From Cnuibacter physcomitrellae (GTDB taxonomy: Bacteria > Actinomycetota > Actinomycetes > Actinomycetales > Microbacteriaceae): a stretch of DNA of 64,000 nt. Below, piece by piece: positions 1-64,000 of this stretch (its first letter is position 1; every line of letters begins with the position of its first letter). The notes under the pieces are model-generated. The model made no database searches. It was given only the letters and a program-made list of their open reading frames with translations, and was not told the DNA's origin. The translations under genes and the position numbers were made by a program. Location: contig NZ_BMHD01000002.1 of NCBI RefSeq assembly GCF_014640535.1, positions 62,001-126,000 of the forward strand, written 5' to 3'.

Positions 1-38
1 AAGGGGCCGGAGGGGTCTGGCGGGTGCCGCGGGAGGAC

Positions 39-58
39 GGTGCGCTCGAAGGCGCACC
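39..58 (-). terminator. Hairpin downstream of cydC
   Basis: Inverted repeat GGTGCGC / GCGCACC (7 bp) around a 6-nt loop, lying 13 nt beyond the cydC stop. No T-tract follows, as is common for high-GC actinobacterial terminators. Probably ends the cydABDC transcript. Confidence 0.5.
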
Positions 59-70
59 AGCTCAAGAGTA

Positions 71-1714
71 CTAAAGCCGGAGGGCCCGGTCGACGAGAGC
101 GGGGTCGACGGGGGCGTGGGAGATGAGCACCACGGCCCGTCCGGATGCGCGGGCGGCTCCGACCAGGTCGGCCACCAGGGCGTCGGCGCGATCCGCGTCG
201 ACCCCGGCCGTGGGTTCGTCGAGCACGAGGACGGGCCTGTCGGCGAGCATCGCTCGGGCGAGCGCGATCCGCTGCGCCTGCCCTCCGGAGACGAGCGATC
301 CCCTCTCCCCGACCCGGGCGTCGAGACCGCCGCGCTCGGCCGTCCACTCCCCCAGGCCCACCCGGTCGAGCACGGCCAAGAGGTCGGCGTCGTCGCTGTC
401 CTCGCGGGCGAACAGGAGGTTCTGCCGCAGGTCGTCGTCGAACAGGTGCGGCGTCTGCTCGCACAGCCCCACCAGGCGGCGCACGTCGTCCGGAGCGAGG
501 TCGCGCACGTCGACGCCGTCGATCTCGTAGCGTCCGCCGTGCTCGAGGAAGCGGACCAGGACGTGCGCCAGCGTCGTCTTGCCGGCTCCGCTCGAGCCGG
601 TGACGAGCACGCACTCCCCCGCGGAGACGTCGAGGTCGATGCCGGAGACGGCGGGCTCCGACGCGCCCGGCCAGCGCGCGGACACCCCGCGCAGACGGAT
701 GCTGCGGCCCTCCGGCAGGGTCGTGACAGCGCTCGACGGCTCCTGCCGAGGGATCTCCGCGGGGATCTCGTCGGGCACCACCTGCGCGATGCGCTGCGCC
801 GACGCCGAGACCCGCCGCCAGGATCCGAGCGCGAGCGGGATCATGCCGAACACCTCGAACACGGCGAGCGGGACGAGCACCACCACGGCGAGCGCCGGCC
901 CGTCGAACCCGCCCGTGCCGAGCGCCGGGACGCCCACCAGGACGGCGGAGAGCGTCGCCGCCCCGGCGAGCAGGGTGGTGAGGGCGGAGGCGATGCTCGC
1001 GCCCGCGACACGGCGCCGGACGGCCGAGGTGAGCGCGCGGTCCGCCTCGTCCAGGCGGCGTTCGGCGGCCGGAGCCGCCCCGTAGGCGATGAGGGTGTCG
1101 AGCGAGCGGAGGTACTGCGTGAGGCGGGCCAGGTGCTCGCCGCGGAGGGCCGCCACACCCCGCTGCACCCCGCGCGCGACGGCGGAGTCGACCGCGGTGC
1201 CGACGACCGCGGCCACCAGGAGGCAGGCGAGGAGGGTCATGCCCGCGGCGGGGAGCAGCAGCCAGACGAGGACGACGCTCGCAATCGCCGTCAGGCTGGA
1301 GACGAGGAGCGGCTGCACCACCCGCAGCGGGAGGTCCTGCTGGTCGTCGACGTCGGACACCAGCCGCGAGAGCAGGTCGCCGCGCCGCGTCGTCCCGAGG
1401 CCGTCGGGCGAGCGCGGGACGAGGCGCTCGTAGAGGCCCACCCGCAGCTCGGGCATGGCTCGGAAGGCGGCGTCATGGCTCGCGAGCCGCTCCGTGTAGC
1501 GGAAGAAGGCCCGCCCGAGCGCGAAGGCCCTGACCCCTACCATGGCGGCGGAGAGGTACAGGATCGGCGGCTGCTCCGCAGCACGCGTGATGAGGTAGGC
1601 CGAGGTGGCCAGGAGGGCGACGGCGCAGAGGGCGCTCAGGAGTCCGAGGAGGATGCCGGGCGCGGCGCGCCAGCCCCGGGGCTTGGCGAGTCGGAGGACG
1701 TCGGATCGCTGCAC
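71..1714 (-). CDS. cydC: Thiol reductant ABC exporter subunit CydC
   Basis: 547 aa half-size ABC exporter: a membrane domain (about residues 20-300) followed by a nucleotide-binding domain. Walker A GSSGAGKT is near residue 373, the signature LVSGGQ near 474 and Walker B VLVLDEPT near 495. With CydD it forms the heterodimer that exports or moves low-molecular-weight thiols and is needed to assemble haem into cytochrome bd. The GTG start directly abuts the cydD stop with no gap, so the two are translationally coupled. It is last in a cydA-cydB-cydD-cydC operon, the usual order in Gram-positives. CydC and CydD are similar; the order and the exporter context decide the naming. Confidence 0.93.
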   Translation of the reverse strand: MQRSDVLRLAKPRGWRAAPGILLGLLSALCAVALLATSAYLITRAAEQPPILYLSAAMVGVRAFALGRAFFRYTERLASHDAAFRAMPELRVGLYERLVPRSPDGLGTTRRGDLLSRLVSDVDDQQDLPLRVVQPLLVSSLTAIASVVLVWLLLPAAGMTLLACLLVAAVVGTAVDSAVARGVQRGVAALRGEHLARLTQYLRSLDTLIAYGAAPAAERRLDEADRALTSAVRRRVAGASIASALTTLLAGAATLSAVLVGVPALGTGGFDGPALAVVVLVPLAVFEVFGMIPLALGSWRRVSASAQRIAQVVPDEIPAEIPRQEPSSAVTTLPEGRSIRLRGVSARWPGASEPAVSGIDLDVSAGECVLVTGSSGAGKTTLAHVLVRFLEHGGRYEIDGVDVRDLAPDDVRRLVGLCEQTPHLFDDDLRQNLLFAREDSDDADLLAVLDRVGLGEWTAERGGLDARVGERGSLVSGGQAQRIALARAMLADRPVLVLDEPTAGVDADRADALVADLVGAARASGRAVVLISHAPVDPALVDRALRL

Positions 1715-3418
1715 TCAGACCACCTCCACGCTCTCGTCGGCGACCACGGCGACCGGGTTCCCGTCACCGGCCGGCGCCGGGCGGGCGGGCTCCGCGAGGA
1801 CCGGGACGACGGAGTCGGCGGAGTCGAGCAGGGCGGCCCGGTGGCTGACGACGACCACTGCACGGCCCTCGTCGGCCAGAGCGCGCGCGAGTCGCACCAC
1901 CGCGCTCTCCGCGACGGCGTCGAGAGCGGAGGTGGGCTCGTCGAGGGCGACCACGGCGCAGTCGAGACGTCGTGCGCGGTACGCGGCTCGCGCCACCGCC
2001 ACACGCTGGGACTGGCCCCCTGAGAGCCCCCGGCCCTCGGCGTCCGCCGACCTGGTCAGCTCGAGCTCGGGGGCGCCCGCCTCATCGAGGCAGCGACGGG
2101 CCAGCGCGGCATCCGGCTCCTCGTCCCCCAGAGCCACGTTCGCCAGCAGGTCGCCTTCCACCAGGTCGGCTCGCTGGCCGGCCCAGCTGATCCACGCACG
2201 GGGCGCCGGGTCGTCGGACGCGTCGCGACCGGCGACGACGATGCGCCCCTCGTGCGGCGCGAACCCGACGAGCGCCGCCAGGAGCGAGGACTTGCCGCTC
2301 CCGCTCGGGCCCGCGATCGCGGTCACCTCTCCCGCGGGCAGCACCGCGTCGACGGTTCCGAGCGCGGCTCCCTCCCGGACCACGCGAACCCCCTCGAGGA
2401 CGACCGACGACCCGCGCGGAGCCGGCGAGCCGGCGGCGACGGAGGGTTCCGCCGCGTCGTGGGCCACCGGAGCCTCCAGGATCGCGAACACGTCGTCGGC
2501 CGCGGCGACCCCGTCGGCCGCCGCGTGGAACTGCGTGCCGACGCTCCGCAGGGGGAGGAAGACCTCGGGGGCGAGGAGCAGGACGAACAGCCCCACCCCC
2601 AGCCCGAGGTCGCCGTCGATGAGCCGGACCCCGATCGAGACCGCGACCAGGGCGACCGACAGGCTCGCCGCGAGCTCGAGCGCGAACCCGGAGAGGAACG
2701 ACACCCGCAGCACCTTTATCGTCTGCACGCGGTACTCGTCGCTGACCGAGCGGATGCGCTGCGCCTGGCGATGCTGCCGTCCGTAGAGGATGAGGGTGGA
2801 GAGACCGCCGACCACGTCGAGGAACGCGCTCGAGAGCCTCGTCAGCCGCTCCCACTGCCTGGCCTGCATCGACTGGGTCGCCCATCCGATGAGGACCATG
2901 AAGACCGGGATGATCGGCAGGGTGAGGGTCACGATCAGGCCGCTCAGCCAGTCCTGCCACCACACGATCGCGAGGAGCAGCGGTGTCGCGACGGCCGTGA
3001 GGATGAGCTGGGGGAGGTACTTCGAGAAGTACCCGTCGAGGGCGTCGAGCCCGGGCCCGACGGTCGTCGCCACCGAGGCGCTGCTGCGCCGGGCGAGCCA
3101 GGCTGGGCCGAGGGCGGTGATCCTGGCCACGACGGCGCGGCGCAGCTGGCTCTTGACCCGCGCCGCCGCCTGGGCCGCGTTGGCGTCGGCCCACCAGGTG
3201 GCGAGGAACCGCACCGCGATGGCGGCCGCGAGGCCCGCTATCAGCGGGGCGAGCTCGGCGAGGGAGGCGCCGCCGATCGCCCGGACGACGAGGGCGCTGG
3301 CCGACCAGGCGAAGGCGGCGATCGCGACCGTCTGCACGAGTCCGGCGAGTCCGCCGAGGGCGAAGAACGTCCTCGCTGCCGCCGCGTACCGCAGCAGCCG
3401 GGGATCGACGGGGCGCAT
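1715..3418 (-). CDS. cydD: Thiol reductant ABC exporter subunit CydD
   Basis: 567 aa ABC half-exporter, partner of CydC in the inner membrane. Six predicted membrane segments occupy residues 20-300. Walker A GPSGSGKS is near residue 370, followed by the LSGGQSQRVAVARA signature and Walker B VVALDEPT. I chose the ATG at 3418 (protein begins MRPVDPRLL, as family members do), four bases after the cydB stop. An in-frame ATG at 3436 would add six residues and overlap cydB by 14 nt; this is possible but has no better ribosome site. Confidence 0.92.
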   Translation of the reverse strand: MRPVDPRLLRYAAAARTFFALGGLAGLVQTVAIAAFAWSASALVVRAIGGASLAELAPLIAGLAAAIAVRFLATWWADANAAQAAARVKSQLRRAVVARITALGPAWLARRSSASVATTVGPGLDALDGYFSKYLPQLILTAVATPLLLAIVWWQDWLSGLIVTLTLPIIPVFMVLIGWATQSMQARQWERLTRLSSAFLDVVGGLSTLILYGRQHRQAQRIRSVSDEYRVQTIKVLRVSFLSGFALELAASLSVALVAVSIGVRLIDGDLGLGVGLFVLLLAPEVFLPLRSVGTQFHAAADGVAAADDVFAILEAPVAHDAAEPSVAAGSPAPRGSSVVLEGVRVVREGAALGTVDAVLPAGEVTAIAGPSGSGKSSLLAALVGFAPHEGRIVVAGRDASDDPAPRAWISWAGQRADLVEGDLLANVALGDEEPDAALARRCLDEAGAPELELTRSADAEGRGLSGGQSQRVAVARAAYRARRLDCAVVALDEPTSALDAVAESAVVRLARALADEGRAVVVVSHRAALLDSADSVVPVLAEPARPAPAGDGNPVAVVADESVEVV

Positions 3419-3422
3419 CGCT

Positions 3423-4463
3423 CTAGTGTGCGCCATCCGGCTGGGCCCCCGCCACGCCGGTGGACTGGGGCTCGCCGATGTGGGCCCGCGTGACCCGCTT
3501 CCGGAAGATCCAGTAGGTCCACGCCTGGTACCCCAGGATCAGCGGCAGGAACACCAGGGCGACCCAGCTCATGATCGAGAGCGTGTACCCGGACGACGAC
3601 GCGTTCGCGATGGTGAGCGTGTTCGCGGGGTCGTTCGAGGCGGGCATCACGTTCGGGAACAGCGACAGGAACAGGCTGAGCACGGCGAAGGCGATGGTCG
3701 CCGCCATGAGGGCGAAGGCCCACCCCTCCTTGCCCGCCGCGTTCGACAGCACGGCGAGCACCAGGGCGACCGCCGCGGCGCCCGCGAGCGCGATCCCGGC
3801 CGGGGTCCCGTGGGCGGCCGAGGTCCAGACCAGGAACGCGGCCGCGACGACGATCGTCACGATCCCCGCCCGGGTGGCCAGCCGACGGGCGCGTCCGCGG
3901 ATCTCGCCGTCGGTCTTCAGCGCGACGAACACCACGCCGTGGGTGAAGAACAGCAGCAGCGTCGTGAGTCCGCCCAGCAGGCCGTAGGGGTTGAGGAGCG
4001 TGAGCAGCGAACCGGTGAAGTCGTGGTTCGCATCGAGCGGCACGCCCTGCACGATGTTGGCGAACGCGACGCCCCAGAGGAACGCCGGCACGGCGGAGCC
4101 GACCGTGATCATGAGGTCGAACCGGCGCTTCCAGCTCGCCTCCGGTCGCTGGTGGCGGTACTCGAACGAGACGCCGCGGGCGATCAGTGCGAGCAGGATG
4201 AGGAGCAGCGGCAGGTAGAAGCCCGAGAACAGCGTCGCGTACCACTCGGGGAACGCGGCGAACATCGCCGCGCCTGCCACGATGACCCAGGTCTCGTTGA
4301 GGTCCCAGACCGGGCCGATGGTGTTGATGAGCACACGACGGTCGGTGTCGTCCCTTCCGAGGAAGGGCAGCGACATCCCGACGCCGAAGTCGAAGCCGTC
4401 GAGCACGAAGTAGCCGACGAAGAAGAACCCGACGATGAAGAACCAGAGGGTGGGGAGGTCCAT
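3423..4463 (-). CDS. cydB: Cytochrome bd ubiquinol/menaquinol oxidase subunit II
   Basis: 346 aa integral membrane protein opening with MDLPTLWFF and then the GYFVLDGFDFGVG segment that is diagnostic for CydB. About eight hydrophobic helices are visible. Together with CydA it makes the high-affinity terminal oxidase that reduces O2 to water at low oxygen tension without pumping protons. It starts 9 nt after cydA and is followed almost at once by cydD, so one transcript supplies oxidase and assembly factor. Confidence 0.96.
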   Translation of the reverse strand: MDLPTLWFFIVGFFFVGYFVLDGFDFGVGMSLPFLGRDDTDRRVLINTIGPVWDLNETWVIVAGAAMFAAFPEWYATLFSGFYLPLLLILLALIARGVSFEYRHQRPEASWKRRFDLMITVGSAVPAFLWGVAFANIVQGVPLDANHDFTGSLLTLLNPYGLLGGLTTLLLFFTHGVVFVALKTDGEIRGRARRLATRAGIVTIVVAAAFLVWTSAAHGTPAGIALAGAAAVALVLAVLSNAAGKEGWAFALMAATIAFAVLSLFLSLFPNVMPASNDPANTLTIANASSSGYTLSIMSWVALVFLPLILGYQAWTYWIFRKRVTRAHIGEPQSTGVAGAQPDGAH

Positions 4464-4472
4464 GATCAGCTC

Positions 4473-5885
4473 CTAGTAGACCGTCGCGTGGTGCTGGACC
4501 TCGCCCGTGGCCTCGTCCTTCTCAGGCGGCTCGGGCGGGCCCTTGCGGATGGCGCGGATGATGAGTCGGAACTCCACCACCGCGAGCGACCCGTAGACGA
4601 GCGTGAAGGCGATCAGCGAGATGAGCACGTCGAGCCCCGTCACGCCGGGCGAGACGGCGTCCTCGGTCTTCAGCAGGCTGAACACGATCCACGGCTGCCG
4701 ACCCATCTCGGTGAAGACCCAGCCGACGATCATCGCCAGGAGCGACAGCGGGAACGACCAGACGGCGACGCGCCACACCCAGCGCTGCTTGGGCATCCGG
4801 CCCTTGCGGGTGAGCCAGAGTCCGACGACGGCGACGAGCACGTGCGCCATGCCGAGACCGATCATCCAGCGGAACGCCCAGTACGTGACCCAGATGATGG
4901 GGGTGTAGTCGCCGGGACCGTAGAGCTGCGTGTACTGCGCCTGGAGATCGTTGATGCCCTCGACCGTGCCGTCGAAGGTGTGGGTCGACAGGAAGCTCAG
5001 CAGGTACGGCACGCGGATCGAGAACAGCTCGTGCACCCCGTCCGGCGTGCCCAGCGTGAAGATCGAGAACGACGCATCCGCCCCCGTCGACGTCGTGTAG
5101 AGCGCCTCGGCGGCCGCCATCTTCATCGGCTGCGTCTCGACCATGGCGAGGCCGAGCTGGTCTCCGCTCAGCACGGTGAGCGCTCCCGCGATCACCATCA
5201 TCCACAGTCCGAACTTCAGCGCCGGGCGCATCGACTCCAGGTGCTGGTTGCGGGCCAGATGCCACGCCGCCGCGGCGATGATGAGGCCCGCCGAGACCAT
5301 GAACGCGGCGAAGATCGTGTGCGGGAAGGCCGCGAGCGCCACCTTGTTCGTCAGCACGGCCCCGATGTCGGACAGCTCGGCCCGGCCGCGCTCGGCATCG
5401 ATCGTGTAGCCGACCGGGTTCTGCATGAAGGCGTTCGCCGCGATGATGAAGTAGGCCGAGAGGATCGAGCCGATCGCCGTCGCCCAGATGGTCAGCAGGT
5501 GGAGCTTCTGCGGCAGCCGGTTCCAGCCGAAGATCCAGAGTCCGATGAACGTGGCCTCGAGGAAGAAGGCGAGGAGACCCTCGAGCGCCAGCGGGGCGCC
5601 GAACACGTCGCCGACGAACCTGGAGTAGTCGCTCCAGTTCATGCCGAACTGGAACTCCTGCACGATGCCCGTCACCACGCCCATGGCGAAGTTGATGAGG
5701 AACAAGGACCCGAAGAAGCGGGTGAGCTGCAGGTAGTGCGCCTTCGCGGTGCGGACCCAGGCCGTCTGGAAGATCGCGACCGTGGTGGCCAGGCCGATCG
5801 TCAGCGGCACGAAGAGGAAGTGGTAGATGGTCGTCAGACCGAACTGCCACCGGGAGAGGAGCAGCGGGTCCAGCAGGTCGTTCAC
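4473..5885 (-). CDS. cydA: Cytochrome bd ubiquinol/menaquinol oxidase subunit I
   Basis: 470 aa haem- and quinol-binding subunit. It opens with LLSRWQFGLTTIYHFLFVPL, where the His matches the b595 ligand region. HTIFAAFMVS carries the second conserved His, and the Q-loop region is short, as in Gram-positive members. The GTG start at 5885 has a GGAGG ribosome site 8 nt upstream. It heads cydABDC. A candidate -10 (TAGAGT, complement of 5910-5915) and a perfect palindrome at 5921-5932 lie upstream, suggesting repressor control of the operon. Confidence 0.96.
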   Translation of the reverse strand: MNDLLDPLLLSRWQFGLTTIYHFLFVPLTIGLATTVAIFQTAWVRTAKAHYLQLTRFFGSLFLINFAMGVVTGIVQEFQFGMNWSDYSRFVGDVFGAPLALEGLLAFFLEATFIGLWIFGWNRLPQKLHLLTIWATAIGSILSAYFIIAANAFMQNPVGYTIDAERGRAELSDIGAVLTNKVALAAFPHTIFAAFMVSAGLIIAAAAWHLARNQHLESMRPALKFGLWMMVIAGALTVLSGDQLGLAMVETQPMKMAAAEALYTTSTGADASFSIFTLGTPDGVHELFSIRVPYLLSFLSTHTFDGTVEGINDLQAQYTQLYGPGDYTPIIWVTYWAFRWMIGLGMAHVLVAVVGLWLTRKGRMPKQRWVWRVAVWSFPLSLLAMIVGWVFTEMGRQPWIVFSLLKTEDAVSPGVTGLDVLISLIAFTLVYGSLAVVEFRLIIRAIRKGPPEPPEKDEATGEVQHHATVY

Positions 5886-5896
5886 GGGTGGGACCT

Positions 5897-5943
5897 CCGA
5901 TTCGGATCCACTCTACCCGCCTTGTATACAAGCTCCGAATCGG
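5897..5943. promoter_or_regulatory. Operator candidate between cydA and dedA
   Basis: Perfect 12-bp palindrome CTTGTATACAAG at 5921-5932, nested inside an outer inverted repeat, CCGATTCGGA (5897-5906) and TCCGAATCGG (5934-5943). The palindrome sits just upstream of the cydA -10 box, where a repressor could block RNA polymerase. Its GTATAC core resembles GntR-family (FadR/HutC-type) operators. That assignment is inference; no regulator gene of that type is next to it. Confidence 0.5.
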
Positions 5944-5969
5944 TTCAGCGTTTCCTCTGCTGTGCACTG

Positions 5970-5975
5970 TACGGT
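5970..5975 (+). promoter_or_regulatory. -10 box TACGGT for leaderless dedA leader ORF
   Basis: TACGGT followed by exactly six bases and then the ATG at 5982, so the predicted transcription start coincides with that ATG. No convincing -35 box. Confidence 0.45.
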
Positions 5976-5981
5976 GGGCGA

Positions 5982-6005
5982 ATGCCCTGTGGAATACAGC
6001 CATGA
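5982..6005 (+). CDS. Putative 7-residue leader peptide MPCGIQP
   Basis: ATG-CCC-TGT-GGA-ATA-CAG-CCA-TGA. It begins six bases after a TACGGT -10 box and its TGA overlaps the dedA ATG as ATGA. The layout predicts a leaderless micro-ORF whose translation delivers ribosomes to dedA by termination-reinitiation. dedA has no good Shine-Dalgarno sequence of its own, which supports the idea. Too short for homology evidence; expression is inferred only. Confidence 0.4.
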   Translation: MPCGIQP

Positions 6006-6730
6006 ACGAGCTGCTGAGCACACTGCTCGATTTCATCTCGAGCATAGATCCCCTGTTCAGAGTGCTTTTCGCCGGAATCGCGATCGCCCTCGAGACCAGC
6101 ATCCTGATCGGCCTGATCGTCCCGGGTGACACGGTGGTCCTGGTGGCGAGCACGGCGGTCTCGAACCCACTTGAATACACGTCGATGGTCGTCGTCGTCA
6201 TCATCGGCGCTCTCTGCGGCGAGTCGTTCGGCTTCTTCCTCGGCCGCTGGGTGGGGCCCCGCATCCGGGCGAGCCGGGTGGGCAGGCGCATCGGCGAGAA
6301 GAACTGGGCGCGCGCCGAGACCTACCTCGCGCGGCGAGGCGGACTGGCCATCTTCCTCTCGCGGTTCATCCCCGTGCTGCACTCCCTCATCCCGCTCACG
6401 GTCGGCATGAGCGGGATGCGCTACCGCCGTTTCATGGCGTGGACCGTCCCGGCCTGCGTCCTCTGGGCGCTCGCCTATGTCAGCGTGGGCACGTTCGCCG
6501 CGGGCGGCTACCGGGAGCTCTCCAGCGAGCTGCACTGGGCCGGGTACGCCTTCGTGGGCGTGATCGTGCTCTTCGCGGTGCTGGTCGTGGTGGTCAAGAA
6601 GCTGATCCAGCGCGCCGAGCGGCGCCACATGACCGCGGCGCAGGACGACGCCCCGCCGTCCGCCGCCCAGGATGGGGCGGCGGGACGACGGGGCGTCGAG
6701 GGTTCCGGGAGCGGTCCCGCGGCTACTTGA
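6002..6730 (+). CDS. DedA family membrane protein
   Basis: 242 aa inner-membrane protein of the DedA/SNARE-associated (VTT) family, linked in other bacteria to undecaprenyl-phosphate or phosphatidylethanolamine flipping and membrane homeostasis. Family hallmarks are the re-entrant ETSILIGLIVPGDTVVLVAS segment, the FFLGRWVGPRI stretch, and LSRFIPVLHSLIPLTVGMSGM with its conserved FxPxxR-like region. The ATG at 6002 starts MNELLSTLL and overlaps the stop of a 7-codon leader ORF. Upstream in-frame starts would add non-conserved sequence. Its last 8 nt overlap the end of the convergent osmolyte-binding protein gene. The C-terminal tail is Ala/Asp-rich and low complexity. Confidence 0.9.
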   Translation: MNELLSTLLDFISSIDPLFRVLFAGIAIALETSILIGLIVPGDTVVLVASTAVSNPLEYTSMVVVVIIGALCGESFGFFLGRWVGPRIRASRVGRRIGEKNWARAETYLARRGGLAIFLSRFIPVLHSLIPLTVGMSGMRYRRFMAWTVPACVLWALAYVSVGTFAAGGYRELSSELHWAGYAFVGVIVLFAVLVVVVKKLIQRAERRHMTAAQDDAPPSAAQDGAAGRRGVEGSGSGPAAT

Positions 6731-7673
6731 GCCCCTTCTCGGTCAGCCAGTCGGACGCGATCTTGTCGGTCGACTCCTGGTCGTTCACGCTCTTGGAGTT
6801 GAGCGCGATGAGGTCGTCGACGGTGAGCGCGGCGCTGACCTTGTTGATGACCTCCTTGACCTGGTCGGTCACGGCGGCCGAGTTGATGATCGGCACCACG
6901 TTCTGGGCCAGGATGAGACCCTTCGGGTCCTTCAGCGTCACCAGGTCGTTCGTGGCGATGTTCGGGTCGGCGCTGTAGATGTCGGCCAGCTGGACCTGGC
7001 CGTCCTTCAGGGCCTTGACCGTGAGCGGGCCGCCCGAGTCCTCGATCGGGGTGACGGTCACCGTGACGCCGTAGGCGCTCTTGAGCCCGTCGGGGCCGTA
7101 GGGACGGGTCTGGAACTCGGAGTTCGCCCCCACCGTCAGCGGCGTGGTGACCTTCGAGAGGTCCTCGAGGCTCGTGACGCCGTTCTGCTCCGACCACTCC
7201 TTCGTCACGTTGTAGGAGTCCTGGTCGGTCGCCTCGGCGTAGTCGAGGGCCTCCAGGCCCTGCGGCAGGGCGCCCTGGAGAGCCGTGTAGACGTCCTCCG
7301 GGGAGGTGGCCGTGGCGCTGGAGTCGAAGTACTGCAGCAGGTTGCCGGTGTACTCCGGGAACAGGGTGACGCTGCCGTCCTCGAGGGACGGGATGTACGC
7401 CTCGCGCTGGCCGATGTTGAACTGGCGCTGCACGGAGACGCCCTGGGCCTCGAGGGCCTGGGCGTAGATCTCGGCGATGATCTCGTTCGAGTAGTAGGCC
7501 TGCGAGCCGATCACGATCGTGTCGGAGCCCGAGGTCGACGCGCCGGATGTCGACCCTGCGTCGAGCGGACTGCTGCTCGACGAACACCCTGCCAGCGCCA
7601 CTGCTGCGCTGACCGCGACCGCGCCGATGACGGCGAGCCGGCCCTTCTTCCTTGCTGTGAACATGTGATTCAT
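6723..7673 (-). CDS. Glycine betaine/choline-type ABC transporter substrate-binding lipoprotein
   Basis: 316 aa OsmX/ProX/OpuCC-family binding protein. The N-terminus has a basic stretch, a hydrophobic helix and the lipobox LAGC, followed by a Ser/Thr-rich linker, so it is a lipid-anchored receptor. The mature domain begins DTIVIGSQAYYSNEIIAEIY, with EYTGNLLQYF typical of quaternary-ammonium binders. It overlaps the upstream permease by 4 nt (ATGA), which fixes the start at 7673; a second ATG lies 9 nt downstream. It is last of four genes, ATPase-permease-permease-receptor. Likely substrates are betaine, carnitine, choline or ectoine-like osmolytes. Confidence 0.9.
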   Translation of the reverse strand: MNHMFTARKKGRLAVIGAVAVSAAVALAGCSSSSSPLDAGSTSGASTSGSDTIVIGSQAYYSNEIIAEIYAQALEAQGVSVQRQFNIGQREAYIPSLEDGSVTLFPEYTGNLLQYFDSSATATSPEDVYTALQGALPQGLEALDYAEATDQDSYNVTKEWSEQNGVTSLEDLSKVTTPLTVGANSEFQTRPYGPDGLKSAYGVTVTVTPIEDSGGPLTVKALKDGQVQLADIYSADPNIATNDLVTLKDPKGLILAQNVVPIINSAAVTDQVKEVINKVSAALTVDDLIALNSKSVNDQESTDKIASDWLTEKGLK

Positions 7674-8407
7674 TTCCCTTCCTGGATGGGGGTTCCCATC
7701 ACCGGGCGAAGCCGGGTCGGCCTCTCCCGGACATTCTCCGCGGTACCGGCGACAACGCCTCGGGGCACCACGAGCCTCTGCACCAGCGAGAGCAGCAGCT
7801 CGAGCACGATCGCCAGCAGCGTCACGAGGATCGAGGCGCCGAGCATGATCGTGTAGTTGCGGGTGGAGTAGCCGAGGTAGATGAAGGAGCCGAGCGCCCC
7901 TCCTGTCACGTACGCCGCCAGCGTCGCCGTGGCGACCACCTGCAGCACGCCCGAGCGGATGCCGCCGATGAGGAGCGGCAGCCCGAGCGGCAGCTCGACC
8001 CTGGTGATGATCTGCCACTCGGTCATGCCCATCGCGCGCGCCGCATCCACCGTCTTGCGGTCGACGGCCTCGATGCCGGCGTAGGTGCCCGCCAGCACCG
8101 GCGGGATGGCGAGGATGACGAACGTGATGAGCGGCGCCCGGAACCCGATCCCGAGCCCGAGGGCGATGAGGATGAGCAGGCCCAGGCTCGGCAGGGCCCG
8201 CAGGCCGCCGGACAGGGCGACCGCGACGTCCCGGCCCTTGCCGGTGTGACCGATGAGGATGCCGAGCGGGAGCGCGATGACCAGCGCGATCAGCACGGCG
8301 CCGAACGTGTAGGCGAGCTGCTCGATCAGCCGCGCGCCGATGCCCTGCGGGCCCTGCCAGTTCGCCGGGTCGAGGAGCCACCCGATCGCGTCGCCGAAGA
8401 GGCTCAT
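7670..8407 (-). CDS. Osmolyte ABC transporter permease (OpuC/OsmW type)
   Basis: 245 aa ABC permease with about five to six membrane helices. The EAA loop region is seen as DAARAMGMTEWQIITRVELPL, matching the BPD_transp_1 family used by glycine betaine importers. The ATG at 8407 overlaps the preceding permease stop (ATGA), and its own stop overlaps the receptor start in the same way. With the second permease it forms the heterodimeric channel. Confidence 0.9.
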   Translation of the reverse strand: MSLFGDAIGWLLDPANWQGPQGIGARLIEQLAYTFGAVLIALVIALPLGILIGHTGKGRDVAVALSGGLRALPSLGLLILIALGLGIGFRAPLITFVILAIPPVLAGTYAGIEAVDRKTVDAARAMGMTEWQIITRVELPLGLPLLIGGIRSGVLQVVATATLAAYVTGGALGSFIYLGYSTRNYTIMLGASILVTLLAIVLELLLSLVQRLVVPRGVVAGTAENVRERPTRLRPVMGTPIQEGK

Positions 8408-9102
8408 GCGCTCGCCCCCTCCGCCGTCAGCGCCGTCGCCTGACGGCGCGACCGCGCCTTGGCGATGCGGTCGCGCCGCGTCCACGGCATGAGGAGGCGC
8501 CCGAGCAGCACGAGGATGCCGTCGAAGACAAGGGCGATGACCAGGACCATGACGATGCCGGTGAGCACCTCGGCGGGGATGTTGCGCTGGAAGCCGTTGA
8601 TGAAGAGGTAGCCGAGGCTCGTGACCCCGACCGCGGAGCCGATGGTGAGCAGGCTCACGGTGCTCACCGAGACCACACGGAGGCCGGAGAGCAGGACGGG
8701 ACCGGCGAGGGGGAACTCCACCCGGAAGAAGCGCTGCGCACCCGAGTACCCCATGGCGCTCGCGGACTGCAGAATGTCGGGATCGATGCCGCGGAGCCCG
8801 TCGGCGGTGGTGCGCAGCAGGAGCGCGACACCGTAGATCGTGAGGCCGATCTCCACGTTGATCGGATCGGTGATCTGCGTGCCGGTCAGCGCCGGGAGGA
8901 AGATGAACAGCGGCAGCGACGGGATCGTGTACAGCAGTCCGCCCACGGTGAGGAGGACTCCCCTGGTGAGCCGGAACCGGTTGGCGAGCCAGCCCAGCGG
9001 CACCGAGAACACGAAGCTCAGGACGATCGGGATCGCGCTGAGCACCGCGTGCGTGGCCGTGAGGCTCAGGATGAGCTCGACGTTCGAGAAGACCCAGTTC
9101 AC
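8404..9102 (-). CDS. Osmolyte ABC transporter permease (OpuC/OsmY type)
   Basis: 232 aa permease with six hydrophobic segments and the coupling loop SASAMGYSGAQRFFRVEFPL. It starts with GTG, overlapping the ATPase stop as GTGA, and ends in an ATGA overlap with the next permease. Both permeases are close relatives in the same importer. Confidence 0.9.
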   Translation of the reverse strand: MNWVFSNVELILSLTATHAVLSAIPIVLSFVFSVPLGWLANRFRLTRGVLLTVGGLLYTIPSLPLFIFLPALTGTQITDPINVEIGLTIYGVALLLRTTADGLRGIDPDILQSASAMGYSGAQRFFRVEFPLAGPVLLSGLRVVSVSTVSLLTIGSAVGVTSLGYLFINGFQRNIPAEVLTGIVMVLVIALVFDGILVLLGRLLMPWTRRDRIAKARSRRQATALTAEGASA

Positions 9103-9911
9103 CGCTGGAGCACTCCCGCCGGAGTCCCGTCCGCGGAGACCACCACCTCGTGCCCGTCGATGGACTCGAGGTGGAGCGCGCGCTTGCCGCGGTCGGCGCC
9201 CACGAACTCGGCGACGAAGTCGTTCGCCGGGTTCGCGAGGATCTCCTTCGGAGAGCCCTTCTGCGCGATGTGGCCCCCGCGCTGGAGGATCACGATCTGG
9301 TGACCCAGCCGGAACGCCTCGTCGATGTCGTGCGTGACGAAGACGACCGTCTTGCCGAGCTCCCGCTGGAGCCGGATGGTCTCGTCCTGGAGCTCGGTCC
9401 GCACGATGGGGTCGACCGCTCCGAAGGGCTCGTCCATGAGCAGGATGTTGGGGTCGGCGGCCAGCCCGCGGGCCACGCCCACACGCTGCTGCTGACCGCC
9501 CGAGAGCTGGCGCGGGTACTTCGAGGCGAGGGATCGGTCCAGGCCCACCGTGTCGAGCAGCTCGAGCGCCCGGGCCCGGGCCTCGGCCTTGGGGACGCCG
9601 TTCAGGACCGGCACGGTCGCGACGTTGTCGATCACCTTGCGATGCGGGAGCAGGCCCGAATTCTGCATCACGTACCCGATGCGCCTCCGGAGTCGCACCG
9701 GCTCGAGCGACGCCGTGTCCTCGCCGTCGATCAGGATGCTGCCCGACGTCGGGTCGATCATGCGGTTGATCATCCGGAGCAGCGTCGTCTTCCCGCAGCC
9801 CGACGATCCCACGAAGACGGTCGTCTCCCGGGGTGGGATGACGAGGTCGAACGTGGCCACGGCCCGCGTGCCATCGGGATACGTCTTGGTCACCGAGCGG
9901 AACTCGATCAT
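9099..9911 (-). CDS. Osmolyte ABC transporter ATP-binding protein (OpuCA/OsmV type)
   Basis: 270 aa ATPase starting MIEFRSVTKTYPDG. Walker A GSSGCGKT is near residue 36, the signature LSGGQQQRVGVARGL follows, and Walker B NILLMDEPFGAVDP precedes VTHDIDEAF. The EPFGAVDP form is typical of quaternary-amine importers. A short C-terminal extension remains after the core; no CBS pair is visible. It is first of the four-gene operon. On this strand a weak promoter (TTGTGT, 17 nt, GATAGG) can be read just upstream. Confidence 0.92.
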   Translation of the reverse strand: MIEFRSVTKTYPDGTRAVATFDLVIPPRETTVFVGSSGCGKTTLLRMINRMIDPTSGSILIDGEDTASLEPVRLRRRIGYVMQNSGLLPHRKVIDNVATVPVLNGVPKAEARARALELLDTVGLDRSLASKYPRQLSGGQQQRVGVARGLAADPNILLMDEPFGAVDPIVRTELQDETIRLQRELGKTVVFVTHDIDEAFRLGHQIVILQRGGHIAQKGSPKEILANPANDFVAEFVGADRGKRALHLESIDGHEVVVSADGTPAGVLQR

Positions 9912-10045
9912 GTCGGCCCTATCGTCGCCGGGGCCGTCGGACACAACCCACGCGGCAAGCCAAACACGGTTCGCTCCAGACGCCAAGCGGGTCGACACCG
10001 GGCGTCACATCCGCCCGCGACCGTGCGGACGGGGACCGCTCGGCC

Positions 10046-10711
10046 TCAGGCGACGAGCGGGGAGTCCTCGGCGGCGAGCACGCTCCGGGCGACCGCCCGG
10101 GCGGCCTCGATCGCCCGCTCGTCTCCCGCGCGGTCGCGCAGGAAGGCACGCACGAGCAGGGCGTCCACGGCGGTGAGGGCGGTGTCGAGGCGGTCGGCGA
10201 GCGAACCGTCGTCGGTGAGCGAGTACTCCGAGACGAGCACCTTCGCGAACGGCGCTGCGAACCGCGCGGTGATCATCGAGACGCCGTCGACGTCGGGCAG
10301 CGCGACCTGGTCGCTCAAGCGCAGCGAGGTGTAGCCGGGCTCGGTCCGGTGCAGATGGACGGAGGCGTCGATGACGCGATCGACCGCGTCCTGCCAGGTC
10401 TCGGGCGCCGACTGCTCGAGGTTGTCGACCGCGGTGCGGACGAAGCGCTCGTATCCCCGGAGGCTCATCGCGGCGAGGACGGCGATGCGGTCGGGGAAGT
10501 ACCGGTAGACGGTCCCGATCGACGCTCCGGCTCGGTCCGCCACCATGGCGGTCGTGAGACGCTCGATGCCCACCTCCGACACCACCGCGGACGCCGCGTC
10601 GAGGAGGGCGGAGATCCGCTCGCTGCTCCGGGCCTGGACGGGCTCGTTGCGCACGCGTTCGGAGACCGTGAGAGCGCCCTCGATCAGCTCGTTGAAAGAC
10701 ACGTAGCCCAT
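10046..10711 (-). CDS. TetR family transcriptional regulator
   Basis: 221 aa. The N-terminal DNA-binding domain shows the TetR helix-turn-helix, including MVADRAGASIGTVYRYFPD; the C-terminal ligand domain is not assignable. I chose the ATG at 10711 because a purine-rich GGAAGGA precedes it and a TAGAAT -10 box (complement of 10733-10738) lies 22 nt upstream. A start at 10783 would extend over the promoter. It sits upstream of the osmolyte importer on the same strand and divergent from the App1-like gene, so it may control either; the target is unknown. Confidence 0.85.
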   Translation of the reverse strand: MGYVSFNELIEGALTVSERVRNEPVQARSSERISALLDAASAVVSEVGIERLTTAMVADRAGASIGTVYRYFPDRIAVLAAMSLRGYERFVRTAVDNLEQSAPETWQDAVDRVIDASVHLHRTEPGYTSLRLSDQVALPDVDGVSMITARFAAPFAKVLVSEYSLTDDGSLADRLDTALTAVDALLVRAFLRDRAGDERAIEAARAVARSVLAAEDSPLVA

Positions 10712-10807
10712 TCCTTCCCGTGACCCCTCCCCGATTCTAGCGATCGTCGATGCGCCGGAATACACCTCACGACGAATCCTCATCGGAACATCCCGGGTCG
10801 ATCATGG

Positions 10808-10813
10808 CAGAGT
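10808..10813 (+). promoter_or_regulatory. -10-like CAGAGT six bases before the App1-like GTG
   Basis: CAGAGT followed by six bases and the GTG at 10820. The first base departs from TANNNT, but the spacing matches the leaderless genes elsewhere in the window. Confidence 0.3.
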
Positions 10814-10819
10814 GGAGTC

Positions 10820-11869
10820 GTGGGCATCCCGGCGACTCCGACCCCTCTGCAGGGCTGGGCCCGGCTCGACGACCTGGTGCACGACGTGCGCGAGCGGTTC
10901 GCCCGCCGTCGCGGGCAGCTCCCCACGGTCATCCCGTACACGGGTTTCGGCACGACCACGCGCATCCGCGTGCTCTGCCGCGTGCTGCTGACCAAGACGC
11001 CCCGCCCGGGATCCAGGGACGCCCGCCTCATGCTGCGACGCGAGGAGCGGGTGCGCGGCTGGCGGAGCTTCACGAGCGTGCCCGTCGGCGACGTCGACGT
11101 GGTGGTCACCGCGGGCGGGTCGGAGCACGTCGTCCGGGCCGACCGTGGAGGCGTCGTCGACGTCGGGGTCGACGTGGCGCTCGAACCGGGCTGGAACACG
11201 ATCACCCTCCGGACCGAGCACTCGGAGCCCGTCGACGCCCCGGTCTACGTCGTCCCGCCGGATGCGCGGTTCGGCGTCGTCTGCGACATCGACGACACCG
11301 TCATGGTGACGGCGCTCCCCCGTCCCTTCCTCGCCTTCTGGAACACGTTCGTGCTGGACGTCCACGCCCGGACGCCGACGCCCGGCATGGCGGTCTTCCT
11401 CGATCACTTCGTCCAGCAGCACCCCGGCGCGCCGGTGATCTACCTCTCGACCGGCGCCTGGAACGTGGCCCCGACGCTCAACCGCTTCCTCGGGCGCAAC
11501 CTGTACCCCCAGGGTCCCCTGCTGCTCACCGACTGGGGTCCCACGCACGACCGGTTCTTCCGCAACGGCCGGGAGCACAAGGAGCAGAACCTCCGCCGTC
11601 TGGCGGCGGAGTTCCCCGACATCCGCTGGCTGCTCGTCGGCGACGACGGGCAGCACGACGAGGAGATCTACGCCGGGTTCGCCCGCGAGCACCCGGAGAA
11701 CGTCGCCGCGGTGGCCATCCGGCGCCTCTCCCCCGCCGAGGCGGTGCTCGCCGGCGGTCGCGCGAACACGCCCGACACCGGGCCCGCCGAGATCCCGTGG
11801 GTGTCGGCCCCGGACGGCGCAGGCCTGGCGGAGCAGCTCGGCCGCGCGGGCCTCATCCGCACGCCCTGA
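10820..11869 (+). CDS. App1-like phosphatidate phosphatase-domain protein (DUF2183)
   Basis: 349 aa. The N-terminal half is a beta-rich domain of unknown role. The C-terminal half (from about residue 150) carries the HAD-like motif VVCDIDDTVMVT, then VIYLSTGAWN and LVGDDGQHDEEIY, matching the DUF2183/App1 family of Mg-dependent phosphatidate phosphatases. The DxDDT aspartates are intact, so activity is plausible; the true substrate is not known for bacterial members. Starts with GTG. Divergent from the TetR gene. Confidence 0.85.
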   Translation: MGIPATPTPLQGWARLDDLVHDVRERFARRRGQLPTVIPYTGFGTTTRIRVLCRVLLTKTPRPGSRDARLMLRREERVRGWRSFTSVPVGDVDVVVTAGGSEHVVRADRGGVVDVGVDVALEPGWNTITLRTEHSEPVDAPVYVVPPDARFGVVCDIDDTVMVTALPRPFLAFWNTFVLDVHARTPTPGMAVFLDHFVQQHPGAPVIYLSTGAWNVAPTLNRFLGRNLYPQGPLLLTDWGPTHDRFFRNGREHKEQNLRRLAAEFPDIRWLLVGDDGQHDEEIYAGFAREHPENVAAVAIRRLSPAEAVLAGGRANTPDTGPAEIPWVSAPDGAGLAEQLGRAGLIRTP

Positions 11870-11918
11870 CGCACGCCCCCCGCTCCGACAGGATCGGCGC
11901 CACGGCGCCCGTCCTCGC

Positions 11919-13364
11919 TCAGCTCAACGTGCCGGCGTGGCGCTCGAGGAACTGGTACACCTCGTTCTCGGCGACTCCGGGGAACTTGCCCGAGGGCAGC
12001 GGCGACAGGATGTGGGCGTGCAGCTTCGCGCTCGGCCAGGCGGCCGTCGACCAGCGCTCGGCCAGCTCCGAGCTCGGCCGCCGACAGCACGACTCGTCCG
12101 GGCAGGTCGAGACGCGGCGCTGCTGCGTGTCGCGTCCGCGGAACCACTTGGCGTCGGCGAAGGGGACCCCGAACGTGATCGAGAACTCGCCCTGGTCGCT
12201 CATCGACCCGGTCTGGGTCGCGCACCAGAACGTGCCGACCGGGGTGTCGGTGTACTGGTAGAACTCCGTCGTCCGGTTGGTCCGGGCGAGCGCGCCCCGT
12301 GCCGCCCACTTGTCGCACACCTGCTGCCCCTCGACCGCTCCCGTCACGTCGGTGGGCAGCGGGAGTCCGTCGTTCTCGTACGCCTTGTAGACGGCGCCGT
12401 CCTCTCCCACCCGGAGGAAGTGCACCCGCATGTCGAGGTGGCTGGTCGCGAGGTTCGTCATGCGCAGCGCGGCCGCCTCGTGCGTGACGCCGAACGCGTC
12501 GCGGAAGTCCTCCACCGAGAGGTCCTTGCGCTGCTTCGCCGCCTGCAGGAAGCGGACCGACTGCTCGAGCGGCATGAGGCACGCCGCGGCGAAGTAGTTG
12601 ATCTCGAGCCGCTGCTGGAGGAACTCCGCGTAGCTCTCCGGCGGGGTGTGCCCGAGGATGCGGTGTCCCATCGCCTGCAACGCCATCGACCGGAGTCCGT
12701 GGCCGCCGGGGATCGACGCCGGCGGCAGGTAGATCCGGCCGTTGTGGAGATCGGTGACCGAGCGCGCCGAGTGCGGGAGGTCGTCGACGTACACGAGGGT
12801 GAAGCCGAGCCTCTCCGCGAGCAGCGAGACGCTGCGGTGCGTGAGCGCACCGGTGGTGTGCCCCACGCTGGCCAGGGCGTCCTGGGCGGCCTGCTCGAGA
12901 TCCGGGAGGTAGTTGGCCCGTTCGCGCATCCCGGCCTTGTTCTCGGTGTTCGCGCGACGGGCCTCCTCCGGCGTCGCGATCGACTGACGCGCCCGCCGGT
13001 CGAGCTCGCGGTGCAGACCGACGAGCGACTGGAGCGTCTCCATCGGCAACGACCGGCTCGCCGGCACGACCGGCAGGCCCAGCGCCGAGTAGAGGGGCCC
13101 CGCCTGCGCCTTCGCCAGCTCGATCTCGAGCGCCGTGCGCTCATCCGGGGCCTCGTCCCGCAGCAGATCGGGCATCGGCACGTCGAGCTCCACCGAGAGC
13201 GCCTGCAGCAGCGACAGCTTCGGCTCGCGCCGTCCGTTCTCGATCAGCGACAGCTGGCTGCCCACGACGCCCACCTTGGCGCCGAGCTGGTCGAGCGTCA
13301 GCCCGCGCTCGCGCCGGTGGTGTCGGATGCGCCTCCCGAGGGTGATGAGGTCGGTGCCAGGCAT
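11919..13364 (-). CDS. RamB/ScfR/PrpR-type XRE-family transcriptional regulator
   Basis: 481 aa. An N-terminal helix-turn-helix ([19 protein letters not shown], about residues 22-40) is followed by an IrrE/ImmA-like middle domain and a C-terminal DUF2083 domain with the cysteine cluster CPDESCC. This architecture is that of RamB (acetate metabolism, Corynebacterium), ScfR and PrpR. The middle domain lacks an HExxH zinc site (it reads MGHRILGH), so it is probably a ligand-sensing rather than protease domain. The ATG at 13364 has AAAGGAG five bases upstream. Divergent from pckG with a 109-bp shared control region, which suggests it regulates gluconeogenesis and itself. Confidence 0.88.
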
Positions 13365-13473
13365 CTTGCTCCTTTGTAAAGATCGCCCGTTCTTGACGAC
13401 GAATTCTCTCGAAGATAGCCGCTCGAGGCCGAATAGTGGAAGACACACCTCACACTTTCGAAGGATCTACCCC
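13365..13473. promoter_or_regulatory. Divergent control region of ramB-like gene and pckG
   Basis: Holds the ribosome sites of both genes and a weak forward promoter (TTGACG, 17 nt, TAGCCG). CTTTGTAAA near 13371 and ACTTTCGAAG near 13454 resemble the Corynebacterium RamB box (A/GAACTTTGCAAA) at about 8 of 12 positions. These are candidates only. Confidence 0.35.
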
Positions 13474-15309
13474 ATGAGCATCCTGGAGACAGCACCCACC
13501 GCCCTCGAGGGCGGGCCGAGCCGCAACGCCGCCGTCAACAACTGGGTCGCCGACGTCGCCGCCCTCACGAAGCCCGACCGCATCGTCTGGTGCGATGGAT
13601 CGGCTCGGGAGTGGGACGACCTGACCAAGGAGATGGTGTCGAACGGCACCCTCATCCGCCTCAACCCCGAGTGGCGCCCGCACAGCTTCCTCGCGCGGAG
13701 CGACCCCGACGACGTCGCCCGCGTCGAGGACCGCACCTTCATCTGCTCGGAGAGCCGCGAGGACGCGGGCCCGACGAACAACTGGCGCGACCCGTTCGGC
13801 ATGCGGGAGGAGCTGACGACGCTCTTCGCCGGCAGCATGCGCGGACGCACGATGTACGTCGTCCCCTTCTCCATGGGCCCGCTCGGGGGTGCGATCTCGC
13901 AGCTGGGCGTGCAGATCACCGACTCGCCCTACGTCGTCGTGAGCATGCAGCTCATGACCCGGATGGGCACCGAGGCGCTCGACCTCATCGGTCCCGACAC
14001 GGAGTGGGTCCCCGCGCTGCATTCCGTCGGCTACCCGCTCGTCGACGCCGACGGCACCCGCCGCGACGAGGTCCCGTGGCCGAACAACCCGGTGAAGTAC
14101 ATCTCCCACTTCCCCGAGACCCGGGAGATCTGGTCCTACGGGTCCGGCTACGGCGGCAACGCCCTGCTCGGGAAGAAGTGCTTCGCCCTCCGCATCGCCT
14201 CGGTCATGGCGCGCGACGAGGGCTGGCTCGCGGAGCACATGCTCATCATCAAGGTGACGAGCCCCGAGGGCCGGGTCTACCACCTCGCCGCCGCCTTTCC
14301 CTCGGCGTGCGGCAAGACGAACCTCGCGATGCTCATGCCCACCATCCCGGGCTGGCGGGTCGAGACGATCGGCGACGACATCGCCTGGATGCGGCCCGGG
14401 CCGGACGGCCGGCTGCGCGCGATCAACCCCGAGCGGGGCTTCTTCGGCGTCGCCCCCGGGACCGGGATCGCGACCAACCCCGCCGCGGTCGACACGATGT
14501 GGGGCAACACGATCTTCACGAACGTGGCACTCCGCGACGACGGCGACGTCTGGTGGGAGGGGCTCACCCCCACTCCGCCCGCGCACCTCGTCGACTGGCG
14601 CGGCGAGGACTGGACCCCGGCCTCGTCGACGCCCGCCGCGCATCCGAACTCGCGCTTCACCGTCGCGGCCGACCAGTGCCCGACCATCGCCTCCGAGTGG
14701 GACTCGCCCGACGGGGTCGTCATCGACGCCATCCTGTTCGGCGGCCGCCGACCCTCGACGGTGCCGCTCGTGACGCAGGCGCGGGACTGGGGCCACGGCG
14801 TGTACATGGGCGCGACCATGGCCTCCGAGACCACCGCCGCCCAGGAGGGCGCCGTGGGCCGCCTGCGGCACGACCCCTTCGCGATGCTCCCGTTCTGCGG
14901 ATACGACATCGCCGACTACTTCGCGCACTGGCTCGAGGTGGGCGAGGAGCTCGGCGAGAACGCGCCGGCCGTCTTCCAGGTCAACTGGTTCCGCCGCGGC
15001 GACGACGGGCGCTTCCTCTGGCCCGGGTTCGGTGAGAACTCGCGCGTCATCGAGTGGATCGTGCGCCGCCTCGAGGGCGCGGTCGACGTGGTCGACGCTC
15101 CCATCGGCGGGCTGCCGCTCGTCCGCGACATCGACGTCGACGGCCTCGACGTCGCGTACGAGGACCTCCAGTCGCTCCTGTCCGTCGACCGCGCCGCCTG
15201 GTCGCGCGAGGCCGCCGAGATCGAGTCCTACTTCGACGAGATCGGCGGCGACCGCATCCCCGCCCGCCTCCGCCGCGAGCTCTCGAGCCTGAAGGCCAGC
15301 CTGCGCTGA
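13474..15309 (+). CDS. pckG: Phosphoenolpyruvate carboxykinase (GTP)
   Basis: 611 aa, the usual length for GTP-dependent PEPCK. It converts oxaloacetate and GTP to phosphoenolpyruvate, GDP and CO2 at the entry to gluconeogenesis. The P-loop [12 protein letters not shown] with its reactive Cys and the metal/nucleotide motif GDDIAWM are clear, as are the substrate region [11 protein letters not shown] and the C-terminal [11 protein letters not shown]. The ATG at 13474 follows GAAGGATC. Upstream and divergent is a RamB-type regulator, consistent with induction on acetate, lactate or other C2-C4 sources. Confidence 0.97.
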
Positions 15310-15317
15310 GCTGAGTC

Positions 15318-15350
15318 GGCCTGGGCGCCGCCGCCCCTGCGGTCCAGGCC
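15318..15350 (+). terminator. First of four hairpins after pckG
   Basis: GGCCTGG / CCAGGCC (7 bp) with a GC-rich loop, 9 nt after the pckG stop. Possible terminator. Confidence 0.35.
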
Positions 15351-15373
15351 CTCCTACGGGAGAGGACCAGACC

Positions 15374-15399
15374 CTCGCACGGGAGAGGCACCGTGCGAG
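15374..15399 (+). repeat. Second hairpin, CTCGCACGG / CCGTGCGAG
   Basis: Perfect 9-bp arms with an 8-nt loop, between pckG and valS. Confidence 0.4.
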
Positions 15400-15401
15400 C
15401 C

Positions 15402-15433
15402 GGGTCGCCCGCAGTGGCAGCTGCGGGCGACCC
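15402..15433 (+). terminator. Third hairpin, 13-bp perfect stem
   Basis: Arms 15402-15414 (GGGTCGCCCGCAG) and 15421-15433 are exact complements around a 6-nt loop. It is the best pckG terminator candidate; no T-tract. Confidence 0.5.
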
Positions 15434-15443
15434 CACCCCTGCC

Positions 15444-15486
15444 CTGCCCCGCGAGGTCCGAACACCACCTGGCCCTCGCGGGGCAG
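15444..15486 (+). repeat. Fourth hairpin, 13-bp perfect stem
   Basis: Arms 15444-15456 (CTGCCCCGCGAGG) and 15474-15486 are exact complements with a 17-nt loop. It lies about 30 nt before the TATCCT (15516-15521) that may be the valS -10, so it is either an upstream terminator or part of a structured RNA. Confidence 0.4.
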
Positions 15487-15580
15487 TACCCTGTCGGCCG
15501 CGTGCCCGCGCACGGTATCCTTGAGCGATCACACAGTGAGGCACCCCCGACGCGGTGCCGTCTACATCGCAGGAGGACCC

Positions 15581-18157
15581 ATGCCCGCCACCGTGCCCGA
15601 GAAGCCCGCTCTGGAAGGACTGGAGTCCAAGTGGGACGGCGTCTGGTCGTCCCAGGGCACGTACCTCTTCGACCGTGAGGGCGCCACCCGCGACTGCGTG
15701 TACTCGATCGACACTCCCCCGCCCACCGCATCCGGGTCGCTCCACATCGGGCACGTGTTCTCGTTCACGCACACCGACATCGTCGCCCGGTTCCACCGGA
15801 TGCGCGGCAAGCGCGTCTTCTACCCGATGGGCTGGGACGACAACGGCCTGCCCACCGAGCGCCGCGTGCAGAACTACTACGGCGTGCGCTGCGACCCGTC
15901 GCTCCCCTACGAGCCCGACTTCGTGCCGCCGTTCGAGGGCGGCGACAACAAGAGCTCCAAGGCGGCCGACCAGAAGCCCATCTCCCGCCGCAACTTCATC
16001 GAGCTGTGCGAGCGCCTCACCGTGGAGGACGAGAAGCAGTTCGAGGCGCTCTTCCGCGAGCTCGGCCTCTCGGTCGACTGGTCGCAGACCTACCGCACCA
16101 TCGGAGACGACTCGCTCCGCACCAGCCAGCTCGCGTTCGTCCGCAACGTCGCCCGCGGCGAGGCGTACCAGGCGATGGCGCCCACCCTGTGGGACGTGAC
16201 GTTCCGCACCGCCGTCGCCCAGGCGGAGCTGGAGGACAAGGAGCAGCCGGGCGCCTACCACCGCCTCGAGTTCCACCGCGCCGACGGTGAGCCGCTCTAC
16301 ATCGAGACCACCCGTCCCGAGCTGCTGCCCGCCTGCGTGGCCGTGGTCGCGCATCCCGACGACGAGCGCTACCAGCCCCTCTTCGGCACCACCGTGACCA
16401 CGCCCGTGTTCGGCGTGGAGGTCCCCGTGGTGGCCCACCATCTGGCGCAGGCCGACAAGGGCTCGGGCATCGCCATGATCTGCACGTTCGGCGACATCAC
16501 CGACGTGACCTGGTGGCGCGACCTCGACCTGCCCAACCGCGCGATCATCGGCTTCGACGGCCGCATCGTGAGCGAGCCGCCCGCGGCGATCGACACCGAG
16601 GCGGGCCGCGAGGCCTACGCCCAGCTCGCCGGCAAGACCGTGTTCTCGGCCAAGCAGGCGATCGTCGAGCTGCTCAAGGAGTCCGGTGAGCTGATCGGCG
16701 ACCCGAAGCCCATCACCCACCCGGTGAAGTTCTTCGAGAAGGGCGACCGTCCGCTCGAGATCGTCTCGACCCGTCAGTGGTACATCACGAACGGCGCCCG
16801 CGACGAGGCGCTCCGCGCGAAGCTCGTCGAGCTCGGCCGCGAGCTCGACTGGCACCCCGACTTCATGCGCGTGCGCTACGAGAACTGGGTCGGCGGACTG
16901 ACCGGCGACTGGCTGGTGTCACGGCAGCGCTTCTTCGGAGTGCCGCTGCCGGTCTGGTACCCGCTCGACGCCGACGGCAACCCGGTGTTCGACGAGCCCA
17001 TCATCGCGCCGGAGGACATCCTGCCCGTCGATCCCTCGAGCGACCCTGCGCCTGGCTACGACGAGTCGCAGCGCGGCGTGCCCGGCGGCTTCCAGGGCGA
17101 GGTCGACGTCATGGACACCTGGGCCACCTCCTCCCTCACCCCGCAGCTCGCGGGGGGCTGGGAGCGCGACCCCGAGCTGTTCCAGGCGGTGTTCCCGTTC
17201 GACCTGCGTCCGCAGGGCCAGGACATCATCCGCACCTGGCTGTTCTCGACGGTGCTCCGCGCCGCGCTGGAAGAGGGCGGCAAGCCCTGGACGAACACGG
17301 CCATCTCCGGCTTCATCGTCGACCCCGACCGCAAGAAGATGTCGAAGTCGAAGGGCAACGTGGTGACCCCGGCCGACATCCTCGCGGCCCACGGGTCGGA
17401 TGCGGTGCGCTACTGGTCCGCCTCCTCGCGCCTGGGCACCGACGCCGCGTTCGACGAGCGCAACCCGACGCAGATCAAGATCGGTCGCCGCCTCGCCATC
17501 AAGATCCTCAACGCCGCCAAGTTCGTCTACGGGTTCGAGGCGCCCGAGGGCTTCGACCGGGTGACGGAGCCGATCGACCTCTCGATGCTCGCCGAGCTCG
17601 ACCGTGTCGTGCGCGTCGCCACCGAGGCGCTGGAGTCGTACGACCACGCGCGAGCGCTCGAGACGGTCGAGACGTTCTTCTGGACCTTCTGCGACGACTA
17701 CCTCGAGCTCGTGAAGGAGCGCGCCTACTCCGCGGAGTCGGCGCCCGAGGGGAAGGCGTCGGCCGTGCTCGCCCTGCGCGAGGCGATCGACGTGCTGCTG
17801 CGCCTGTTCGCCCCCGTGCTCCCCTTCGCGACCGAGGAGGTCTGGTCCTGGACGCACGACGGCTCCGTGCACACCGCATCCTGGCCGGTCCCGTCCGAGA
17901 GCGCCTCGGATGCCCACTCCGGCCTGCTGGAGCTGGCCGGCCGGGCGCTCACCGGCATCCGCGGCGCCAAGACGGCGGCGAAGGTCTCGCAGAAGGCGCC
18001 GGTGCTGAGTGCCGTGCTGACCGGGTCGGAGGCCGACCTCGCCGCGCTCCGGCTGGTGGAGGCCGACCTGAAGTCGGTGGGCCGGATCGCGACGCTCGAC
18101 TACCGCTCCGGTGAGGAACTCTCGGTCGGCGATATAGTTCTCGCACCCGCTCAGTGA
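15581..18157 (+). CDS. valS: Valine--tRNA ligase
   Basis: 858 aa class I aminoacyl-tRNA synthetase charging tRNA-Val. The HIGH motif appears as TASGSLHIGHVFSF near residue 47 and the KMSKS loop as KKMSKSKGNV near residue 587. The editing domain lies between them. There is no C-terminal coiled-coil arm, so it is the shorter form found in many actinobacteria. The ATG at 15581 is preceded by AGGAGGACCC, a strong ribosome site. I see no T-box consensus in the 270-nt upstream gap. Confidence 0.96.
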   Translation: MPATVPEKPALEGLESKWDGVWSSQGTYLFDREGATRDCVYSIDTPPPTASGSLHIGHVFSFTHTDIVARFHRMRGKRVFYPMGWDDNGLPTERRVQNYYGVRCDPSLPYEPDFVPPFEGGDNKSSKAADQKPISRRNFIELCERLTVEDEKQFEALFRELGLSVDWSQTYRTIGDDSLRTSQLAFVRNVARGEAYQAMAPTLWDVTFRTAVAQAELEDKEQPGAYHRLEFHRADGEPLYIETTRPELLPACVAVVAHPDDERYQPLFGTTVTTPVFGVEVPVVAHHLAQADKGSGIAMICTFGDITDVTWWRDLDLPNRAIIGFDGRIVSEPPAAIDTEAGREAYAQLAGKTVFSAKQAIVELLKESGELIGDPKPITHPVKFFEKGDRPLEIVSTRQWYITNGARDEALRAKLVELGRELDWHPDFMRVRYENWVGGLTGDWLVSRQRFFGVPLPVWYPLDADGNPVFDEPIIAPEDILPVDPSSDPAPGYDESQRGVPGGFQGEVDVMDTWATSSLTPQLAGGWERDPELFQAVFPFDLRPQGQDIIRTWLFSTVLRAALEEGGKPWTNTAISGFIVDPDRKKMSKSKGNVVTPADILAAHGSDAVRYWSASSRLGTDAAFDERNPTQIKIGRRLAIKILNAAKFVYGFEAPEGFDRVTEPIDLSMLAELDRVVRVATEALESYDHARALETVETFFWTFCDDYLELVKERAYSAESAPEGKASAVLALREAIDVLLRLFAPVLPFATEEVWSWTHDGSVHTASWPVPSESASDAHSGLLELAGRALTGIRGAKTAAKVSQKAPVLSAVLTGSEADLAALRLVEADLKSVGRIATLDYRSGEELSVGDIVLAPAQ

Positions 18158-18210
18158 GCCCGACGCGCACCATGAGCACACCTACAGCGATCACCCCCAC
18201 GGAGGCGACG

Positions 18211-18660
18211 ATGCCCATCACGATCAGGCCGGTCGAACAGAGCGAGTTCTTCGCCTGGTACGCCCTGTTCGCCGACTACGCGGACTTCTACGAGACCCCG
18301 CTCTCCGACGAGACCGCGGTCCTCGTGTGGAGCTGGATCATCGACCCGGCCGCGGAGCTCGACGCCCTCGTCGCGGTCGACGAGGAGGGCGCGCTCGTCG
18401 GGTTCGCCCACCACCGCACGTTCCTGCGCCCGCTCGCCGGGTCGAAGGGCATCTACCTCGACGACCTCTTCGTCTCCCCCGCTCACCGCGGGAAGGGCGT
18501 CGGCACGCAGCTGATCGACGCCGTCGCCGAGATCGGCAAGAGCCGCCGCGCGAGCATCGTGCGCTGGATCACCGCCGACGACAACGAGACCGCGCAGCGC
18601 CTCTACGACAAGGTCGCTCAGAAGACGACGTGGGTCACCTACGACAAGGAGCTCGCGTGA
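18211..18660 (+). CDS. GNAT family N-acetyltransferase
   Basis: 149 aa acetyl-CoA-dependent acyltransferase. The pyrophosphate-binding loop is seen in LFVSPAHRGKGVGTQLI (R-x-x-G-x-G), followed by ITADDNETAQRLYDKVA, the usual motif B end of GNAT folds. Substrate unknown. The ATG at 18211 has GGAGG six bases upstream; two upstream ATG/GTG codons give a non-conserved, Thr-rich extension. It overlaps the next gene by 4 nt. Confidence 0.88.
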   Translation: MPITIRPVEQSEFFAWYALFADYADFYETPLSDETAVLVWSWIIDPAAELDALVAVDEEGALVGFAHHRTFLRPLAGSKGIYLDDLFVSPAHRGKGVGTQLIDAVAEIGKSRRASIVRWITADDNETAQRLYDKVAQKTTWVTYDKELA

Positions 18661-18896
18661 TCCAGCTCGGCACCCGGTGGTCGGTCGGCGACGAGGCGCC
18701 CTCGTCGCTGCCGCAGGCGGTCACAGACGCTGTGCTCGAGGTGGAGGCCGAGCTCTCCGAGCAGGGCGTCGACGTCGCCGACTGGAAGTGGACGCTCACC
18801 TGGCTCGAGGGCCGGCCCGTCGTCGAACTCGACGACGACACCGTGATCGAGTACGACCCCGCCGCCGACGAGGCAATCGTCACTCCGGGCGAGTAG
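18657..18896 (+). CDS. Conserved small acidic protein of unknown function
   Basis: 79 aa from a GTG that overlaps the acetyltransferase stop (GTGA). The protein is acidic and soluble, starting VIQLGTRWSVGDEAPSSLP and containing the core WKWTLTWLEGRPVVELDDD. No catalytic motif. Tight coupling to the GNAT gene suggests related function, but none can be named. Confidence 0.7.
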   Translation: MIQLGTRWSVGDEAPSSLPQAVTDAVLEVEAELSEQGVDVADWKWTLTWLEGRPVVELDDDTVIEYDPAADEAIVTPGE

Positions 18897-18953
18897 TCGC
18901 GGCGGTTCGGGCCGGAGAGGGAACCCATCCGCGCCCCGCGGACACTCCTGGGT

Positions 18954-19499
18954 ATGAACGACGACATCCGACCCTCTCGCGAGCTCCGAGCGGACCGTGG
19001 CGGCCGGGTCCTCCCGGCCCTGGCGGTGGGGAGCGGCATCCTCGCCATCACCGTGATCGCCCTCGCGGCGGTCACGCTCTCGAGGGGCGGTCACAGCGCC
19101 CCCGCTGAGGCTGCGGCGCCCTCCCCCGTGGTGTCGACGGCCGCGGCGCCCGCACCCTCGTCGGACACGCCGTCGCCCGCCGCGACCGCACCGCCGCCTG
19201 TCGCACCGGTCGCCGACCCGGTGCTCGACGCGCAGGCCGCCTACGACCTCTGCGTCGCGGGTGCGGACCCCTGGGACTCCGCGGTCGTCACTCCGCAGGG
19301 CGAGCTGCCGCCCGCGCCGACGACCAGTCTCGCCTCATTCGAGGAGAGCGAGGCCGACTCCTCGGCTGAGGGCACCTGGACGGTCGTCATCCCCGTCGTG
19401 CGCGAGCACGAGGAGGGTCCTCGCGACGGGATCAAGGTCTGCACGATCACGGGCAGCGCCGACGCCCCCGAGGTCTCGGTCACCGACGCCCTGCACTGA
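18954..19499 (+). CDS. Membrane-anchored or secreted protein of unknown function
   Basis: 181 aa. A short cytoplasmic stretch with basic residues is followed by one hydrophobic helix (about residues 19-44), then a Pro/Ala/Ser-rich linker of about 45 residues and an extracytoplasmic domain with two cysteines (YDLCVAG and KVCTITG) that could form a disulfide. No known domain recognised. A long hairpin follows its stop. Confidence 0.7.
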   Translation: MNDDIRPSRELRADRGGRVLPALAVGSGILAITVIALAAVTLSRGGHSAPAEAAAPSPVVSTAAAPAPSSDTPSPAATAPPPVAPVADPVLDAQAAYDLCVAGADPWDSAVVTPQGELPPAPTTSLASFEESEADSSAEGTWTVVIPVVREHEEGPRDGIKVCTITGSADAPEVSVTDALH

Positions 19500-19528
19500 G
19501 TGCGCACGGCATGGTCGCGGTGGCTTTC

Positions 19529-19601
19529 GCGGGTTGCGCCCGCTGAGCGCGCGCTCGTCGCCCTGGAAGGGACGACGGCGCGCTCGGCGGGCACAACCCG
19601 C
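19529..19601. terminator. Long hairpin between convergent genes
   Basis: 24-nt arms at 19529-19552 and 19578-19601 pair with only two mismatches; the 25-nt loop holds a further CGTCG/CGACG stem. It lies between the 3' ends of the secreted-protein gene and the methyltransferase gene and can act as a terminator in both directions. Unusually long for that job. Confidence 0.6.
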
Positions 19602-19614
19602 GGGGTCTCCCCGG

Positions 19615-20421
19615 TCAGCCCCGGGCGATGATCTCGAAGTGGGGGAACGCGAACACCCCGGACGGGGCGTCCACCCACTCCAGCCACGCCGACCGGATCG
19701 CCTCCAGCTCGAAGCGCGTCGCAGCGCCGATCTCCAGGGCCCGAGCGCCGAACGCGCTCTCGATCACCCGATCCGCCCAGGAGGTGCCCCACCAGTCCCG
19801 CTCGGCGTCCGAGGCGAAGCACCACGTCGACGCGGTCGTCTGCACGTCGTCGAACCCCGCGGCGAGAGCCCAGGCCTTCAGGCTGCGGCCCGCGTCCGGG
19901 TCGCCCGCGTTGGAGCGCGCGACCTCGTGGTACAGGTCGAGCCAGGCGACGAGGCCCGGGAGCTCGGGCGAGAACACCGTCGCGCCGTAGTCGACGTCGC
20001 GGGCCGCGACGATCCCACCCGGCTTGACGACACGGCGGAACTCGCGGAGGGCGTCGACCGGATCGGCGAGGTGCTGCAGGACCTGATGCGCGTGCACGAC
20101 GTCGAAGGTGTCGTCGTCGAACGGGAGATGGTAGGCGTCACCGGTGACGAACTCGACGGTGTCGACGCCTTGATCGCGGGCGAGCGCGTTCGCCTGGTCG
20201 ACGATCTCCTCGGCGGCGTCGAGGCCGACGACCCTCCCGGGCGCGAGACGTCGGGCGAGGTCGACGGTGATCGTGCCCGGACCCGCGCCCACGTCGAGCA
20301 GGCTCATCCCCGCCGAGAGGTGCGGGAGGAGGTACGCCGCCGAGTTCTCGGCGGTGCGCCAGGTGTGGGAGCGCAGGACGCTCTCGTGATGGCCGTGGGT
20401 GTACTGCTCGTGGGCTGCCAT
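19615..20421 (-). CDS. Class I SAM-dependent methyltransferase
   Basis: 268 aa. Rossmann motif I reads LLDVGAGPGTITVDLA (about residues 40-55), motif II GRVVGLDAAEEIV, and the post-I acidic motif YHLPFDDDTFDVVHAHQVLQHL, as in the UbiE/Methyltransf_11 group. Acceptor unknown. The start ATG at 20421 follows TAGTCT by exactly six bases; that -10-like box overlaps the stop codon of the upstream benE gene, so the gene may be transcribed as a leaderless mRNA from its own promoter as well as with benE. Confidence 0.88.
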   Translation of the reverse strand: MAAHEQYTHGHHESVLRSHTWRTAENSAAYLLPHLSAGMSLLDVGAGPGTITVDLARRLAPGRVVGLDAAEEIVDQANALARDQGVDTVEFVTGDAYHLPFDDDTFDVVHAHQVLQHLADPVDALREFRRVVKPGGIVAARDVDYGATVFSPELPGLVAWLDLYHEVARSNAGDPDAGRSLKAWALAAGFDDVQTTASTWCFASDAERDWWGTSWADRVIESAFGARALEIGAATRFELEAIRSAWLEWVDAPSGVFAFPHFEIIARG

Positions 20422-20427
20422 GGCCTC

Positions 20428-20433
20428 AGACTA
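20428..20433 (-). promoter_or_regulatory. -10 box TAGTCT for leaderless methyltransferase mRNA
   Basis: Complement of AGACTA; six bases separate it from the ATG at 20421. It overlaps the benE stop codon at 20431-20433. Confidence 0.4.
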
Positions 20434-21684
20434 CGGCTTCGCGGGCTCCTCGGTCGCGCGGCGGCGCCTCCAGGGGAAGGCGGCCCACAGCATGATGAGG
20501 GCGCCGACGACCAGTCCCCAGAACGCGGACCCGATCCCCAGGATCGAGACGCCGGAGGCGGTCACCAGGAACGTGGCGATGGCGGGGATGCGCTGCCCCG
20601 GCTCCTCCAGCGCGTTGCCCACCGCGGTCACGAGTGCGCCCAGCAGCGCGAGACCTGCGACGGCGGTGATCAGCACCGGTGGGGCGGCGCCGATGAGCGC
20701 GGTGGCGACGCCCGCACCGAGACCCAGCACCACCCATCCGATGCCCGCCGTGAACGACGCGATCCAGCGCTTCGAGCGGTCGGGATGCGCATCCGGGCCG
20801 GCCATGATGGCCGCCGTGATCGCGGCGAGGTTGAGCGCATGGCCACCGAAGAACGACCCGACCGCGGTCGCCGCACCCGAGGTGACGAGCGCCGCACGAG
20901 GCGGCACGGTGTAGCCGAAGGTCGACATGACGGCGAAGCCCGGCACGTTCTGGCCGGCCATGGTGACGATGAACAGCGGCAGCCCGAGACCCACGATGAC
21001 CAGCGGGTCGAAGGATGGGAGGACGAACTGCAGCGACGGGGCCACGTGCGCCTGGTCGAGCCAGCCCGTCCCGGCGCTGACGAGGATGGCGATCACGGCG
21101 GTGAGCATCGCAGCAGGCACGGCCCACCGGGGCGCCAGCCGGAACAGCACCAGCCAGACGCCGATGACGGGCAGCGCGAGCCACGGCACCTGGACGGCGG
21201 CCGTGATCGGCGCGACGCAGATGGGGAAGAGGATGCCGGCGAGCATCGCCCCGGCGAGCGGCCTCGGGATGCTCGTGATGGCCCGACCGAGGGCCGGCCA
21301 GAGCCCGCACAGCACGATCAGCAGGCCGCACACGAGGAAAGCGCCCACGGCCGCCCGGAAGTCGCCGGTGGTGGCCGAGGCGGCCACGAGCAGCGCGGCA
21401 CCGGGTGTCGACCAGGCGAACGAGATCGGGATGCGGAACCGCCAGGCCAGCCCGATGCAGCACAGCCCCGTGAGCACGCTCAGGACGAGGAGCCCGCTCG
21501 ATGCCTGTTCCGGCGTCGCGCCGACGGCCTGGAGCCCCGCGATGACCAGGACGAACGACGACGCGAACCCGGTGATGACCGAGACGAGCCCGGCCGCGAT
21601 GGGCTGGAGCAGGTTACGCCGACTTCTCTTCGCGGCGCGCGGTCCGCGGGACGATCGTCGGCGCCGCGTTCGCGACCACGGCAT
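20431..21684 (-). CDS. benE: Benzoate/H(+) symporter BenE family transporter
   Basis: 417 aa, about twelve hydrophobic helices. The family is recognised from [31 protein letters not shown] and the [15 protein letters not shown] region, all BenE-typical. The real substrate could differ from benzoate; no aromatic catabolism genes are nearby. The only ATG in frame (21684) lies 71 nt inside clpX and gives a very basic N-terminus ([10 protein letters not shown]). Conserved sequence begins only after the clpX stop, so a CTG start nearby cannot be excluded. Placed 3' of clpX and probably partly co-transcribed with it. Confidence 0.83.
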
Positions 21685-22891
21685 CCTTCGTGACGATCAC
21701 ACGCGCGACCTCGTCGGTGGACGGCACCTCGAACATGATGGGGCCGAGCACCTCCTCCATGATCGCGCGGAGACCGCGGGCGCCCGTCTGCCGGAGGACG
21801 GCGAGGTCGGCGATCGCCTCGAGCGCCTCCTGCTCGAACTCGAGCTGCACGCCGTCGAGCTCGAACATGCGCTGGTACTGACGCACGAGCGCGTTGCGCG
21901 GAGTGGTGAGGATCTCCATCAGCGCCTCCTGGTCGAGCGGCGTCACCGTGGTGACGACGGGGAGGCGCCCGATGAACTCGGGGATGAGCCCGAACTTGTG
22001 GAGGTCTTCCGGGAGCACCTCGCTGAAGAGGTTGACGTCCTCCCGCTTGGAGTGCAGCGGCGCGTTGAAGCCGATGCCGCGCTTGCCCGCCCGCTGGGAG
22101 ATGATCTCCTCGAGCCCCGCGAAGGCGCCCGCCACGATGAACAGCACGTTCGTCGTGTCGATCTGGATGAACTCCTGGTGCGGATGCTTCCGCCCGCCCT
22201 GCGGCGGGACGCTCGCCACGGTGCCCTCGAGGATCTTCAGCAGCGCCTGCTGCACGCCCTCGCCCGACACGTCGCGCGTGATCGACGGGTTCTCCGCCTT
22301 GCGGGCGATCTTGTCGACCTCGTCGATGTAGATGATGCCGGTCTCGGCGCGCTTGACGTCGTAGTCGGCGGCCTGGATCAGCTTGAGGAGGATGTTCTCG
22401 ACGTCCTCCCCCACGTAGCCCGCCTCGGTGAGGGCGGTGGCGTCGGCGACGGCGAACGGGACGTTCAGGCGCTTCGCGAGCGTCTGCGCCAGGTAGGTCT
22501 TGCCGCAGCCGGTCGGGCCGATGAGGAGGATGTTGCTCTTCGCGATCTCGACCTCGTCGGCCTTGGCCTCGGCCGAGACGATCGCGCTGCGCGCCCGGGT
22601 GCGCTTGTAGTGGTTGTAGACCGCGACCGAGAGCGCGCGCTTCGCGGCGTCCTGCCCGATCACGTACTCCTCGAGGAACTGGTAGATCTCCTTGGGCTTC
22701 GGCAGCTCGAACTCGCTCGCCGCCTCCTCGCCCGCCTCGGAGAGCCGCTCCTCGATGATCTCGTTGCACAGCTCGACGCACTCGTCGCAGATGTACACGC
22801 CGGGGCCAGCGATGAGCTGCTGCACCTGCTTCTGGCTCTTGCCGCAGAAAGAGCACTTCAGCAGGTCGGCGCTCTCACCAATGCGTGCCAT
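21614..22891 (-). CDS. clpX: ATP-dependent Clp protease ATP-binding subunit ClpX
   Basis: 425 aa AAA+ unfoldase that feeds substrates to ClpP1P2. The N-terminal zinc-binding domain has four cysteines (CSFC near residues 13-16 and CDEC near 35-38). Walker A GPTGCGKT is near residue 125 and the RIGFN/GRLPV pore and sensor regions follow. GAGGAGG precedes the ATG. A TAGGCT -10 box (complement of 22924-22929) suggests its own promoter, separate from clpP1P2 because a strong hairpin lies between. Confidence 0.97.
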
Positions 22892-22923
22892 CGCACGGCC
22901 TCCTCACGCTTGCGGTTCCATGA

Positions 22924-22929
22924 AGCCTA
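22924..22929 (-). promoter_or_regulatory. -10 box TAGGCT upstream of clpX
   Basis: Complement of AGCCTA, giving a leader of about 25-30 nt before the clpX ATG with its GAGGAGG site. A GTGACC 15 nt upstream could be the -35. Confidence 0.4.
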
Positions 22930-22980
22930 ACCCGAACCCCGGACGGTCACGGGCATCCACGCTCTATTCGCCCGCATTCG

Positions 22981-23028
22981 CGCCGAAGGGCGCATCCCGG
23001 AGCGGACTCCTGGATGCGCCCTTCGGCG
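22981..23028 (-). terminator. 17-bp hairpin between clpP2 and clpX
   Basis: Arms 22981-22997 and 23012-23028 are perfectly complementary (core CGCCGAAGGGCGCATCC) with a 14-nt loop. It lies 27 nt beyond the clpP2 stop. No T-tract. It should end the clpP1P2 transcript and uncouple clpX. Confidence 0.7.
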
Positions 23029-23054
23029 TGTGCGCCAGCGGACGGCGGGTCTGG

Positions 23055-23741
23055 TCAGCCGACCAGGGCCGGGACGTTCTTCCGGCTCGCGAGCACCTGG
23101 TCGATGAGGCCGTACTCCAGCGCCTCGTCGGCCGACAGGATCTTGTCGCGGTCGATGTCCTTGTTGACCTGGTCGATGGTGCGGTTCGAGTGGGTCGAGA
23201 GGGTGGTCTCGAGCCACGTGCGCATGCGCAGGATCTCGCGGGCCTGGATCTCGATGTCGGACGCCTGTCCCTGACCGGCCTGGCCCACGGCCGGCTGGTG
23301 GATGAGGATGCGGGCGTTCGGCAGGGCGAGGCGCTTGCCGGGGGTGCCGGCGGCGAGGAGCACCGCGGCGGCGGAGGCCGCCTGGCCGAGGCACACCGTC
23401 TGGATCTGCGGACGCACGTACTGCATCGTGTCGTAGATCGCGGTCATCGCGGTGAACGAGCCACCGGGAGAGTTGATGTACATCTCGATGTCGCGGTCGG
23501 GATCCTGCGACTCGAGCACCAGCAGCTGGGCCATGATGTCGTCGGCCGAGGCGTCGTCGATCTGCACGCCGAGGAAGATGATGCGGTCCTCGAACAGCTT
23601 GGCGTAGGGGTCCTGGCGCTTGAAGCCGTAGGCGGTGCGCTCCTCGAAGCTCGGGAGGATGTAGCGGCTCGACGGCATCATGCCGGCGGCAGCCGCCGCC
23701 TGGCCTGCGTCGCCCGCGGAACGGAAGGTGGGGGTCTCCAT
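23055..23741 (-). CDS. clpP2: ATP-dependent Clp protease proteolytic subunit ClpP2
   Basis: 228 aa serine peptidase of family S14. The catalytic Ser lies in CLGQAASAAAVLL and the His in RILIHQPA; the Asp follows in KDIDRDKIL. The N-terminal propeptide-like region is Ala/Met-rich. In actinobacteria ClpP1 and ClpP2 form a mixed tetradecamer. The ATG at 23741 starts METPTFRS; upstream GTG/ATG codons give non-conserved sequence. Directly follows clpP1 on the same strand (40-nt gap). Confidence 0.95.
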   Translation of the reverse strand: METPTFRSAGDAGQAAAAAGMMPSSRYILPSFEERTAYGFKRQDPYAKLFEDRIIFLGVQIDDASADDIMAQLLVLESQDPDRDIEMYINSPGGSFTAMTAIYDTMQYVRPQIQTVCLGQAASAAAVLLAAGTPGKRLALPNARILIHQPAVGQAGQGQASDIEIQAREILRMRTWLETTLSTHSNRTIDQVNKDIDRDKILSADEALEYGLIDQVLASRKNVPALVG

Positions 23742-23781
23742 TGCAGTTCTCTCTTCTGAGGTCGTGTCGTTCGGGTGCGGG

Positions 23782-24375
23782 TCAGGACTGGGGCTCGTCG
23801 GTGCCGCCGCCGCCCACGACATCCGTCGCGAACTCGCGCACGTGGTCGACGAATCCGTACTCCAGGGCCTCCTGCGCGCTGAACCAGCGGTCGCGGTCGC
23901 CGTCGGCGTTGACCTGCTCGACGGACTTGCCCGTCTGAGCCGCGGTGATCTCGGCGAGGCGCTGCTTCATGCTGAGGATGAGCTGTGCCTGCGTCTGGAT
24001 GTCGGACGCGGTGCCGCCGAAGCCGCCGTGCGGCTGGTGGAGCAGGACGCGCGCATTCGGGGTGATGTAGCGCTTGCCCTTGGTGCCGCTCGTGAGCAGG
24101 AACTGCCCCATCGAGGCGGCCATGCCGATGCCGACGGTGACGATGTCGTTCGGCACGAACTTCATGGTGTCGTAGATCGCCATGCCGGCCGTGATCGAGC
24201 CGCCGGGCGAGTTGATGTAGAGGTAGATGTCGCGCTTCGGGTCCTCGGCAGCGAGCAGCAGGATCTTCGCGCAGATCTCGTTCGCGTTGTCGTCACGCAC
24301 CTCGGAGCCGAGCCAGATGATGCGGTCCTTGAGCAGTCGGTCGAAGACGCTGACGGGGAAAGCCTGATCGGCCAT
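23782..24375 (-). CDS. clpP1: ATP-dependent Clp protease proteolytic subunit ClpP1
   Basis: 197 aa S14 peptidase. The catalytic Ser is in [12 protein letters not shown] and the His in VLLHQPHGG. The [14 protein letters not shown] stretch is the family signature after the His. Partner of ClpP2. A TAGATT -10 box (complement of 24409-24414) and a GGGAG ribosome site precede it. No clear ClgR box was found. Confidence 0.96.
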
Positions 24376-24480
24376 GTGTAGTCGCTCCCATTCACTTTCA
24401 GTGCTCTGAATCTACTGGGCCCGCCCCCTCCCCGGGCCCCTGTTCGCCGTCGGCAGAGCGTGTGCGCCCGCACCTCCCCG

Positions 24481-24540
24481 GGCTTTGTCCACCTTTCCGT
24501 CGCGAATCGGGCGAAACGCGACGGAAAGGTGGACAAAGCC
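24481..24540. repeat. 24-bp perfect inverted repeat between tig and clpP1
   Basis: Arms 24481-24504 and 24517-24540 are exact complements around a 12-nt loop; a few more G-C pairs extend the stem beyond one mismatch. The arms include GTCCACCTTTCCGTCGCG. It may end tig transcription, but its length and perfection are beyond what termination needs, so a mobile intergenic repeat is possible. Confidence 0.65.
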
Positions 24541-24626
24541 GGGGTGGGCGGGGCGGGGCGGGAACGACGGAGGGCCGCCCCGCGGTGTGCGGGACGGCCC
24601 TCCGGATGCGCGGGGCGCGCAGGGCG

Positions 24627-25985
24627 TCAGTGCGAGTGGCCCTCGTGGTCGTGGTCGTGACCCTCGTGGTCGTCGTCGGCGTCGAGCAGGTTCTCGCCAC
24701 CCGTCTCGCGGGCCAGCTGCGTGAACTCGGACAGGTCGACGGCCTTGCCGTTGGTGTCGGTGACCTTCGCCTTGTCGAGCACGATCGCGAGCGCCTTGTT
24801 GCGGGCGACCTCGGCCACCATGGCGGGGATCTGGTTCGACTCGGAGAGGAGCTTCACGAACTCGTTCGGGTCCATGCCGTACTGGGCGGAGGACTGCACG
24901 AGGTACTGGGTAAGCTCGTCCTGGCTGACCTTGACCTCCTCGCGGTCGACGACCGCGTCGAGCAGGATCTGCGTGCGGAAGGTCTTCTCGCTCGACTCGG
25001 TGACCTCGGCGCGGTGCGTGTCGTCCTCGAGGCGGTTCTCGCTCTCGAGGTGACGGTGCACCTCGTCCTCGATGAGGGCCGGCGGCACGGGCACGTCGAC
25101 CTGCTCGAGCAGGGTCTCGACGATCCTGGTGCGTGCCTCCGACGCCTGGCCGAAGGCCTTCTGGCTCGCGACCTGCTCCTTGAGGCTGGTCTTCAGCTCG
25201 TCGAGGGTGTCGAACTCGCTCGCGATCTGCGCGAAGTCGTCGTCCGCCTCCGGCAGCTCGCGCTCCTTGACGGCGTTGAGGGTCACGCTGACCTCGGCGT
25301 CGCGGCCGGCGTACTCGCCCCCGAGCAGGGGCGCGGTGAACGTGGTGCTCTCGCCCGCGGTCAGGGTGTCGAGGGCCTCGTCGATGCCCTCGAGGAGCTC
25401 GCCGGAGCCGATCTCGTAGGAGATGTTGGAGGCGGTGTCGACCTCGACGTCGTCGACGGTGGCGACGAGGTCGATCTGGGCGAAGTCGCCGGTCTTGGCC
25501 GGGCGGTCGACCGTGACGAGGGTGCCGAAGCGGGTGCGGAGGCGCTCGAGCTCGGCGTCGACGTCCTCGTCGGACACGTCGACCGGCTCGACCTCGACGG
25601 CGAGGCCCTCGTAGTCGGGGAGGTCGATCTCGGGACGCACGTCGACCTCGATCGCGAGCTCGAGGTCGCCGGAGAAGTCGGCGGCCTTCGGCCACTCGAC
25701 GATGTCGGCCTGCGGACGGCCGAGCGGGCGGAGCTCGTTCTCGGAGACGGCCTGGCGGTAGAACGTGTCGATGCCGTCGTTGACGGCGTGCTCGAGCACG
25801 GCCTCCTTGCCGACACGCTGGTTGATGACGGGCGGCGGCACCTTGCCCTTGCGGAAGCCGGGCACCTGGATCTGCGCGCCGATGTGCTCGTACGCGTGGT
25901 CGATGCTGGGCTTCAGCTCCTCGGGCGTCACCGAGATGGCGATCTTCACCCGGGTCGGGCTCAGCTTCTCGATCGTGCTCTTCAC
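24627..25985 (-). CDS. tig: Trigger factor (ribosome-associated chaperone, peptidyl-prolyl isomerase)
   Basis: 452 aa. The N-terminal ribosome-binding domain includes the signature [11 protein letters not shown] near residue 43, then an FKBP-type isomerase domain (about 160-240) and the C-terminal chaperone arms. It binds nascent chains at the ribosome exit tunnel. The GTG at 25985 has AGGAG nine bases upstream and starts VKSTIEKLS, as in relatives. The C-terminus ends in a His/Asp-rich tail ([13 protein letters not shown]), a likely metal-binding addition. Upstream of clpP1P2, the usual actinobacterial order. Confidence 0.96.
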
Positions 25986-26048
25986 GATTGGTGTCTCCTG
26001 GATCTTCCGGCGGCCTGCGGTGCCCACGGGCCTGATGTGGTGAACGTG

Positions 26049-26123
26049 TCGGGGCGACAGGATTCGAACCTGCGACCTCCCGCTCCCAAAGCGGGCGCTC
26101 TAGCCAAGCTGAGCTACGCCCCG
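26049..26123 (-). tRNA. tRNA-Pro(TGG)
   Basis: 75 nt. Acceptor CGGGGCG/CGCCCCG, D-arm TAGCTCAGC, anticodon stem CCCGC/GCGGG with loop TTTGGGA (anticodon TGG), T-loop TTCGAAT, discriminator A. CCA not encoded. A TAGACT -10 lies about 75 nt upstream. Confidence 0.95.
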
Positions 26124-26224
26124 GTCGCCCGGATGAGCGGGCCGGTGACCCGCTCCGGTTCACGAACTGCGACGTGCTCCGGCGAAATGGCCTCCGCAAG
26201 TCTACGGCATGCCACGCCGTGTAC

Positions 26225-26230
26225 TACGAT
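26225..26230 (+). promoter_or_regulatory. -10 box TACGAT upstream of tRNA-Gly
   Basis: About 29 nt before the tRNA 5' end. The implied leader contains a small CGGGC-GTAT-GCCCG hairpin. Confidence 0.35.
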
Positions 26231-26258
26231 GTTCTGGTGCCCGGGCGTATGCCCGCAC

Positions 26259-26329
26259 GGGGATGTAGCTCAATGGTAGAGCCTCAGTCTTCCAAACTGA
26301 TTACGCGGGTTCGATTCCCGTCATCCCCT
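26259..26329 (+). tRNA. tRNA-Gly(TCC)
   Basis: 71 nt. Acceptor GGGGATG/CATCCCC, anticodon stem CAGTC with loop TTCCAAA (anticodon TCC), T-loop TTCGATT, discriminator T. CCA not encoded. Divergent from the tRNA-Pro gene. Confidence 0.95.
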
Positions 26330-26393
26330 CCCTAGTGTTGATCCCGAGACCGTAGTTCCACTTTCAGTAGAAGCGTCGAAGGGATCACGATCG

Positions 26394-26849
26394 ATGACCA
26401 CTCCGAGCCCGACAGCAGGCCCGACCTCTGGCCCCGCTCCCCGCGGACGCTGGAAGCGCCCTGCCTACCTGGTCCTCGTCGTCGCCGCCTTCGCGGTCGT
26501 GGTCGCCGTCTGGTTCCACACCCCCACCGTGGAGGTCGAGTCCGGTTCCGCGGACGGCGGGTACTCCACGGCGACGTGCGCGAACGCAGGGCCCTCGCGG
26601 TTCGACTCTCCCACCGTTCACCGGGGCCAGGAGGTCCGCTCCGACCCGGCCATGGAGACGTTCAACACGCAGGTCATCAAGAACGACATCGAGTCGCTCC
26701 GCGTCGACCTCGCCTGCGACCAGGCCCGCGACGGGCACACGAACACCCTGATCGTCACGACCTTCGCCGCCGGAGCCGCCCTGCTGTTCGGCTACGCCGG
26801 GCTCTGGCGTCGGCGCGCCGGCGCGGTGCCACCGACGCCTGTGTCCTGA
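26394..26849 (+). CDS. Hypothetical protein with two membrane segments
   Basis: 151 aa. A Pro/Thr/Gly-rich cytoplasmic start is followed by a hydrophobic helix (about residues 23-41), an external domain of about 75 residues with two cysteines (ATCANAG and LACDQA) and a second helix near the C-terminus followed by arginines. No known domain. GAAGGGATC is the ribosome site. Ends in a hairpin shared with the convergent gene. Confidence 0.7.
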   Translation: MTTPSPTAGPTSGPAPRGRWKRPAYLVLVVAAFAVVVAVWFHTPTVEVESGSADGGYSTATCANAGPSRFDSPTVHRGQEVRSDPAMETFNTQVIKNDIESLRVDLACDQARDGHTNTLIVTTFAAGAALLFGYAGLWRRRAGAVPPTPVS

Positions 26850-26855
26850 TCGCAC

Positions 26856-26890
26856 GAAGGGGGCGGCCGCGCGATGCGGTCGCCCCCTTC
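26856..26890. terminator. Bidirectional hairpin
   Basis: GAAGGGGGCG / CGCCCCCTTC with an inner GCCGC/GCGGT extension (15 bp allowing one G-U). Lies between two convergent genes. Confidence 0.65.
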
Positions 26891-26916
26891 GGTGTCTCCG
26901 GGTCAGCTGTCGCCGG

Positions 26917-28473
26917 TCAGAAGGTGAAGACCGTCGACTGGTAGGAGAAGCCGGGACTGGTGTCGTAGGTGATGTCGGTCGGATCCGCGACGGACCAGGC
27001 CTCCTTGAAGGTCACGGAGGCGCCGGGCGCGATCGGGTCGGTCGGCGGGAGGACCTCGAGGTCCTGGCTGGGGTCGGCGATCAGCGACGCGTCGGTCCCC
27101 TTGGAGGTGACGGTCGACAGCACGAACGGGGTGAGCTCGGTGCTGCTGCCGTTCGTGATGGTGATGGTCACGACGATGTTCGCGGCCTGGTCCGCTCCGA
27201 CGGTCGAAGCGGACGGGGTCAGCGGAGCCGGCGTCGAGACCGTCATCGTCACCCCGTCGTCGTACTCGACCTGCTGACCGAACTTGGCCGTGATCACGTC
27301 GTCGGACGGGATGGGGTCGGGCGTCGAGGTGAACGGGTCGTCCTCATCGGTCGGCAGCGGCGCCGGGGTGACGGTGTAGTTGTCGAAGTCGTCGAACGCG
27401 TCGTTGATCGGCGCCACGACGAGCACGTTGACGTAGATCACCTGCATCACGATCGCGGCGATGATCGCCACTCCGGAGACGATCGTCCCGATGAGGGCCA
27501 TCGTCCTGCGGACGTTCTTCACGATCAGGCCGACGATGCCCAGGATCAGTCCGATCACGCCGAAGAACACGCCTCCCCAGCCCGCGAACGGCACGAACGC
27601 CAGCAGGAACCCGAAGATGCCGACGATCATCGCAGCGAGCCCGAAGCCGTTGAACCTGCCCCCTGGCGGCACCGGCGGCGCACCGTAGGGTGCAGGCGGT
27701 TGCCCGCCGTACCCGCCGGCGTTCACCGGCTGCCCGTAGCTCGGCGGAGCGCCGGGCGGCGTCGACCCGTAACCCGGGCCACCGGGCGGCGTCGACCCGT
27801 AACCCGGGCCACCGGGCGGCGTCGAGCCGAAGCCACCCGACGGAGGCACCGGTGCGGTGGGCGGAACGGGTGCAGGAGGAGGAGTGGGCGCGGACCCCGG
27901 CACGGACGAACCGTAGCCGACCGCGGGCGGAGCGGGCGGGACCGAGCCCGGAGTGCTCGAGTACGGCGTGGTGGGCGGGGGCGTCGAGAAGGAGGGTGCG
28001 GTCGGCGCTGTCGGCGGCGCGGGGTCGGTGCCGGCCTCCTCCGCGGTGATCCGCTCGGTCACCGCCTCGTCACGCGCGACCGGGTCGCTGTCGGCGACGA
28101 CATCCTCGACCACGATCGCGTCCTCGGGGGCGTCCTCGGGGGCGTCCTCACGGCCAGCCGGCTCGGAGACGGGCGGCTCGGACACCGGCACGTCGGCGGG
28201 CGTCGGATCCTCAGCGGCACTCGGCTCGGCCTTACCGCTGGCCTCCGGCCCCGTTTCCGGCTCGGACGGCTCGGCTGGCTCGGACGGCTCGGACGGCTCG
28301 ACTGGCCCGGACGGCGCCGGGGCACCCGGATACGGCGGCAGTTCGGGCGCCGGAGCCGCGGGCGCCGACCCGATGCCGTCGGGCATCGGCGGGACCGGCG
28401 GCACCGCGTCTCCCGAGGGGGTGCTACCCTCCTCCGATCGGCGGGGTGGCGTGGGTTCCTGTGGATTCGTCAC
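26917..28473 (-). CDS. Proline-rich DUF4190/DUF4352-like membrane protein
   Basis: 518 aa. The N-terminal 270 residues are cytoplasmic, acidic and Pro-rich, with EPSEPSEPAEPSEPE and tandem GGPGYGSTPP units. Three or so hydrophobic stretches follow (RFNGFGLAAMIVGIFGFLL onward), resembling DUF4190. The exported C-terminal domain of about 120 residues looks like a DUF4352 beta-sandwich. Probably a cell-envelope sensor or adhesin-like protein; function unknown. I chose the GTG at 28473 (VTNPQEP), which lies six bases after CAGACT, consistent with leaderless initiation. Confidence 0.75.
   Translation of the reverse strand: MTNPQEPTPPRRSEEGSTPSGDAVPPVPPMPDGIGSAPAAPAPELPPYPGAPAPSGPVEPSEPSEPAEPSEPETGPEASGKAEPSAAEDPTPADVPVSEPPVSEPAGREDAPEDAPEDAIVVEDVVADSDPVARDEAVTERITAEEAGTDPAPPTAPTAPSFSTPPPTTPYSSTPGSVPPAPPAVGYGSSVPGSAPTPPPAPVPPTAPVPPSGGFGSTPPGGPGYGSTPPGGPGYGSTPPGAPPSYGQPVNAGGYGGQPPAPYGAPPVPPGGRFNGFGLAAMIVGIFGFLLAFVPFAGWGGVFFGVIGLILGIVGLIVKNVRRTMALIGTIVSGVAIIAAIVMQVIYVNVLVVAPINDAFDDFDNYTVTPAPLPTDEDDPFTSTPDPIPSDDVITAKFGQQVEYDDGVTMTVSTPAPLTPSASTVGADQAANIVVTITITNGSSTELTPFVLSTVTSKGTDASLIADPSQDLEVLPPTDPIAPGASVTFKEAWSVADPTDITYDTSPGFSYQSTVFTF
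27751..27830 (-). repeat. 30-bp tandem coding repeat
   Basis: A 30-bp unit (27751-27780, 27781-27810) is repeated almost exactly, with a third partial copy to about 27830. It encodes the GGPGYGSTPP repeats of the Pro-rich membrane protein. Likely variable in copy number between strains. Confidence 0.75.
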
Positions 28474-28479
28474 TCTCCG

Positions 28480-28485
28480 AGTCTG
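28480..28485 (-). promoter_or_regulatory. -10-like CAGACT six bases before the Pro-rich protein GTG
   Basis: Complement of AGTCTG. Spacing of six bases to the GTG at 28473. The first base departs from TANNNT. Confidence 0.3.
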
Positions 28486-28557
28486 GCACTCGCGTCGAGC
28501 CGATGCCACCCTTCCGGGGGCGAGTCCATCCCCCAGGGCGAACCCGCCCGGACCCCG

Positions 28558-28563
28558 TAGGGT
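28558..28563 (+). promoter_or_regulatory. -10 box TAGGGT before small membrane protein
   Basis: Seven bases separate it from the GTG at 28571, which favours that codon over the GTG at 28562 inside the box. Confidence 0.35.
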
Positions 28564-28570
28564 GAGGCAC

Positions 28571-29014
28571 GTGCACCGGGAACGTCACCAGGAGCGTCAG
28601 CACCGAATCCCGCGAGAGGCCCTCGCGCGGACGCGGCGACGGCAGACCCGCGCCCGCGCGCATCCGCTCTTCATCGCCGCCACGGTGAGCTACGCCGCGA
28701 ACTGCGCCCTGGGCACCGCCGTCGCCACGGGCCGAGTGCACACGGGCCGCGCGCACTGGGTGCACCACGCGCTGTACATCTGCACGAGCACGCTCGCGGC
28801 GGCCGCGGCGAGCTCGCTGGTCTGGAGTCGCAGCCGGGCCGGCTGGGCACTGCTCCCGGCCGCGATCCCGCTCGTCGCGATCCCGACGGTGAGCGCTCGC
28901 ACCCGCGGACACGTGCGCATCGCGCTGAGCGCGGCGCCCTTCTTCCTCGGCGCGCTCCTCGCGTCCCTCCGGGAGAGGGAGAACGGGAACATCGAGAACA
29001 AGAGGAAGAGGTAG
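28571..29014 (+). CDS. Hypothetical integral membrane protein
   Basis: 147 aa from a GTG that follows TAGGGT by seven bases. A very basic N-terminus (about 35 residues rich in Arg, His, Gln) precedes four hydrophobic segments, including FIAATVSYAANCALGTAVA and ALLPAAIPLVAIPTV. It ends in a charged tail and lies 6 nt before the nitroreductase gene. Family not recognised. Confidence 0.68.
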   Translation: MHRERHQERQHRIPREALARTRRRQTRARAHPLFIAATVSYAANCALGTAVATGRVHTGRAHWVHHALYICTSTLAAAAASSLVWSRSRAGWALLPAAIPLVAIPTVSARTRGHVRIALSAAPFFLGALLASLRERENGNIENKRKR

Positions 29015-29020
29015 CACCGC

Positions 29021-29824
29021 ATGGATTTCCTCGACGTCGTCAGGCGCCGCAAGACCACCAACGGCCCGTTCCTGCCGGACCCCGTCCGCCCGGAGCATCA
29101 GCGCCTCCTGATGGAGGTCGCCGGCCGAGCGCCGTCCCAGCTCAACAGCCAGCCCTGGCGGTTCGTGATCGTGGAGAACCGCGACACCATCGAGCGGGTC
29201 GCCGAGATCAGCGGATCGAGCATGACGGAGGCGATGTCGAACGGCACCTTCTTCGAGCGCTACAAGCCGTACTTCCGGTTCAGCGCCGAGGAGATGCGCG
29301 AGAAGCGGAGCGGGATGCTCTTCGACCGCCTCCCCGCCGCGCTGAAGCCCTTCACGAAGCAGGTGTTCACACCCCGCGGCCAGAAGATGATGAACACCTT
29401 CCGCGTGCCGCAGACCCTCGGCGAGGAGAACCGGAAGCTGGTCGCCGGGTCCCCGCTGCTCCTGGGTGTGATGCTCGACCGCAGCGAGTACCGACCGGGC
29501 GAGCTGTCGTCGTTCTACTCGGTGTTCAGCATGGGCGCGGCGATGGAGAACGTCTGGCTGACGACGGTCGAGCTCGGGATGGGGATCCAGTTCGTGTCGT
29601 TCCCCATGGAGGTGCCGGGCAAGTGGGCGCTGCTCGAGGAGCTGCTGCGGGTGCCGCCCGAGCTCGAGCTCATGGCCGTCTACCGGCTCGGATACGTGCC
29701 CGTCGAGCAGCGGCGACCCGCCATCGACTGGTCCAGTCACGAGCGCAAGCTCGCCTCCCAGTATGTTTTCCGTGAGACCTGCGAGACCCCTCAGCAGGGA
29801 TGGGACGATCCGGAGGACCGATGA
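29021..29824 (+). CDS. Nitroreductase family protein
   Basis: 267 aa FMN-dependent oxidoreductase. It opens with [20 protein letters not shown] and the [18 protein letters not shown] motif, where S/N residues bind FMN in this family. A longer insertion around residues 70-130 distinguishes it from short NfsA/NfsB forms. Substrate unknown. AAGAGG lies upstream of the ATG. It overlaps the next gene by 4 nt (ATGA). Confidence 0.88.
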
Positions 29825-30312
29825 CCGATCACCTGCGCAGCGACGACTTCGACGACACCGAGTTCTCGGGAGAGCCTGCGATCATCGCCGCTCCGTGGTC
29901 GACGAAGGCCGCGTTCTGGCTGTGGCTGACCGAGGCGCTCATCGCGGTGATCAACGGCGTGCTCGTGCTGGTCTTCGGGCCGACGCTCGCCGCCGGTCTC
30001 GACCCCGACCTGGCAGCGACCACGGCCGGCGTCGCGATCGGGTTCGGCATCCTCCTCATCGTGGCGGCCCTCTTCCGCGCGCTGTGCGCGGTGTACGTGC
30101 TGCGCGGGCGGACGTGGGCCAAGTACACCCTGACCATCCTGGGCGTCATCGGCGTGGGCTCGGCCCTGACCCAGGTGACCACGGCCCCCGGGACCACGAT
30201 CGCCTCGGTGCTCGTCACCATCGCCGCGATCGTCTTCCTCTACCTGCCCGACTCCAACGCCTACTTCCGCAGGATCTCGGAGGAGCGGCTGGCCGGGAAG
30301 GCCCGAGGATAG
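29821..30312 (+). CDS. Hypothetical four-helix membrane protein
   Basis: 163 aa, starting at the ATG that overlaps the nitroreductase stop. Four hydrophobic segments: near residues 25-45 ([15 protein letters not shown]), 55-75, 95-110 and 120-135. Acidic N-terminus ([12 protein letters not shown]). Translational coupling suggests co-expression with the nitroreductase. No named family recognised. Confidence 0.72.
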
Positions 30313-30405
30313 CCTCCCCTCAGAACGGTTTAGCCGAGCCTTCGCTTGCTTGCGAGGAATTCTCCGCTGAGTAGCGTGGTTCCTACGCGAAGGAAGGACC
30401 GAACA

Positions 30406-30891
30406 ATGAGCGAAGTCATCGTCACCCCGAAGAGCACCACCAACCCCGACGTCGCCGCGGCGGCCGCCCAGTTCCTGAGCCCCGTCGTGATCGAGCTCCA
30501 GGCTCTCGCCGTCAACGGCAAGCAGGCGCACTGGCACGTGCGCGGCGCGAACTTCATCGGCGTGCACGAGCTGCTCGACGACGTGGTCGACCACGCGCAG
30601 GCCTACGCCGACCTCGCCGCGGAGCGCGTCGTCGCCCTCGGCCTCCCGGTCGACGCCCGCATCCAGACCGTGGCCGAGAAGACCACCGCGAAGCCCCTCA
30701 GCGCCGGCTTCCACAAGTCGGACGTGGTCATCGCCCAGGTCATCGACCAGATCGACACCGCGCTCGCGGCCGTGAACAACGCGGTCAAGGAGCTCGACGA
30801 GATCGACCAGACCAGCCAGGACGTCGCGATCGAGATCGCCCGCGGCCTCGACAAGGACCGCTGGTTCCTCTTCGCGCACATCTCGGAGTGA
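30406..30891 (+). CDS. dps: Dps/ferritin-like DNA-protecting protein
   Basis: 161 aa ferritin-like protein. The intersubunit ferroxidase residues are visible: NGKQAHWHVRGANF (His), LLDDVVDHAQAYADLAAERVVALG (Asp/Glu). It stores iron, consumes peroxide and can coat DNA under starvation or oxidative stress. AAGGAAGG precedes the ATG at 30406. A promoter can be read as TTGCGA, 16 nt, TAGCGT. The N-terminal tail is short with one Lys, so DNA binding may be weak. Confidence 0.92.
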   Translation: MSEVIVTPKSTTNPDVAAAAAQFLSPVVIELQALAVNGKQAHWHVRGANFIGVHELLDDVVDHAQAYADLAAERVVALGLPVDARIQTVAEKTTAKPLSAGFHKSDVVIAQVIDQIDTALAAVNNAVKELDEIDQTSQDVAIEIARGLDKDRWFLFAHISE

Positions 30892-30905
30892 TCTGACGCT
30901 CCCTC

Positions 30906-30942
30906 CGAAGGGCGTGCATCCACGATGGGTGCACGCCCTTCG
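30906..30942. terminator. Bidirectional hairpin after dps
   Basis: CGAAGGGCGTGCA / TGCACGCCCTTCG (13 bp, extended by three pairs with one wobble) and a short loop. It serves dps and the convergent amidohydrolase gene. No T-tract. Confidence 0.7.
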
Positions 30943-30977
30943 TCGTCCTGCCGGCGCCGTCCCAGGGCGGATGCGGT

Positions 30978-32450
30978 CTATCCGCGGTGGGTGATACGGC
31001 CCGCCAGCATGGTGAGGGCCACCGACATCGCCCGCAGGCGGTCGCCCGTCGCATCGGTCGCGGCGGCCCGGGGATCGTCGGCGACCACGACGAGGTCGGC
31101 GGGGTCGCCCGCCTGCGGCCGCACGCGCCCCACCCGGGCCGAGGCCGCGAGCGCCGCGTCGACGTCGATCGCCTGCTCCGGGTGCCACGGGGTGCGCCCG
31201 TCGCGAGCACGGGTCACGGCCGCCGCGATCGCGATCCACGGGTCGAGGGGAGCCACGGGCGCGTCGGACCCCAGCGCGAGCCGAGCGCCCGAGCGCACGA
31301 GGGAGGCGAGCGGGAAGGACCGCTCGGTCCGCCCGGACCAGTACCGGTCGGCCACGTCGCGATCGTCCATGGCGTGCTCGGGCTGGACGCTGGCGGTGAC
31401 GCCGAGCGCCGCGAACCGCGGCACGTCGGAGGCGGTGAGCAGCTGCGCGTGCTCCACCGAGCCCGCGCACCCGGACGTCTCGAAGGCGTCGAGCGCGATC
31501 GTGCCGGCACGGTCGCCGATGGCGTGCACCGCGGCCCTCAGGCCGCCCGCGCGAGCCCGGGTGAGGAGGTCGACGAGCTCGTCCGGCGGCACCGTCTGCA
31601 TCCCGCGCGCTCCCGCACCGTGCAGCCCGGGGTAGGGGTCGACGCAGTGGGCGGTCCGGGTGTTGAGCGAGCCGTCCGTGATCACCTTGAAGGGGCCGAC
31701 CGTCACGAGGCCGTCCTCGTCGAGGGCGTCCCCCGTCCGCAGACCCTCCGCGATCGCGCGATCGAGGTGCTGGGGGTAGATGCCGACCTCGACGCGGTGA
31801 GCCGGCGGCGCCTCGGCCGCCCGCCTGCGCCAGTGTCCAGGACCCCAGGTCATCTCGAGATCGACGACCCCGACGACGCCCCTCGCGGCGGCGCGGCGTC
31901 CGGCCTGCGCGACCCAGCGGTCGAGCGTGACGTCGTCGAGGTCGTCGAGGGTGCGATGCACGGCGAAGGCGGCCTCCTCGCGTAGGAGGCCGTCGCCCTC
32001 GACGCCGAATCGGCGGAGGGCCGCGGTGCTGAGCCAGACGGCGTGGAGGTCGGCGCTCACGACCACGACGGGGACGTCACCGGCCACCGCGTCGAGGATG
32101 GCGGCGACGGGCGCGTCGGTCCACAGGGCGTCGCGGAAGCCGACCGCGACGAACGGTCCCTCGTCGTCGACCGGGCGCGAGCGCAGTCCCTCTCCGATCG
32201 CGGTCGCCGCGGCGAACGGGGACTCGGCAGCGCTCACGTCGAGCCGACGGGAGTAGGCGGCCCACTGCCCCAGGTGCACGTGGTTGTCCCAGAGGCCCGG
32301 GAGGAGGACGCCGTCCACCTCGAGCACCTCGTCGCCGTGTCCGTCGCCCGCGGCGACGATCCTCGTGATGACCCCCTCGGAGACCTCGACGTCGACCGGC
32401 GCCTCGGCACCGAGCAACCGTGCGCCACGCAGCAGCGTCGTGTCGGTCAC
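30978..32450 (-). CDS. Amidohydrolase family protein (YtcJ-like)
   Basis: 490 aa metal-dependent hydrolase. The beta-sandwich N-terminus leads into LLPGLWDNHVHLGQW, where the HxH metal site sits, and the C-terminal part shows AVHAIGDRAGTIALDAFE and LALGSDAPVAPLDPW with the last metal Asp. This is the Amidohydro_3/YtcJ pattern. Substrate unknown, possibly an N-acyl amino acid or cyclic amide. It overlaps the upstream paiB-like gene by 4 nt and ends a five-gene operon. Confidence 0.88.
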   Translation of the reverse strand: MTDTTLLRGARLLGAEAPVDVEVSEGVITRIVAAGDGHGDEVLEVDGVLLPGLWDNHVHLGQWAAYSRRLDVSAAESPFAAATAIGEGLRSRPVDDEGPFVAVGFRDALWTDAPVAAILDAVAGDVPVVVVSADLHAVWLSTAALRRFGVEGDGLLREEAAFAVHRTLDDLDDVTLDRWVAQAGRRAAARGVVGVVDLEMTWGPGHWRRRAAEAPPAHRVEVGIYPQHLDRAIAEGLRTGDALDEDGLVTVGPFKVITDGSLNTRTAHCVDPYPGLHGAGARGMQTVPPDELVDLLTRARAGGLRAAVHAIGDRAGTIALDAFETSGCAGSVEHAQLLTASDVPRFAALGVTASVQPEHAMDDRDVADRYWSGRTERSFPLASLVRSGARLALGSDAPVAPLDPWIAIAAAVTRARDGRTPWHPEQAIDVDAALAASARVGRVRPQAGDPADLVVVADDPRAAATDATGDRLRAMSVALTMLAGRITHRG

Positions 32451-33106
32451 GCGGGATCCCCTCCGCGGAGGCGCTCATGCGCGCGGCGCATCTCGGCCGC
32501 GAGCGCCGGCTGCGCGTAGGGCCCGTCGCCCTCCAGCTCGGCGAGCACGGTCCGGACGACCTCGTCGGGCTTGTTCTGGCTCAGCTTCGCCTTCGCCACG
32601 ACCCGGGTCACCCGCAGACGGAAGCCGACGGTGCCGGCGCTGATGCGGTCGGCGTACTCCGAGTCGGCCAGGGTGCCGCGCATCAGTCGCGGCGACGCCT
32701 GCTCCCGCTCGAAGTGCTCGACGAGTCGCTCGAGCACCTCGAGGTTCTCGGCGGCCGAGAGGATCTCCGGCGTGCCGTAGAGGTGCGCGGTGACGTGGTT
32801 CCAGGTGGGCACCGAGGGGGTGTCGCCGTACCAGCCCGAGGAGATGTAGCCGTGCGGACCCTGCACGATCACGACGATCTCGTGCTCCCCCAGCTCATGG
32901 AGGCGCTCGTCGGGGCGTCCCACGTGCGTGACGAGCACCAGATCGTCGCCCGATCCGGCCCCCGGGGTCTCCTCGAGGAGGAACGGGTAGTGCGAGACGA
33001 CCAGACCGTCGTCGGTGTGGCTGACCATGGTCGCCCACGGATGCTCGCGCACGAGTCGGGCGATCTCGCTGCGGTCGGTGAGCGCGAAGCTCGGGTTCTC
33101 CCTCAC
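32447..33106 (-). CDS. FMN-binding PaiB-like protein
   Basis: 219 aa, PaiB family (FMN-binding split barrel, described as negative regulators of sporulation and degradative enzymes in Bacillus). It starts RENPSFALTDRSEIARLVREHP, with PHGYISSGWYG and VPTWNHVTAHLYG typical for the family. It may be an FMN-dependent enzyme rather than a repressor here. A GTG start lies 4 nt after the glycosylase stop. Confidence 0.88.
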   Translation of the reverse strand: MRENPSFALTDRSEIARLVREHPWATMVSHTDDGLVVSHYPFLLEETPGAGSGDDLVLVTHVGRPDERLHELGEHEIVVIVQGPHGYISSGWYGDTPSVPTWNHVTAHLYGTPEILSAAENLEVLERLVEHFEREQASPRLMRGTLADSEYADRISAGTVGFRLRVTRVVAKAKLSQNKPDEVVRTVLAELEGDGPYAQPALAAEMRRAHERLRGGDPA

Positions 33107-33110
33107 GCGA

Positions 33111-34112
33111 TCACACCTGGTCCGTGGGGCACCAGTAGAGCTTGCGGGCGCCCATCTCCTCGAGCACGATGTTCGTGCCGCAGATCCGGCACGGCAGTCC
33201 CTCTCTCTTGTAGACCCAGTGGCGGTCGGCGCGGTTCGCCATCGCCTGGGCGAGCGCCTCGCCCGTCAGATCGTCGATGGTGAGCATCTGCCCCGTGCGC
33301 ACGCCGATGTCGAGCAGGTGGACCCAGTCGCGCCAGAGCTCCCGCAGAACGTCCGCGGGCACCGCCCGACCGGGCGTGTGCGGGTCGAGACGAGCCCGGA
33401 ACAGCAGCTCCGCGCGGTAGACGTTGCCGATGCCGCTGACGACCGACTGGTCCATGAGGAGCAGGCCGATCGGTGTGGGCTTCCGCGAAGCCGTCTCGAC
33501 GAAGCGCCGCTCGCCCTCGTCGAGGTCGTCGACCAGCGGATCGGGCCCGAGCTTGGCGAGCACGGCCTCGACCTGCGGCGGATCGAGCACCTCGCACGCG
33601 GTGGGCCCACGGAGGTCGGCCACCGCGGTGTCGGTGAGGAGCCGCACGCGCACCTGTCCCACCGGCTCGGGCGGCCAGGTCTCGTACTCCGCCCCGGCCG
33701 ACTCGCTCTCGGCCATCCGGAAGCGCGACCGGCGCGGCGCTCCGATGCTCGACACCGAGTCCTCCCCCGCCACGTCGTCGAGGTCGGTCCCCTCGTCGTC
33801 GGTCGGGTCGGTTCCGCGCTGGTTCGTCTGACCCATCCGGCCCGACGCGGAGCGAATCGTCGCATCCGTGGAGATGTCGCCGGCGAAGTCCCACGCCCCG
33901 TACATGCCCAGGTGCACGCGCAGCCAGCGGTCGTCGTCGAAGCGGAGGAACATCTGCTTGCCCACGGCCTTCGCCTCGACCATCGTGTGACCGTCGAGGA
34001 GCGCGGCGCCCGCGGCGAACCGGCCCTGGGGCGACGACGCGGTCACACGGTGACCGACGAAGTTCTTGGCGAACTGACGAGCGATGCGATGGACGGAATG
34101 ACCCTCGGGCAT
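33111..34112 (-). CDS. Fpg/Nei family DNA glycosylase (Rv2464c/Nei1-like)
   Basis: 333 aa base-excision repair enzyme. It starts MPEGHSVHRIARQF; after the Met is removed, the Pro and Glu2 are the catalytic residues. The H2TH helix is in DQSVVSGIGNVYRAEL near residue 225. The C-terminal zinc finger reads CRICGTNI...YWCPTDQ: three cysteines are present and the usual fourth is Asp. A Ser/Asp-rich insertion of about 45 residues (near 85-130) makes it longer than family norm. It lies 3 nt after rpiB, the pairing seen in mycobacteria. Confidence 0.9.
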   Translation of the reverse strand: MPEGHSVHRIARQFAKNFVGHRVTASSPQGRFAAGAALLDGHTMVEAKAVGKQMFLRFDDDRWLRVHLGMYGAWDFAGDISTDATIRSASGRMGQTNQRGTDPTDDEGTDLDDVAGEDSVSSIGAPRRSRFRMAESESAGAEYETWPPEPVGQVRVRLLTDTAVADLRGPTACEVLDPPQVEAVLAKLGPDPLVDDLDEGERRFVETASRKPTPIGLLLMDQSVVSGIGNVYRAELLFRARLDPHTPGRAVPADVLRELWRDWVHLLDIGVRTGQMLTIDDLTGEALAQAMANRADRHWVYKREGLPCRICGTNIVLEEMGARKLYWCPTDQV

Positions 34113-34115
34113 GCG

Positions 34116-34604
34116 CTACTTCTCGATGACCTTCCCGGCGATCTCGCCGGTGGCCTCGTACTCGGCCAGCTGCGCGATGCGGCGCACATGGCGCTCCTCG
34201 AAGCTGAAGGGCTCGGCGAGGAACAGGTCGACGAAGTGGAGCGCCTCCTCCACGGTGTGCTGACGAGCGCCGATCGAGATCACGTTCGCATCGTTGTGCT
34301 GACGGGCGAGCAGCGCCGTGGCCTCGCTCCAGACCAGCGCCGCGCGGGCACCCTGCACCTTGTTGGCGGCGATCTGCTCCCCGTTGCCCGATCCGCCGAA
34401 CACGACGCCGAGCGCCGCGACGCCGGCACGCTGGTCGTTCACGGTGGCCTGCGCGGCGTTGATGCAGAACGACGGGTAGTCGTCGATGGGGTCGTACTCG
34501 GTGGGACCGTGGTCGACGACCTCGTGACCGGCGGCGGTGAGGTGGTCGTTGATGGTCCTGCTGAACTCGAGGCCGGCGTGGTCGGTGCCGAGGTGGATGC
34601 GCAT
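34116..34604 (-). CDS. rpiB: Ribose-5-phosphate isomerase B
   Basis: 162 aa, RpiB/LacAB family. It interconverts ribose-5-phosphate and ribulose-5-phosphate in the pentose phosphate pathway. MRIHLGTDHAGLEF holds the substrate-binding Asp/His and FGGSGNGEQIAANKV the phosphate loop. The catalytic Cys of some RpiBs is replaced by Ser in GGSGNG, as in mycobacterial enzymes that use a Glu base. Starts 9 nt after the CoA-ligase gene. Confidence 0.95.
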   Translation of the reverse strand: MRIHLGTDHAGLEFSRTINDHLTAAGHEVVDHGPTEYDPIDDYPSFCINAAQATVNDQRAGVAALGVVFGGSGNGEQIAANKVQGARAALVWSEATALLARQHNDANVISIGARQHTVEEALHFVDLFLAEPFSFEERHVRRIAQLAEYEATGEIAGKVIEK

Positions 34605-34613
34605 GGCACCAGC

Positions 34614-36194
34614 TTATTGCGCGGCTCGGAGGTCCTTCCGGAGGATCTTGCCCGACGTCGACTTGGGCACCACCTCGATGAACTCCACCGCGCGCACCTT
34701 CTTGTGCGGCGCCACGAGACCGGCCACGTGCGCCATCACCGCGGCCTCGTCGAGGTCGTCGTGACCGGCCGCCCGCACGACGAACGCCTTCGGGATCTCC
34801 TGCCCGTCCGCATCCGGCACCCCGATCACGGCGGCGTCGGCGATCGAGGGATGGGCGAGCAGCACGGCCTCCAGCTCGGCCGGGGCGACCTGGTACCCGT
34901 GGTACTTGATGAGCTCCTTGACCCGGTCGACGATCCGGAACGAGCCGTCCGCGAGCACGACGGCCACGTCGCCGGTGTGGAGGAAGCCCTCCGCGTCGAT
35001 CGTGCGCGCGGTGTCGTCGTCGTGGCCGAGGTAGCCGAGCATGACGTTGGGGCCTCGCACGGCGAGCTCACCTGGTCGGCTCTCGCCCTCCGACGGGGTG
35101 TCGATGTCCTCGCCGGTCTCGAGGTCCACCAGGCGGCACTCCACGTTCGCGATCGGCACGCCGATGCCTCCGAGCGAGAGGTCGTCCCGCTCGGGCGGGA
35201 TGACGTGGGAGACCGGGCTCAGCTCGCTCATGCCGTACCCCTGACGCACGCGCACGCCGAGACGCTCGGCGACCGCGCCCGCCAGCTTCTCGTCGAGAGG
35301 CGCCGCCCCGGAGAGCAGGGCCCGCGCGCTCGAGAGGTCGTACTCCTCGACGAGCGGATGCTTCGCCAGGGCGACCGCGATGGGCGGCGCGATGAACAGG
35401 TAGGTGCAGCGGTGGTCCTGGATGATCCGCAGGAACTCCGCCAGGTCGAAGCGGGGCATCGTCACGAGGCGAGCGCGCCGGGACAGTGCGAGGTCGAGCA
35501 GGACGGTCATGCCGTAGATGTGGAAGAACGGCAGCACGGCGAGGACGACGTCGTCCGACTCGACGTCGAGCACCGGGGTGCACTGCACGACGTTCGCGAC
35601 GAGGTTTCGGTGGCTGAGCCGGACGCCCTTCGGGAAGCCCGTGGTGCCGGAGGAGTAGGGCATCACGGCGACGTGGGTCGCCGGGTCGATCCGGACCGAC
35701 GGTGCGGCGGCCCGCTCCGCGAGGAGTTCCGCGAGGGACGGATGCCCGTCGGCTCCGTCGAGGACGATCACCCGATCCGCGGGGATCCCCGCCTCCTCCG
35801 CCGCGGGGCCCGACTGGGGCAGCAGCGGACCGACCGTGACGAGCATCGTCGCTCCCGAGTCCTCGAGCTGCCGAGCCACCTCGGCGGTCGTGTAGAGGGC
35901 GTTCACGGTGGTGGCCGTGGCACCGCTGCGCAGGATGCCGTGGAACGCGATCACGAAGGCGGGCACGTTCGGCGAGTGGAGCGCCACGACGTCGCCGGGG
36001 CCGATGCCTCTCGCCGCCAGTGCGCCGGCGAACGCCTCGATGCGCGCTCTGAGCTCACCGAACGTGGTCTCACCGCCGCTGACGCCGTCGATGAGCGCGA
36101 CCCGGCCGGCGTCGTCCTCCGACAGGTCCGCGAACAGGAAGTCGAACACGCTGACGTCGGGGATGACCTCGTCGGCGTACGGGCTGCGCATCAT
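34614..36194 (-). CDS. AMP-dependent acyl-CoA synthetase, 4-coumarate-CoA ligase-like
   Basis: 526 aa ANL-superfamily enzyme. The P-loop VMPYSSGTTGFPKGV (near residue 175), the YGMSELSP motif, FLHTGDVAV and the C-terminal PKSTSGKILRKDL with its catalytic Lys are all present, so adenylation and thioester steps should work. The closest pattern is 4CL; the substrate may be an aromatic or medium-chain acid. AAGGAGA precedes tandem ATGs. First gene of the operon ending at the amidohydrolase. Confidence 0.88.
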   Translation of the reverse strand: MMRSPYADEVIPDVSVFDFLFADLSEDDAGRVALIDGVSGGETTFGELRARIEAFAGALAARGIGPGDVVALHSPNVPAFVIAFHGILRSGATATTVNALYTTAEVARQLEDSGATMLVTVGPLLPQSGPAAEEAGIPADRVIVLDGADGHPSLAELLAERAAAPSVRIDPATHVAVMPYSSGTTGFPKGVRLSHRNLVANVVQCTPVLDVESDDVVLAVLPFFHIYGMTVLLDLALSRRARLVTMPRFDLAEFLRIIQDHRCTYLFIAPPIAVALAKHPLVEEYDLSSARALLSGAAPLDEKLAGAVAERLGVRVRQGYGMSELSPVSHVIPPERDDLSLGGIGVPIANVECRLVDLETGEDIDTPSEGESRPGELAVRGPNVMLGYLGHDDDTARTIDAEGFLHTGDVAVVLADGSFRIVDRVKELIKYHGYQVAPAELEAVLLAHPSIADAAVIGVPDADGQEIPKAFVVRAAGHDDLDEAAVMAHVAGLVAPHKKVRAVEFIEVVPKSTSGKILRKDLRAAQ

Positions 36195-36245
36195 GGCTCT
36201 CCTTCAGATCTCCATCGACCTTCCTGGCATCGTATTCCGGTCCGC

Positions 36246-36251
36246 TACGCT
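36246..36251 (+). promoter_or_regulatory. -10 box TACGCT for leaderless DUF4184 gene
   Basis: Six bases separate it from the GTG at 36258. No Shine-Dalgarno sequence is present. Confidence 0.45.
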
Positions 36252-36257
36252 CCACCC

Positions 36258-37055
36258 GTGCCGTTCACGCCGAGTCACGCCGTCGTGGCGATCCCGTTCG
36301 CCCGGACGCCGCTGCCCGCCGTCGGCGTCGCCGCGGGCGCGATGGCGCCGGACCTGCCGATCTTCCTTCCCGGCGGCCACGGGTACTCCCTCACCCACCA
36401 GGCGCCCTTCTTCCCGCTCACCGGCCTCGCCCTCGGACTCCTCCTCGTCCTGGCGTGGCGCGTGCTGCTGCGTCCGTGGGCACGCGTGCTGATGCCCGCC
36501 GCGATCGCGGGCCGACTGCCCGAGGACTGGTCGGGGACCTGGCGGGATGGTCTCGACTCCCTGCCACGACAGGCGTCGGGTGCGGTGCTGCTCCTGGCCG
36601 CGATCGAGATCGGTGTCGTCACCCATGTGGTGTGGGATGCGTTCAGCCACGTCGGACGACTCGGCGCGCGTCTGCTGCCCGTCCTCGACGCCGATGGGCC
36701 CCTTCACGTTGCCTGGGCATCGTGGGTGCAGTACGCGAGCTCGGTGCTGGGACTCCTGGGGATCGTGATCTGGGCGACGCTGTGGCTCCGCCGGCGCCCG
36801 GCCCGGACCGTGCCTCTCGCGGATCCGCGACTCGCCGCCGCCGTCTGGGGCCTCGTCGCCGCCGCGGCGATCGTCGGTGCCGCCGTCGCCGCCGCACGAG
36901 CCGCGCTCGGCGGTGAGCCGTGGATCGACGTCGTGGTGGCCGTGCTCACGGGCGGGATCGGCGCCGCAGTTCTGGCGCTCGTGCTCGCGGCCGTGCTCCT
37001 CTCCCTCCTCGGCGTCGGAGCCCGACCCTCGGGAACGCGCCGCGACCCGGAGTAG
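36258..37055 (+). CDS. DUF4184 family membrane protein
   Basis: 265 aa from a GTG placed six bases after TACGCT. It starts VPFTPSHAVVAIPF and contains GAMAPDLPIF and THVVWDAFSH, the His/Asp pattern of DUF4184 (related to metal-dependent membrane hydrolases such as YdjM). About six membrane helices. Activity unknown. Divergent from the CoA-ligase operon with a 63-nt gap. Confidence 0.82.
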   Translation: MPFTPSHAVVAIPFARTPLPAVGVAAGAMAPDLPIFLPGGHGYSLTHQAPFFPLTGLALGLLLVLAWRVLLRPWARVLMPAAIAGRLPEDWSGTWRDGLDSLPRQASGAVLLLAAIEIGVVTHVVWDAFSHVGRLGARLLPVLDADGPLHVAWASWVQYASSVLGLLGIVIWATLWLRRRPARTVPLADPRLAAAVWGLVAAAAIVGAAVAAARAALGGEPWIDVVVAVLTGGIGAAVLALVLAAVLLSLLGVGARPSGTRRDPE

Positions 37056-37070
37056 AGCCGTCGGGCTCCC

Positions 37071-37994
37071 TCACCCCTCCGCGGGCGGCGCCGGCTCGAA
37101 CGGTGGACGCGCCAGCGGTCCGCCGGACCTCTCCTCCACCAGCCGCGCGCCGAGCATCTCGCCGAGCGCGGGCCCGTAGCGGTCCAGCGCCGCGACGTGC
37201 ACCCGCAGGCTCGCATCCAGCACGCTCGCCTCGACCTGCCCCGCGTCCGCGAGGGCGGCGACGGAGCGCAGCTCGTCGACCACCCGGTCGATCCCGAACT
37301 CGGGCATGAGATCTCCGGCCAGGACGTGGTCGACCTCGCGATCGAGGAACCGGCTCGCCCCGGGGCCGGTGCGCAGCAGCGCCGCGACCGCCTCGGGATC
37401 CAGACCGGCGGACCGCGCCACCAGCAGCGCCTCCGTCGTGGCGAGGGCCTGCGCGAACCAGAGCGCGTTGCCGAGGAGCTTCACGACGTGCGCGGCGGCG
37501 ACGTCGGCGCCCGCTCTCCGGAGCTCGCCGCCGGCTCCGAGCCGCCGCAGGAGAGGGGCGATGCGCCCGACGGCCTCCGGGTCGCCGGCCACGACGAAGT
37601 CGAGCGACCCCGACCGCGCCTCGGCCGGCCCGCCGCTCATCGGCGCGGCCACCGACGCGATCCCTCGCGCTGCAGCACGCCCGGCGACCTCGGTCGCCAC
37701 GCCCGGGTCGTTGCTCGTCAGGTCGAGCCAGACACCGCCCGGTCGGACGGCCTCGAGCAGCGACCCGTCGCCGCCCAGGGCCCCGGCGACCTCCGCCGGC
37801 CCGGGGAGGACGGTGACGAGGACGTCGAGATCGGAGAGGTCCCGCGCCTCCGTCGTCGCCCGGAGACCCTCGGGGAGCCCCGCGAGCGCGACGGGATCGA
37901 CGTCGAGGGCGATCAGGTCCGCATCCTCGGCGCGGTGCAGGGCTCGCGCGATCGGTCCGCCCATGCGGCCGACGCCGACGATCCCGACGCGCAT
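37071..37994 (-). CDS. NAD(P)-dependent oxidoreductase, 3-hydroxyisobutyrate dehydrogenase family
   Basis: 307 aa beta-hydroxyacid dehydrogenase. Rossmann motif GIVGVGRMGGPIARAL at the N-terminus, substrate loop AAPMSGGPAEARSGSLDFVV and the catalytic Lys helix AAHVVKLLGNALWFAQ are all in place. The substrate could be 3-hydroxyisobutyrate, tartronate semialdehyde or a related acid. The ATG at 37994 is 17 nt after the DsbA-like gene. Confidence 0.85.
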   Translation of the reverse strand: MRVGIVGVGRMGGPIARALHRAEDADLIALDVDPVALAGLPEGLRATTEARDLSDLDVLVTVLPGPAEVAGALGGDGSLLEAVRPGGVWLDLTSNDPGVATEVAGRAAARGIASVAAPMSGGPAEARSGSLDFVVAGDPEAVGRIAPLLRRLGAGGELRRAGADVAAAHVVKLLGNALWFAQALATTEALLVARSAGLDPEAVAALLRTGPGASRFLDREVDHVLAGDLMPEFGIDRVVDELRSVAALADAGQVEASVLDASLRVHVAALDRYGPALGEMLGARLVEERSGGPLARPPFEPAPPAEG

Positions 37995-38011
37995 CCGGGA
38001 CGCCCTCGCGC

Positions 38012-38647
38012 TCAGTCGAACTGCGGGTCGCGAGTGCGCGAGCGCTTGAGCTCGAAGAAGCCGTCGAACGAGGCGGCGGCCACGACGCCGTCCCACAGGG
38101 TGAGCGCCTGCTCGCCGCGGGGCGTCGGGCTGATCACGGGGCCGAAGAACGCGGTGCCGTTCACGGCGATGACCGGCGTGCCCACGTCGTTGCCGACGCG
38201 CTCGATGGCCGCGAAGTGCGAGGCGCGCATGGGCTCGTCGTACTCGTCGGTGTCGGCGTAGCGGGCGAAGTCGGCCGGGAGCCCGACCTCCTCGAGCGCT
38301 CCGGCGATCACGGCGTCGGCGTCGGTCGAGCCACCCGGGTGGATGCGCGTGCCGAGCGCGTCGTAGAGCGGCTTCACGATCTGCTGCCCGTGCAGCTCCT
38401 TCGCGGCGGCGACGAGGCGGGTGTACCGCAGCGCTCGGGGGAAGAACGCGCGGTAGGACTCGGACACGTCCTTGTCCTCGTTGAGCACGGCCAGGCTCAT
38501 GATGTTCCAGGTGACGTCGAGGTCGCGATGAGGGGCGACCTCGTCGACCCAGCGGGAGGTCATCCACGCCCAGGGGCAGGAGGGGTCGAACCAGAATTCG
38601 ACCGCGGTGGTTCCGGTCGCAACGGGAGCGGTGTTCTCAGAGGTCAC
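38012..38647 (-). CDS. DsbA-like protein related to mycothiol-dependent nitroreductase Rv2466c
   Basis: 211 aa thioredoxin-fold protein without signal peptide, so cytoplasmic. The active site reads FDPSCPWAW: the first Cys is kept, the second of CPWC is Ala. Rv2466c uses mycothiol to resolve the first Cys, so a monothiol mechanism is plausible. GTPVIAVNGTAFFGPVI carries the cis-Pro. GTG start at 38647. Next to pepN, as in M. tuberculosis. Confidence 0.85.
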   Translation of the reverse strand: MTSENTAPVATGTTAVEFWFDPSCPWAWMTSRWVDEVAPHRDLDVTWNIMSLAVLNEDKDVSESYRAFFPRALRYTRLVAAAKELHGQQIVKPLYDALGTRIHPGGSTDADAVIAGALEEVGLPADFARYADTDEYDEPMRASHFAAIERVGNDVGTPVIAVNGTAFFGPVISPTPRGEQALTLWDGVVAAASFDGFFELKRSRTRDPQFD

Positions 38648-38744
38648 CCACTCATCCTCGCACTAGGCTGGGCGGCGATGGCGCGGCGATCCCGTGTCCG
38701 TCGACGCCCACCGCATCCAGCAAGTACAAGGAGTGTGCGACCAA

Positions 38745-41288
38745 GTGCCTGGCGAGAACCTCACCCGCGACGAAGCCCGAGAGCGAGCCGAGCTGCTGGA
38801 GGTGAGGAGCTACGACGTGGTGCTCGACCTCACCACCTCGCCCGAGACGTTCCGCAGCACCACCACCGTCCGGTTCAGCGCCCGCGAGGGGGCCTCGACG
38901 TTCATCGACGCGATCACCCGCGCGGTCCACGGCGTGACGCTCAACGGCCGATCCCTCGACCCGGCCGTCGTCGCGGACGGCGTGCGCATCCAGCTCGACG
39001 GTCTGGCGGCCGACAACGAGCTCGTCGTCGACGCCGACATGATCTACACGAACACCGGTGAGGGCCTGCACCGCTTCGTCGACCCCGTCGACGACGAGGT
39101 CTACCTGTACTCGCAGTTCGAGGTCCCCGACTCGCGGCGCATGTTCGCCGTGTTCGAGCAGCCCGACCTCAAGGCGGAGTTCACCTTCACCGTGACGGCG
39201 CCCGACTACTGGGAGGTCGTCTCCAACTCCCCCACGCCCGAGCCCGTGCCCGGTCCCGACTCGACCGCCACCTGGACGTTCGAGCCGACGCCGCGCATCT
39301 CCTCGTACATCACTGCGCTCGTCGCCGGCCCGTACATCGTGGAGCGCAGCGAGCTCACCAGCGCCGACGGCCGGACCATCCCGCTCGGCGTGTTCAGCCG
39401 CGCCTCCCTCGCCCAGTACATGGACGCGGACTACATCTTCGAGAAGACCCGCGAGGGCTTCGCGTTCTACGAGGAGCAGTACGACTTCCCGTACCCCTTC
39501 GCGAAGTACGACCAGCTCTTCGTGCCCGAGTTCAACGCGGGCGCCATGGAGAACGCGGGTGCGGTCACCTTCACCGAGACCTACGTCTTCCGCTCCAAGG
39601 TGACGGATGCGGTGCGCGAGCGCCGCGTCGTCACCATCCTCCACGAGCTCGCGCACATGTGGTTCGGCGACCTCGTCACCATGCGCTGGTGGAACGACCT
39701 GTGGCTGAACGAGTCGTTCGCCGAGTACATGTCGACGCTGGCGACCGCCGAGGCCACGGAGTGGAAGGAGGCCTGGACCACCTTCGCCGCCATGGAGAAG
39801 AGCTGGGCGTACCGCCAGGACCAGCTGCCCTCGACCCACCCGATCGTCGCCACGATCAACGACCTCGAGGACGTCCAGGTCAACTTCGACGGCATCACCT
39901 ACGCCAAGGGCGCCTCCGTGCTCAAGCAGCTCGTCGCCTGGGTCGGGCAGAAGGAGTTCATGGCCGGCGTCGCCGCGTACGTGAACAAGCACCAGTTCTC
40001 GAACACCGTGCTGAACGACCTCCTCGTCGAGCTCGAGGCCACGAGCGGGCGCGACCTCGCCTCCTGGTCGAAGCTCTGGCTCGAGACCGCGGGCGTCAAC
40101 ACGCTCCGTCCGGAGTTCTCGGTCGACACCGACCAGCGCTTCACCTCGTTCGCCGTGCTGCAGGAGGCCCCGGCCGACTACCCGACGATCCGCCCGCACC
40201 GTCTCGCGATCGGCTTCTACTCGCTGCAGGACGGCACGCTCGTCCGCACCCACCGCGAGGAGCTCGACGTCGACGGCGAGCGGACCGAGGTCCCGCAGTT
40301 CGTCGGCATGGAGCGTCCGGACCTGGTGCTCCTGAACGACGACGACCTCGCGTACGCGAAGATCAGGCTCGACGAGGCGTCGCTCGACGTCGCCATCGAG
40401 CACCTCGCGTCGATCGAGGACCCGCTCGCCCGCTCGCTGGTCTGGGGCTCGGTCTGGGACTCCACCCGCGACGCCGAGACCCGCGGCCGCGACTTCGTCC
40501 GGCTCGTGCTCGGCAACATCGCGACCGAGACGGAGTCGACGACCATCCGCACGGTCCTGGGTCAGCTCGTGCTCACGGCCACGCAGTACGTCGCGCCCGA
40601 GGTGCGCGACGAGACGGTCGCCATGGCCGCCACCTCGCTGTGGAAGCTCGCCCTGGCCGCCGAGTCCGGGTCGGACGCCCAGTTCCAGTTCGTCAAGGTC
40701 TTCGCGGCGCTCGCCGGCACCGAGGAGCAGCTCGAGAACGTCTCGCACCTGCTCGACGGCACCGTCGAGCTCGACGGACTCGACATCGACACCGACCTGC
40801 GTTGGGAGCTGCTCATCGCCCTCGTCGCCGGAGGCAAGGCCGGGGCCGACGAGATCCAGGCCACGCTCGACGCCGACAACACCGCATCCGGTCAGCAGTC
40901 GGCCGCGCACGCCCGTGCCGCGATCCCCACCGTCACCGCGAAGGAGGCGGCGTTCGCGTCGCTCGTCGACGTCGACACCGCCCCGAACGCGATCGTGCGC
41001 GCCACGGGCCTCGGCTACCAGCGCGCCGCCGATCCGTCGGTGCTCGAGCCGCTCGTCGCGCCCTACTTCGAGGCGCTGCAGCGGATCTGGGAGACCCGGA
41101 GCTACGCCATCGCGGCGTCGGTGATCAACGGGCTCTACCCCGCGCCGCTCGCGAACACGGCGCTCCGCGACGCGACGCTCGCCTGGCTCGACAAGAACCC
41201 CGAGCCGCCGGCGCTGCGCCGCATCCTGATCGAGAACCTCGCCGGAGTCGAACGGGCACTGGCCGCGCAGGCCCGCGACGCCCGGTAG
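38745..41288 (+). CDS. pepN: Aminopeptidase N (M1 family)
   Basis: 847 aa zinc aminopeptidase. The exopeptidase motif GAMENAGAV is near residue 267, the zinc site HELAHMWFGD near 303, and the third ligand Glu in WLNESFAEYMS 18 residues later. The C-terminal ERAP1-like helical domain is present. I chose the GTG at 38745 (VPGENLTRDEARERAELL), with AAGGAG 11 nt upstream; longer starts are not conserved. It removes N-terminal residues from peptides made by proteases such as Clp. Confidence 0.95.
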   Translation: MPGENLTRDEARERAELLEVRSYDVVLDLTTSPETFRSTTTVRFSAREGASTFIDAITRAVHGVTLNGRSLDPAVVADGVRIQLDGLAADNELVVDADMIYTNTGEGLHRFVDPVDDEVYLYSQFEVPDSRRMFAVFEQPDLKAEFTFTVTAPDYWEVVSNSPTPEPVPGPDSTATWTFEPTPRISSYITALVAGPYIVERSELTSADGRTIPLGVFSRASLAQYMDADYIFEKTREGFAFYEEQYDFPYPFAKYDQLFVPEFNAGAMENAGAVTFTETYVFRSKVTDAVRERRVVTILHELAHMWFGDLVTMRWWNDLWLNESFAEYMSTLATAEATEWKEAWTTFAAMEKSWAYRQDQLPSTHPIVATINDLEDVQVNFDGITYAKGASVLKQLVAWVGQKEFMAGVAAYVNKHQFSNTVLNDLLVELEATSGRDLASWSKLWLETAGVNTLRPEFSVDTDQRFTSFAVLQEAPADYPTIRPHRLAIGFYSLQDGTLVRTHREELDVDGERTEVPQFVGMERPDLVLLNDDDLAYAKIRLDEASLDVAIEHLASIEDPLARSLVWGSVWDSTRDAETRGRDFVRLVLGNIATETESTTIRTVLGQLVLTATQYVAPEVRDETVAMAATSLWKLALAAESGSDAQFQFVKVFAALAGTEEQLENVSHLLDGTVELDGLDIDTDLRWELLIALVAGGKAGADEIQATLDADNTASGQQSAAHARAAIPTVTAKEAAFASLVDVDTAPNAIVRATGLGYQRAADPSVLEPLVAPYFEALQRIWETRSYAIAASVINGLYPAPLANTALRDATLAWLDKNPEPPALRRILIENLAGVERALAAQARDAR

Positions 41289-41297
41289 GAGCGGCCT

Positions 41298-42380
41298 ATG
41301 ACGTGGGACTCCTTCTGGAGCGGTGTCGGGACCTTCCTCGAGACCTGGCGCATCCCGCTGACGATCCTGCTGATCCTCGTGGTGGCGGTGATCGGTCGCC
41401 TCATCCTGCTCTCGCTCGTGCGTCGTCTGGTCGACCAGGTCGTCCGGGGCGTCAAGCGGAAGCAGAACGTCACCGACACGCAGGCGCTGCAGGCGCAGGC
41501 GTCGCCGCTCGCCGCGGTGCGGGTGGTGCAGCGCACGCGGACGATCGGGACGGTGCTCACCAACGTCATCAACGTGACGGTGGTGGTCGTCGCGGTCGTG
41601 TGGATCGTGACGACGATCGACCCCAACATCCTCGGGTCGCTCGCCCTGCTCACCGCCGCCCTCGGCGCCGGGCTCGGGTTCGGTGCGCAGAACATCGTGA
41701 AGGACGTGCTGAACGGTCTCTTCATGGTCTTCGAGGACCAGCTCGGGGTCGGCGACGTCGTCGACCTCGGGCCGGCCACCGGCGTCGTGGAGCGGGTCGG
41801 CATCCGCATCACCACGGTGCGCGACGTGAACGGCACCCTGTGGTTCGTCCGCAACGGCGAGATCCTGCGGGTGGGCAACATGTCGCAGGGCTGGTCCCGG
41901 GTCATCATCGACCTCGCCGTGCCCTACGACAGCGACCTCGACGCGGTGCAGGACCGGATGCTCCAGGTGGCCGTCGACATGTCGGAGAGCGCCAAGTGGC
42001 GCTCGCGCATCCTCGAGCGCCCGGAGATCTGGGGGCTGGAGTCGATCTCGGCGGAGGCCCTGGTGATCCGCCTGGTCGTGAAGACGAGGAGCACGGCGAA
42101 GGACGACGTGGCGCGGGAGCTGCGCGCCCGGTTGAAGAGCGCGCTCGACGCCATGGGCATCACGCTGCCGTCGCTCAACACGGTCGTGCTGTCGGGGTTC
42201 GAGGAGGCGACGAGCGTCCGGGGTGCCCATCCGCCGAAGACCATGCCCGTCCCGGCGGGCGGTGACGCGGCCGCCGCAGGCCCGTCGACGACCCGCGCGC
42301 CGCGCGCGCCGCGCGGGTCGCGACGGCCGTCCAAGCCCGGAAAGGGCAGCAGCGCAGACACCGGAGGCGATGCCACGTGA
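41298..42380 (+). CDS. MscS family mechanosensitive ion channel
   Basis: 360 aa. Hydrophobic helices near residues 17-40, 83-105 and 113-140; the last is the pore helix TAALGAGLGFGAQNIVKDVLNG with Gly/Ala packing. The beta domain follows, with VVERVGIRITTVRDVNGTLW typical of MscS. The C-terminus is a long Pro/Arg/Gly tail. It opens on hypo-osmotic shock. Starts 9 nt after pepN and overlaps the globin gene by 4 nt. Confidence 0.92.
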   Translation: MTWDSFWSGVGTFLETWRIPLTILLILVVAVIGRLILLSLVRRLVDQVVRGVKRKQNVTDTQALQAQASPLAAVRVVQRTRTIGTVLTNVINVTVVVVAVVWIVTTIDPNILGSLALLTAALGAGLGFGAQNIVKDVLNGLFMVFEDQLGVGDVVDLGPATGVVERVGIRITTVRDVNGTLWFVRNGEILRVGNMSQGWSRVIIDLAVPYDSDLDAVQDRMLQVAVDMSESAKWRSRILERPEIWGLESISAEALVIRLVVKTRSTAKDDVARELRARLKSALDAMGITLPSLNTVVLSGFEEATSVRGAHPPKTMPVPAGGDAAAAGPSTTRAPRAPRGSRRPSKPGKGSSADTGGDAT

Positions 42381-42778
42381 GCGACGTCCCCGCCCTCCCC
42401 GGGCGATCGTTCTTCGACCAGGTCGGCGGACACGAGACGTTCGAGCGGCTCGTCCGCGAGTTCTATCGCGGCGTCGCCGACGACCCCGTCCTGGCGCCGA
42501 TGTATCCGCCCGACGACATGGAGGGTGCGATCACGCGCCTGACGATGTTCCTCGAGCAGTACTGGGGCGGGCCGGGCACCTACAGCGAGCAGCGCGGGCA
42601 TCCGCGTCTGCGCATGCGGCACATGCCGTTCAAGGTGAACCCGGATGCGCGCGACCGCTGGCTCGCGCACATGCGGGTCGCCGTCGACTCGCTGGCCCTG
42701 CCTCCGCTCGACGAGCAGATGCTCTGGGACTATCTCGAACGCGCCGCGCATGCCATGGTGAACACGTTCGAGGAGTGA
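42377..42778 (+). CDS. glbO: Group II truncated haemoglobin (trHbO)
   Basis: 133 aa two-on-two globin. FFDQVGGHETFERLVREFY starts the fold, and LRMRHMPFKVNPDARDRWL carries the proximal His (RMRH); the Trp at position G8 of group II is in RWLAHM. It probably binds O2/NO at the membrane or detoxifies peroxide. The GTG start overlaps the MscS stop as GTGA. Confidence 0.93.
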   Translation: MSDVPALPGRSFFDQVGGHETFERLVREFYRGVADDPVLAPMYPPDDMEGAITRLTMFLEQYWGGPGTYSEQRGHPRLRMRHMPFKVNPDARDRWLAHMRVAVDSLALPPLDEQMLWDYLERAAHAMVNTFEE

Positions 42779-42781
42779 GAC

Positions 42782-42800
42782 CGCGGCCGCCACGGCCGCG
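42782..42800. repeat. CGCGGCCG hairpin between glbO and FAD gene
   Basis: 8-bp perfect stem with a 3-nt loop, just after the glbO stop. Possible terminator or attenuation point. Confidence 0.4.
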
Positions 42801-42827
42801 CAGACGACGAGACGCGAAGGAGCGCTC

Positions 42828-44486
42828 ATGGGTTCGACCAGCTCGACCGATGTCGTGATCGTGGGCGCCGGCCTGTCCGGCCTCGTGGCGGCGTGCGAGG
42901 CGCTCGACGCCGGGCGCCGGGTCACGATCGTCGACCAGGAGCCCCGCGCCTCGCTCGGTGGCCAGGCGTGGTGGTCGTTCGGCGGTCTCTTCCTCGTCGA
43001 CAGCCCGGAGCAGCGCCGCATGCGCGTGCGCGACTCGCTCGAGCTCGCTCGACAGGACTGGTTCGGATCGGCCGGCTTCGACCGCCCGGAGGATGCCTGG
43101 CCGCGACTGTGGGCGGAGGCGTACCTCGACTTCGCCGCGGGCGAGAAGCGAGCGTGGCTGAGGTCGCTCGGGGTGTCGTTCTTCCCCGTGGTCGGCTGGG
43201 CCGAGCGCGGGGGCGGGACCGCGCGCTCACACGGCAACTCGGTGCCGCGCTTCCACATCACGTGGGGCACCGGCCCGGGGATCGTCGAGCCCTTCGCCGA
43301 GAAGGCGCTCCAGGCCGAGCGGGAGGGCCGCCTGAAGCTGCGGTTCCGGCACCGCGTCGACGAGCTCGTGACCGCCGACGGCACGGTCGTGGGAGTGCAC
43401 GGGTCCGTCCTCGCCCCGTCCCCCGTGTCGCGCGGCGAGGCGAGCTCGCGCGAGGTGGTCGACGAGTTCACCCTCACCGCGGGGGCGGTCGTGGTCGCGT
43501 CGGGTGGGATCGGCGGAGACCACGACCTGGTCCGGCGGATGTGGCCCCCGCGCCTCGGAACGCCGCCGGAGCGCATGCTGTCGGGTGTCCCCGCCCATGT
43601 CGACGGCCGGATGCTCGGCATCGCCTCCGATGCCGGCGCCCACCTCATCAACGGCGACCGGATGTGGCACTACACGGAGGGCATCGAGAACCACTCCCCC
43701 GTCTGGGCGCGGCACGGCATCCGCATCCTCCCCGGCCCGTCGTCGCTGTGGCTGGACGCGACCGGCCGCCGCCTCCCTGTGCCCCTCTTCCCCGGGTTCG
43801 ACACGCTGGCCACGCTGGAGCACATCCTCGCCACCGGTTACGACCACAGCTGGTTCGTGCTCACCCAGAAGATCATCGAGAAGGAGTTCGCGCTCTCCGG
43901 CAGCGAGCAGAACCCCGACCTGACCGGCCGCGACCTCGGGCTCCTGGCCCAGCGGGTCCGTCCGGGCGCCCCCGGTCCCGTGGAGGCCTTCAAGGACCGC
44001 GGCAGCGACTTCGTCGTGGCCGACTCCCTGTCGGAGCTGGTGAAGGGCATGCAGGCGCTGGAGCCGTCCGGGCCCCTCTCGGCCGAGGCCGTCGTGGCGG
44101 AAGTGGAGGCGCGCGATCGGGAGATGGCGAACGACTTCACCAAGGATGCGCAGATCACCGCCCTGCGCGGGGCACGCAAGTACCTGGGCGACCGGCTCAT
44201 CCGCGTGGCGTCACCGCACCGCCTCCAGGACCCGGCGGCCGGGCCGCTCATCGCCGTGCGACTGCGGGTGCTCACGCGGAAGACGCTCGGCGGCATCGAG
44301 ACCGACCTCACGGGTCAGGCGCTGTCCGCCTCCGGGGCCCCCGTGCCGGGCCTCTACGCCGCGGGCGAGGCCAGCGGCTTCGGCGGCGGCGGCATGCACG
44401 GCTACCGCTCCCTCGAGGGCACCTTCCTCGGCGGCTGCCTCTTCTCGGGCCGCACCGCCGGCCGCGCCGCCGCCCGCTCCCTCTGA
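42828..44486 (+). CDS. FAD-binding dehydrogenase (FAD_binding_2, KstD/fumarate-reductase-like)
   Basis: 552 aa flavoprotein. The dinucleotide motif VVIVGAGLSGLVAACEA is at the N-terminus; a second FAD contact is in VPGLYAAGEASGFGGGGMHGYRSLEG near the C-terminus. The layout matches FAD-dependent dehydrogenases close to 3-ketosteroid dehydrogenase. No signal peptide. Substrate unknown. AAGGAG is 8 nt before the ATG. Confidence 0.87.
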   Translation: MGSTSSTDVVIVGAGLSGLVAACEALDAGRRVTIVDQEPRASLGGQAWWSFGGLFLVDSPEQRRMRVRDSLELARQDWFGSAGFDRPEDAWPRLWAEAYLDFAAGEKRAWLRSLGVSFFPVVGWAERGGGTARSHGNSVPRFHITWGTGPGIVEPFAEKALQAEREGRLKLRFRHRVDELVTADGTVVGVHGSVLAPSPVSRGEASSREVVDEFTLTAGAVVVASGGIGGDHDLVRRMWPPRLGTPPERMLSGVPAHVDGRMLGIASDAGAHLINGDRMWHYTEGIENHSPVWARHGIRILPGPSSLWLDATGRRLPVPLFPGFDTLATLEHILATGYDHSWFVLTQKIIEKEFALSGSEQNPDLTGRDLGLLAQRVRPGAPGPVEAFKDRGSDFVVADSLSELVKGMQALEPSGPLSAEAVVAEVEARDREMANDFTKDAQITALRGARKYLGDRLIRVASPHRLQDPAAGPLIAVRLRVLTRKTLGGIETDLTGQALSASGAPVPGLYAAGEASGFGGGGMHGYRSLEGTFLGGCLFSGRTAGRAAARSL

Positions 44487-44519
44487 CCCCGCCCCGCGGC
44501 GTGCCGAGCGCGTCGACAC

Positions 44520-44540
44520 GCGGGAAGGCGCCCTTCCCGC
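44520..44540 (+). terminator. Hairpin after FAD dehydrogenase gene
   Basis: GCGGGAAGG-CGC-CCTTCCCGC, perfect 9-bp stem with a 3-nt loop, 34 nt after the stop. Confidence 0.6.
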
Positions 44541-44615
44541 GCCGTTCAAGGGGCGTGTTCTCGCCACTCGGTGGGAGGCGGCGAGCTCACCTCGAACGCC
44601 GTCCGACGGAGTGAG

Positions 44616-44688
44616 CGTCGAAAGGTACCGTCAGCCGCCGCATGGCGCGATAGACGCCGCATGTGCGCTCTGACGCGACCTTTCGACG
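44616..44688. repeat. Composite long inverted repeat
   Basis: Outer arms CGTCGAAAGGT (44616-44626) and its complement (44678-44688); inner arms CGTCAG (44629-44634) and CTGACG (44670-44675), separated by a 2x2 internal loop. The centre has a near-direct repeat, CGCCGCATGGCGC and CGCCGCATGTGCGC. Looks like a folded RNA or a short mobile hairpin element. Confidence 0.5.
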
Positions 44689-44754
44689 GCCACCCTCCGC
44701 CGCCACGCACCGCCGCCCGCGCCGCCCCTCCCCGTGTCCTCCAAGCCAACTCCG

Positions 44755-44826
44755 GAGATTCAGCTCCATCGGAGCTGACTCCGGACTCCTGCCGGCGTGT
44801 CGCGTCGGAAGTCCGGAGTCGGCTCC
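44755..44826. repeat. Two mutually exclusive hairpins
   Basis: GGAGCTG (44771-44777) can pair with CAGCTCC (44761-44767) or take part in a 17-bp stem with 44810-44826, whose core is GACTCCGGACT / AGTCCGGAGTC. Both hairpins cannot form at once. Confidence 0.5.
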
Positions 44827-44867
44827 GGGTGGGGCGGAGGAGGTGCGGCGCCGGTGGCGGAGCGACC

Positions 44868-46124
44868 TCAGGAGAAGCGGGAGTCGAGGAAGGTGGTGAT
44901 GAGGGGGACGGGGTGGGTCAGGCGCCAGAGCGGGCCGGGCTCGGCGAGGCGGCCGTCGAGCTGAAGCAGAACCGTGATGGTGCCGTCGGGGGTGTCGACC
45001 GTCACCGTGCCGACCTGCTGGCCCGCCGAGCCGCTGGTGAGCGGCTGCACGTCGACCTTGTAGGCCAGAGGTGCTGTCGTCCACAGCATCCGCGACTCGG
45101 TGCCCATGGCGACGGCGTTCGCCGTCTCGCCCCAGGGTGTCGTGTACGTGGCGAACGTCTGACCCTTCGTGACGATCGCGGTCTTCGTGAGGGTCGTCGA
45201 GGCCGAGCTGGACAACGTCGCGAGGTCGGCGTTGAGGGTGTCCCAGTCGGGCTCGCGCAGGAAGGCGCCGTAGAGGGTGACCTTGTCGCCGCCGTCGGCG
45301 GGAGTGACGTCGAGGGCGAAGAGGAAGCACAGACCGGCCTGGTCGGTGTAGCTCAGCGACAGACCCCGGAAACCGAGATCGGATGCATGCACGGCCAGGT
45401 TCCCGACGAGACGCTTGCCGCTGACCGTCGCGTCCGGCAGCGCCATCACCTCGCTGATCGCGGGATCGGCGAAGGCCAGAGCGCTGATCCGGGCCAGATC
45501 CGAAGCGGACCCGACGTCGCCTTGGTCCAGCCCGGTCGCGTCGACCAGCTGGACGCTCGACAGCTCCTTCTCGGCCAGCCACGTCCTCGCCGCCGCCAGG
45601 TATCCGTCGATCGAGCCGAACGCCCACCGGGCGAGAGCGTCGGAGTGCGCATTGCTCGAGCCGAGGAGCATCGCGATCAGCACGTCGCGCTGAGACCACT
45701 GCTCACCGGCGATCATGGGCACCGCGCGGCTGCTCTCGCTGATGTACCCGAGGAAGCCGTCGTAGTCCTCGCGACTGATCGTGATGGCCGGCCCCTGCTC
45801 CCCCGCGGCGAGGGGCTTCGCGTCGAGCACGACGAGCGCGGTGATGACCTTCGCGCTCCCGCCGAGCGGGACGGCATCGGGCACACCTCCGACCGCGAGC
45901 GGGGCCGTGGCGTCGGCGCCGATGACGGCGCTCGCCCCTTCGGCGGGCATGGCGGGCAGCCCGGTGGGCGACACCTCGGACGAGGGATCGACGGTGCTCG
46001 CCTGCGCGGTCGGCAGCGGACCGACCAGCGTGGCGGGGCCGTACACGCCCACCGCGAGGATGAGGACGGCGCCCAGCACCACGACGACCACCCTGATCGC
46101 CTTGCGACCCGCGCTCCCTGCCAT
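44868..46124 (-). CDS. D-Ala-D-Ala carboxypeptidase (S11) homologue, catalytically degenerate
   Basis: 418 aa. One N-terminal membrane helix (VVVVVLGAVLILAVGVY), then an S11 penicillin-binding-protein fold. The SxxK motif expected at ASTTK-ITALVV is GGSAKVITALVV: the catalytic Ser is Gly. The SxN motif survives in LLGSSNAHSDAL. The KTG motif is replaced, GLSLSYTDQAG where GxKTGYTDxAG is expected. It should not hydrolyse D-Ala-D-Ala but may bind peptidoglycan or partner proteins. The ATG at 46124 follows TAGCCT by seven bases and has GGGAGG, so it can be leaderless. Confidence 0.82.
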   Translation of the reverse strand: MAGSAGRKAIRVVVVVLGAVLILAVGVYGPATLVGPLPTAQASTVDPSSEVSPTGLPAMPAEGASAVIGADATAPLAVGGVPDAVPLGGSAKVITALVVLDAKPLAAGEQGPAITISREDYDGFLGYISESSRAVPMIAGEQWSQRDVLIAMLLGSSNAHSDALARWAFGSIDGYLAAARTWLAEKELSSVQLVDATGLDQGDVGSASDLARISALAFADPAISEVMALPDATVSGKRLVGNLAVHASDLGFRGLSLSYTDQAGLCFLFALDVTPADGGDKVTLYGAFLREPDWDTLNADLATLSSSASTTLTKTAIVTKGQTFATYTTPWGETANAVAMGTESRMLWTTAPLAYKVDVQPLTSGSAGQQVGTVTVDTPDGTITVLLQLDGRLAEPGPLWRLTHPVPLITTFLDSRFS

Positions 46125-46131
46125 GCCTCCC

Positions 46132-46137
46132 AGGCTA
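46132..46137 (-). promoter_or_regulatory. -10 box TAGCCT before S11 homologue
   Basis: Complement of AGGCTA; seven bases, GGGAGGC, separate it from the ATG. Confidence 0.35.
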
Positions 46138-46211
46138 GGCGGAGCATCCGTCAGCACGCCGTCAGCACGCCGTGAGCGGCTCGGTCGGCGGTGCGACAGC
46201 CGAGCAGAACG

Positions 46212-46562
46212 TCACCCCCAGCCCAGCTCGTGCAGCTTCGCGTCGTCGATGCCGTAGAAGTGGGCGATCTCGTGGACGAGGGTCACGTGCACCTGATCGC
46301 GCAGCTCGTCGACCGAGTCGCAGATCGACAGGAGCGGCTCGCGGAACAGGGTGATGCGATCGGGCATCTCACCGAACCCGTACTGGCCGCGCTCCGTCAC
46401 GGCGACGCCGTCGTACAGACCGAGGAGGTCGAGAGAGCCGTTCTCCGGGCGGTCTTCGACGACGAACACGACGTTGTCGAGGCCGTCGAGCATGTCGTCG
46501 GGCAACTCGTCGAGCTCATCCGCGACGAGCTGCTCGAACTCCTCGGCACTCAGGTCGATCAT
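46212..46562 (-). CDS. Small zinc metallopeptidase (zincin-like) family protein
   Basis: 116 aa. The motif VHEIAHFYGIDD matches HExxHxxGxxD of minimal zincins (Zincin_1/DUF1025). The N-terminus MIDLSAEEFEQLVADELDELP is family-like, so the start at 46562 is needed. That ATG shares its A with the terminal A of the encoded CCA of tRNA-His, and there is no Shine-Dalgarno site. Substrate unknown. Confidence 0.85.
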   Translation of the reverse strand: MIDLSAEEFEQLVADELDELPDDMLDGLDNVVFVVEDRPENGSLDLLGLYDGVAVTERGQYGFGEMPDRITLFREPLLSICDSVDELRDQVHVTLVHEIAHFYGIDDAKLHELGWG

Positions 46563-46638
46563 GGGGTGAGTAACGGGACTCGAACCCGCGACATCCGGCA
46601 CCACAAGCCAGCGCTCTACCAACTGAGCTATACCCACC
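46562..46638 (-). tRNA. tRNA-His(GTG)
   Basis: 77 nt counting G-1 and CCA. Acceptor GTGGGTA/TACTCAC with one G-U, G-1 opposite C73, anticodon loop TTGTGGT (anticodon GTG), T-loop TTCGAGT. CCA is encoded at 46564-46562 and its A is the first base of the next gene's ATG. Confidence 0.95.
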
Positions 46639-46676
46639 ATGGTCGCTGCCCCGAGGGGCAACGACAAATCATCTTA

Positions 46677-47297
46677 TTACATGTGACCGGAGAATTCGCG
46701 CACCACGTCCGCGGCGACGTCCTTGAGCTCGGCCGAGGTCGGTCCGGGCTCCGCGACGAAGACCGCCTTGCGGTAGTACTGCAGCTCGCGGATCGACTCG
46801 AGGATGTCGGCCAGCGCCCGGTGCCCGCCCGCCTTCTCCGGGGCGTTGAAGTACACCCGCGGGAACCAGCGACGTGACAGCTCCTTGATGCTCGACACGT
46901 CGATGCTGCGGTAGTGCAGGTGGCCGTCGACGCGGGGCATGTACTTCGCGAGGAAGGACCGGTCGGTGCCGATCGTGTTCCCGGCCAGGGGCGCGGTCTG
47001 CTCCGCCGGCACGTGCTTCAGGATGTACTCGAGCACCTGGTACTCGGCGTCGGCGAGGCTGACGCCGTTCGGGATCTCGGCCGCCAGCCCGCTCGTCTCG
47101 TGCATGTTCCGCACGAAGTCGCCCATGTTCTCCAGGGCGGAGGCGTCGGGCTTGATGACGATGCTGAAGCCGGGGTCGACGAGGTTCAGGTCGAAGTCGG
47201 TGACGACGACCGCGACCTCGACGAGCTCGTCGATCTCGAGATCGAGTCCCGTCATCTCGCAGTCGATCCAGACGAGACGGTCGGACAGAGAACTCAT
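46677..47297 (-). CDS. orn: Oligoribonuclease
   Basis: 206 aa DEDD-family 3'-5' exonuclease that degrades 2-5 nt RNAs and pGpG. Exo I motif WIDCEMTGLD, Exo II GNTIGTDRSFL, and Exo III HRALADILESI (DEDDh) are intact. The ATG at 47297 lies six bases after TAGACT, so the mRNA is predicted to be leaderless. Divergent from the SCO4848-like gene, which has the same arrangement. Confidence 0.96.
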   Translation of the reverse strand: MSSLSDRLVWIDCEMTGLDLEIDELVEVAVVVTDFDLNLVDPGFSIVIKPDASALENMGDFVRNMHETSGLAAEIPNGVSLADAEYQVLEYILKHVPAEQTAPLAGNTIGTDRSFLAKYMPRVDGHLHYRSIDVSSIKELSRRWFPRVYFNAPEKAGGHRALADILESIRELQYYRKAVFVAEPGPTSAELKDVAADVVREFSGHM

Positions 47298-47303
47298 GCT
47301 CGA

Positions 47304-47309
47304 AGTCTA
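47304..47309 (-). promoter_or_regulatory. -10 box TAGACT for leaderless orn mRNA
   Basis: Complement of AGTCTA; six bases to the ATG at 47297. Confidence 0.5.
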
Positions 47310-47359
47310 GTCGGGTGCCTCCGACGCCCCGGCCGGGGCATCCGGATGCGCCGCGCTCC

Positions 47360-47365
47360 TAGACT
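47360..47365 (+). promoter_or_regulatory. -10 box TAGACT for leaderless SCO4848-like mRNA
   Basis: Six bases to the GTG at 47372. The same hexamer and spacing serve the divergent orn gene. Confidence 0.5.
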
Positions 47366-47371
47366 CGAGGG

Positions 47372-47587
47372 GTGATCGTGACCCTCGCCGTCCTGCTGTT
47401 CGTGAACGCCGCGTGGAACCTCGTCGTCTGGCCCCAGTTCCTCAAGCGGGTCAACCGCGATCCGCGGGCCAGGGATGCCTCGGGCCGTCCTACCCGATTC
47501 CTCGTCGTGCACGCCGTGCTCATCGGCATCTCGCTGCTGCTCGCCGTGGTGTCGGCGATCGTGGGGATCGTCGCCCTCGTCTCCTGA
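47372..47587 (+). CDS. SCO4848-like small membrane protein
   Basis: 71 aa with two hydrophobic helices. It starts VIVTLAVLLFVNAAWNLVVWPQFLKR and ends in a second helix, the pattern of the SCO4848 family of unknown function found across actinobacteria. GTG start six bases after TAGACT. Followed by a CGGGCCG/CGGCCCG hairpin. Confidence 0.82.
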   Translation: MIVTLAVLLFVNAAWNLVVWPQFLKRVNRDPRARDASGRPTRFLVVHAVLIGISLLLAVVSAIVGIVALVS

Positions 47588-47594
47588 GCTCACG

Positions 47595-47615
47595 CGGGCC
47601 GGCTCACGCGGCCCG
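47595..47615 (+). terminator. Hairpin after SCO4848-like gene
   Basis: CGGGCCG / CGGCCCG, 7 bp with a 7-nt loop, 8 nt after the stop. Confidence 0.45.
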
Positions 47616-47658
47616 GCGCACTCGACATCCCGCAGGACGGAGCGCGGCCGGCGCTCGG

Positions 47659-47731
47659 TGCCCCCGGCAGGAATCGAACCTGCGACCAAGAGATTAGAAG
47701 GCTCCTGCTCTATCCGCTGAGCTACGGGGGC
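47659..47731 (-). tRNA. tRNA-Arg(TCT)
   Basis: 73 nt. Acceptor GCCCCCG/CGGGGGC, anticodon loop CTTCTAA (anticodon TCT), T-loop TTCGATT, discriminator A. Only CC of CCA follows in the genome. Confidence 0.94.
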
Positions 47732-47797
47732 GGCCTCGACCAGGCTACCGGATGCGCCCGCGACCGAGCCGTCGGGCCGTGCCGGAGGCGGGCCGGG

Positions 47798-48682
47798 TCA
47801 GGCCTTCGACGACTCGCGGGGCGGGAGGGCGTCGACGGTCGACTGCGTCGCGCTGCCGCTCGCGCCCGGTCCGGTGTTGTCGAGCTCGGCGAGAGGCGAG
47901 TCGGACGCGGCCACGCGCGAGCCGCGCCCGGCCAGGACCTGCTGCACGGTGGGACGCGGGTCGTTCGTCGGGGGCAGCGGCGCCGCCGGCGCGATCGTCG
48001 TGGAGGTGAGCGACGCCGTCGAGGTGCTGAAGCGGTCGTCGGCGCGGATGGCCGGCTCTGCGGAGGCGCTGGGTCGCGCGGAGGCTGCCGGCTGGCCCGC
48101 CCCGCCGGGCTGCGAGGCGTACCGGTCGTGATGCTGCTCGGCGACCCAGCGCTCCTGGTCGGCCAGGAGCGAGCTCTCGAGCGAGGCGTCCTCGCTGGAC
48201 CAGCGCTCGAGGTCGCTCTGGAACACCCGACGCGCACGTCCCGGGCGCTGCTGCCACTCGACGAGACGGTCGCGGAACTCGATGACGGCGGGCTCGACCT
48301 GGTAGCCGAAGGTCGCGGAGTTCCGCTTCATCTCGGCCAGAGCGTGCGAGGCCCAGTTGGCAGCCACGTCGGCGCCCTTGATGGGGAGCAGCCGCACCTG
48401 GATGTCGGCCTGCCCGCTCGCGCGATCGGACAGGATCTGCTCCTGCGGGGTGAGCGAGTTCCACACCGCCGCCTGCTCCGCGGCGTCGATGAGGGACGCG
48501 ATCGCAGCGATCTTCAGCTCACGGTCGTGCTTGGCGAGGAGGCTCTTCACCGCACCCCGGGCGATGAGGGCGGCCAGCACACCCGCGACGAGGATCGCGA
48601 TCGCAGGCATGACGAGACCGGAGACGACGTACGCGCCGGTGTCGCTCCCGAGCCACCCGACGAACCCATTCCACCATTCCAT
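47798..48682 (-). CDS. Hypothetical membrane-anchored protein with helical domain
   Basis: 294 aa. One N-terminal hydrophobic helix (VVSGLVMPAIAILVAGVLAAL) is followed by a charged, probably helical domain (AKHDRELKIAAIASLIDAAEQAAVWNSL onward) and a C-terminal Ser/Ala/Pro/Thr-rich tail. No recognised family. The ATG at 48682 follows TATCGT by seven bases; GGAGG is further upstream. Confidence 0.7.
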   Translation of the reverse strand: MEWWNGFVGWLGSDTGAYVVSGLVMPAIAILVAGVLAALIARGAVKSLLAKHDRELKIAAIASLIDAAEQAAVWNSLTPQEQILSDRASGQADIQVRLLPIKGADVAANWASHALAEMKRNSATFGYQVEPAVIEFRDRLVEWQQRPGRARRVFQSDLERWSSEDASLESSLLADQERWVAEQHHDRYASQPGGAGQPAASARPSASAEPAIRADDRFSTSTASLTSTTIAPAAPLPPTNDPRPTVQQVLAGRGSRVAASDSPLAELDNTGPGASGSATQSTVDALPPRESSKA

Positions 48683-48689
48683 GCGCCGC

Positions 48690-48695
48690 ACGATA
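48690..48695 (-). promoter_or_regulatory. -10 box TATCGT before hypothetical membrane protein
   Basis: Complement of ACGATA; seven bases to the ATG at 48682. Confidence 0.35.
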
Positions 48696-48779
48696 CCTCC
48701 GCGTCGGCCGCCCGCCGGGACGACGGGCCGACGTCGCGGGAATCGTGATCCCTCGTGGCCGGAGTGCCCATCCGCGTGC

Positions 48780-48998
48780 TCACCGCAGGGCGCGCGCGGC
48801 ATCCTCCCGGTCGTGGAACTCGCCGATGGGCAGCACGGCGATGGACGGGGACACCGCGACCAGTCGTGACGCGGCATACCTCAGGTGACCGTCGGGCCGG
48901 GTCTCCTCCACGTACCCGAGCACGCGACCGTCTGCCGCGCTCACCCGCCAGTAACCCTCGCGGATCCGCCGGAGCGCTGATGCCGTCGCCGTCGCCAT
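48780..48998 (-). CDS. Small conserved hypothetical protein
   Basis: 72 aa soluble protein, ATATASALRRIREGYWRVSAADGRV-type start, with a compact beta-rich look (VLGYVEETRPDG). No known motif. The ATG at 48998 has GGGAGGGACC directly upstream and a TAGCGT -10 near 49026-49031. Divergent from msrA. Confidence 0.65.
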   Translation of the reverse strand: MATATASALRRIREGYWRVSAADGRVLGYVEETRPDGHLRYAASRLVAVSPSIAVLPIGEFHDREDAARALR

Positions 48999-49063
48999 GG
49001 TCCCTCCCGTCATCTGTCGACATGAACGCTACGACCGACCACCGACACCGCAGACGGAGGCCG

Positions 49064-49069
49064 TAGGCT
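49064..49069 (+). promoter_or_regulatory. -10 box TAGGCT for leaderless msrA mRNA
   Basis: Six bases (CTGCGC) to the ATG at 49076; no Shine-Dalgarno sequence. Confidence 0.5.
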
Positions 49070-49075
49070 CTGCGC

Positions 49076-49603
49076 ATGCACACCTTCGTTCTCGCCGGCG
49101 GCTGCTTCTGGTGTCTGGACGCCGTCTACCGAACCCTCCGCGGTGTCCAGGACGTCGTCTCCGGGTACACCGGCGGCACCGTGGCCGACCCCAGCTACGA
49201 GCTCGTCTGCACCGGGACGACCGGGCACGCCGAGGCCGTCGCCGTGACGTTCGACCCCGAGGTCATCCCGGACGAGGTCATCCTCGACGTCTTCTTCACC
49301 CTGCACGACCCGCGGCAGCTGAACCGTCAGGGCGACGACGTCGGAACGCAGTACCGGTCGGCGATGTTCTACGCCGACGACGAGCAGAAGGCCCTCTTCG
49401 AGGCGGCGCGCGACCGGGCGAGCGAGCTCTGGGACGGCGGCGTCGTCACGACCATCGAGCCGCTCGGGGAGTTCTACGACGCCGAGGACTACCACCAGGA
49501 CTTCTTCGCCAAGAACCCCGGCCAGGGGTACTGCATGGCCGTCGCGGTGCCGAAGGTGAACAAGGTACGCAAGGCCTACTCGAGCTACATCAAGGCCGCC
49601 TGA
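49076..49603 (+). CDS. msrA: Peptide-methionine (S)-S-oxide reductase
   Basis: 175 aa. The catalytic GGCFWCLDAVYR motif is near residue 10, with GYTGG and GHAEAVAVTFDP following. It reduces methionine-S-sulfoxide in proteins using thioredoxin. The mRNA is predicted leaderless. A GC-rich hairpin followed by five Ts lies after the stop, the only T-tract terminator I noted. Confidence 0.95.
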   Translation: MHTFVLAGGCFWCLDAVYRTLRGVQDVVSGYTGGTVADPSYELVCTGTTGHAEAVAVTFDPEVIPDEVILDVFFTLHDPRQLNRQGDDVGTQYRSAMFYADDEQKALFEAARDRASELWDGGVVTTIEPLGEFYDAEDYHQDFFAKNPGQGYCMAVAVPKVNKVRKAYSSYIKAA

Positions 49604-49604
49604 C

Positions 49605-49642
49605 CCGGCTCCTGCACAGCGGCCGCCGCGGCGCCGGTTTTT
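49605..49642 (+). terminator. msrA terminator with T-tract
   Basis: CCGGC ... GCCGG enclosing further GC pairs, then TTTTT. Confidence 0.55.
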
Positions 49643-49739
49643 CACTGATGCGCGCAACACCCCTCTGAGCGCCGGTCCCCCGCGCGAGACTCGGGACGAG
49701 CATCCGCTCGACACCCTGATCGCACGAGGAGCACCACCG

Positions 49740-50210
49740 ATGAACGACACCCTGACCCTCACCGGGGTCGTGGCCACCGACCCCCAGGCCCGCACCACGA
49801 CGAGCGGCATCCCCATGACGAGCTTCCGGCTCGCCTCGTCGCAGCGCCGCTTCGACAGGGCGGCCGGCCGCTGGATCGACGGCGACACCAACTGGTACTC
49901 GGTGACCGCGTTCCGCCACCTCGGTACGAACGCGGGCCGGTCGCTCGTGAAGGGCGACCGCGTGGTGGTCGTGGGCCGGCTGAAGATCCGTCGCTGGGAG
50001 CAGGCGGAGCGGTCCGGCAGCTCGGTCGACCTCGAGGCCGACACCATCGGCCACGACCTGTCCTGGGGCACCTCGGTCTACAGCCGCGTGCGCCCGACGT
50101 CGGCGGAGCCCGCCTCGACCGCCGAGGAGTCGTTCCCCGACGCTCTGCCCGACGCGGGGGCGGAGGCCTTCTCGGCCCCGCCGCGCGAGCAGGAGCCGGT
50201 GCCGTTCTGA
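49740..50210 (+). CDS. Single-stranded DNA-binding protein (Ssb family)
   Basis: 156 aa OB-fold protein. It starts MNDTLTLTGVVATDPQARTT; TNWYSVTAFRHLGTNAGRSLVKGDRVVVVGRL is split across the fold as in Ssb. The C-terminus ends EPVPF, close to the DDDIPF/EPPF acidic tip that binds partners. Probably a second, non-ribosomal-operon Ssb. GAGGAG precedes the ATG. Confidence 0.88.
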   Translation: MNDTLTLTGVVATDPQARTTTSGIPMTSFRLASSQRRFDRAAGRWIDGDTNWYSVTAFRHLGTNAGRSLVKGDRVVVVGRLKIRRWEQAERSGSSVDLEADTIGHDLSWGTSVYSRVRPTSAEPASTAEESFPDALPDAGAEAFSAPPREQEPVPF

Positions 50211-50314
50211 CGACGTGGCCCGGGCGCCCGGCGGGCCGGACGCGTCGCGCACGGGCCCGGGATCCGCGCCCGATGCCTCAGCACGTTCTCAGCGGGGAGC
50301 GCCGGCCGACCGCA

Positions 50315-50320
50315 TAGACT
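50315..50320 (+). promoter_or_regulatory. -10 box TAGACT upstream of the lipoprotein gene
   Basis: 43 nt before the ATG, so this transcript has a normal leader with GAGAGGA. Confidence 0.4.
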
Positions 50321-50363
50321 GCCGGAGATCCCCGCGCAGCACCGCACTCGAGAGGAACACGCG

Positions 50364-50879
50364 ATGCCCATTCTCCGCAGCGGGGAGGCCCGTACGCCCA
50401 CCAGGTCACGCCTGAGGATCGGGGCGCCCCTCGTCCTCGCCGCCGCCCTGGGCCTGGCGCTCGCCGGGTGCACGCCCGAGGCCGCCCCCTCGCCCACGCC
50501 GACCGCCGACGTCGCGACGCCCACGGCCACCGCGTCCGCACCGCCCGCGGCCGCCGTCTACGACCCGAACGCCGGCGCCGAGGCGAACAAGCCGGTCTTC
50601 GACCAGACGAACCAGGCGGTCATCGCGGCGAACCCGTCGGCGGGCGGCGCCGACTTCATCATCGCCCTGCGGAACGCCGGGTTCGACGGCAGCGCGATGC
50701 AGCTCACCCCCGACATCACCACCGTCGGCGTCAAGGCCGACTCGGTGCAGTTCTCGGTCCGGCTCTCCGACGGCTGCCTCGTGGGCCAGTACGGCCTGGG
50801 CAGCTACGAGAGCCAGGTCATGCCCGCGCTCGGCACGGGCGGGTGCCTGATCGGTCAGACCCGGCCGATAGACTTCTAG
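50364..50879 (+). CDS. Secreted lipoprotein, DUF6993-like
   Basis: 171 aa. Signal peptide with basic start, hydrophobic core and lipobox LAGC near residue 36, then a Pro/Thr/Ala linker. The mature domain has two cysteines (SDGCLVGQYG and GTGGCLIGQT) that may pair. Function unknown. Its last codons contain the predicted -10 box of ettA. Confidence 0.78.
   Translation: MPILRSGEARTPTRSRLRIGAPLVLAAALGLALAGCTPEAAPSPTPTADVATPTATASAPPAAAVYDPNAGAEANKPVFDQTNQAVIAANPSAGGADFIIALRNAGFDGSAMQLTPDITTVGVKADSVQFSVRLSDGCLVGQYGLGSYESQVMPALGTGGCLIGQTRPIDF
50869..50874 (+). promoter_or_regulatory. -10 box TAGACT for ettA, inside the lipoprotein gene
   Basis: Seven bases to the ettA ATG at 50882; the box overlaps the last codons of the upstream gene. 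Confidence 0.4.
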
Positions 50880-50881
50880 GC

Positions 50882-52564
50882 ATGGCCGAATACATCTACT
50901 CGATGGTGCGCGCCCGCAAGTCTGTGGGCGACAAGGTGATCCTCGACGACGTGACCATGGCGTTCCTGCCTGGCGCGAAGATCGGTGTGGTCGGCCCGAA
51001 CGGCGCCGGTAAGTCGACGATCCTGAAGATCATGGCGGGGCTCGACACCCCCAGCAACGGCGAGGCCAAGCTGACCCCCGGCTTCACGGTGGGCATCCTG
51101 ATGCAGGAGCCCGAGCTCGACGAGTCGAAGACCGTGCTCGAGAACGTGCAGGAGGGCCTGGGCCCGATCAAGGGCAAGGTCGACCGCTTCAACGAGATCA
51201 GTGCGGCGATGGCCGAGCCCGACGCCGACTTCGACGCCCTGCTCGCCGAGATGGGCACCCTGCAGGAGGAGATCGACGCCGCCGACGCGTGGGACCTCGA
51301 CTCGCAGCTCGAGCAGGCGATGGATGCGCTCCGCACTCCCCCGGGCGACGCCGAGGTCAAGAACCTCTCGGGTGGTGAGAAGCGCCGGGTGGCGCTCTGC
51401 CGTCTGCTGCTCCAGAAGCCCGACCTCCTCCTCCTCGACGAGCCCACGAACCACCTCGACGCCGAGAGCGTGCTCTGGCTCGAGCAGCACCTGTCGCAGT
51501 ATCACGGCGCCGTGCTCGCCGTGACCCACGACCGGTATTTCCTCGACCACGTCGCGCAGTGGATCGCGGAGGTCGACCGCGGCCGCCTGTACCCCTACGA
51601 GGGCAACTACTCCACCTACCTCGAGAAGAAGCGCGAGCGCCTCGAGATTCAGGGCAAGAAGGACCAGAAGCTCGCGAAGCGCCTGTCCGACGAGCTCGAG
51701 TGGGTGCGCAGCAACGCCAAGGGCCGCCAGGCCAAGTCGAAGGCACGTCTGGCCCGCTACGAGGAGATGGCCGCCGAGGCCGAGCGCACCAGGAAGCTCG
51801 ACTTCGAGGAGATCCAGATCCCGGCGGGGCCCCGCCTCGGCACGCAGGTGATCGACGCGAAGAAGCTCCACAAGGCATTCGGCGAGCGGGTCCTGATCGA
51901 CGACCTCAGCTTCACCCTCCCCCGCAACGGCATCGTCGGCGTCATCGGCCCGAACGGCGTCGGCAAGACCACGCTCTTCAAGACCATCGTCGGCCTCGAG
52001 CCGCTCGACGGTGGCGAGCTTCAGGTCGGCGAATCGGTCGACATCTCGTACGTCGACCAGAGCCGCACGGGCATCGACCCGAACAAGACACTGTGGGAGG
52101 TCGTGTCCGACGGGCTCGACTACATCCAGGTCGGCAAGACCGAGATCCCGTCCCGCGCCTACGTCTCGACGTTCGGCTTCAAGGGGCCCGACCAGCAGAA
52201 GAAGGCCGGTGTGCTCTCCGGCGGTGAGCGCAACCGTCTGAACCTGGCGCTCACGCTCAAGCAGGGCGGCAACCTGCTCCTGCTCGACGAGCCGACCAAC
52301 GACCTCGACGTCGAGACCCTCTCGAGCCTCGAGAACGCGCTCCTGGAGTTCCCGGGCTGCGCCGTCGTGATCACCCACGACCGGTGGTTCCTCGACCGCA
52401 TCGCCACGCACATCCTGGCCTACGAGGGCACGGAGGCCGACCCGGCCAACTGGTACTGGTTCGAGGGCAACTTCGAGGCCTACGAGGAGAACAAGATCGA
52501 ACGCCTCGGCCCCGAGGCGGCGACCCCCCACCGGGCGGTGTACCGCAAGCTGACGCGCGACTGA
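50882..52564 (+). CDS. ettA: Energy-dependent translational throttle protein EttA (ABC-F)
   Basis: 560 aa, two ABC domains and no membrane part. Walker A motifs GPNGAGKS (near residue 40) and GPNGVGKT (near 357), signatures LSGGEKRRVALCRLL and LSGGERNRLNLAL, and the Arm/linker region (QKLAKRLSDELEWVRSNAKG) identify EttA. It binds the ribosomal E site and gates elongation by ATP/ADP ratio. The final part RLGPEAATPHRAVYRKL is EttA-typical. Confidence 0.95.
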   Translation: MAEYIYSMVRARKSVGDKVILDDVTMAFLPGAKIGVVGPNGAGKSTILKIMAGLDTPSNGEAKLTPGFTVGILMQEPELDESKTVLENVQEGLGPIKGKVDRFNEISAAMAEPDADFDALLAEMGTLQEEIDAADAWDLDSQLEQAMDALRTPPGDAEVKNLSGGEKRRVALCRLLLQKPDLLLLDEPTNHLDAESVLWLEQHLSQYHGAVLAVTHDRYFLDHVAQWIAEVDRGRLYPYEGNYSTYLEKKRERLEIQGKKDQKLAKRLSDELEWVRSNAKGRQAKSKARLARYEEMAAEAERTRKLDFEEIQIPAGPRLGTQVIDAKKLHKAFGERVLIDDLSFTLPRNGIVGVIGPNGVGKTTLFKTIVGLEPLDGGELQVGESVDISYVDQSRTGIDPNKTLWEVVSDGLDYIQVGKTEIPSRAYVSTFGFKGPDQQKKAGVLSGGERNRLNLALTLKQGGNLLLLDEPTNDLDVETLSSLENALLEFPGCAVVITHDRWFLDRIATHILAYEGTEADPANWYWFEGNFEAYEENKIERLGPEAATPHRAVYRKLTRD

Positions 52565-53040
52565 TGCCCAGGCTGCACGTCCCCACGGCCCTCCGCTGGA
52601 GCGACCTCGACGCCTACGGTCACGTCAACAACGTGGCCGTGGCGCGCATCCTCGAGGAGGCGCGCATCGTCGTGTTCTGGGTCGACCCGGATGCGGGCGA
52701 CTCCGCTGCCGACACCGCGGTGCTCGACGCGCTCCACGGGTCCGAGACGCAGAGCGTCCTCGCGCGTCAGGAGATCGAGTACCTCCAGCCGATCCCCTAC
52801 CTGCGTCGACCGCTCGACGTGCAGCTCTGGTTCGCGCACATCGGGGGCGCGAGCATGGAGCTGTTCTACGAGATCCACAGCCCCGTGGGGTCGGAAGAGG
52901 ACGTGCTGTTCGTGCGCGCCTCGACCACCCTGGTGCTCGTCGACGCGTCGACGGGTCGGCCCATCCGGGTCTCCGAGGAGGCTCGTGCCGCGTGGTCGGG
53001 GTACATGGACGAGCCGATCGCGTTCCGCCGACGCTTCTGA
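52564..53040 (+). CDS. Acyl-CoA thioesterase, hotdog fold (4HBT-like)
   Basis: 158 aa. RWSDLDAYGHVNNVAVARILEEAR contains the Asp/His pattern of 4-hydroxybenzoyl-CoA-type thioesterases. Substrate unknown. Its ATG overlaps the ettA stop by one base (TGATG), so coupled to ettA. Confidence 0.88.
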   Translation: MPRLHVPTALRWSDLDAYGHVNNVAVARILEEARIVVFWVDPDAGDSAADTAVLDALHGSETQSVLARQEIEYLQPIPYLRRPLDVQLWFAHIGGASMELFYEIHSPVGSEEDVLFVRASTTLVLVDASTGRPIRVSEEARAAWSGYMDEPIAFRRRF

Positions 53041-53056
53041 TCGCCGGCCGGGCCGA

Positions 53057-53905
53057 TCAATCGCCCCAGTGCGTGGGGCGCACGAACCCCTCCGGCAGGA
53101 CGGTGGACGAATCGCCGCGGGCGCTGTTGACCTGCATCTGCGTCAGGTAGACGGCGCCGTCGAGATCGGCGCCGCTGAGGTCGGCGTCGCGCAGGTCGAC
53201 ACCGAGCACGTCGCACAGCCGCAGCTGAGTCCGGCTGAGGTCGGCGGCGATCGCGACGCTGCCCCGGATGCTCACGCCACGGAGGTCCGCGCCGGACAAC
53301 GAGGCTCCCATCAGATCGCTGCCGGGTCCGAGCGGACGGCCTCGACGACGAGGCGCCGGGGGATGGTGCCGCCGCGCGATCTCGCTCGCCGTCACCAGCA
53401 GCGGCCGGACCGCGTCGTACTCGGCGTCCACATCCAGACCGGCGAGGGTGTCCGGATCCTCGTCGCTCAGCCGCAGGACGCGGTCGAACGCCGCGATCCA
53501 CGGTGCCGCGTCCTGGTCGCCCTCGACCAGCGTGATCGCCTCGTCGAGGTACCAGAGCAGCTCGTGGAGCCGGCGGACGAGGGGGAACGCGGAGAACATC
53601 GCCGTGCGCGTCTCGGGGTCGTCGCGCCAGGAGCGCCCCGCGAACGTCCGTCGGGAGACCTTCTGCCCCGCACCGAAGCAGTCGAACACGGTGCAGCCCT
53701 TGAAGCCGCTGTCCCGCAGGTGCGGATGGATGCGGCAGCCGTCACCGTCGTCGAGGTTCACGCACGGGTCTCCGGCGGGCTTGTCGACCGGGAAGTCGGT
53801 CGACCTCGCGAACGCGAGAGCCACGCAGCAGAGCCCGAAGCACTCGCCGCAGTCGGCGCCGAGGTCCTCGCGACGACCGAGGGCGACCCGTGTCCGTCCT
53901 CCCAC
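53057..53905 (-). CDS. Cysteine-rich pentapeptide-repeat protein
   Basis: 282 aa. The N-terminal domain has a dense Cys cluster (CGECFGLCC, then PCVNL, CRIHPHL, GCTVFDCFGAGQ), probably a metal or Fe-S site. The C-terminal part has pentapeptide repeats (LMGASLSGADLRGVSIRG; VDLRDADLSGADLDGAV), which form a right-handed beta helix. Widespread in actinobacteria, function unknown. Starts 2 nt after the tesB stop. Confidence 0.82.
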   Translation of the reverse strand: MGGRTRVALGRREDLGADCGECFGLCCVALAFARSTDFPVDKPAGDPCVNLDDGDGCRIHPHLRDSGFKGCTVFDCFGAGQKVSRRTFAGRSWRDDPETRTAMFSAFPLVRRLHELLWYLDEAITLVEGDQDAAPWIAAFDRVLRLSDEDPDTLAGLDVDAEYDAVRPLLVTASEIARRHHPPAPRRRGRPLGPGSDLMGASLSGADLRGVSIRGSVAIAADLSRTQLRLCDVLGVDLRDADLSGADLDGAVYLTQMQVNSARGDSSTVLPEGFVRPTHWGD

Positions 53906-53907
53906 CG

Positions 53908-54783
53908 CTACGAGGGGCGCTTGCCCACGCGGATCATGCCCTCCTGGGCGACCGAGGCGATGAGACGCCCCTCACGGTCGAACATCCGCCCCAGCGCGAG
54001 CCCCCGCCCCCCGCCCGAGGTCGGCGACTCCTGCGTGTAGAGGATCCAGTCGTCGGCGCGGGCGAACCGGTGCCACCACATGCCGTGGTCGAGGCTCGCC
54101 ATGGCGAAGTCGGGCCGGGCCCACGCGACGCCGTGCCGGCGCATCACCGGCTCGAGGATGGTGTAGTCGCTGACGTAGGCCAAGGCGGCACGGTGGATGG
54201 TCGGGTCGTCGGGCAGAGTCCCCAGCGCCTTCACCCACACGGCCTGACTCGCGACGTGATCCCCCTCGACCGTGACGTAGACCGGGGACGACACGTGGCG
54301 CATGTCGAACGCCCTCGTCTCCGCCCAGACCTTCGCGACCGGGTGATCGGTCGCGTCGAGCACCTCGCGCGCGCTCGGCAGCTCCTCGGGCTCCGGCATT
54401 CCGGTCGGCATCTCGATCTGGTGCTCGAGCCCCTCGTCCTCGGTCTGGAATGACATGATGCCGGAGAGGATGGGCACGCCGTTCTGGTAGGCCTGCGTCC
54501 TCCTGGTGGAGAAGGAGCGGCCGTCGTGGATCCGGTCGACCGCGAACGTGATCGGCTTCGTCGCGTCGCCCGGACGGAGGAAGTAGCCGTGCAGGGAGTG
54601 CACCGGCCGGTCGGGCTCGACGGTGCGCGCTGCGGCGACCACCGACTGCGCCAGGACCTGGCCGCCGAATACGCGACCACCCGGCATCTCCTGGCTCGGA
54701 CCGGTGAAGATGTCCTCCGTGGTGCGGGCTCCGGTGTCGGCGAGATCGAGCGTCGTGAGGAATGCGGCCAATGGGTCGGGCAA
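53908..54783 (-). CDS. tesB: Acyl-CoA thioesterase II
   Basis: 291 aa double-hotdog thioesterase. PGGRVFGGQVLAQSVVAAA and HSLHGYFLRPGD are signature regions; ASLDHGMWWHR and LYTQESPTSGGGRGLA contain the catalytic Asp and Ser/Thr-Gln residues. There is no ATG or GTG at the conserved start. I use the TTG at 54783, which has GGAGG five bases upstream. A TAAACT -10 (complement of 54825-54830) lies 41 nt before it. Confidence 0.9.
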   Translation of the reverse strand: MPDPLAAFLTTLDLADTGARTTEDIFTGPSQEMPGGRVFGGQVLAQSVVAAARTVEPDRPVHSLHGYFLRPGDATKPITFAVDRIHDGRSFSTRRTQAYQNGVPILSGIMSFQTEDEGLEHQIEMPTGMPEPEELPSAREVLDATDHPVAKVWAETRAFDMRHVSSPVYVTVEGDHVASQAVWVKALGTLPDDPTIHRAALAYVSDYTILEPVMRRHGVAWARPDFAMASLDHGMWWHRFARADDWILYTQESPTSGGGRGLALGRMFDREGRLIASVAQEGMIRVGKRPS

Positions 54784-54823
54784 CAGGACCTCCAGGTGAC
54801 GTGCCGGTGAGTCGTCTGTGAAG

Positions 54824-54834
54824 TAGTTTAGACA
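54824..54834. promoter_or_regulatory. Overlapping divergent -10 boxes
   Basis: TAAACT on the minus strand (54830-54825) for tesB shares bases with TAGTTT and TAGACA on the plus strand; TAGACA (54829-54834) is six bases before the ATG at 54841. Confidence 0.4.
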
Positions 54835-54840
54835 GCACTG

Positions 54841-55500
54841 ATGGTCCAGAGTCTCTCCCTCGTCGATGCGCCGTCCCTCGGCGACCTCAAGGTCTTCCTC
54901 GGTCGCTCCGCACGCGTCGAGAACGGGTCGGTGAGGTTGATCGGCAGCCTCGGTGTGCTCGCCGTCTACACGCCCGTGCTCACCCCCAAGGGCCTGCTCG
55001 ACTCGTCGCCCACCGTCCTGGGGCTGCGCACCTTCGCCCTCGCCTCGACCGAGGACTTCGACGTCGTGGTCTCGATCCGCGGGCTCCTCGACCGCCTCGC
55101 CATGCTCTCCCTCTCGGTCGATCGGGAGGGCGGCCCCATCGAGGTGCCGCTCCCGTTGCCCGACGCGGGCGTCGCCTGGGCGGGGATCAGCCCGCCGCGA
55201 GGCGGCTGGCGCCGGGTCGGCACGACCGACCCCCGGCAGCTGGAGGACATCGCGAAGGCCGGCATCTCCGAGATCGCCGACGCGGTCCCGTCGGAGGTCG
55301 GAGAGCAGGTCGTCCGGAAGCTCCGCGGTGCGGTGTGGACCCGCCTCATCCCCGACGTGGGCGCCCGCGTGCCTGCGGCGGCGGCCTTCGCCGCCTACAG
55401 CCTCGGCTTCCTCCGGCGCGATGACGACGCGGCCGTGTACGAGGCCTCGTCGTGGGTGCGCGTCTCGACCCGCCGGGGGCACGTGCTCGTGCACTGGTGA
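54841..55500 (+). CDS. Conserved actinobacterial protein of unknown function
   Basis: 219 aa soluble protein starting MVQSLSLVDAPSLGDLKVFLGR. Mixed alpha/beta, ending in a basic beta strand (WVRVSTRRGHVLVHW). I recognise no domain. The ATG follows TAGACA by six bases, so it may be leaderless; divergent from tesB with overlapping -10 boxes. Confidence 0.75.
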   Translation: MVQSLSLVDAPSLGDLKVFLGRSARVENGSVRLIGSLGVLAVYTPVLTPKGLLDSSPTVLGLRTFALASTEDFDVVVSIRGLLDRLAMLSLSVDREGGPIEVPLPLPDAGVAWAGISPPRGGWRRVGTTDPRQLEDIAKAGISEIADAVPSEVGEQVVRKLRGAVWTRLIPDVGARVPAAAAFAAYSLGFLRRDDDAAVYEASSWVRVSTRRGHVLVHW

Positions 55501-55523
55501 CGCGCAGTCGACCGGCGCGCCGA

Positions 55524-56012
55524 CTAGGTCGGCACCACGAGGGTGGCGAGCGACCGCGGGTCCTCCGCGGCGACGAACGCCGACCACTGGCCCTCCCACT
55601 CGTCCCAGTGCCGCTCGTACGCCTCGCCATCGCGCGCGATCGCCCTGCGCCGGCGCTCCACGTCGTCGGTCTCGACCCAGATCGCGAGGTCGCTGAGCGG
55701 TGCGCTCGCGCGGCTGAGCGCCCCGCACCCCTCCACGAGGAGGGGCCTCGACGGGTCGACCGAGTGCCACTCGGCGAACTCGTCGCGGTCCCAGTCCCAG
55801 CGCTGCCATCGGGGCACTCCCCCGTCGCGGAGCGGGCGCAGGAGCTCGGTCACGACGTGCTCGCTCGCGGCTCGCAGACCGCCCCAGCCGGGGTAGACGT
55901 CGTCGAGGTGGACGACCTGCGGCACGTCCGGCCCGGACCAGCGCCGCACGATGGTCGCCGCCAGGTCGGTCTTGCCCGAGCCGGAGGGCCCGTCGATCAG
56001 GATCACGACCAT
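55524..56012 (-). CDS. P-loop kinase (uridine kinase-like) in thiamine-type ECF operon
   Basis: 162 aa. Walker A IDGPSGSGKTDLA at the N-terminus, HLDDVYPGW as the acceptor/Walker B region and the basic lid RRRRAIARDG suggest a nucleoside-kinase-like fold. Its ATG is 2 nt after the ecfT stop, so it belongs to the TPP-riboswitch operon. It might phosphorylate the imported thiamine precursor; this is inference. Confidence 0.8.
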   Translation of the reverse strand: MVVILIDGPSGSGKTDLAATIVRRWSGPDVPQVVHLDDVYPGWGGLRAASEHVVTELLRPLRDGGVPRWQRWDWDRDEFAEWHSVDPSRPLLVEGCGALSRASAPLSDLAIWVETDDVERRRRAIARDGEAYERHWDEWEGQWSAFVAAEDPRSLATLVVPT

Positions 56013-56014
56013 GC

Positions 56015-56797
56015 TCAGCGCACCACGAACGTGAAGGAGCCCACCGCGATCGAGACCAGGAGCGCCGTCGCCCCGACCAGCAGCGCACCGCCGAGGAGCA
56101 GCCAGTCCCGCGCGCGGAACCGGGAAGACCTGGCCCACGTCCGGTCCGCGCGGGCGCCGAATCCCCTGGCCTCCATCGCCGTCGCCAGCTTGCTGCCCCG
56201 GCGGATGGAGAGCACGAGCAGCGCGAACGCCTGACCGACGAACCGTCGGATCCTCCCGGTGTCGCCCAGGCCCCGCGCCCGTCGGGCCAGCTCGAGCTGG
56301 CGCCAGTCGTCGAGGAAGAGCCCGACGAGACGCATCCCCGCCAGCGCGCCGAGCACGAAGCGCGACGGGAGGTGCCAGACCTGCGCCAGGCCGTCGGCGA
56401 GATCGGTCGGGTCGATCGTGATGAAGAGCACCACCGCGGGGAGGCCGATGGCGAGGATGCGCAGCGCCGTCGCGATCGCCAGCGCGATCGACCCGTCGGA
56501 GACGTGGATCAGGCCCCACTGGACGTACGTCGTGCCGGACGCGACGCCGTACAGCGCGGTCGTCAGACCGGCGAGCGGTGCGGCGATCCAGATCGCGACC
56601 GTGCGGCGCAGCAGCACTCGGAAGCCGATGCCGCTCCACGCGATGAAGACGGCCTCGAGCGCGAGCGCGACGAGGGCGGACACCCAGTCGATCGTGACCA
56701 GCAGGAGCAGGCTCAACCCGAGACCGGCCGCGATCTTCGCGACCGCGTTGAACGCCGCGAGCCGGGGCGCCCGCACCGAGCCCAGGACCCCGCTCAC
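56015..56797 (-). CDS. ECF transporter transmembrane component EcfT (YkoC-like)
   Basis: 260 aa membrane protein with about five helices. The coupling helices carry the A-R-G motifs RARGLG and EARGFGAR (near residues 185 and 225) that contact the ATPases. The GTG start at 56797 overlaps the ATPase stop. Part of an importer for thiamine, HMP or a relative. Confidence 0.88.
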   Translation of the reverse strand: MSGVLGSVRAPRLAAFNAVAKIAAGLGLSLLLLVTIDWVSALVALALEAVFIAWSGIGFRVLLRRTVAIWIAAPLAGLTTALYGVASGTTYVQWGLIHVSDGSIALAIATALRILAIGLPAVVLFITIDPTDLADGLAQVWHLPSRFVLGALAGMRLVGLFLDDWRQLELARRARGLGDTGRIRRFVGQAFALLVLSIRRGSKLATAMEARGFGARADRTWARSSRFRARDWLLLGGALLVGATALLVSIAVGSFTFVVR

Positions 56798-58320
56798 GCC
56801 GCGACCCCCTTCGGCACGACGAGGGCGCCGCCGTCGCGGACCACGAGCTCCTGGTCGGCCAGCGCCCGGATGAAGGCGCGGTCGTGCGTGATGGCGATCA
56901 CCGCGCATCCCTCGTCGAGGAGGTCGCCGAGCAGCAGCACCAGTTCGGCCCAGGTGCGCGAGTCCTGCCCGAAGGTGGGCTCGTCGAGCACGAGCACGCG
57001 CGGGCGCGCGATGAGGGCGGAGGCGACGGAGAGCCGCCGCTTCTGCCCGCCGGAGAGGGTGTACGGGTTGGCGCGCGCGAGCGGAGCGAGCCGCATCCGC
57101 TCGAGCATCGCGGAGACCCTGTCGCGGATCTCGGGCTTCGGGAGCCGGAGCGCCTTGAGCGACACCGTCAGCTCGTCCTCGACCGTGCCCGAGACGAACT
57201 GGTGCTCGGGATCCTGGAAGACCGTGCCGATGCGCGTGAGGAGCTCACGAGAACGCCAGCGGGCCGGATGCGGGCCGGCGCCCGTCGCCAGCTCGTCCGA
57301 CGCCCGCACCTCGCCCGCCTCGGGCGGGATGAGCCCGGCGAGGGTGAGCGCGAGGGTCGACTTCCCCGCCCCGTTCGGACCGGTGACCACGAGGGCCCGG
57401 CCGGCGGAGAGGACGAGCTCGATGTCGGATGCCACGGGTCGGCCGGGCACGCGGGCCACCGCGAGCGCGCCGGCCGTGAGCAGCTCGGACCGCGCCGTGT
57501 CGGCTGCCGGTCGATCGTCGGCGTTCGTGGAGCGCGCCGCTCGTCCGCCGAGCGGGTCGATGCCCGGGACCCAGACGCCGGCGTCGGCGAGCCGCCGCCC
57601 CTCCGCGGCGATGACCTGCCGAGCGGGGCCGTCGGCGAGCACGCCGCCCTCGGCGTCCAGCACCACGATCCGCTCGACGACGTCGAGCCAGACGTCGACC
57701 CGGTGCTCGATGACGACCAGGGTCGCTCCTGTCGACCGCACCACCCTGTCGACCGTGTCGCGCACCTCGATCACCCCGTCGGGGTCGAGGTTGGCGGTGG
57801 GCTCGTCGAGGAGGATCAGGCCCGGCCTCATGGCGAGCACGCCGGCGAGCGCCACCCGCTGCTTCTGACCGCCCGAGAGCTCCGAGGTCGCGTGGTCGAG
57901 CGGCAGGTCGAGGCCGACCGCGTCGAGCGACTCCCCCACCCGACGCCAGATCTCGTCCCGCGGCACGCCGAGGTTCTCGCATCCGAAGGCGATGTCGTCT
58001 CCGACGCGAGCGAGCACGAGGTGGGCGTCCGGGTCCTGGAGCAGGAGCCCGGCGCGTCCGCGCACCTCCTCCGGACGCACGCCGTCGAGCAGGAGCTCGC
58101 CGACCTCGTCGCCCTCCTCCGCGCCGCCGAGCACCCCGGCCATCGCCTGCAGGAGCGTGGACTTGCCCGCTCCCGACGCCCCGAGCACGAGGACCCGCTC
58201 GCCCGGCTCGATGACGAGGTCGAGGTCGCGCACGGCCCACTCCTCGCGGCCGGCGTGGCGCCAGCCCCACCCGCGCGCCGACACCCGGGCGGCCGACGCG
58301 CGGACCGCGTCGGCGCTCAC
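56794..58320 (-). CDS. ECF transporter fused ATP-binding protein (YkoD-like)
   Basis: 508 aa with two ABC domains. Walker A GASGAGKST near residue 48 and GPNGAGKST near 321; signatures LSGGQKQRVALAGVL and LSGGQKRRLSVASAL; Walker B LILLDEPTANLDP and VLVLDEPTFGQD. One chain replaces the separate EcfA1/EcfA2 pair. GTG start overlaps the ecfS stop. Confidence 0.92.
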   Translation of the reverse strand: MSADAVRASAARVSARGWGWRHAGREEWAVRDLDLVIEPGERVLVLGASGAGKSTLLQAMAGVLGGAEEGDEVGELLLDGVRPEEVRGRAGLLLQDPDAHLVLARVGDDIAFGCENLGVPRDEIWRRVGESLDAVGLDLPLDHATSELSGGQKQRVALAGVLAMRPGLILLDEPTANLDPDGVIEVRDTVDRVVRSTGATLVVIEHRVDVWLDVVERIVVLDAEGGVLADGPARQVIAAEGRRLADAGVWVPGIDPLGGRAARSTNADDRPAADTARSELLTAGALAVARVPGRPVASDIELVLSAGRALVVTGPNGAGKSTLALTLAGLIPPEAGEVRASDELATGAGPHPARWRSRELLTRIGTVFQDPEHQFVSGTVEDELTVSLKALRLPKPEIRDRVSAMLERMRLAPLARANPYTLSGGQKRRLSVASALIARPRVLVLDEPTFGQDSRTWAELVLLLGDLLDEGCAVIAITHDRAFIRALADQELVVRDGGALVVPKGVAA

Positions 58321-58952
58321 GCTCGGCGGACCGCCTCGCGTCCTGCGGCGAAGCGGTTGAGGGCGCCGGTGCGGGCGAGGCCCCGCACGATCAGCCACGA
58401 CCCGAGGCCCGCGATGATCGCACCTCCGATGACGGAGCACACCGCGTACACGACCATGAACACGGTGTCGGCGCCGACGTACCAGGTGATGAGATCGTTC
58501 ACCGCCATGCCGACGCCCGCGCCCGCGCCCGCCAGGACGGCCACGTAGACCCGGTAGTTGGCGTAGAGGAAGAGCGCGAACACGATCTCGGCCCCGAGCC
58601 CCTGAGCGAGGCCGGAGAGCAGAGTCGCGACGCCCCACTGGGTGCCGATGAGCGCCGAGACCACCGCGGCGACGAGCTCGGTGTAGAGCGCCGCTCCCGG
58701 CTTCCGGACGATGAGCCCGCCGAGGACCCCGGCGAAGAGCCAGACACCATAGAGGAGGGCCTGGGCACCGGGCAGGAGGGCCTCGAGCGGCGCCCCCACG
58801 GGGGCGTAGGCGAGGTTCCAGACCCAGAAGACGAGCCCGGCGGCGACTCCGACGACGCTCGCGACGACGATGTCGACGACTCGCCAGCGGAGCGAGCGGC
58901 GTCGACCCGAGCCGAGGCCGGGTCCGGTGGTGGAGGTGATGGTGGTGTGCAC
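58317..58952 (-). CDS. ECF transporter substrate-binding component (YkoE family)
   Basis: 211 aa, five to six helices. RWRVVDIVVASVVGVAAGLVFWVWN and the YGVWLFAGVLGGLI region are YkoE-like, a family tied to thiamine/hydroxymethylpyrimidine uptake. GTG start with GAAGGGG upstream. First gene after the TPP riboswitch, which supports thiamine-related substrate. Confidence 0.9.
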   Translation of the reverse strand: MHTTITSTTGPGLGSGRRRSLRWRVVDIVVASVVGVAAGLVFWVWNLAYAPVGAPLEALLPGAQALLYGVWLFAGVLGGLIVRKPGAALYTELVAAVVSALIGTQWGVATLLSGLAQGLGAEIVFALFLYANYRVYVAVLAGAGAGVGMAVNDLITWYVGADTVFMVVYAVCSVIGGAIIAGLGSWLIVRGLARTGALNRFAAGREAVRRA

Positions 58953-59032
58953 GTCGTGCCCCTTCGATCGCGTGATGCGTGGGCACGGGTCGCCGCATCC
59001 GCTCGTGTGCGGACACGGCGATGAGGAGAACT

Positions 59033-59120
59033 GCCTCCCTGCGCTGGCATGACCCAGATCAGGTTCGACGGTCGGAGGTTGAGAACCTCCCTCTCAGCCC
59101 GGCTCACCGGACTCCCGTGT
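59033..59120 (-). ncRNA. TPP riboswitch (thi element)
   Basis: On the minus strand: ACACGGGAGTCCGGTGAGCC, then GGCTGAGAGGGAGG, and the highly conserved AACCTGATCTGGGTCATGCC with GCGCAGGGA. This matches the THI-box consensus (CTGAGA and CCTGATCTGG.TAATACCAGCG). It senses thiamine pyrophosphate and shuts off the downstream ECF operon, probably by hiding the ribosome site 80 nt downstream. A TAGGAT -10 lies at 59131-59136. Confidence 0.95.
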
Positions 59121-59130
59121 TTTCCTGGCG

Positions 59131-59136
59131 ATCCTA
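59131..59136 (-). promoter_or_regulatory. -10 box TAGGAT upstream of TPP riboswitch
   Basis: Complement of ATCCTA, about 11 nt before the riboswitch core. Confidence 0.45.
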
Positions 59137-59153
59137 GCGCAGGATGCCGCCGA

Positions 59154-59498
59154 CTACTTCTTGGCGGCCTTCACCAGCTTGGCGAGCACGTGGCCGGCGA
59201 CGAGGACGAACGGGATGCCGACCGCGAGGAGCGCGATGAGGTTCGGCTGGAACCGCACGCCGAGCGACGTGGTGACGTACGCCCCGATCGGGACGCTCAC
59301 GCCGCCGCCGCCGAAGCCCTCCCCCTCCGCGTCGGCGTCGGACTTCGCCCCCATGTTGCCGTTGCCGCCGCCGAAGCCGAACCACACCAGCGCGACGGGA
59401 ACGATGGTCGCTCCGTCGATCTCGACCGGAGCCCCGTAGGACGCGTCCACGCCGAGGCGCTTGAGCGGCTCGGTGACCTTCTCGACCAGCTGAGTCAT
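59154..59498 (-). CDS. GerW/YtfJ-like family protein
   Basis: 114 aa. A GerW-type core (KVTEPLKRLGVDASYGAPVEIDGATIVPVALV) is followed by a glycine-rich stretch (GGGNGNMGAKSDADAEGEGFGGGG) and a hydrophobic C-terminal helix with a Lys tail. The family is named for spore proteins, but many non-sporulating actinobacteria have it. The ATG at 59498 follows TAGCGT by six bases (leaderless). Confidence 0.85.
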   Translation of the reverse strand: MTQLVEKVTEPLKRLGVDASYGAPVEIDGATIVPVALVWFGFGGGNGNMGAKSDADAEGEGFGGGGVSVPIGAYVTTSLGVRFQPNLIALLAVGIPFVLVAGHVLAKLVKAAKK

Positions 59499-59504
59499 GC
59501 ATCC

Positions 59505-59510
59505 ACGCTA
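59505..59510 (-). promoter_or_regulatory. -10 box TAGCGT for leaderless GerW-like gene
   Basis: Complement of ACGCTA; six bases to the ATG at 59498. Confidence 0.45.
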
Positions 59511-59614
59511 CCGCTGAAGCACCCCGCACGCACGGGCACCCTGAAGCTGTGTGCGCCGTCGGCCGATCCCGGTACGGTGAGCACGCGAGACCCCGAATCC
59601 CCTGAGGAGATCAG

Positions 59615-61816
<2,202 letters not shown>

Positions 61817-61824
61817 GGAGCACG

Positions 61825-64000
61825 ATGAGCGACGAGGCCCGCATCCCGCGGTCGACGTACCGGCTGCAGATCACGCCGGAGTTCACTCTCACCGACGCCG
61901 CGGAGCTGGTGCCGTACCTGCGCCGGCTCGGCGTCGACTGGGTGTACGTGTCGCCGATCCTGCAGGCGGAGGCCGGCTCGCAGCACGGGTACGACGTCAC
62001 CGACCACTCCCGCATCGACCGCGAGCGCGGCGGCGAGGAGGGCTTCGACGCGCTCGTCGCCGCGGCGCGCGAGGACGGCGTGGGGCTGCTCGTCGACATC
62101 GTGCCGAACCACGTCGGTGTCGCGACGCCCGCGCAGAACCCGTGGTGGTGGGACCTCCTCACCTACGGGCGGGAGTCGCGCTACGCCGAGGCGTTCGACG
62201 TCGACTGGGAGGCCGGCGACGGCCGCATCCTCATCCCCGTGCTCGGCGACTCCTCGACGGCCGACCTCGTCGTCGAGGGCGACGAGCTGGTGTACTTCGA
62301 CAACCGGTACCCGATCGCACCGGGCACAGGTGGCGACGATGCCCAGGCGGTCCACGATCGGCAGCACTACCGTCTGGTCGACTGGCGGCTCGAGAGCACC
62401 GACCTCAACTACCGTCGCTTCTTCGCCGTCTCCACCCTCGCGGCGGTGCGCGTCGAGGTGCCGTGGGTGTTCGACGAGTCGCACGCCGAGATCCGGCGCT
62501 GGTTCGACGAGGGACTGGCCGACGGCCTCCGCGTCGACCACCCGGACGGGTTGGCCGACCCGGGTGGCTACATCAGCGACCTCGCGGAGCTCACCGGCGG
62601 CCGGTACGTCCTCATCGAGAAGATCCTCGAGGGCGACGAGCCCCTGCACCCCGACTGGCCCTCCGCGGGCACGACCGGCTACGACGCGCTCGCGATCCTC
62701 GACCGCGTGTTCGTCGACCCGGCGGGCGAGGCGCCGCTGACGGCGCTGGCCGACGAACTGCGCGGGCGCCCGCAGAGCTACGCCGACCTGATCCACGACA
62801 CGAAGCGGGCCGTCGCAGACGGCATCCTGCAGTCCGAGGTGCGGCGACTGGCCCGCGACATCGTGCGGGCAGGCGGCATCGACGCGACCGACGACGAGGC
62901 GGTGCTGCACGACGGCATCGCGGAGCTGCTCACCTGCTTCCCCGTGTACCGCTCCTACCTGCCGCACGGCACGGAGGCGTGGACCCAGACGCTCGAGGCG
63001 GCGAAGCAGCGCCGCCCCGACCTCGCCGCCGTGCTCGACGACCTCGCCGCCGCCTTCCAGCGCACCGGGACGGCTCCGAGCATCCGCTTCCAGCAGACCT
63101 CGGGCATGGTGATGGCGAAGGGCGTCGAGGACTGCGCGTTCTACCGCTACACCCGCCTCACCAGCCTCACCGAGGTGGGAGCCGAGCCGCAGGAGTTCAG
63201 CGTCTCCCCCGCCCGCTTCCACGAGCTCCAGGCGCACCGCGCCTCGGTGCTGCCCGACTCGATGACCACGTTGTCCACCCACGACACGAAGCGGTCCGAG
63301 GACACCCGTGCCCGCATCAGTGCGCTCGCCGAGATCCCCGGCGAGTGGGCGGATGCGCTGGGTCGGCTCCGCGAAGCTGCTCCCGTGGGAGACGGGTCGT
63401 TCGAGAACCTTCTCTGGCAGGCCGTCGTCGGCGCGTGGCCGCTGTCGCGGGAGCGCGCCCACGCCTACGCCGAGAAGGCGGCCCGCGAGGCCGGCGACTC
63501 GACGGCGTGGCTCGACGTCGACGAGGAGTTCGAGGCGCGCATGCATGCCGCCGTCGACGCCGCGTACGACGACCCTGCGGTGCGGGAGATCGTCGAGGAC
63601 GTGGTGGCGCGTCTGCGTGAGGCCGGCTGGTCGAACTCGCTCGGCGAGAAGCTCGTGCAGCTGACCGCCCCCGGAGTACCCGACGTGTACCAGGGCACCG
63701 AGCTCTGGGACCGCTCCCTCGTCGACCCCGACAACCGCCGCCCGGTCGACTACCGCGCGCGGGTGACGACGCTCGACCGCCTCGACGGCGGGTGGACGCC
63801 CCCGGTCGACGACGAGGGCGCCGCCAAGCTCCTCGTCGTGTCGCGTGCGCTGCGGCTGCGGCGCGACCGTCCCGAGCTCTTCACGGGGTACCGCCCGCTC
63901 GTCGCGGAGGGCGAGGCCGCCGACCACGTCCTCGCCTTCGACCGCGGCGGCGCGATCACCGTCGCGACGCGCCTGCCGATCGGGCTCGCCGCCCGCGGCG
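61825..64000 (+). CDS. treY: Malto-oligosyltrehalose synthase TreY (cut by window end)
   Basis: First 725 residues; the reading frame is open at the window edge. GH13 enzyme that turns the reducing end of maltodextrins into a trehalose unit. It starts [44 protein letters not shown] and [10 protein letters not shown] (acid Glu) are the barrel motifs; [12 protein letters not shown] is TreY-specific. Starts with ATG and GTGAGGAG upstream. TreZ is expected next. Confidence 0.95.

Follow-up and report, generated by a model that had tools for sequence, protein, structure and literature searches.

A PRK06547-family P-loop kinase behind a YkoEDC transporter and TPP riboswitch as a predicted thiamine kinase

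What does a small P-loop kinase do at the end of an operon for vitamin uptake? The question is raised by a locus in the window, the whole 64,000-nucleotide stretch of Cnuibacter physcomitrellae DNA that was analysed. We give a probability of about 0.6 to the reading that this protein is a thiamine kinase, which traps thiamine imported by the YkoEDC proteins of the same operon as thiamine monophosphate (TMP), to be converted to TPP by ThiL. The features of the locus, in window positions, are:

59154..59498, minus strand: small protein of YtfJ/GerW type, encoded upstream of the riboswitch (PF09579, 29.5 bits)
59019..59128, minus strand: TPP riboswitch aptamer (RF00059) at the head of the operon (55.0 bits against a gathering score of 54.3, model positions 1-105 of 105)
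58317..58952, minus strand: YkoE-type S component, 211 aa (PF09819, 137.7 bits)
56794..58320, minus strand: fused double ECF ATPase, YkoD-like, 508 aa (ABC_tran, 176.4 bits, two stretches)
56015..56797, minus strand: EcfT/YkoC-like transmembrane component, 260 aa (PF02361 CbiQ, 64.1 bits, cut-off 25)
55524..56012, minus strand: P-loop kinase of the PRK06547 family, 162 aa, with a predicted thiamine kinase role (NF005115, 191.5 bits)

The riboswitch, YkoE, fused ATPase, EcfT and 162-aa kinase named in the sequence-only reading are all present in that order on one strand. The start of YkoE lies 66 nt from the aptamer. From the coordinates, YkoE and the ATPase, and the ATPase and EcfT, overlap by 4 nt, and a 2-nt gap separates the TGA stop of EcfT from the ATG start of the kinase. 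The aptamer exceeds the gathering score by only a slight margin; it reaches 73.3 bits with a second TPP model, whose 30 training rows include this aptamer. The fused ATPase scores 327.1 bits with TIGR04520 (cut-off 315, two stretches), and EcfT scores 68.2 bits with TIGR02454, under the cut-off of 111.8. With YkoE, a double fused ATPase and a T component in one predicted operon, the locus belongs to the YkoEDC type. The riboswitch and the four genes are predicted to form one co-transcribed unit. The ytfJ-like gene is a conserved neighbor of the locus, thought to lie outside the operon; it stands before ykoEDC in the window, and in Microbacterium-type loci the kinase comes immediately after it. 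The window YkoE matches YkoE of Bacillus subtilis (5edl_A) with an E value of 7.1e-25. The available text of PMC5037267 gives the latter a thiamine affinity of ~4.5 nM and is the source of five thiamine-contact residues. Four of these (Tyr46, Trp49, Gln95 and Asp131) are kept in the window YkoE, and the fifth, Glu77, is replaced by Ser there, as in 25 of 32 kinase-linked YkoE proteins overall.

The kinase matches the PRK06547 profile at full length (positions 15-169 of 172) and over the curated equivalog cut-off of 173 bits. Relatives L145 and L204 also pass it (218.6 and 196 bits), while L194, L208, L202 and L181 remain under it at 148-169 bits. Gly8, Gly11, Gly13, Lys14, Trp43, Trp74, Glu94-Gly95, Arg120 and Trp139 are invariant in all 57 aligned rows. 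The conserved positions are rich in Trp and Tyr (YPGW, WDW, Trp136 and Trp139). The AF2 model (pLDDT 97.0) has a uridine-kinase-like fold and superposes on uridine-cytidine kinase 1uej_B with Z 17.6 over 159 residues (rmsd 2.5, 21% identity). The resemblance to uridine kinases proposed from the sequence thus holds for the fold but not for the family models, where the kinase reaches 27.5 bits with TIGR00235 (cut-off 220.3) and 31.5 bits with PRK05480 (cut-off 180). An FDHP-like motif, which we take to be a hallmark of uridine kinases, is absent from 81 sequences. The ThiD, ThiM and TPK models of Pfam and NCBIfam, confirmed as present in the profile libraries used, give no match to the kinase up to E = 1, in agreement with the earlier view that it is not of the ThiD/ThiM/ThiN type. 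Neither does ThiK up to the same value, in a library that we believe holds a ThiK model. Among the matches listed in open-licence literature (titles and abstract openings), no function is reported for this kinase.

The same arrangement recurs in other genomes. Among 80 relatives and their loci, chosen for similarity to the window kinase, 34 have the kinase 3' of EcfT in the same orientation, with Mycobacteriaceae and a Corynebacterium among them, so the arrangement is not chance. The distance between the two genes is at most 100 nt in 29 of the 34 (starts chosen by the analyst), and a TPP riboswitch is found upstream in 31. The two Leucobacter loci have a different transporter: a binding protein of the thiamine type (TIGR01254, 181.2 and 175.4 bits, cut-off 93.4) and a permease precede the kinase. 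These are thiB/thiP-like and not ykoEDC, and a TPP riboswitch again stands in front (68.2 and 69.5 bits). The kinase therefore goes with thiamine uptake and not with one transporter. Co-occurrence with ykoEDC or TPP riboswitches, on which the sequence-only reading depended, extends well beyond the window genome and covers two unrelated transporter types. The remaining contexts are 16 loci beside ytfJ, 6 near hisF, 9 both upstream of pabB and in its reading frame and 13 others. PRK06547 genes are fused to PabB in some genomes, a possible folate clue, and locus L177 has a nickel/peptide-type transporter. Relatives also occur on plasmids (6 records, 3 neighborhoods opened); the one neighborhood with a gene table has no named thiamine gene.

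Within the order the picture is more mixed. The kinase is present at 92 bits or more in 84 of 119 genomes, with YkoE at most 5 kb away in only 3 (G000, G021 and G054); in Microbacterium-like genomes it follows ytfJ, without ykoEDC. Explaining the linkage as a lineage accident is overturned by the wider named set (34/80), although the low share in the order (3/119) still stands. PRK06547 genes away from thiamine genes count against a thiamine kinase role. Together with the nearest fold, these frequencies would fit a general nucleoside kinase, or a kinase of another small molecule, that stands behind transporter genes by chance. We consider this unlikely in view of the scores far below the uridine kinase cut-offs, the absent FDHP-like motif and the repeated linkage to two transporter types under TPP riboswitches. 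The TPK profile PF04263 matches in 82 of the 119 genomes, in 75 above the cut-off, and reaches at least 62 bits over most of its length in only 7, all of group f4. The other rows (27-39 bits, ~40 positions only) are presumably SteA-like proteins and were not counted as TPK. None of the 7 full-TPK genomes has a kinase match of 92 bits or more, but all belong to one family, so the exclusion between TPK and kinase (Fisher test) carries little weight. A further counterpoint to the thiamine kinase role comes from 16 genomes (groups f7 and f12) with YkoE, no full TPK and no kinase match of 92 bits (best 66.9 bits).

In the window genome a second TPP riboswitch precedes thiM-thiE-thiD::tenA, and ThiL is also encoded; thiC, TPK and a convincing thiG were not found there. 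Three partial ThiG matches (at most 31.6 bits, over the Pfam cut-off of 23) were read as other barrels, and a HisF protein scores 32.3 bits with the same model. The earlier reading proposed looking for this kinase where thiD and thiM are absent, which does not apply here. With ThiD, ThiM and ThiE all present, a new HMP kinase is not needed, and one replacing ThiD was dropped as a candidate; the earlier proposal of a new salvage kinase is partly supported. Judging from the counted absences of TPK and ThiE, the hole in the pathway would be the phosphorylation of imported thiamine to TMP. None of the 38 genomes examined has TPK above its cut-off. ThiE is missing in 11 of 25 transporter-linked genomes (9 of 23 with ykoEDC and kinase, and both Leucobacter), and all 11 have ThiL above its cut-off. 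Since ThiE is absent and ThiL is kept, the TMP used by ThiL in these genomes must be supplied by a thiamine kinase or externally. Two Aquiluna genomes, one Rhodoluna and one Canibacter, two of the four labelled MAG and Canibacter an isolate, hold the kinase without ThiE or a good ThiL, which again counts against the thiamine kinase role.

The kinase might instead act on a thiamine precursor or breakdown product imported by YkoEDC, such as HMP, aminopyrimidine or thiazole alcohol. YkoEDC is annotated as a carrier of HMP or thiamine in the available text of PMC6593275, and that of PMC8965627 assumes HMP import by YkoCDE, and proposes thiamine cleavage and recycling, for another actinobacterium without ThiC, a gene that the window genome also lacks. 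The window genome could itself recycle thiamine by cleavage, with ThiE, ThiD, ThiM and a TenA-like domain present, a further point against the thiamine kinase role. Yet action on such a compound is improbable: ThiD and ThiM already exist in the window genome, the 11 genomes without ThiE could not join HMP and thiazole phosphates to TMP by this enzyme, and the partner in Leucobacter is a thiamine-type ABC transporter. Direct one-step pyrophosphorylation of thiamine to TPP would suit the lack of TPK in the 38 genomes and the kinases of Aquiluna, Rhodoluna and Canibacter, but is very improbable, as ThiL would be idle in all 11 ThiE-less genomes and the closest folds are those of kinases that probably add a single phosphate.

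The order of the genes, the riboswitch, the protein families, the predicted fold, the recurrence of the locus and the pathway gaps are directly observed; thiamine as substrate, TMP as product and the use of ATP we infer for the predicted thiamine kinase. At low TPP the riboswitch would permit expression of the operon. YkoE would capture extracellular thiamine, and the ATPase/EcfT module would drive it inward. The PRK06547 kinase, encoded by the last gene, would then convert thiamine and ATP to TMP, and ThiL, encoded elsewhere, would convert TMP to TPP, which would shut the riboswitch. Another thiamine kinase, for example ThiK (YcfN), could exist in these genomes. With roughly even odds, PRK06547 would be a second, unrelated thiamine kinase family (P-loop, uridine-kinase fold) that fills the gap from thiamine to TMP in many Actinobacteria, operon-coupled to the thiamine importer of each lineage, and ThiE-less actinobacteria would rely on it for all TPP. 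If the thiamine kinase role is true, it would assign a function to a widespread family and explain how imported vitamin B1 becomes cofactor in actinobacteria without TPK and ThiE. It would also improve predictions of vitamin B1 auxotrophy; one published scheme takes ThiL or ThiN as sufficient for vitamin B1 salvage (available text of PMC6593275). A single purified protein would be enough to test the prediction directly.

Compared with known systems, the window operon shares YkoE, the fused ATPase YkoD, the T component YkoC and the TPP riboswitch, in one operon, with ykoEDC of B. subtilis under its THI box (PMC5037267, available text). It differs in ending in a kinase, whereas in that text the additional gene present in certain species is YkoF, and in having Ser for Glu77 in YkoE. 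The best PDB relatives of the kinase, uridine-cytidine kinase and the 'possible uridine kinase' 1rz3, share its fold and motif order; from uridine-cytidine kinase it is set apart by ~21% identity, scores far from the cut-offs and the missing FDHP-like motif. In NCBIfam, PRK06547 (NF005115) is named 'hypothetical protein', without a stated function; the role in thiamine phosphorylation is proposed here. ThiK/YcfN is enterobacterial and has an aminoglycoside-kinase-like fold. The predicted reaction of the window kinase is the same, thiamine to TMP feeding ThiL, but it would be performed by a P-loop protein of uridine-kinase-like fold, for which the matches listed up to E = 1 include no thiamine kinase model.

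The 162-aa kinase is encoded by the last gene of a predicted operon that runs from aptamer to kinase on the minus strand (55524-59128):

59019-59128, minus strand, TPP aptamer (55.0 bits; gathering threshold 54.3)
58317-58952, minus strand, YkoE
56794-58320, minus strand, fused double ATPase
56015-56797, minus strand, EcfT
55524-56012, minus strand, kinase, 162 aa

YkoE starts 66 nt from the aptamer. Two 4-nt overlaps join the first three genes, and only 2 nt separate the stop codon of EcfT from the ATG of the kinase. A YtfJ/GerW sporulation-type protein (59154-59498) is a conserved neighbour of the locus; this lineage is not known to sporulate. On the other side, a convergent 219-aa reading frame (54841-55500) adjoins the kinase. 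No family in Pfam or NCBIfam matches it up to E = 1, and its relatives sit farther away in three Microbacterium loci (L154, L160 and L179).

The kinase is assigned to PRK06547 and is predicted to be a thiamine kinase. NCBIfam NF005115 (PRK06547, 'hypothetical protein') scores it at 191.5 bits against a cut-off of 173; with uridine kinase models it reaches 27.5 and 31.5 bits, the cut-offs being 220.3 and 180. In family scans up to E = 1 it matches no ThiD, ThiM, TPK or thiamine kinase model. The AlphaFold2 model has a mean pLDDT of 97.0. Among solved structures, its fold is nearest to that of uridine-cytidine kinases (1uej_B: Z 17.6, 159 residues, 21% identity); phosphoribulokinases come next by a small margin, and pantothenate kinases follow. 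The solved structure most similar in sequence is 1rz3, which was deposited as a hypothetical protein and is labelled a 'possible uridine kinase'. Gly8, Gly11, Gly13, Lys14, Trp43, Gly45, Leu46, Trp74, Glu94, Gly95, Arg120 and Trp139 are invariant in an alignment of 57 rows. An FDHP-like motif is found in 0 of 81 kinases.

A scan of named genomes confirmed at least 147 relatives, and the loci of the best 80 were studied. In 34 of these 80 the kinase lies downstream of EcfT on the same strand. These loci belong to Agreia, Cryobacterium, Leifsonia, Curtobacterium, Clavibacter, Planctomonas, Glaciihabitans, Salinibacterium, Agromyces, Aurantimicrobium, Pontimonas, Microcella and further Microbacteriaceae, and also to Mycolicibacterium (two), Mycobacterium (one), Corynebacterium (one) and unplaced MAGs (two). 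Of these 34 loci, 32 show YkoE and 33 show the ATPase; two loci, L185 and L193, end at a contig edge. With starts chosen by us, the EcfT-to-kinase spacing ranges from -17 to 205 nt and is at most 100 nt in 29/34. A covariance model built from 30 TPP riboswitches detects one upstream in 31/34, the weakest counted being L188 (42.3 bits); it finds none in L168 or in the two contig-edge loci. In five Micrococcaceae loci (L196, L198, L201, L205 and L211) the riboswitch and ykoEDC are convergent to the kinase, and in L214 the ykoEDC genes are present and the locus ends there.

The two Leucobacter loci, L194 and L208, are the strongest single link of the kinase to thiamine uptake: the kinase is kept and the transporter is changed. 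Both show the order TPP riboswitch (68.2 and 69.5 bits, respectively), thiamine-type binding protein (TIGR01254, 181.2 and 175.4 bits; cut-off 93.4), permease and kinase. No ATPase gene is seen between the latter three genes. In L194 the kinase and the permease stop overlap by 1 base. The L194 permease reaches at most 128.4 bits with ThiP models, far under cut-off, and 136.8 bits with a molybdate permease model, likewise under its own cut-off, so 'ThiP-like' is a loose name. The Leucobacter kinases are sisters in the tree (support 100) and score 150.2 (L194) and 148.0 bits (L208) against PRK06547, under the cut-off of 173.

ThiL acts on TMP, and a cell obtains TMP through ThiE, through a thiamine kinase or from its surroundings. 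We surveyed 38 genomes behind 38 of the 80 loci (23 with the ykoEDC-kinase order, 2 Leucobacter, 13 other). TPK is over cut-off in none, the sole trace being a partial 20.9-bit match in one genome (G144). ThiL is over cut-off in 31/38, and ThiE is found in 22, in 20 of them over cut-off. ThiE is missing from 9 of the 23 ykoEDC-kinase genomes and from both Leucobacter, and all 11 of these transporter-linked genomes carry ThiL over cut-off. Since genomes without ThiE keep ThiL, and ThiL needs TMP, the kinase is predicted to act on thiamine. Single gene absences are soft, because several of the 38 genomes are MAGs and completeness is not stated for the 38; going by record titles, Leifsonia C5G2, Planctomonas deserti, MWH-Ta3 and both Leucobacter are the isolates among the 11. 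Twenty-one of the 23 have ThiL over cut-off; in Clavibacter it is in two adjoining pieces, and none is found in the Microcella MAG. Of the 13 other genomes, 5 lack ThiE and 4 lack ThiL, and the ThiL of G136 scores slightly under cut-off.

In the window genome, a second TPP riboswitch on another contig (L112:4875-7902) is followed by thiM (260.3 bits), thiE (165.6 bits) and a thiD::tenA fusion (ThiD 247.7 bits; TenA 119.8 bits, under its cut-off of 130). ThiL scores 224.3 bits. ThiC and TPK are not found in this genome, and ThiG gives partial matches only (at most 31.6 bits). Without thiC or a convincing thiG, thiM, thiE and thiD::tenA are a salvage-only set.

The other 46 of the 80 loci place the kinase elsewhere: 16 beside ytfJ (all Microbacterium), 9 with pabB, 6 near hisF, 2 Leucobacter and 13 other. 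Micrococcaceae carry the kinase as an in-frame fusion with aminodeoxychorismate synthase component I (PabB), as in L102:8252-10435 (727 aa, family scan); the fused frame is open in 9/80 loci.

Kinase-PabB fusion loci: L102, L189, L199, L201, L205, L207, L211, L212, L214, L215

A low-molecular-weight phosphatase gene lies upstream of the Micrococcaceae fusion. In Pseudoclavibacter (L177:2598-8615) the kinase lies downstream of a nickel/peptide-type ABC transporter, and no TPP riboswitch is detected at that locus. Some results weigh against the predicted role, the PabB fusion among them. In an even order sample of 119 genomes, 84 have a kinase match of at least 92 bits, and in only 3 does YkoE lie within 5 kb. 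Two groups of that sample (f7 and f12, 8 genomes each) contain YkoE but show neither a full TPK nor a strong kinase match; f12 has distant matches of at most 66.9 bits. Two Aquiluna, one Rhodoluna and one Canibacter have the kinase without ThiE or a good ThiL. Either PRK06547 has several roles, or the same enzyme has been relocated. The tree separates the pabB/hisF kinase types from the Microbacteriaceae types with a support of just 87.

Mycobacteriaceae kinases nest within those of Microbacteriaceae (supports 94 and 88, both unstarred), and this nesting suggests whole-operon transfer. The Corynebacterium and MAG L202 kinases form separate branches at an unresolved fork.

Among the papers listed by our literature search, there is no report on PRK06547 or on a kinase in a ykoEDC operon. 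In PMC6593275 the vitamin B1 salvage enzymes are ThiK, ThiM and ThiN. In PMC8965627 an actinobacterium is modelled with HMP import by YkoCDE and thiamine recycling by TenA, and the passages on this model name no thiamine kinase; passages of PMC5613172 and PMC7397307 hold nothing on the kinase gene. According to PMC5037267, B. subtilis YkoE binds thiamine at ~4.5 nM via Tyr46, Trp49, Glu77, Gln95 and Asp131. The window YkoE keeps Tyr46, Trp49, Gln95 and Asp131 but has Ser in place of Glu77. The same Ser is present in 25 of the 32 kinase-linked YkoE. Six YkoE encoded near kinases of the pabB type or of Kocuria retain Glu77. Trp49 is present in 32/32 of the kinase-linked proteins and Tyr46 in only 2/32.
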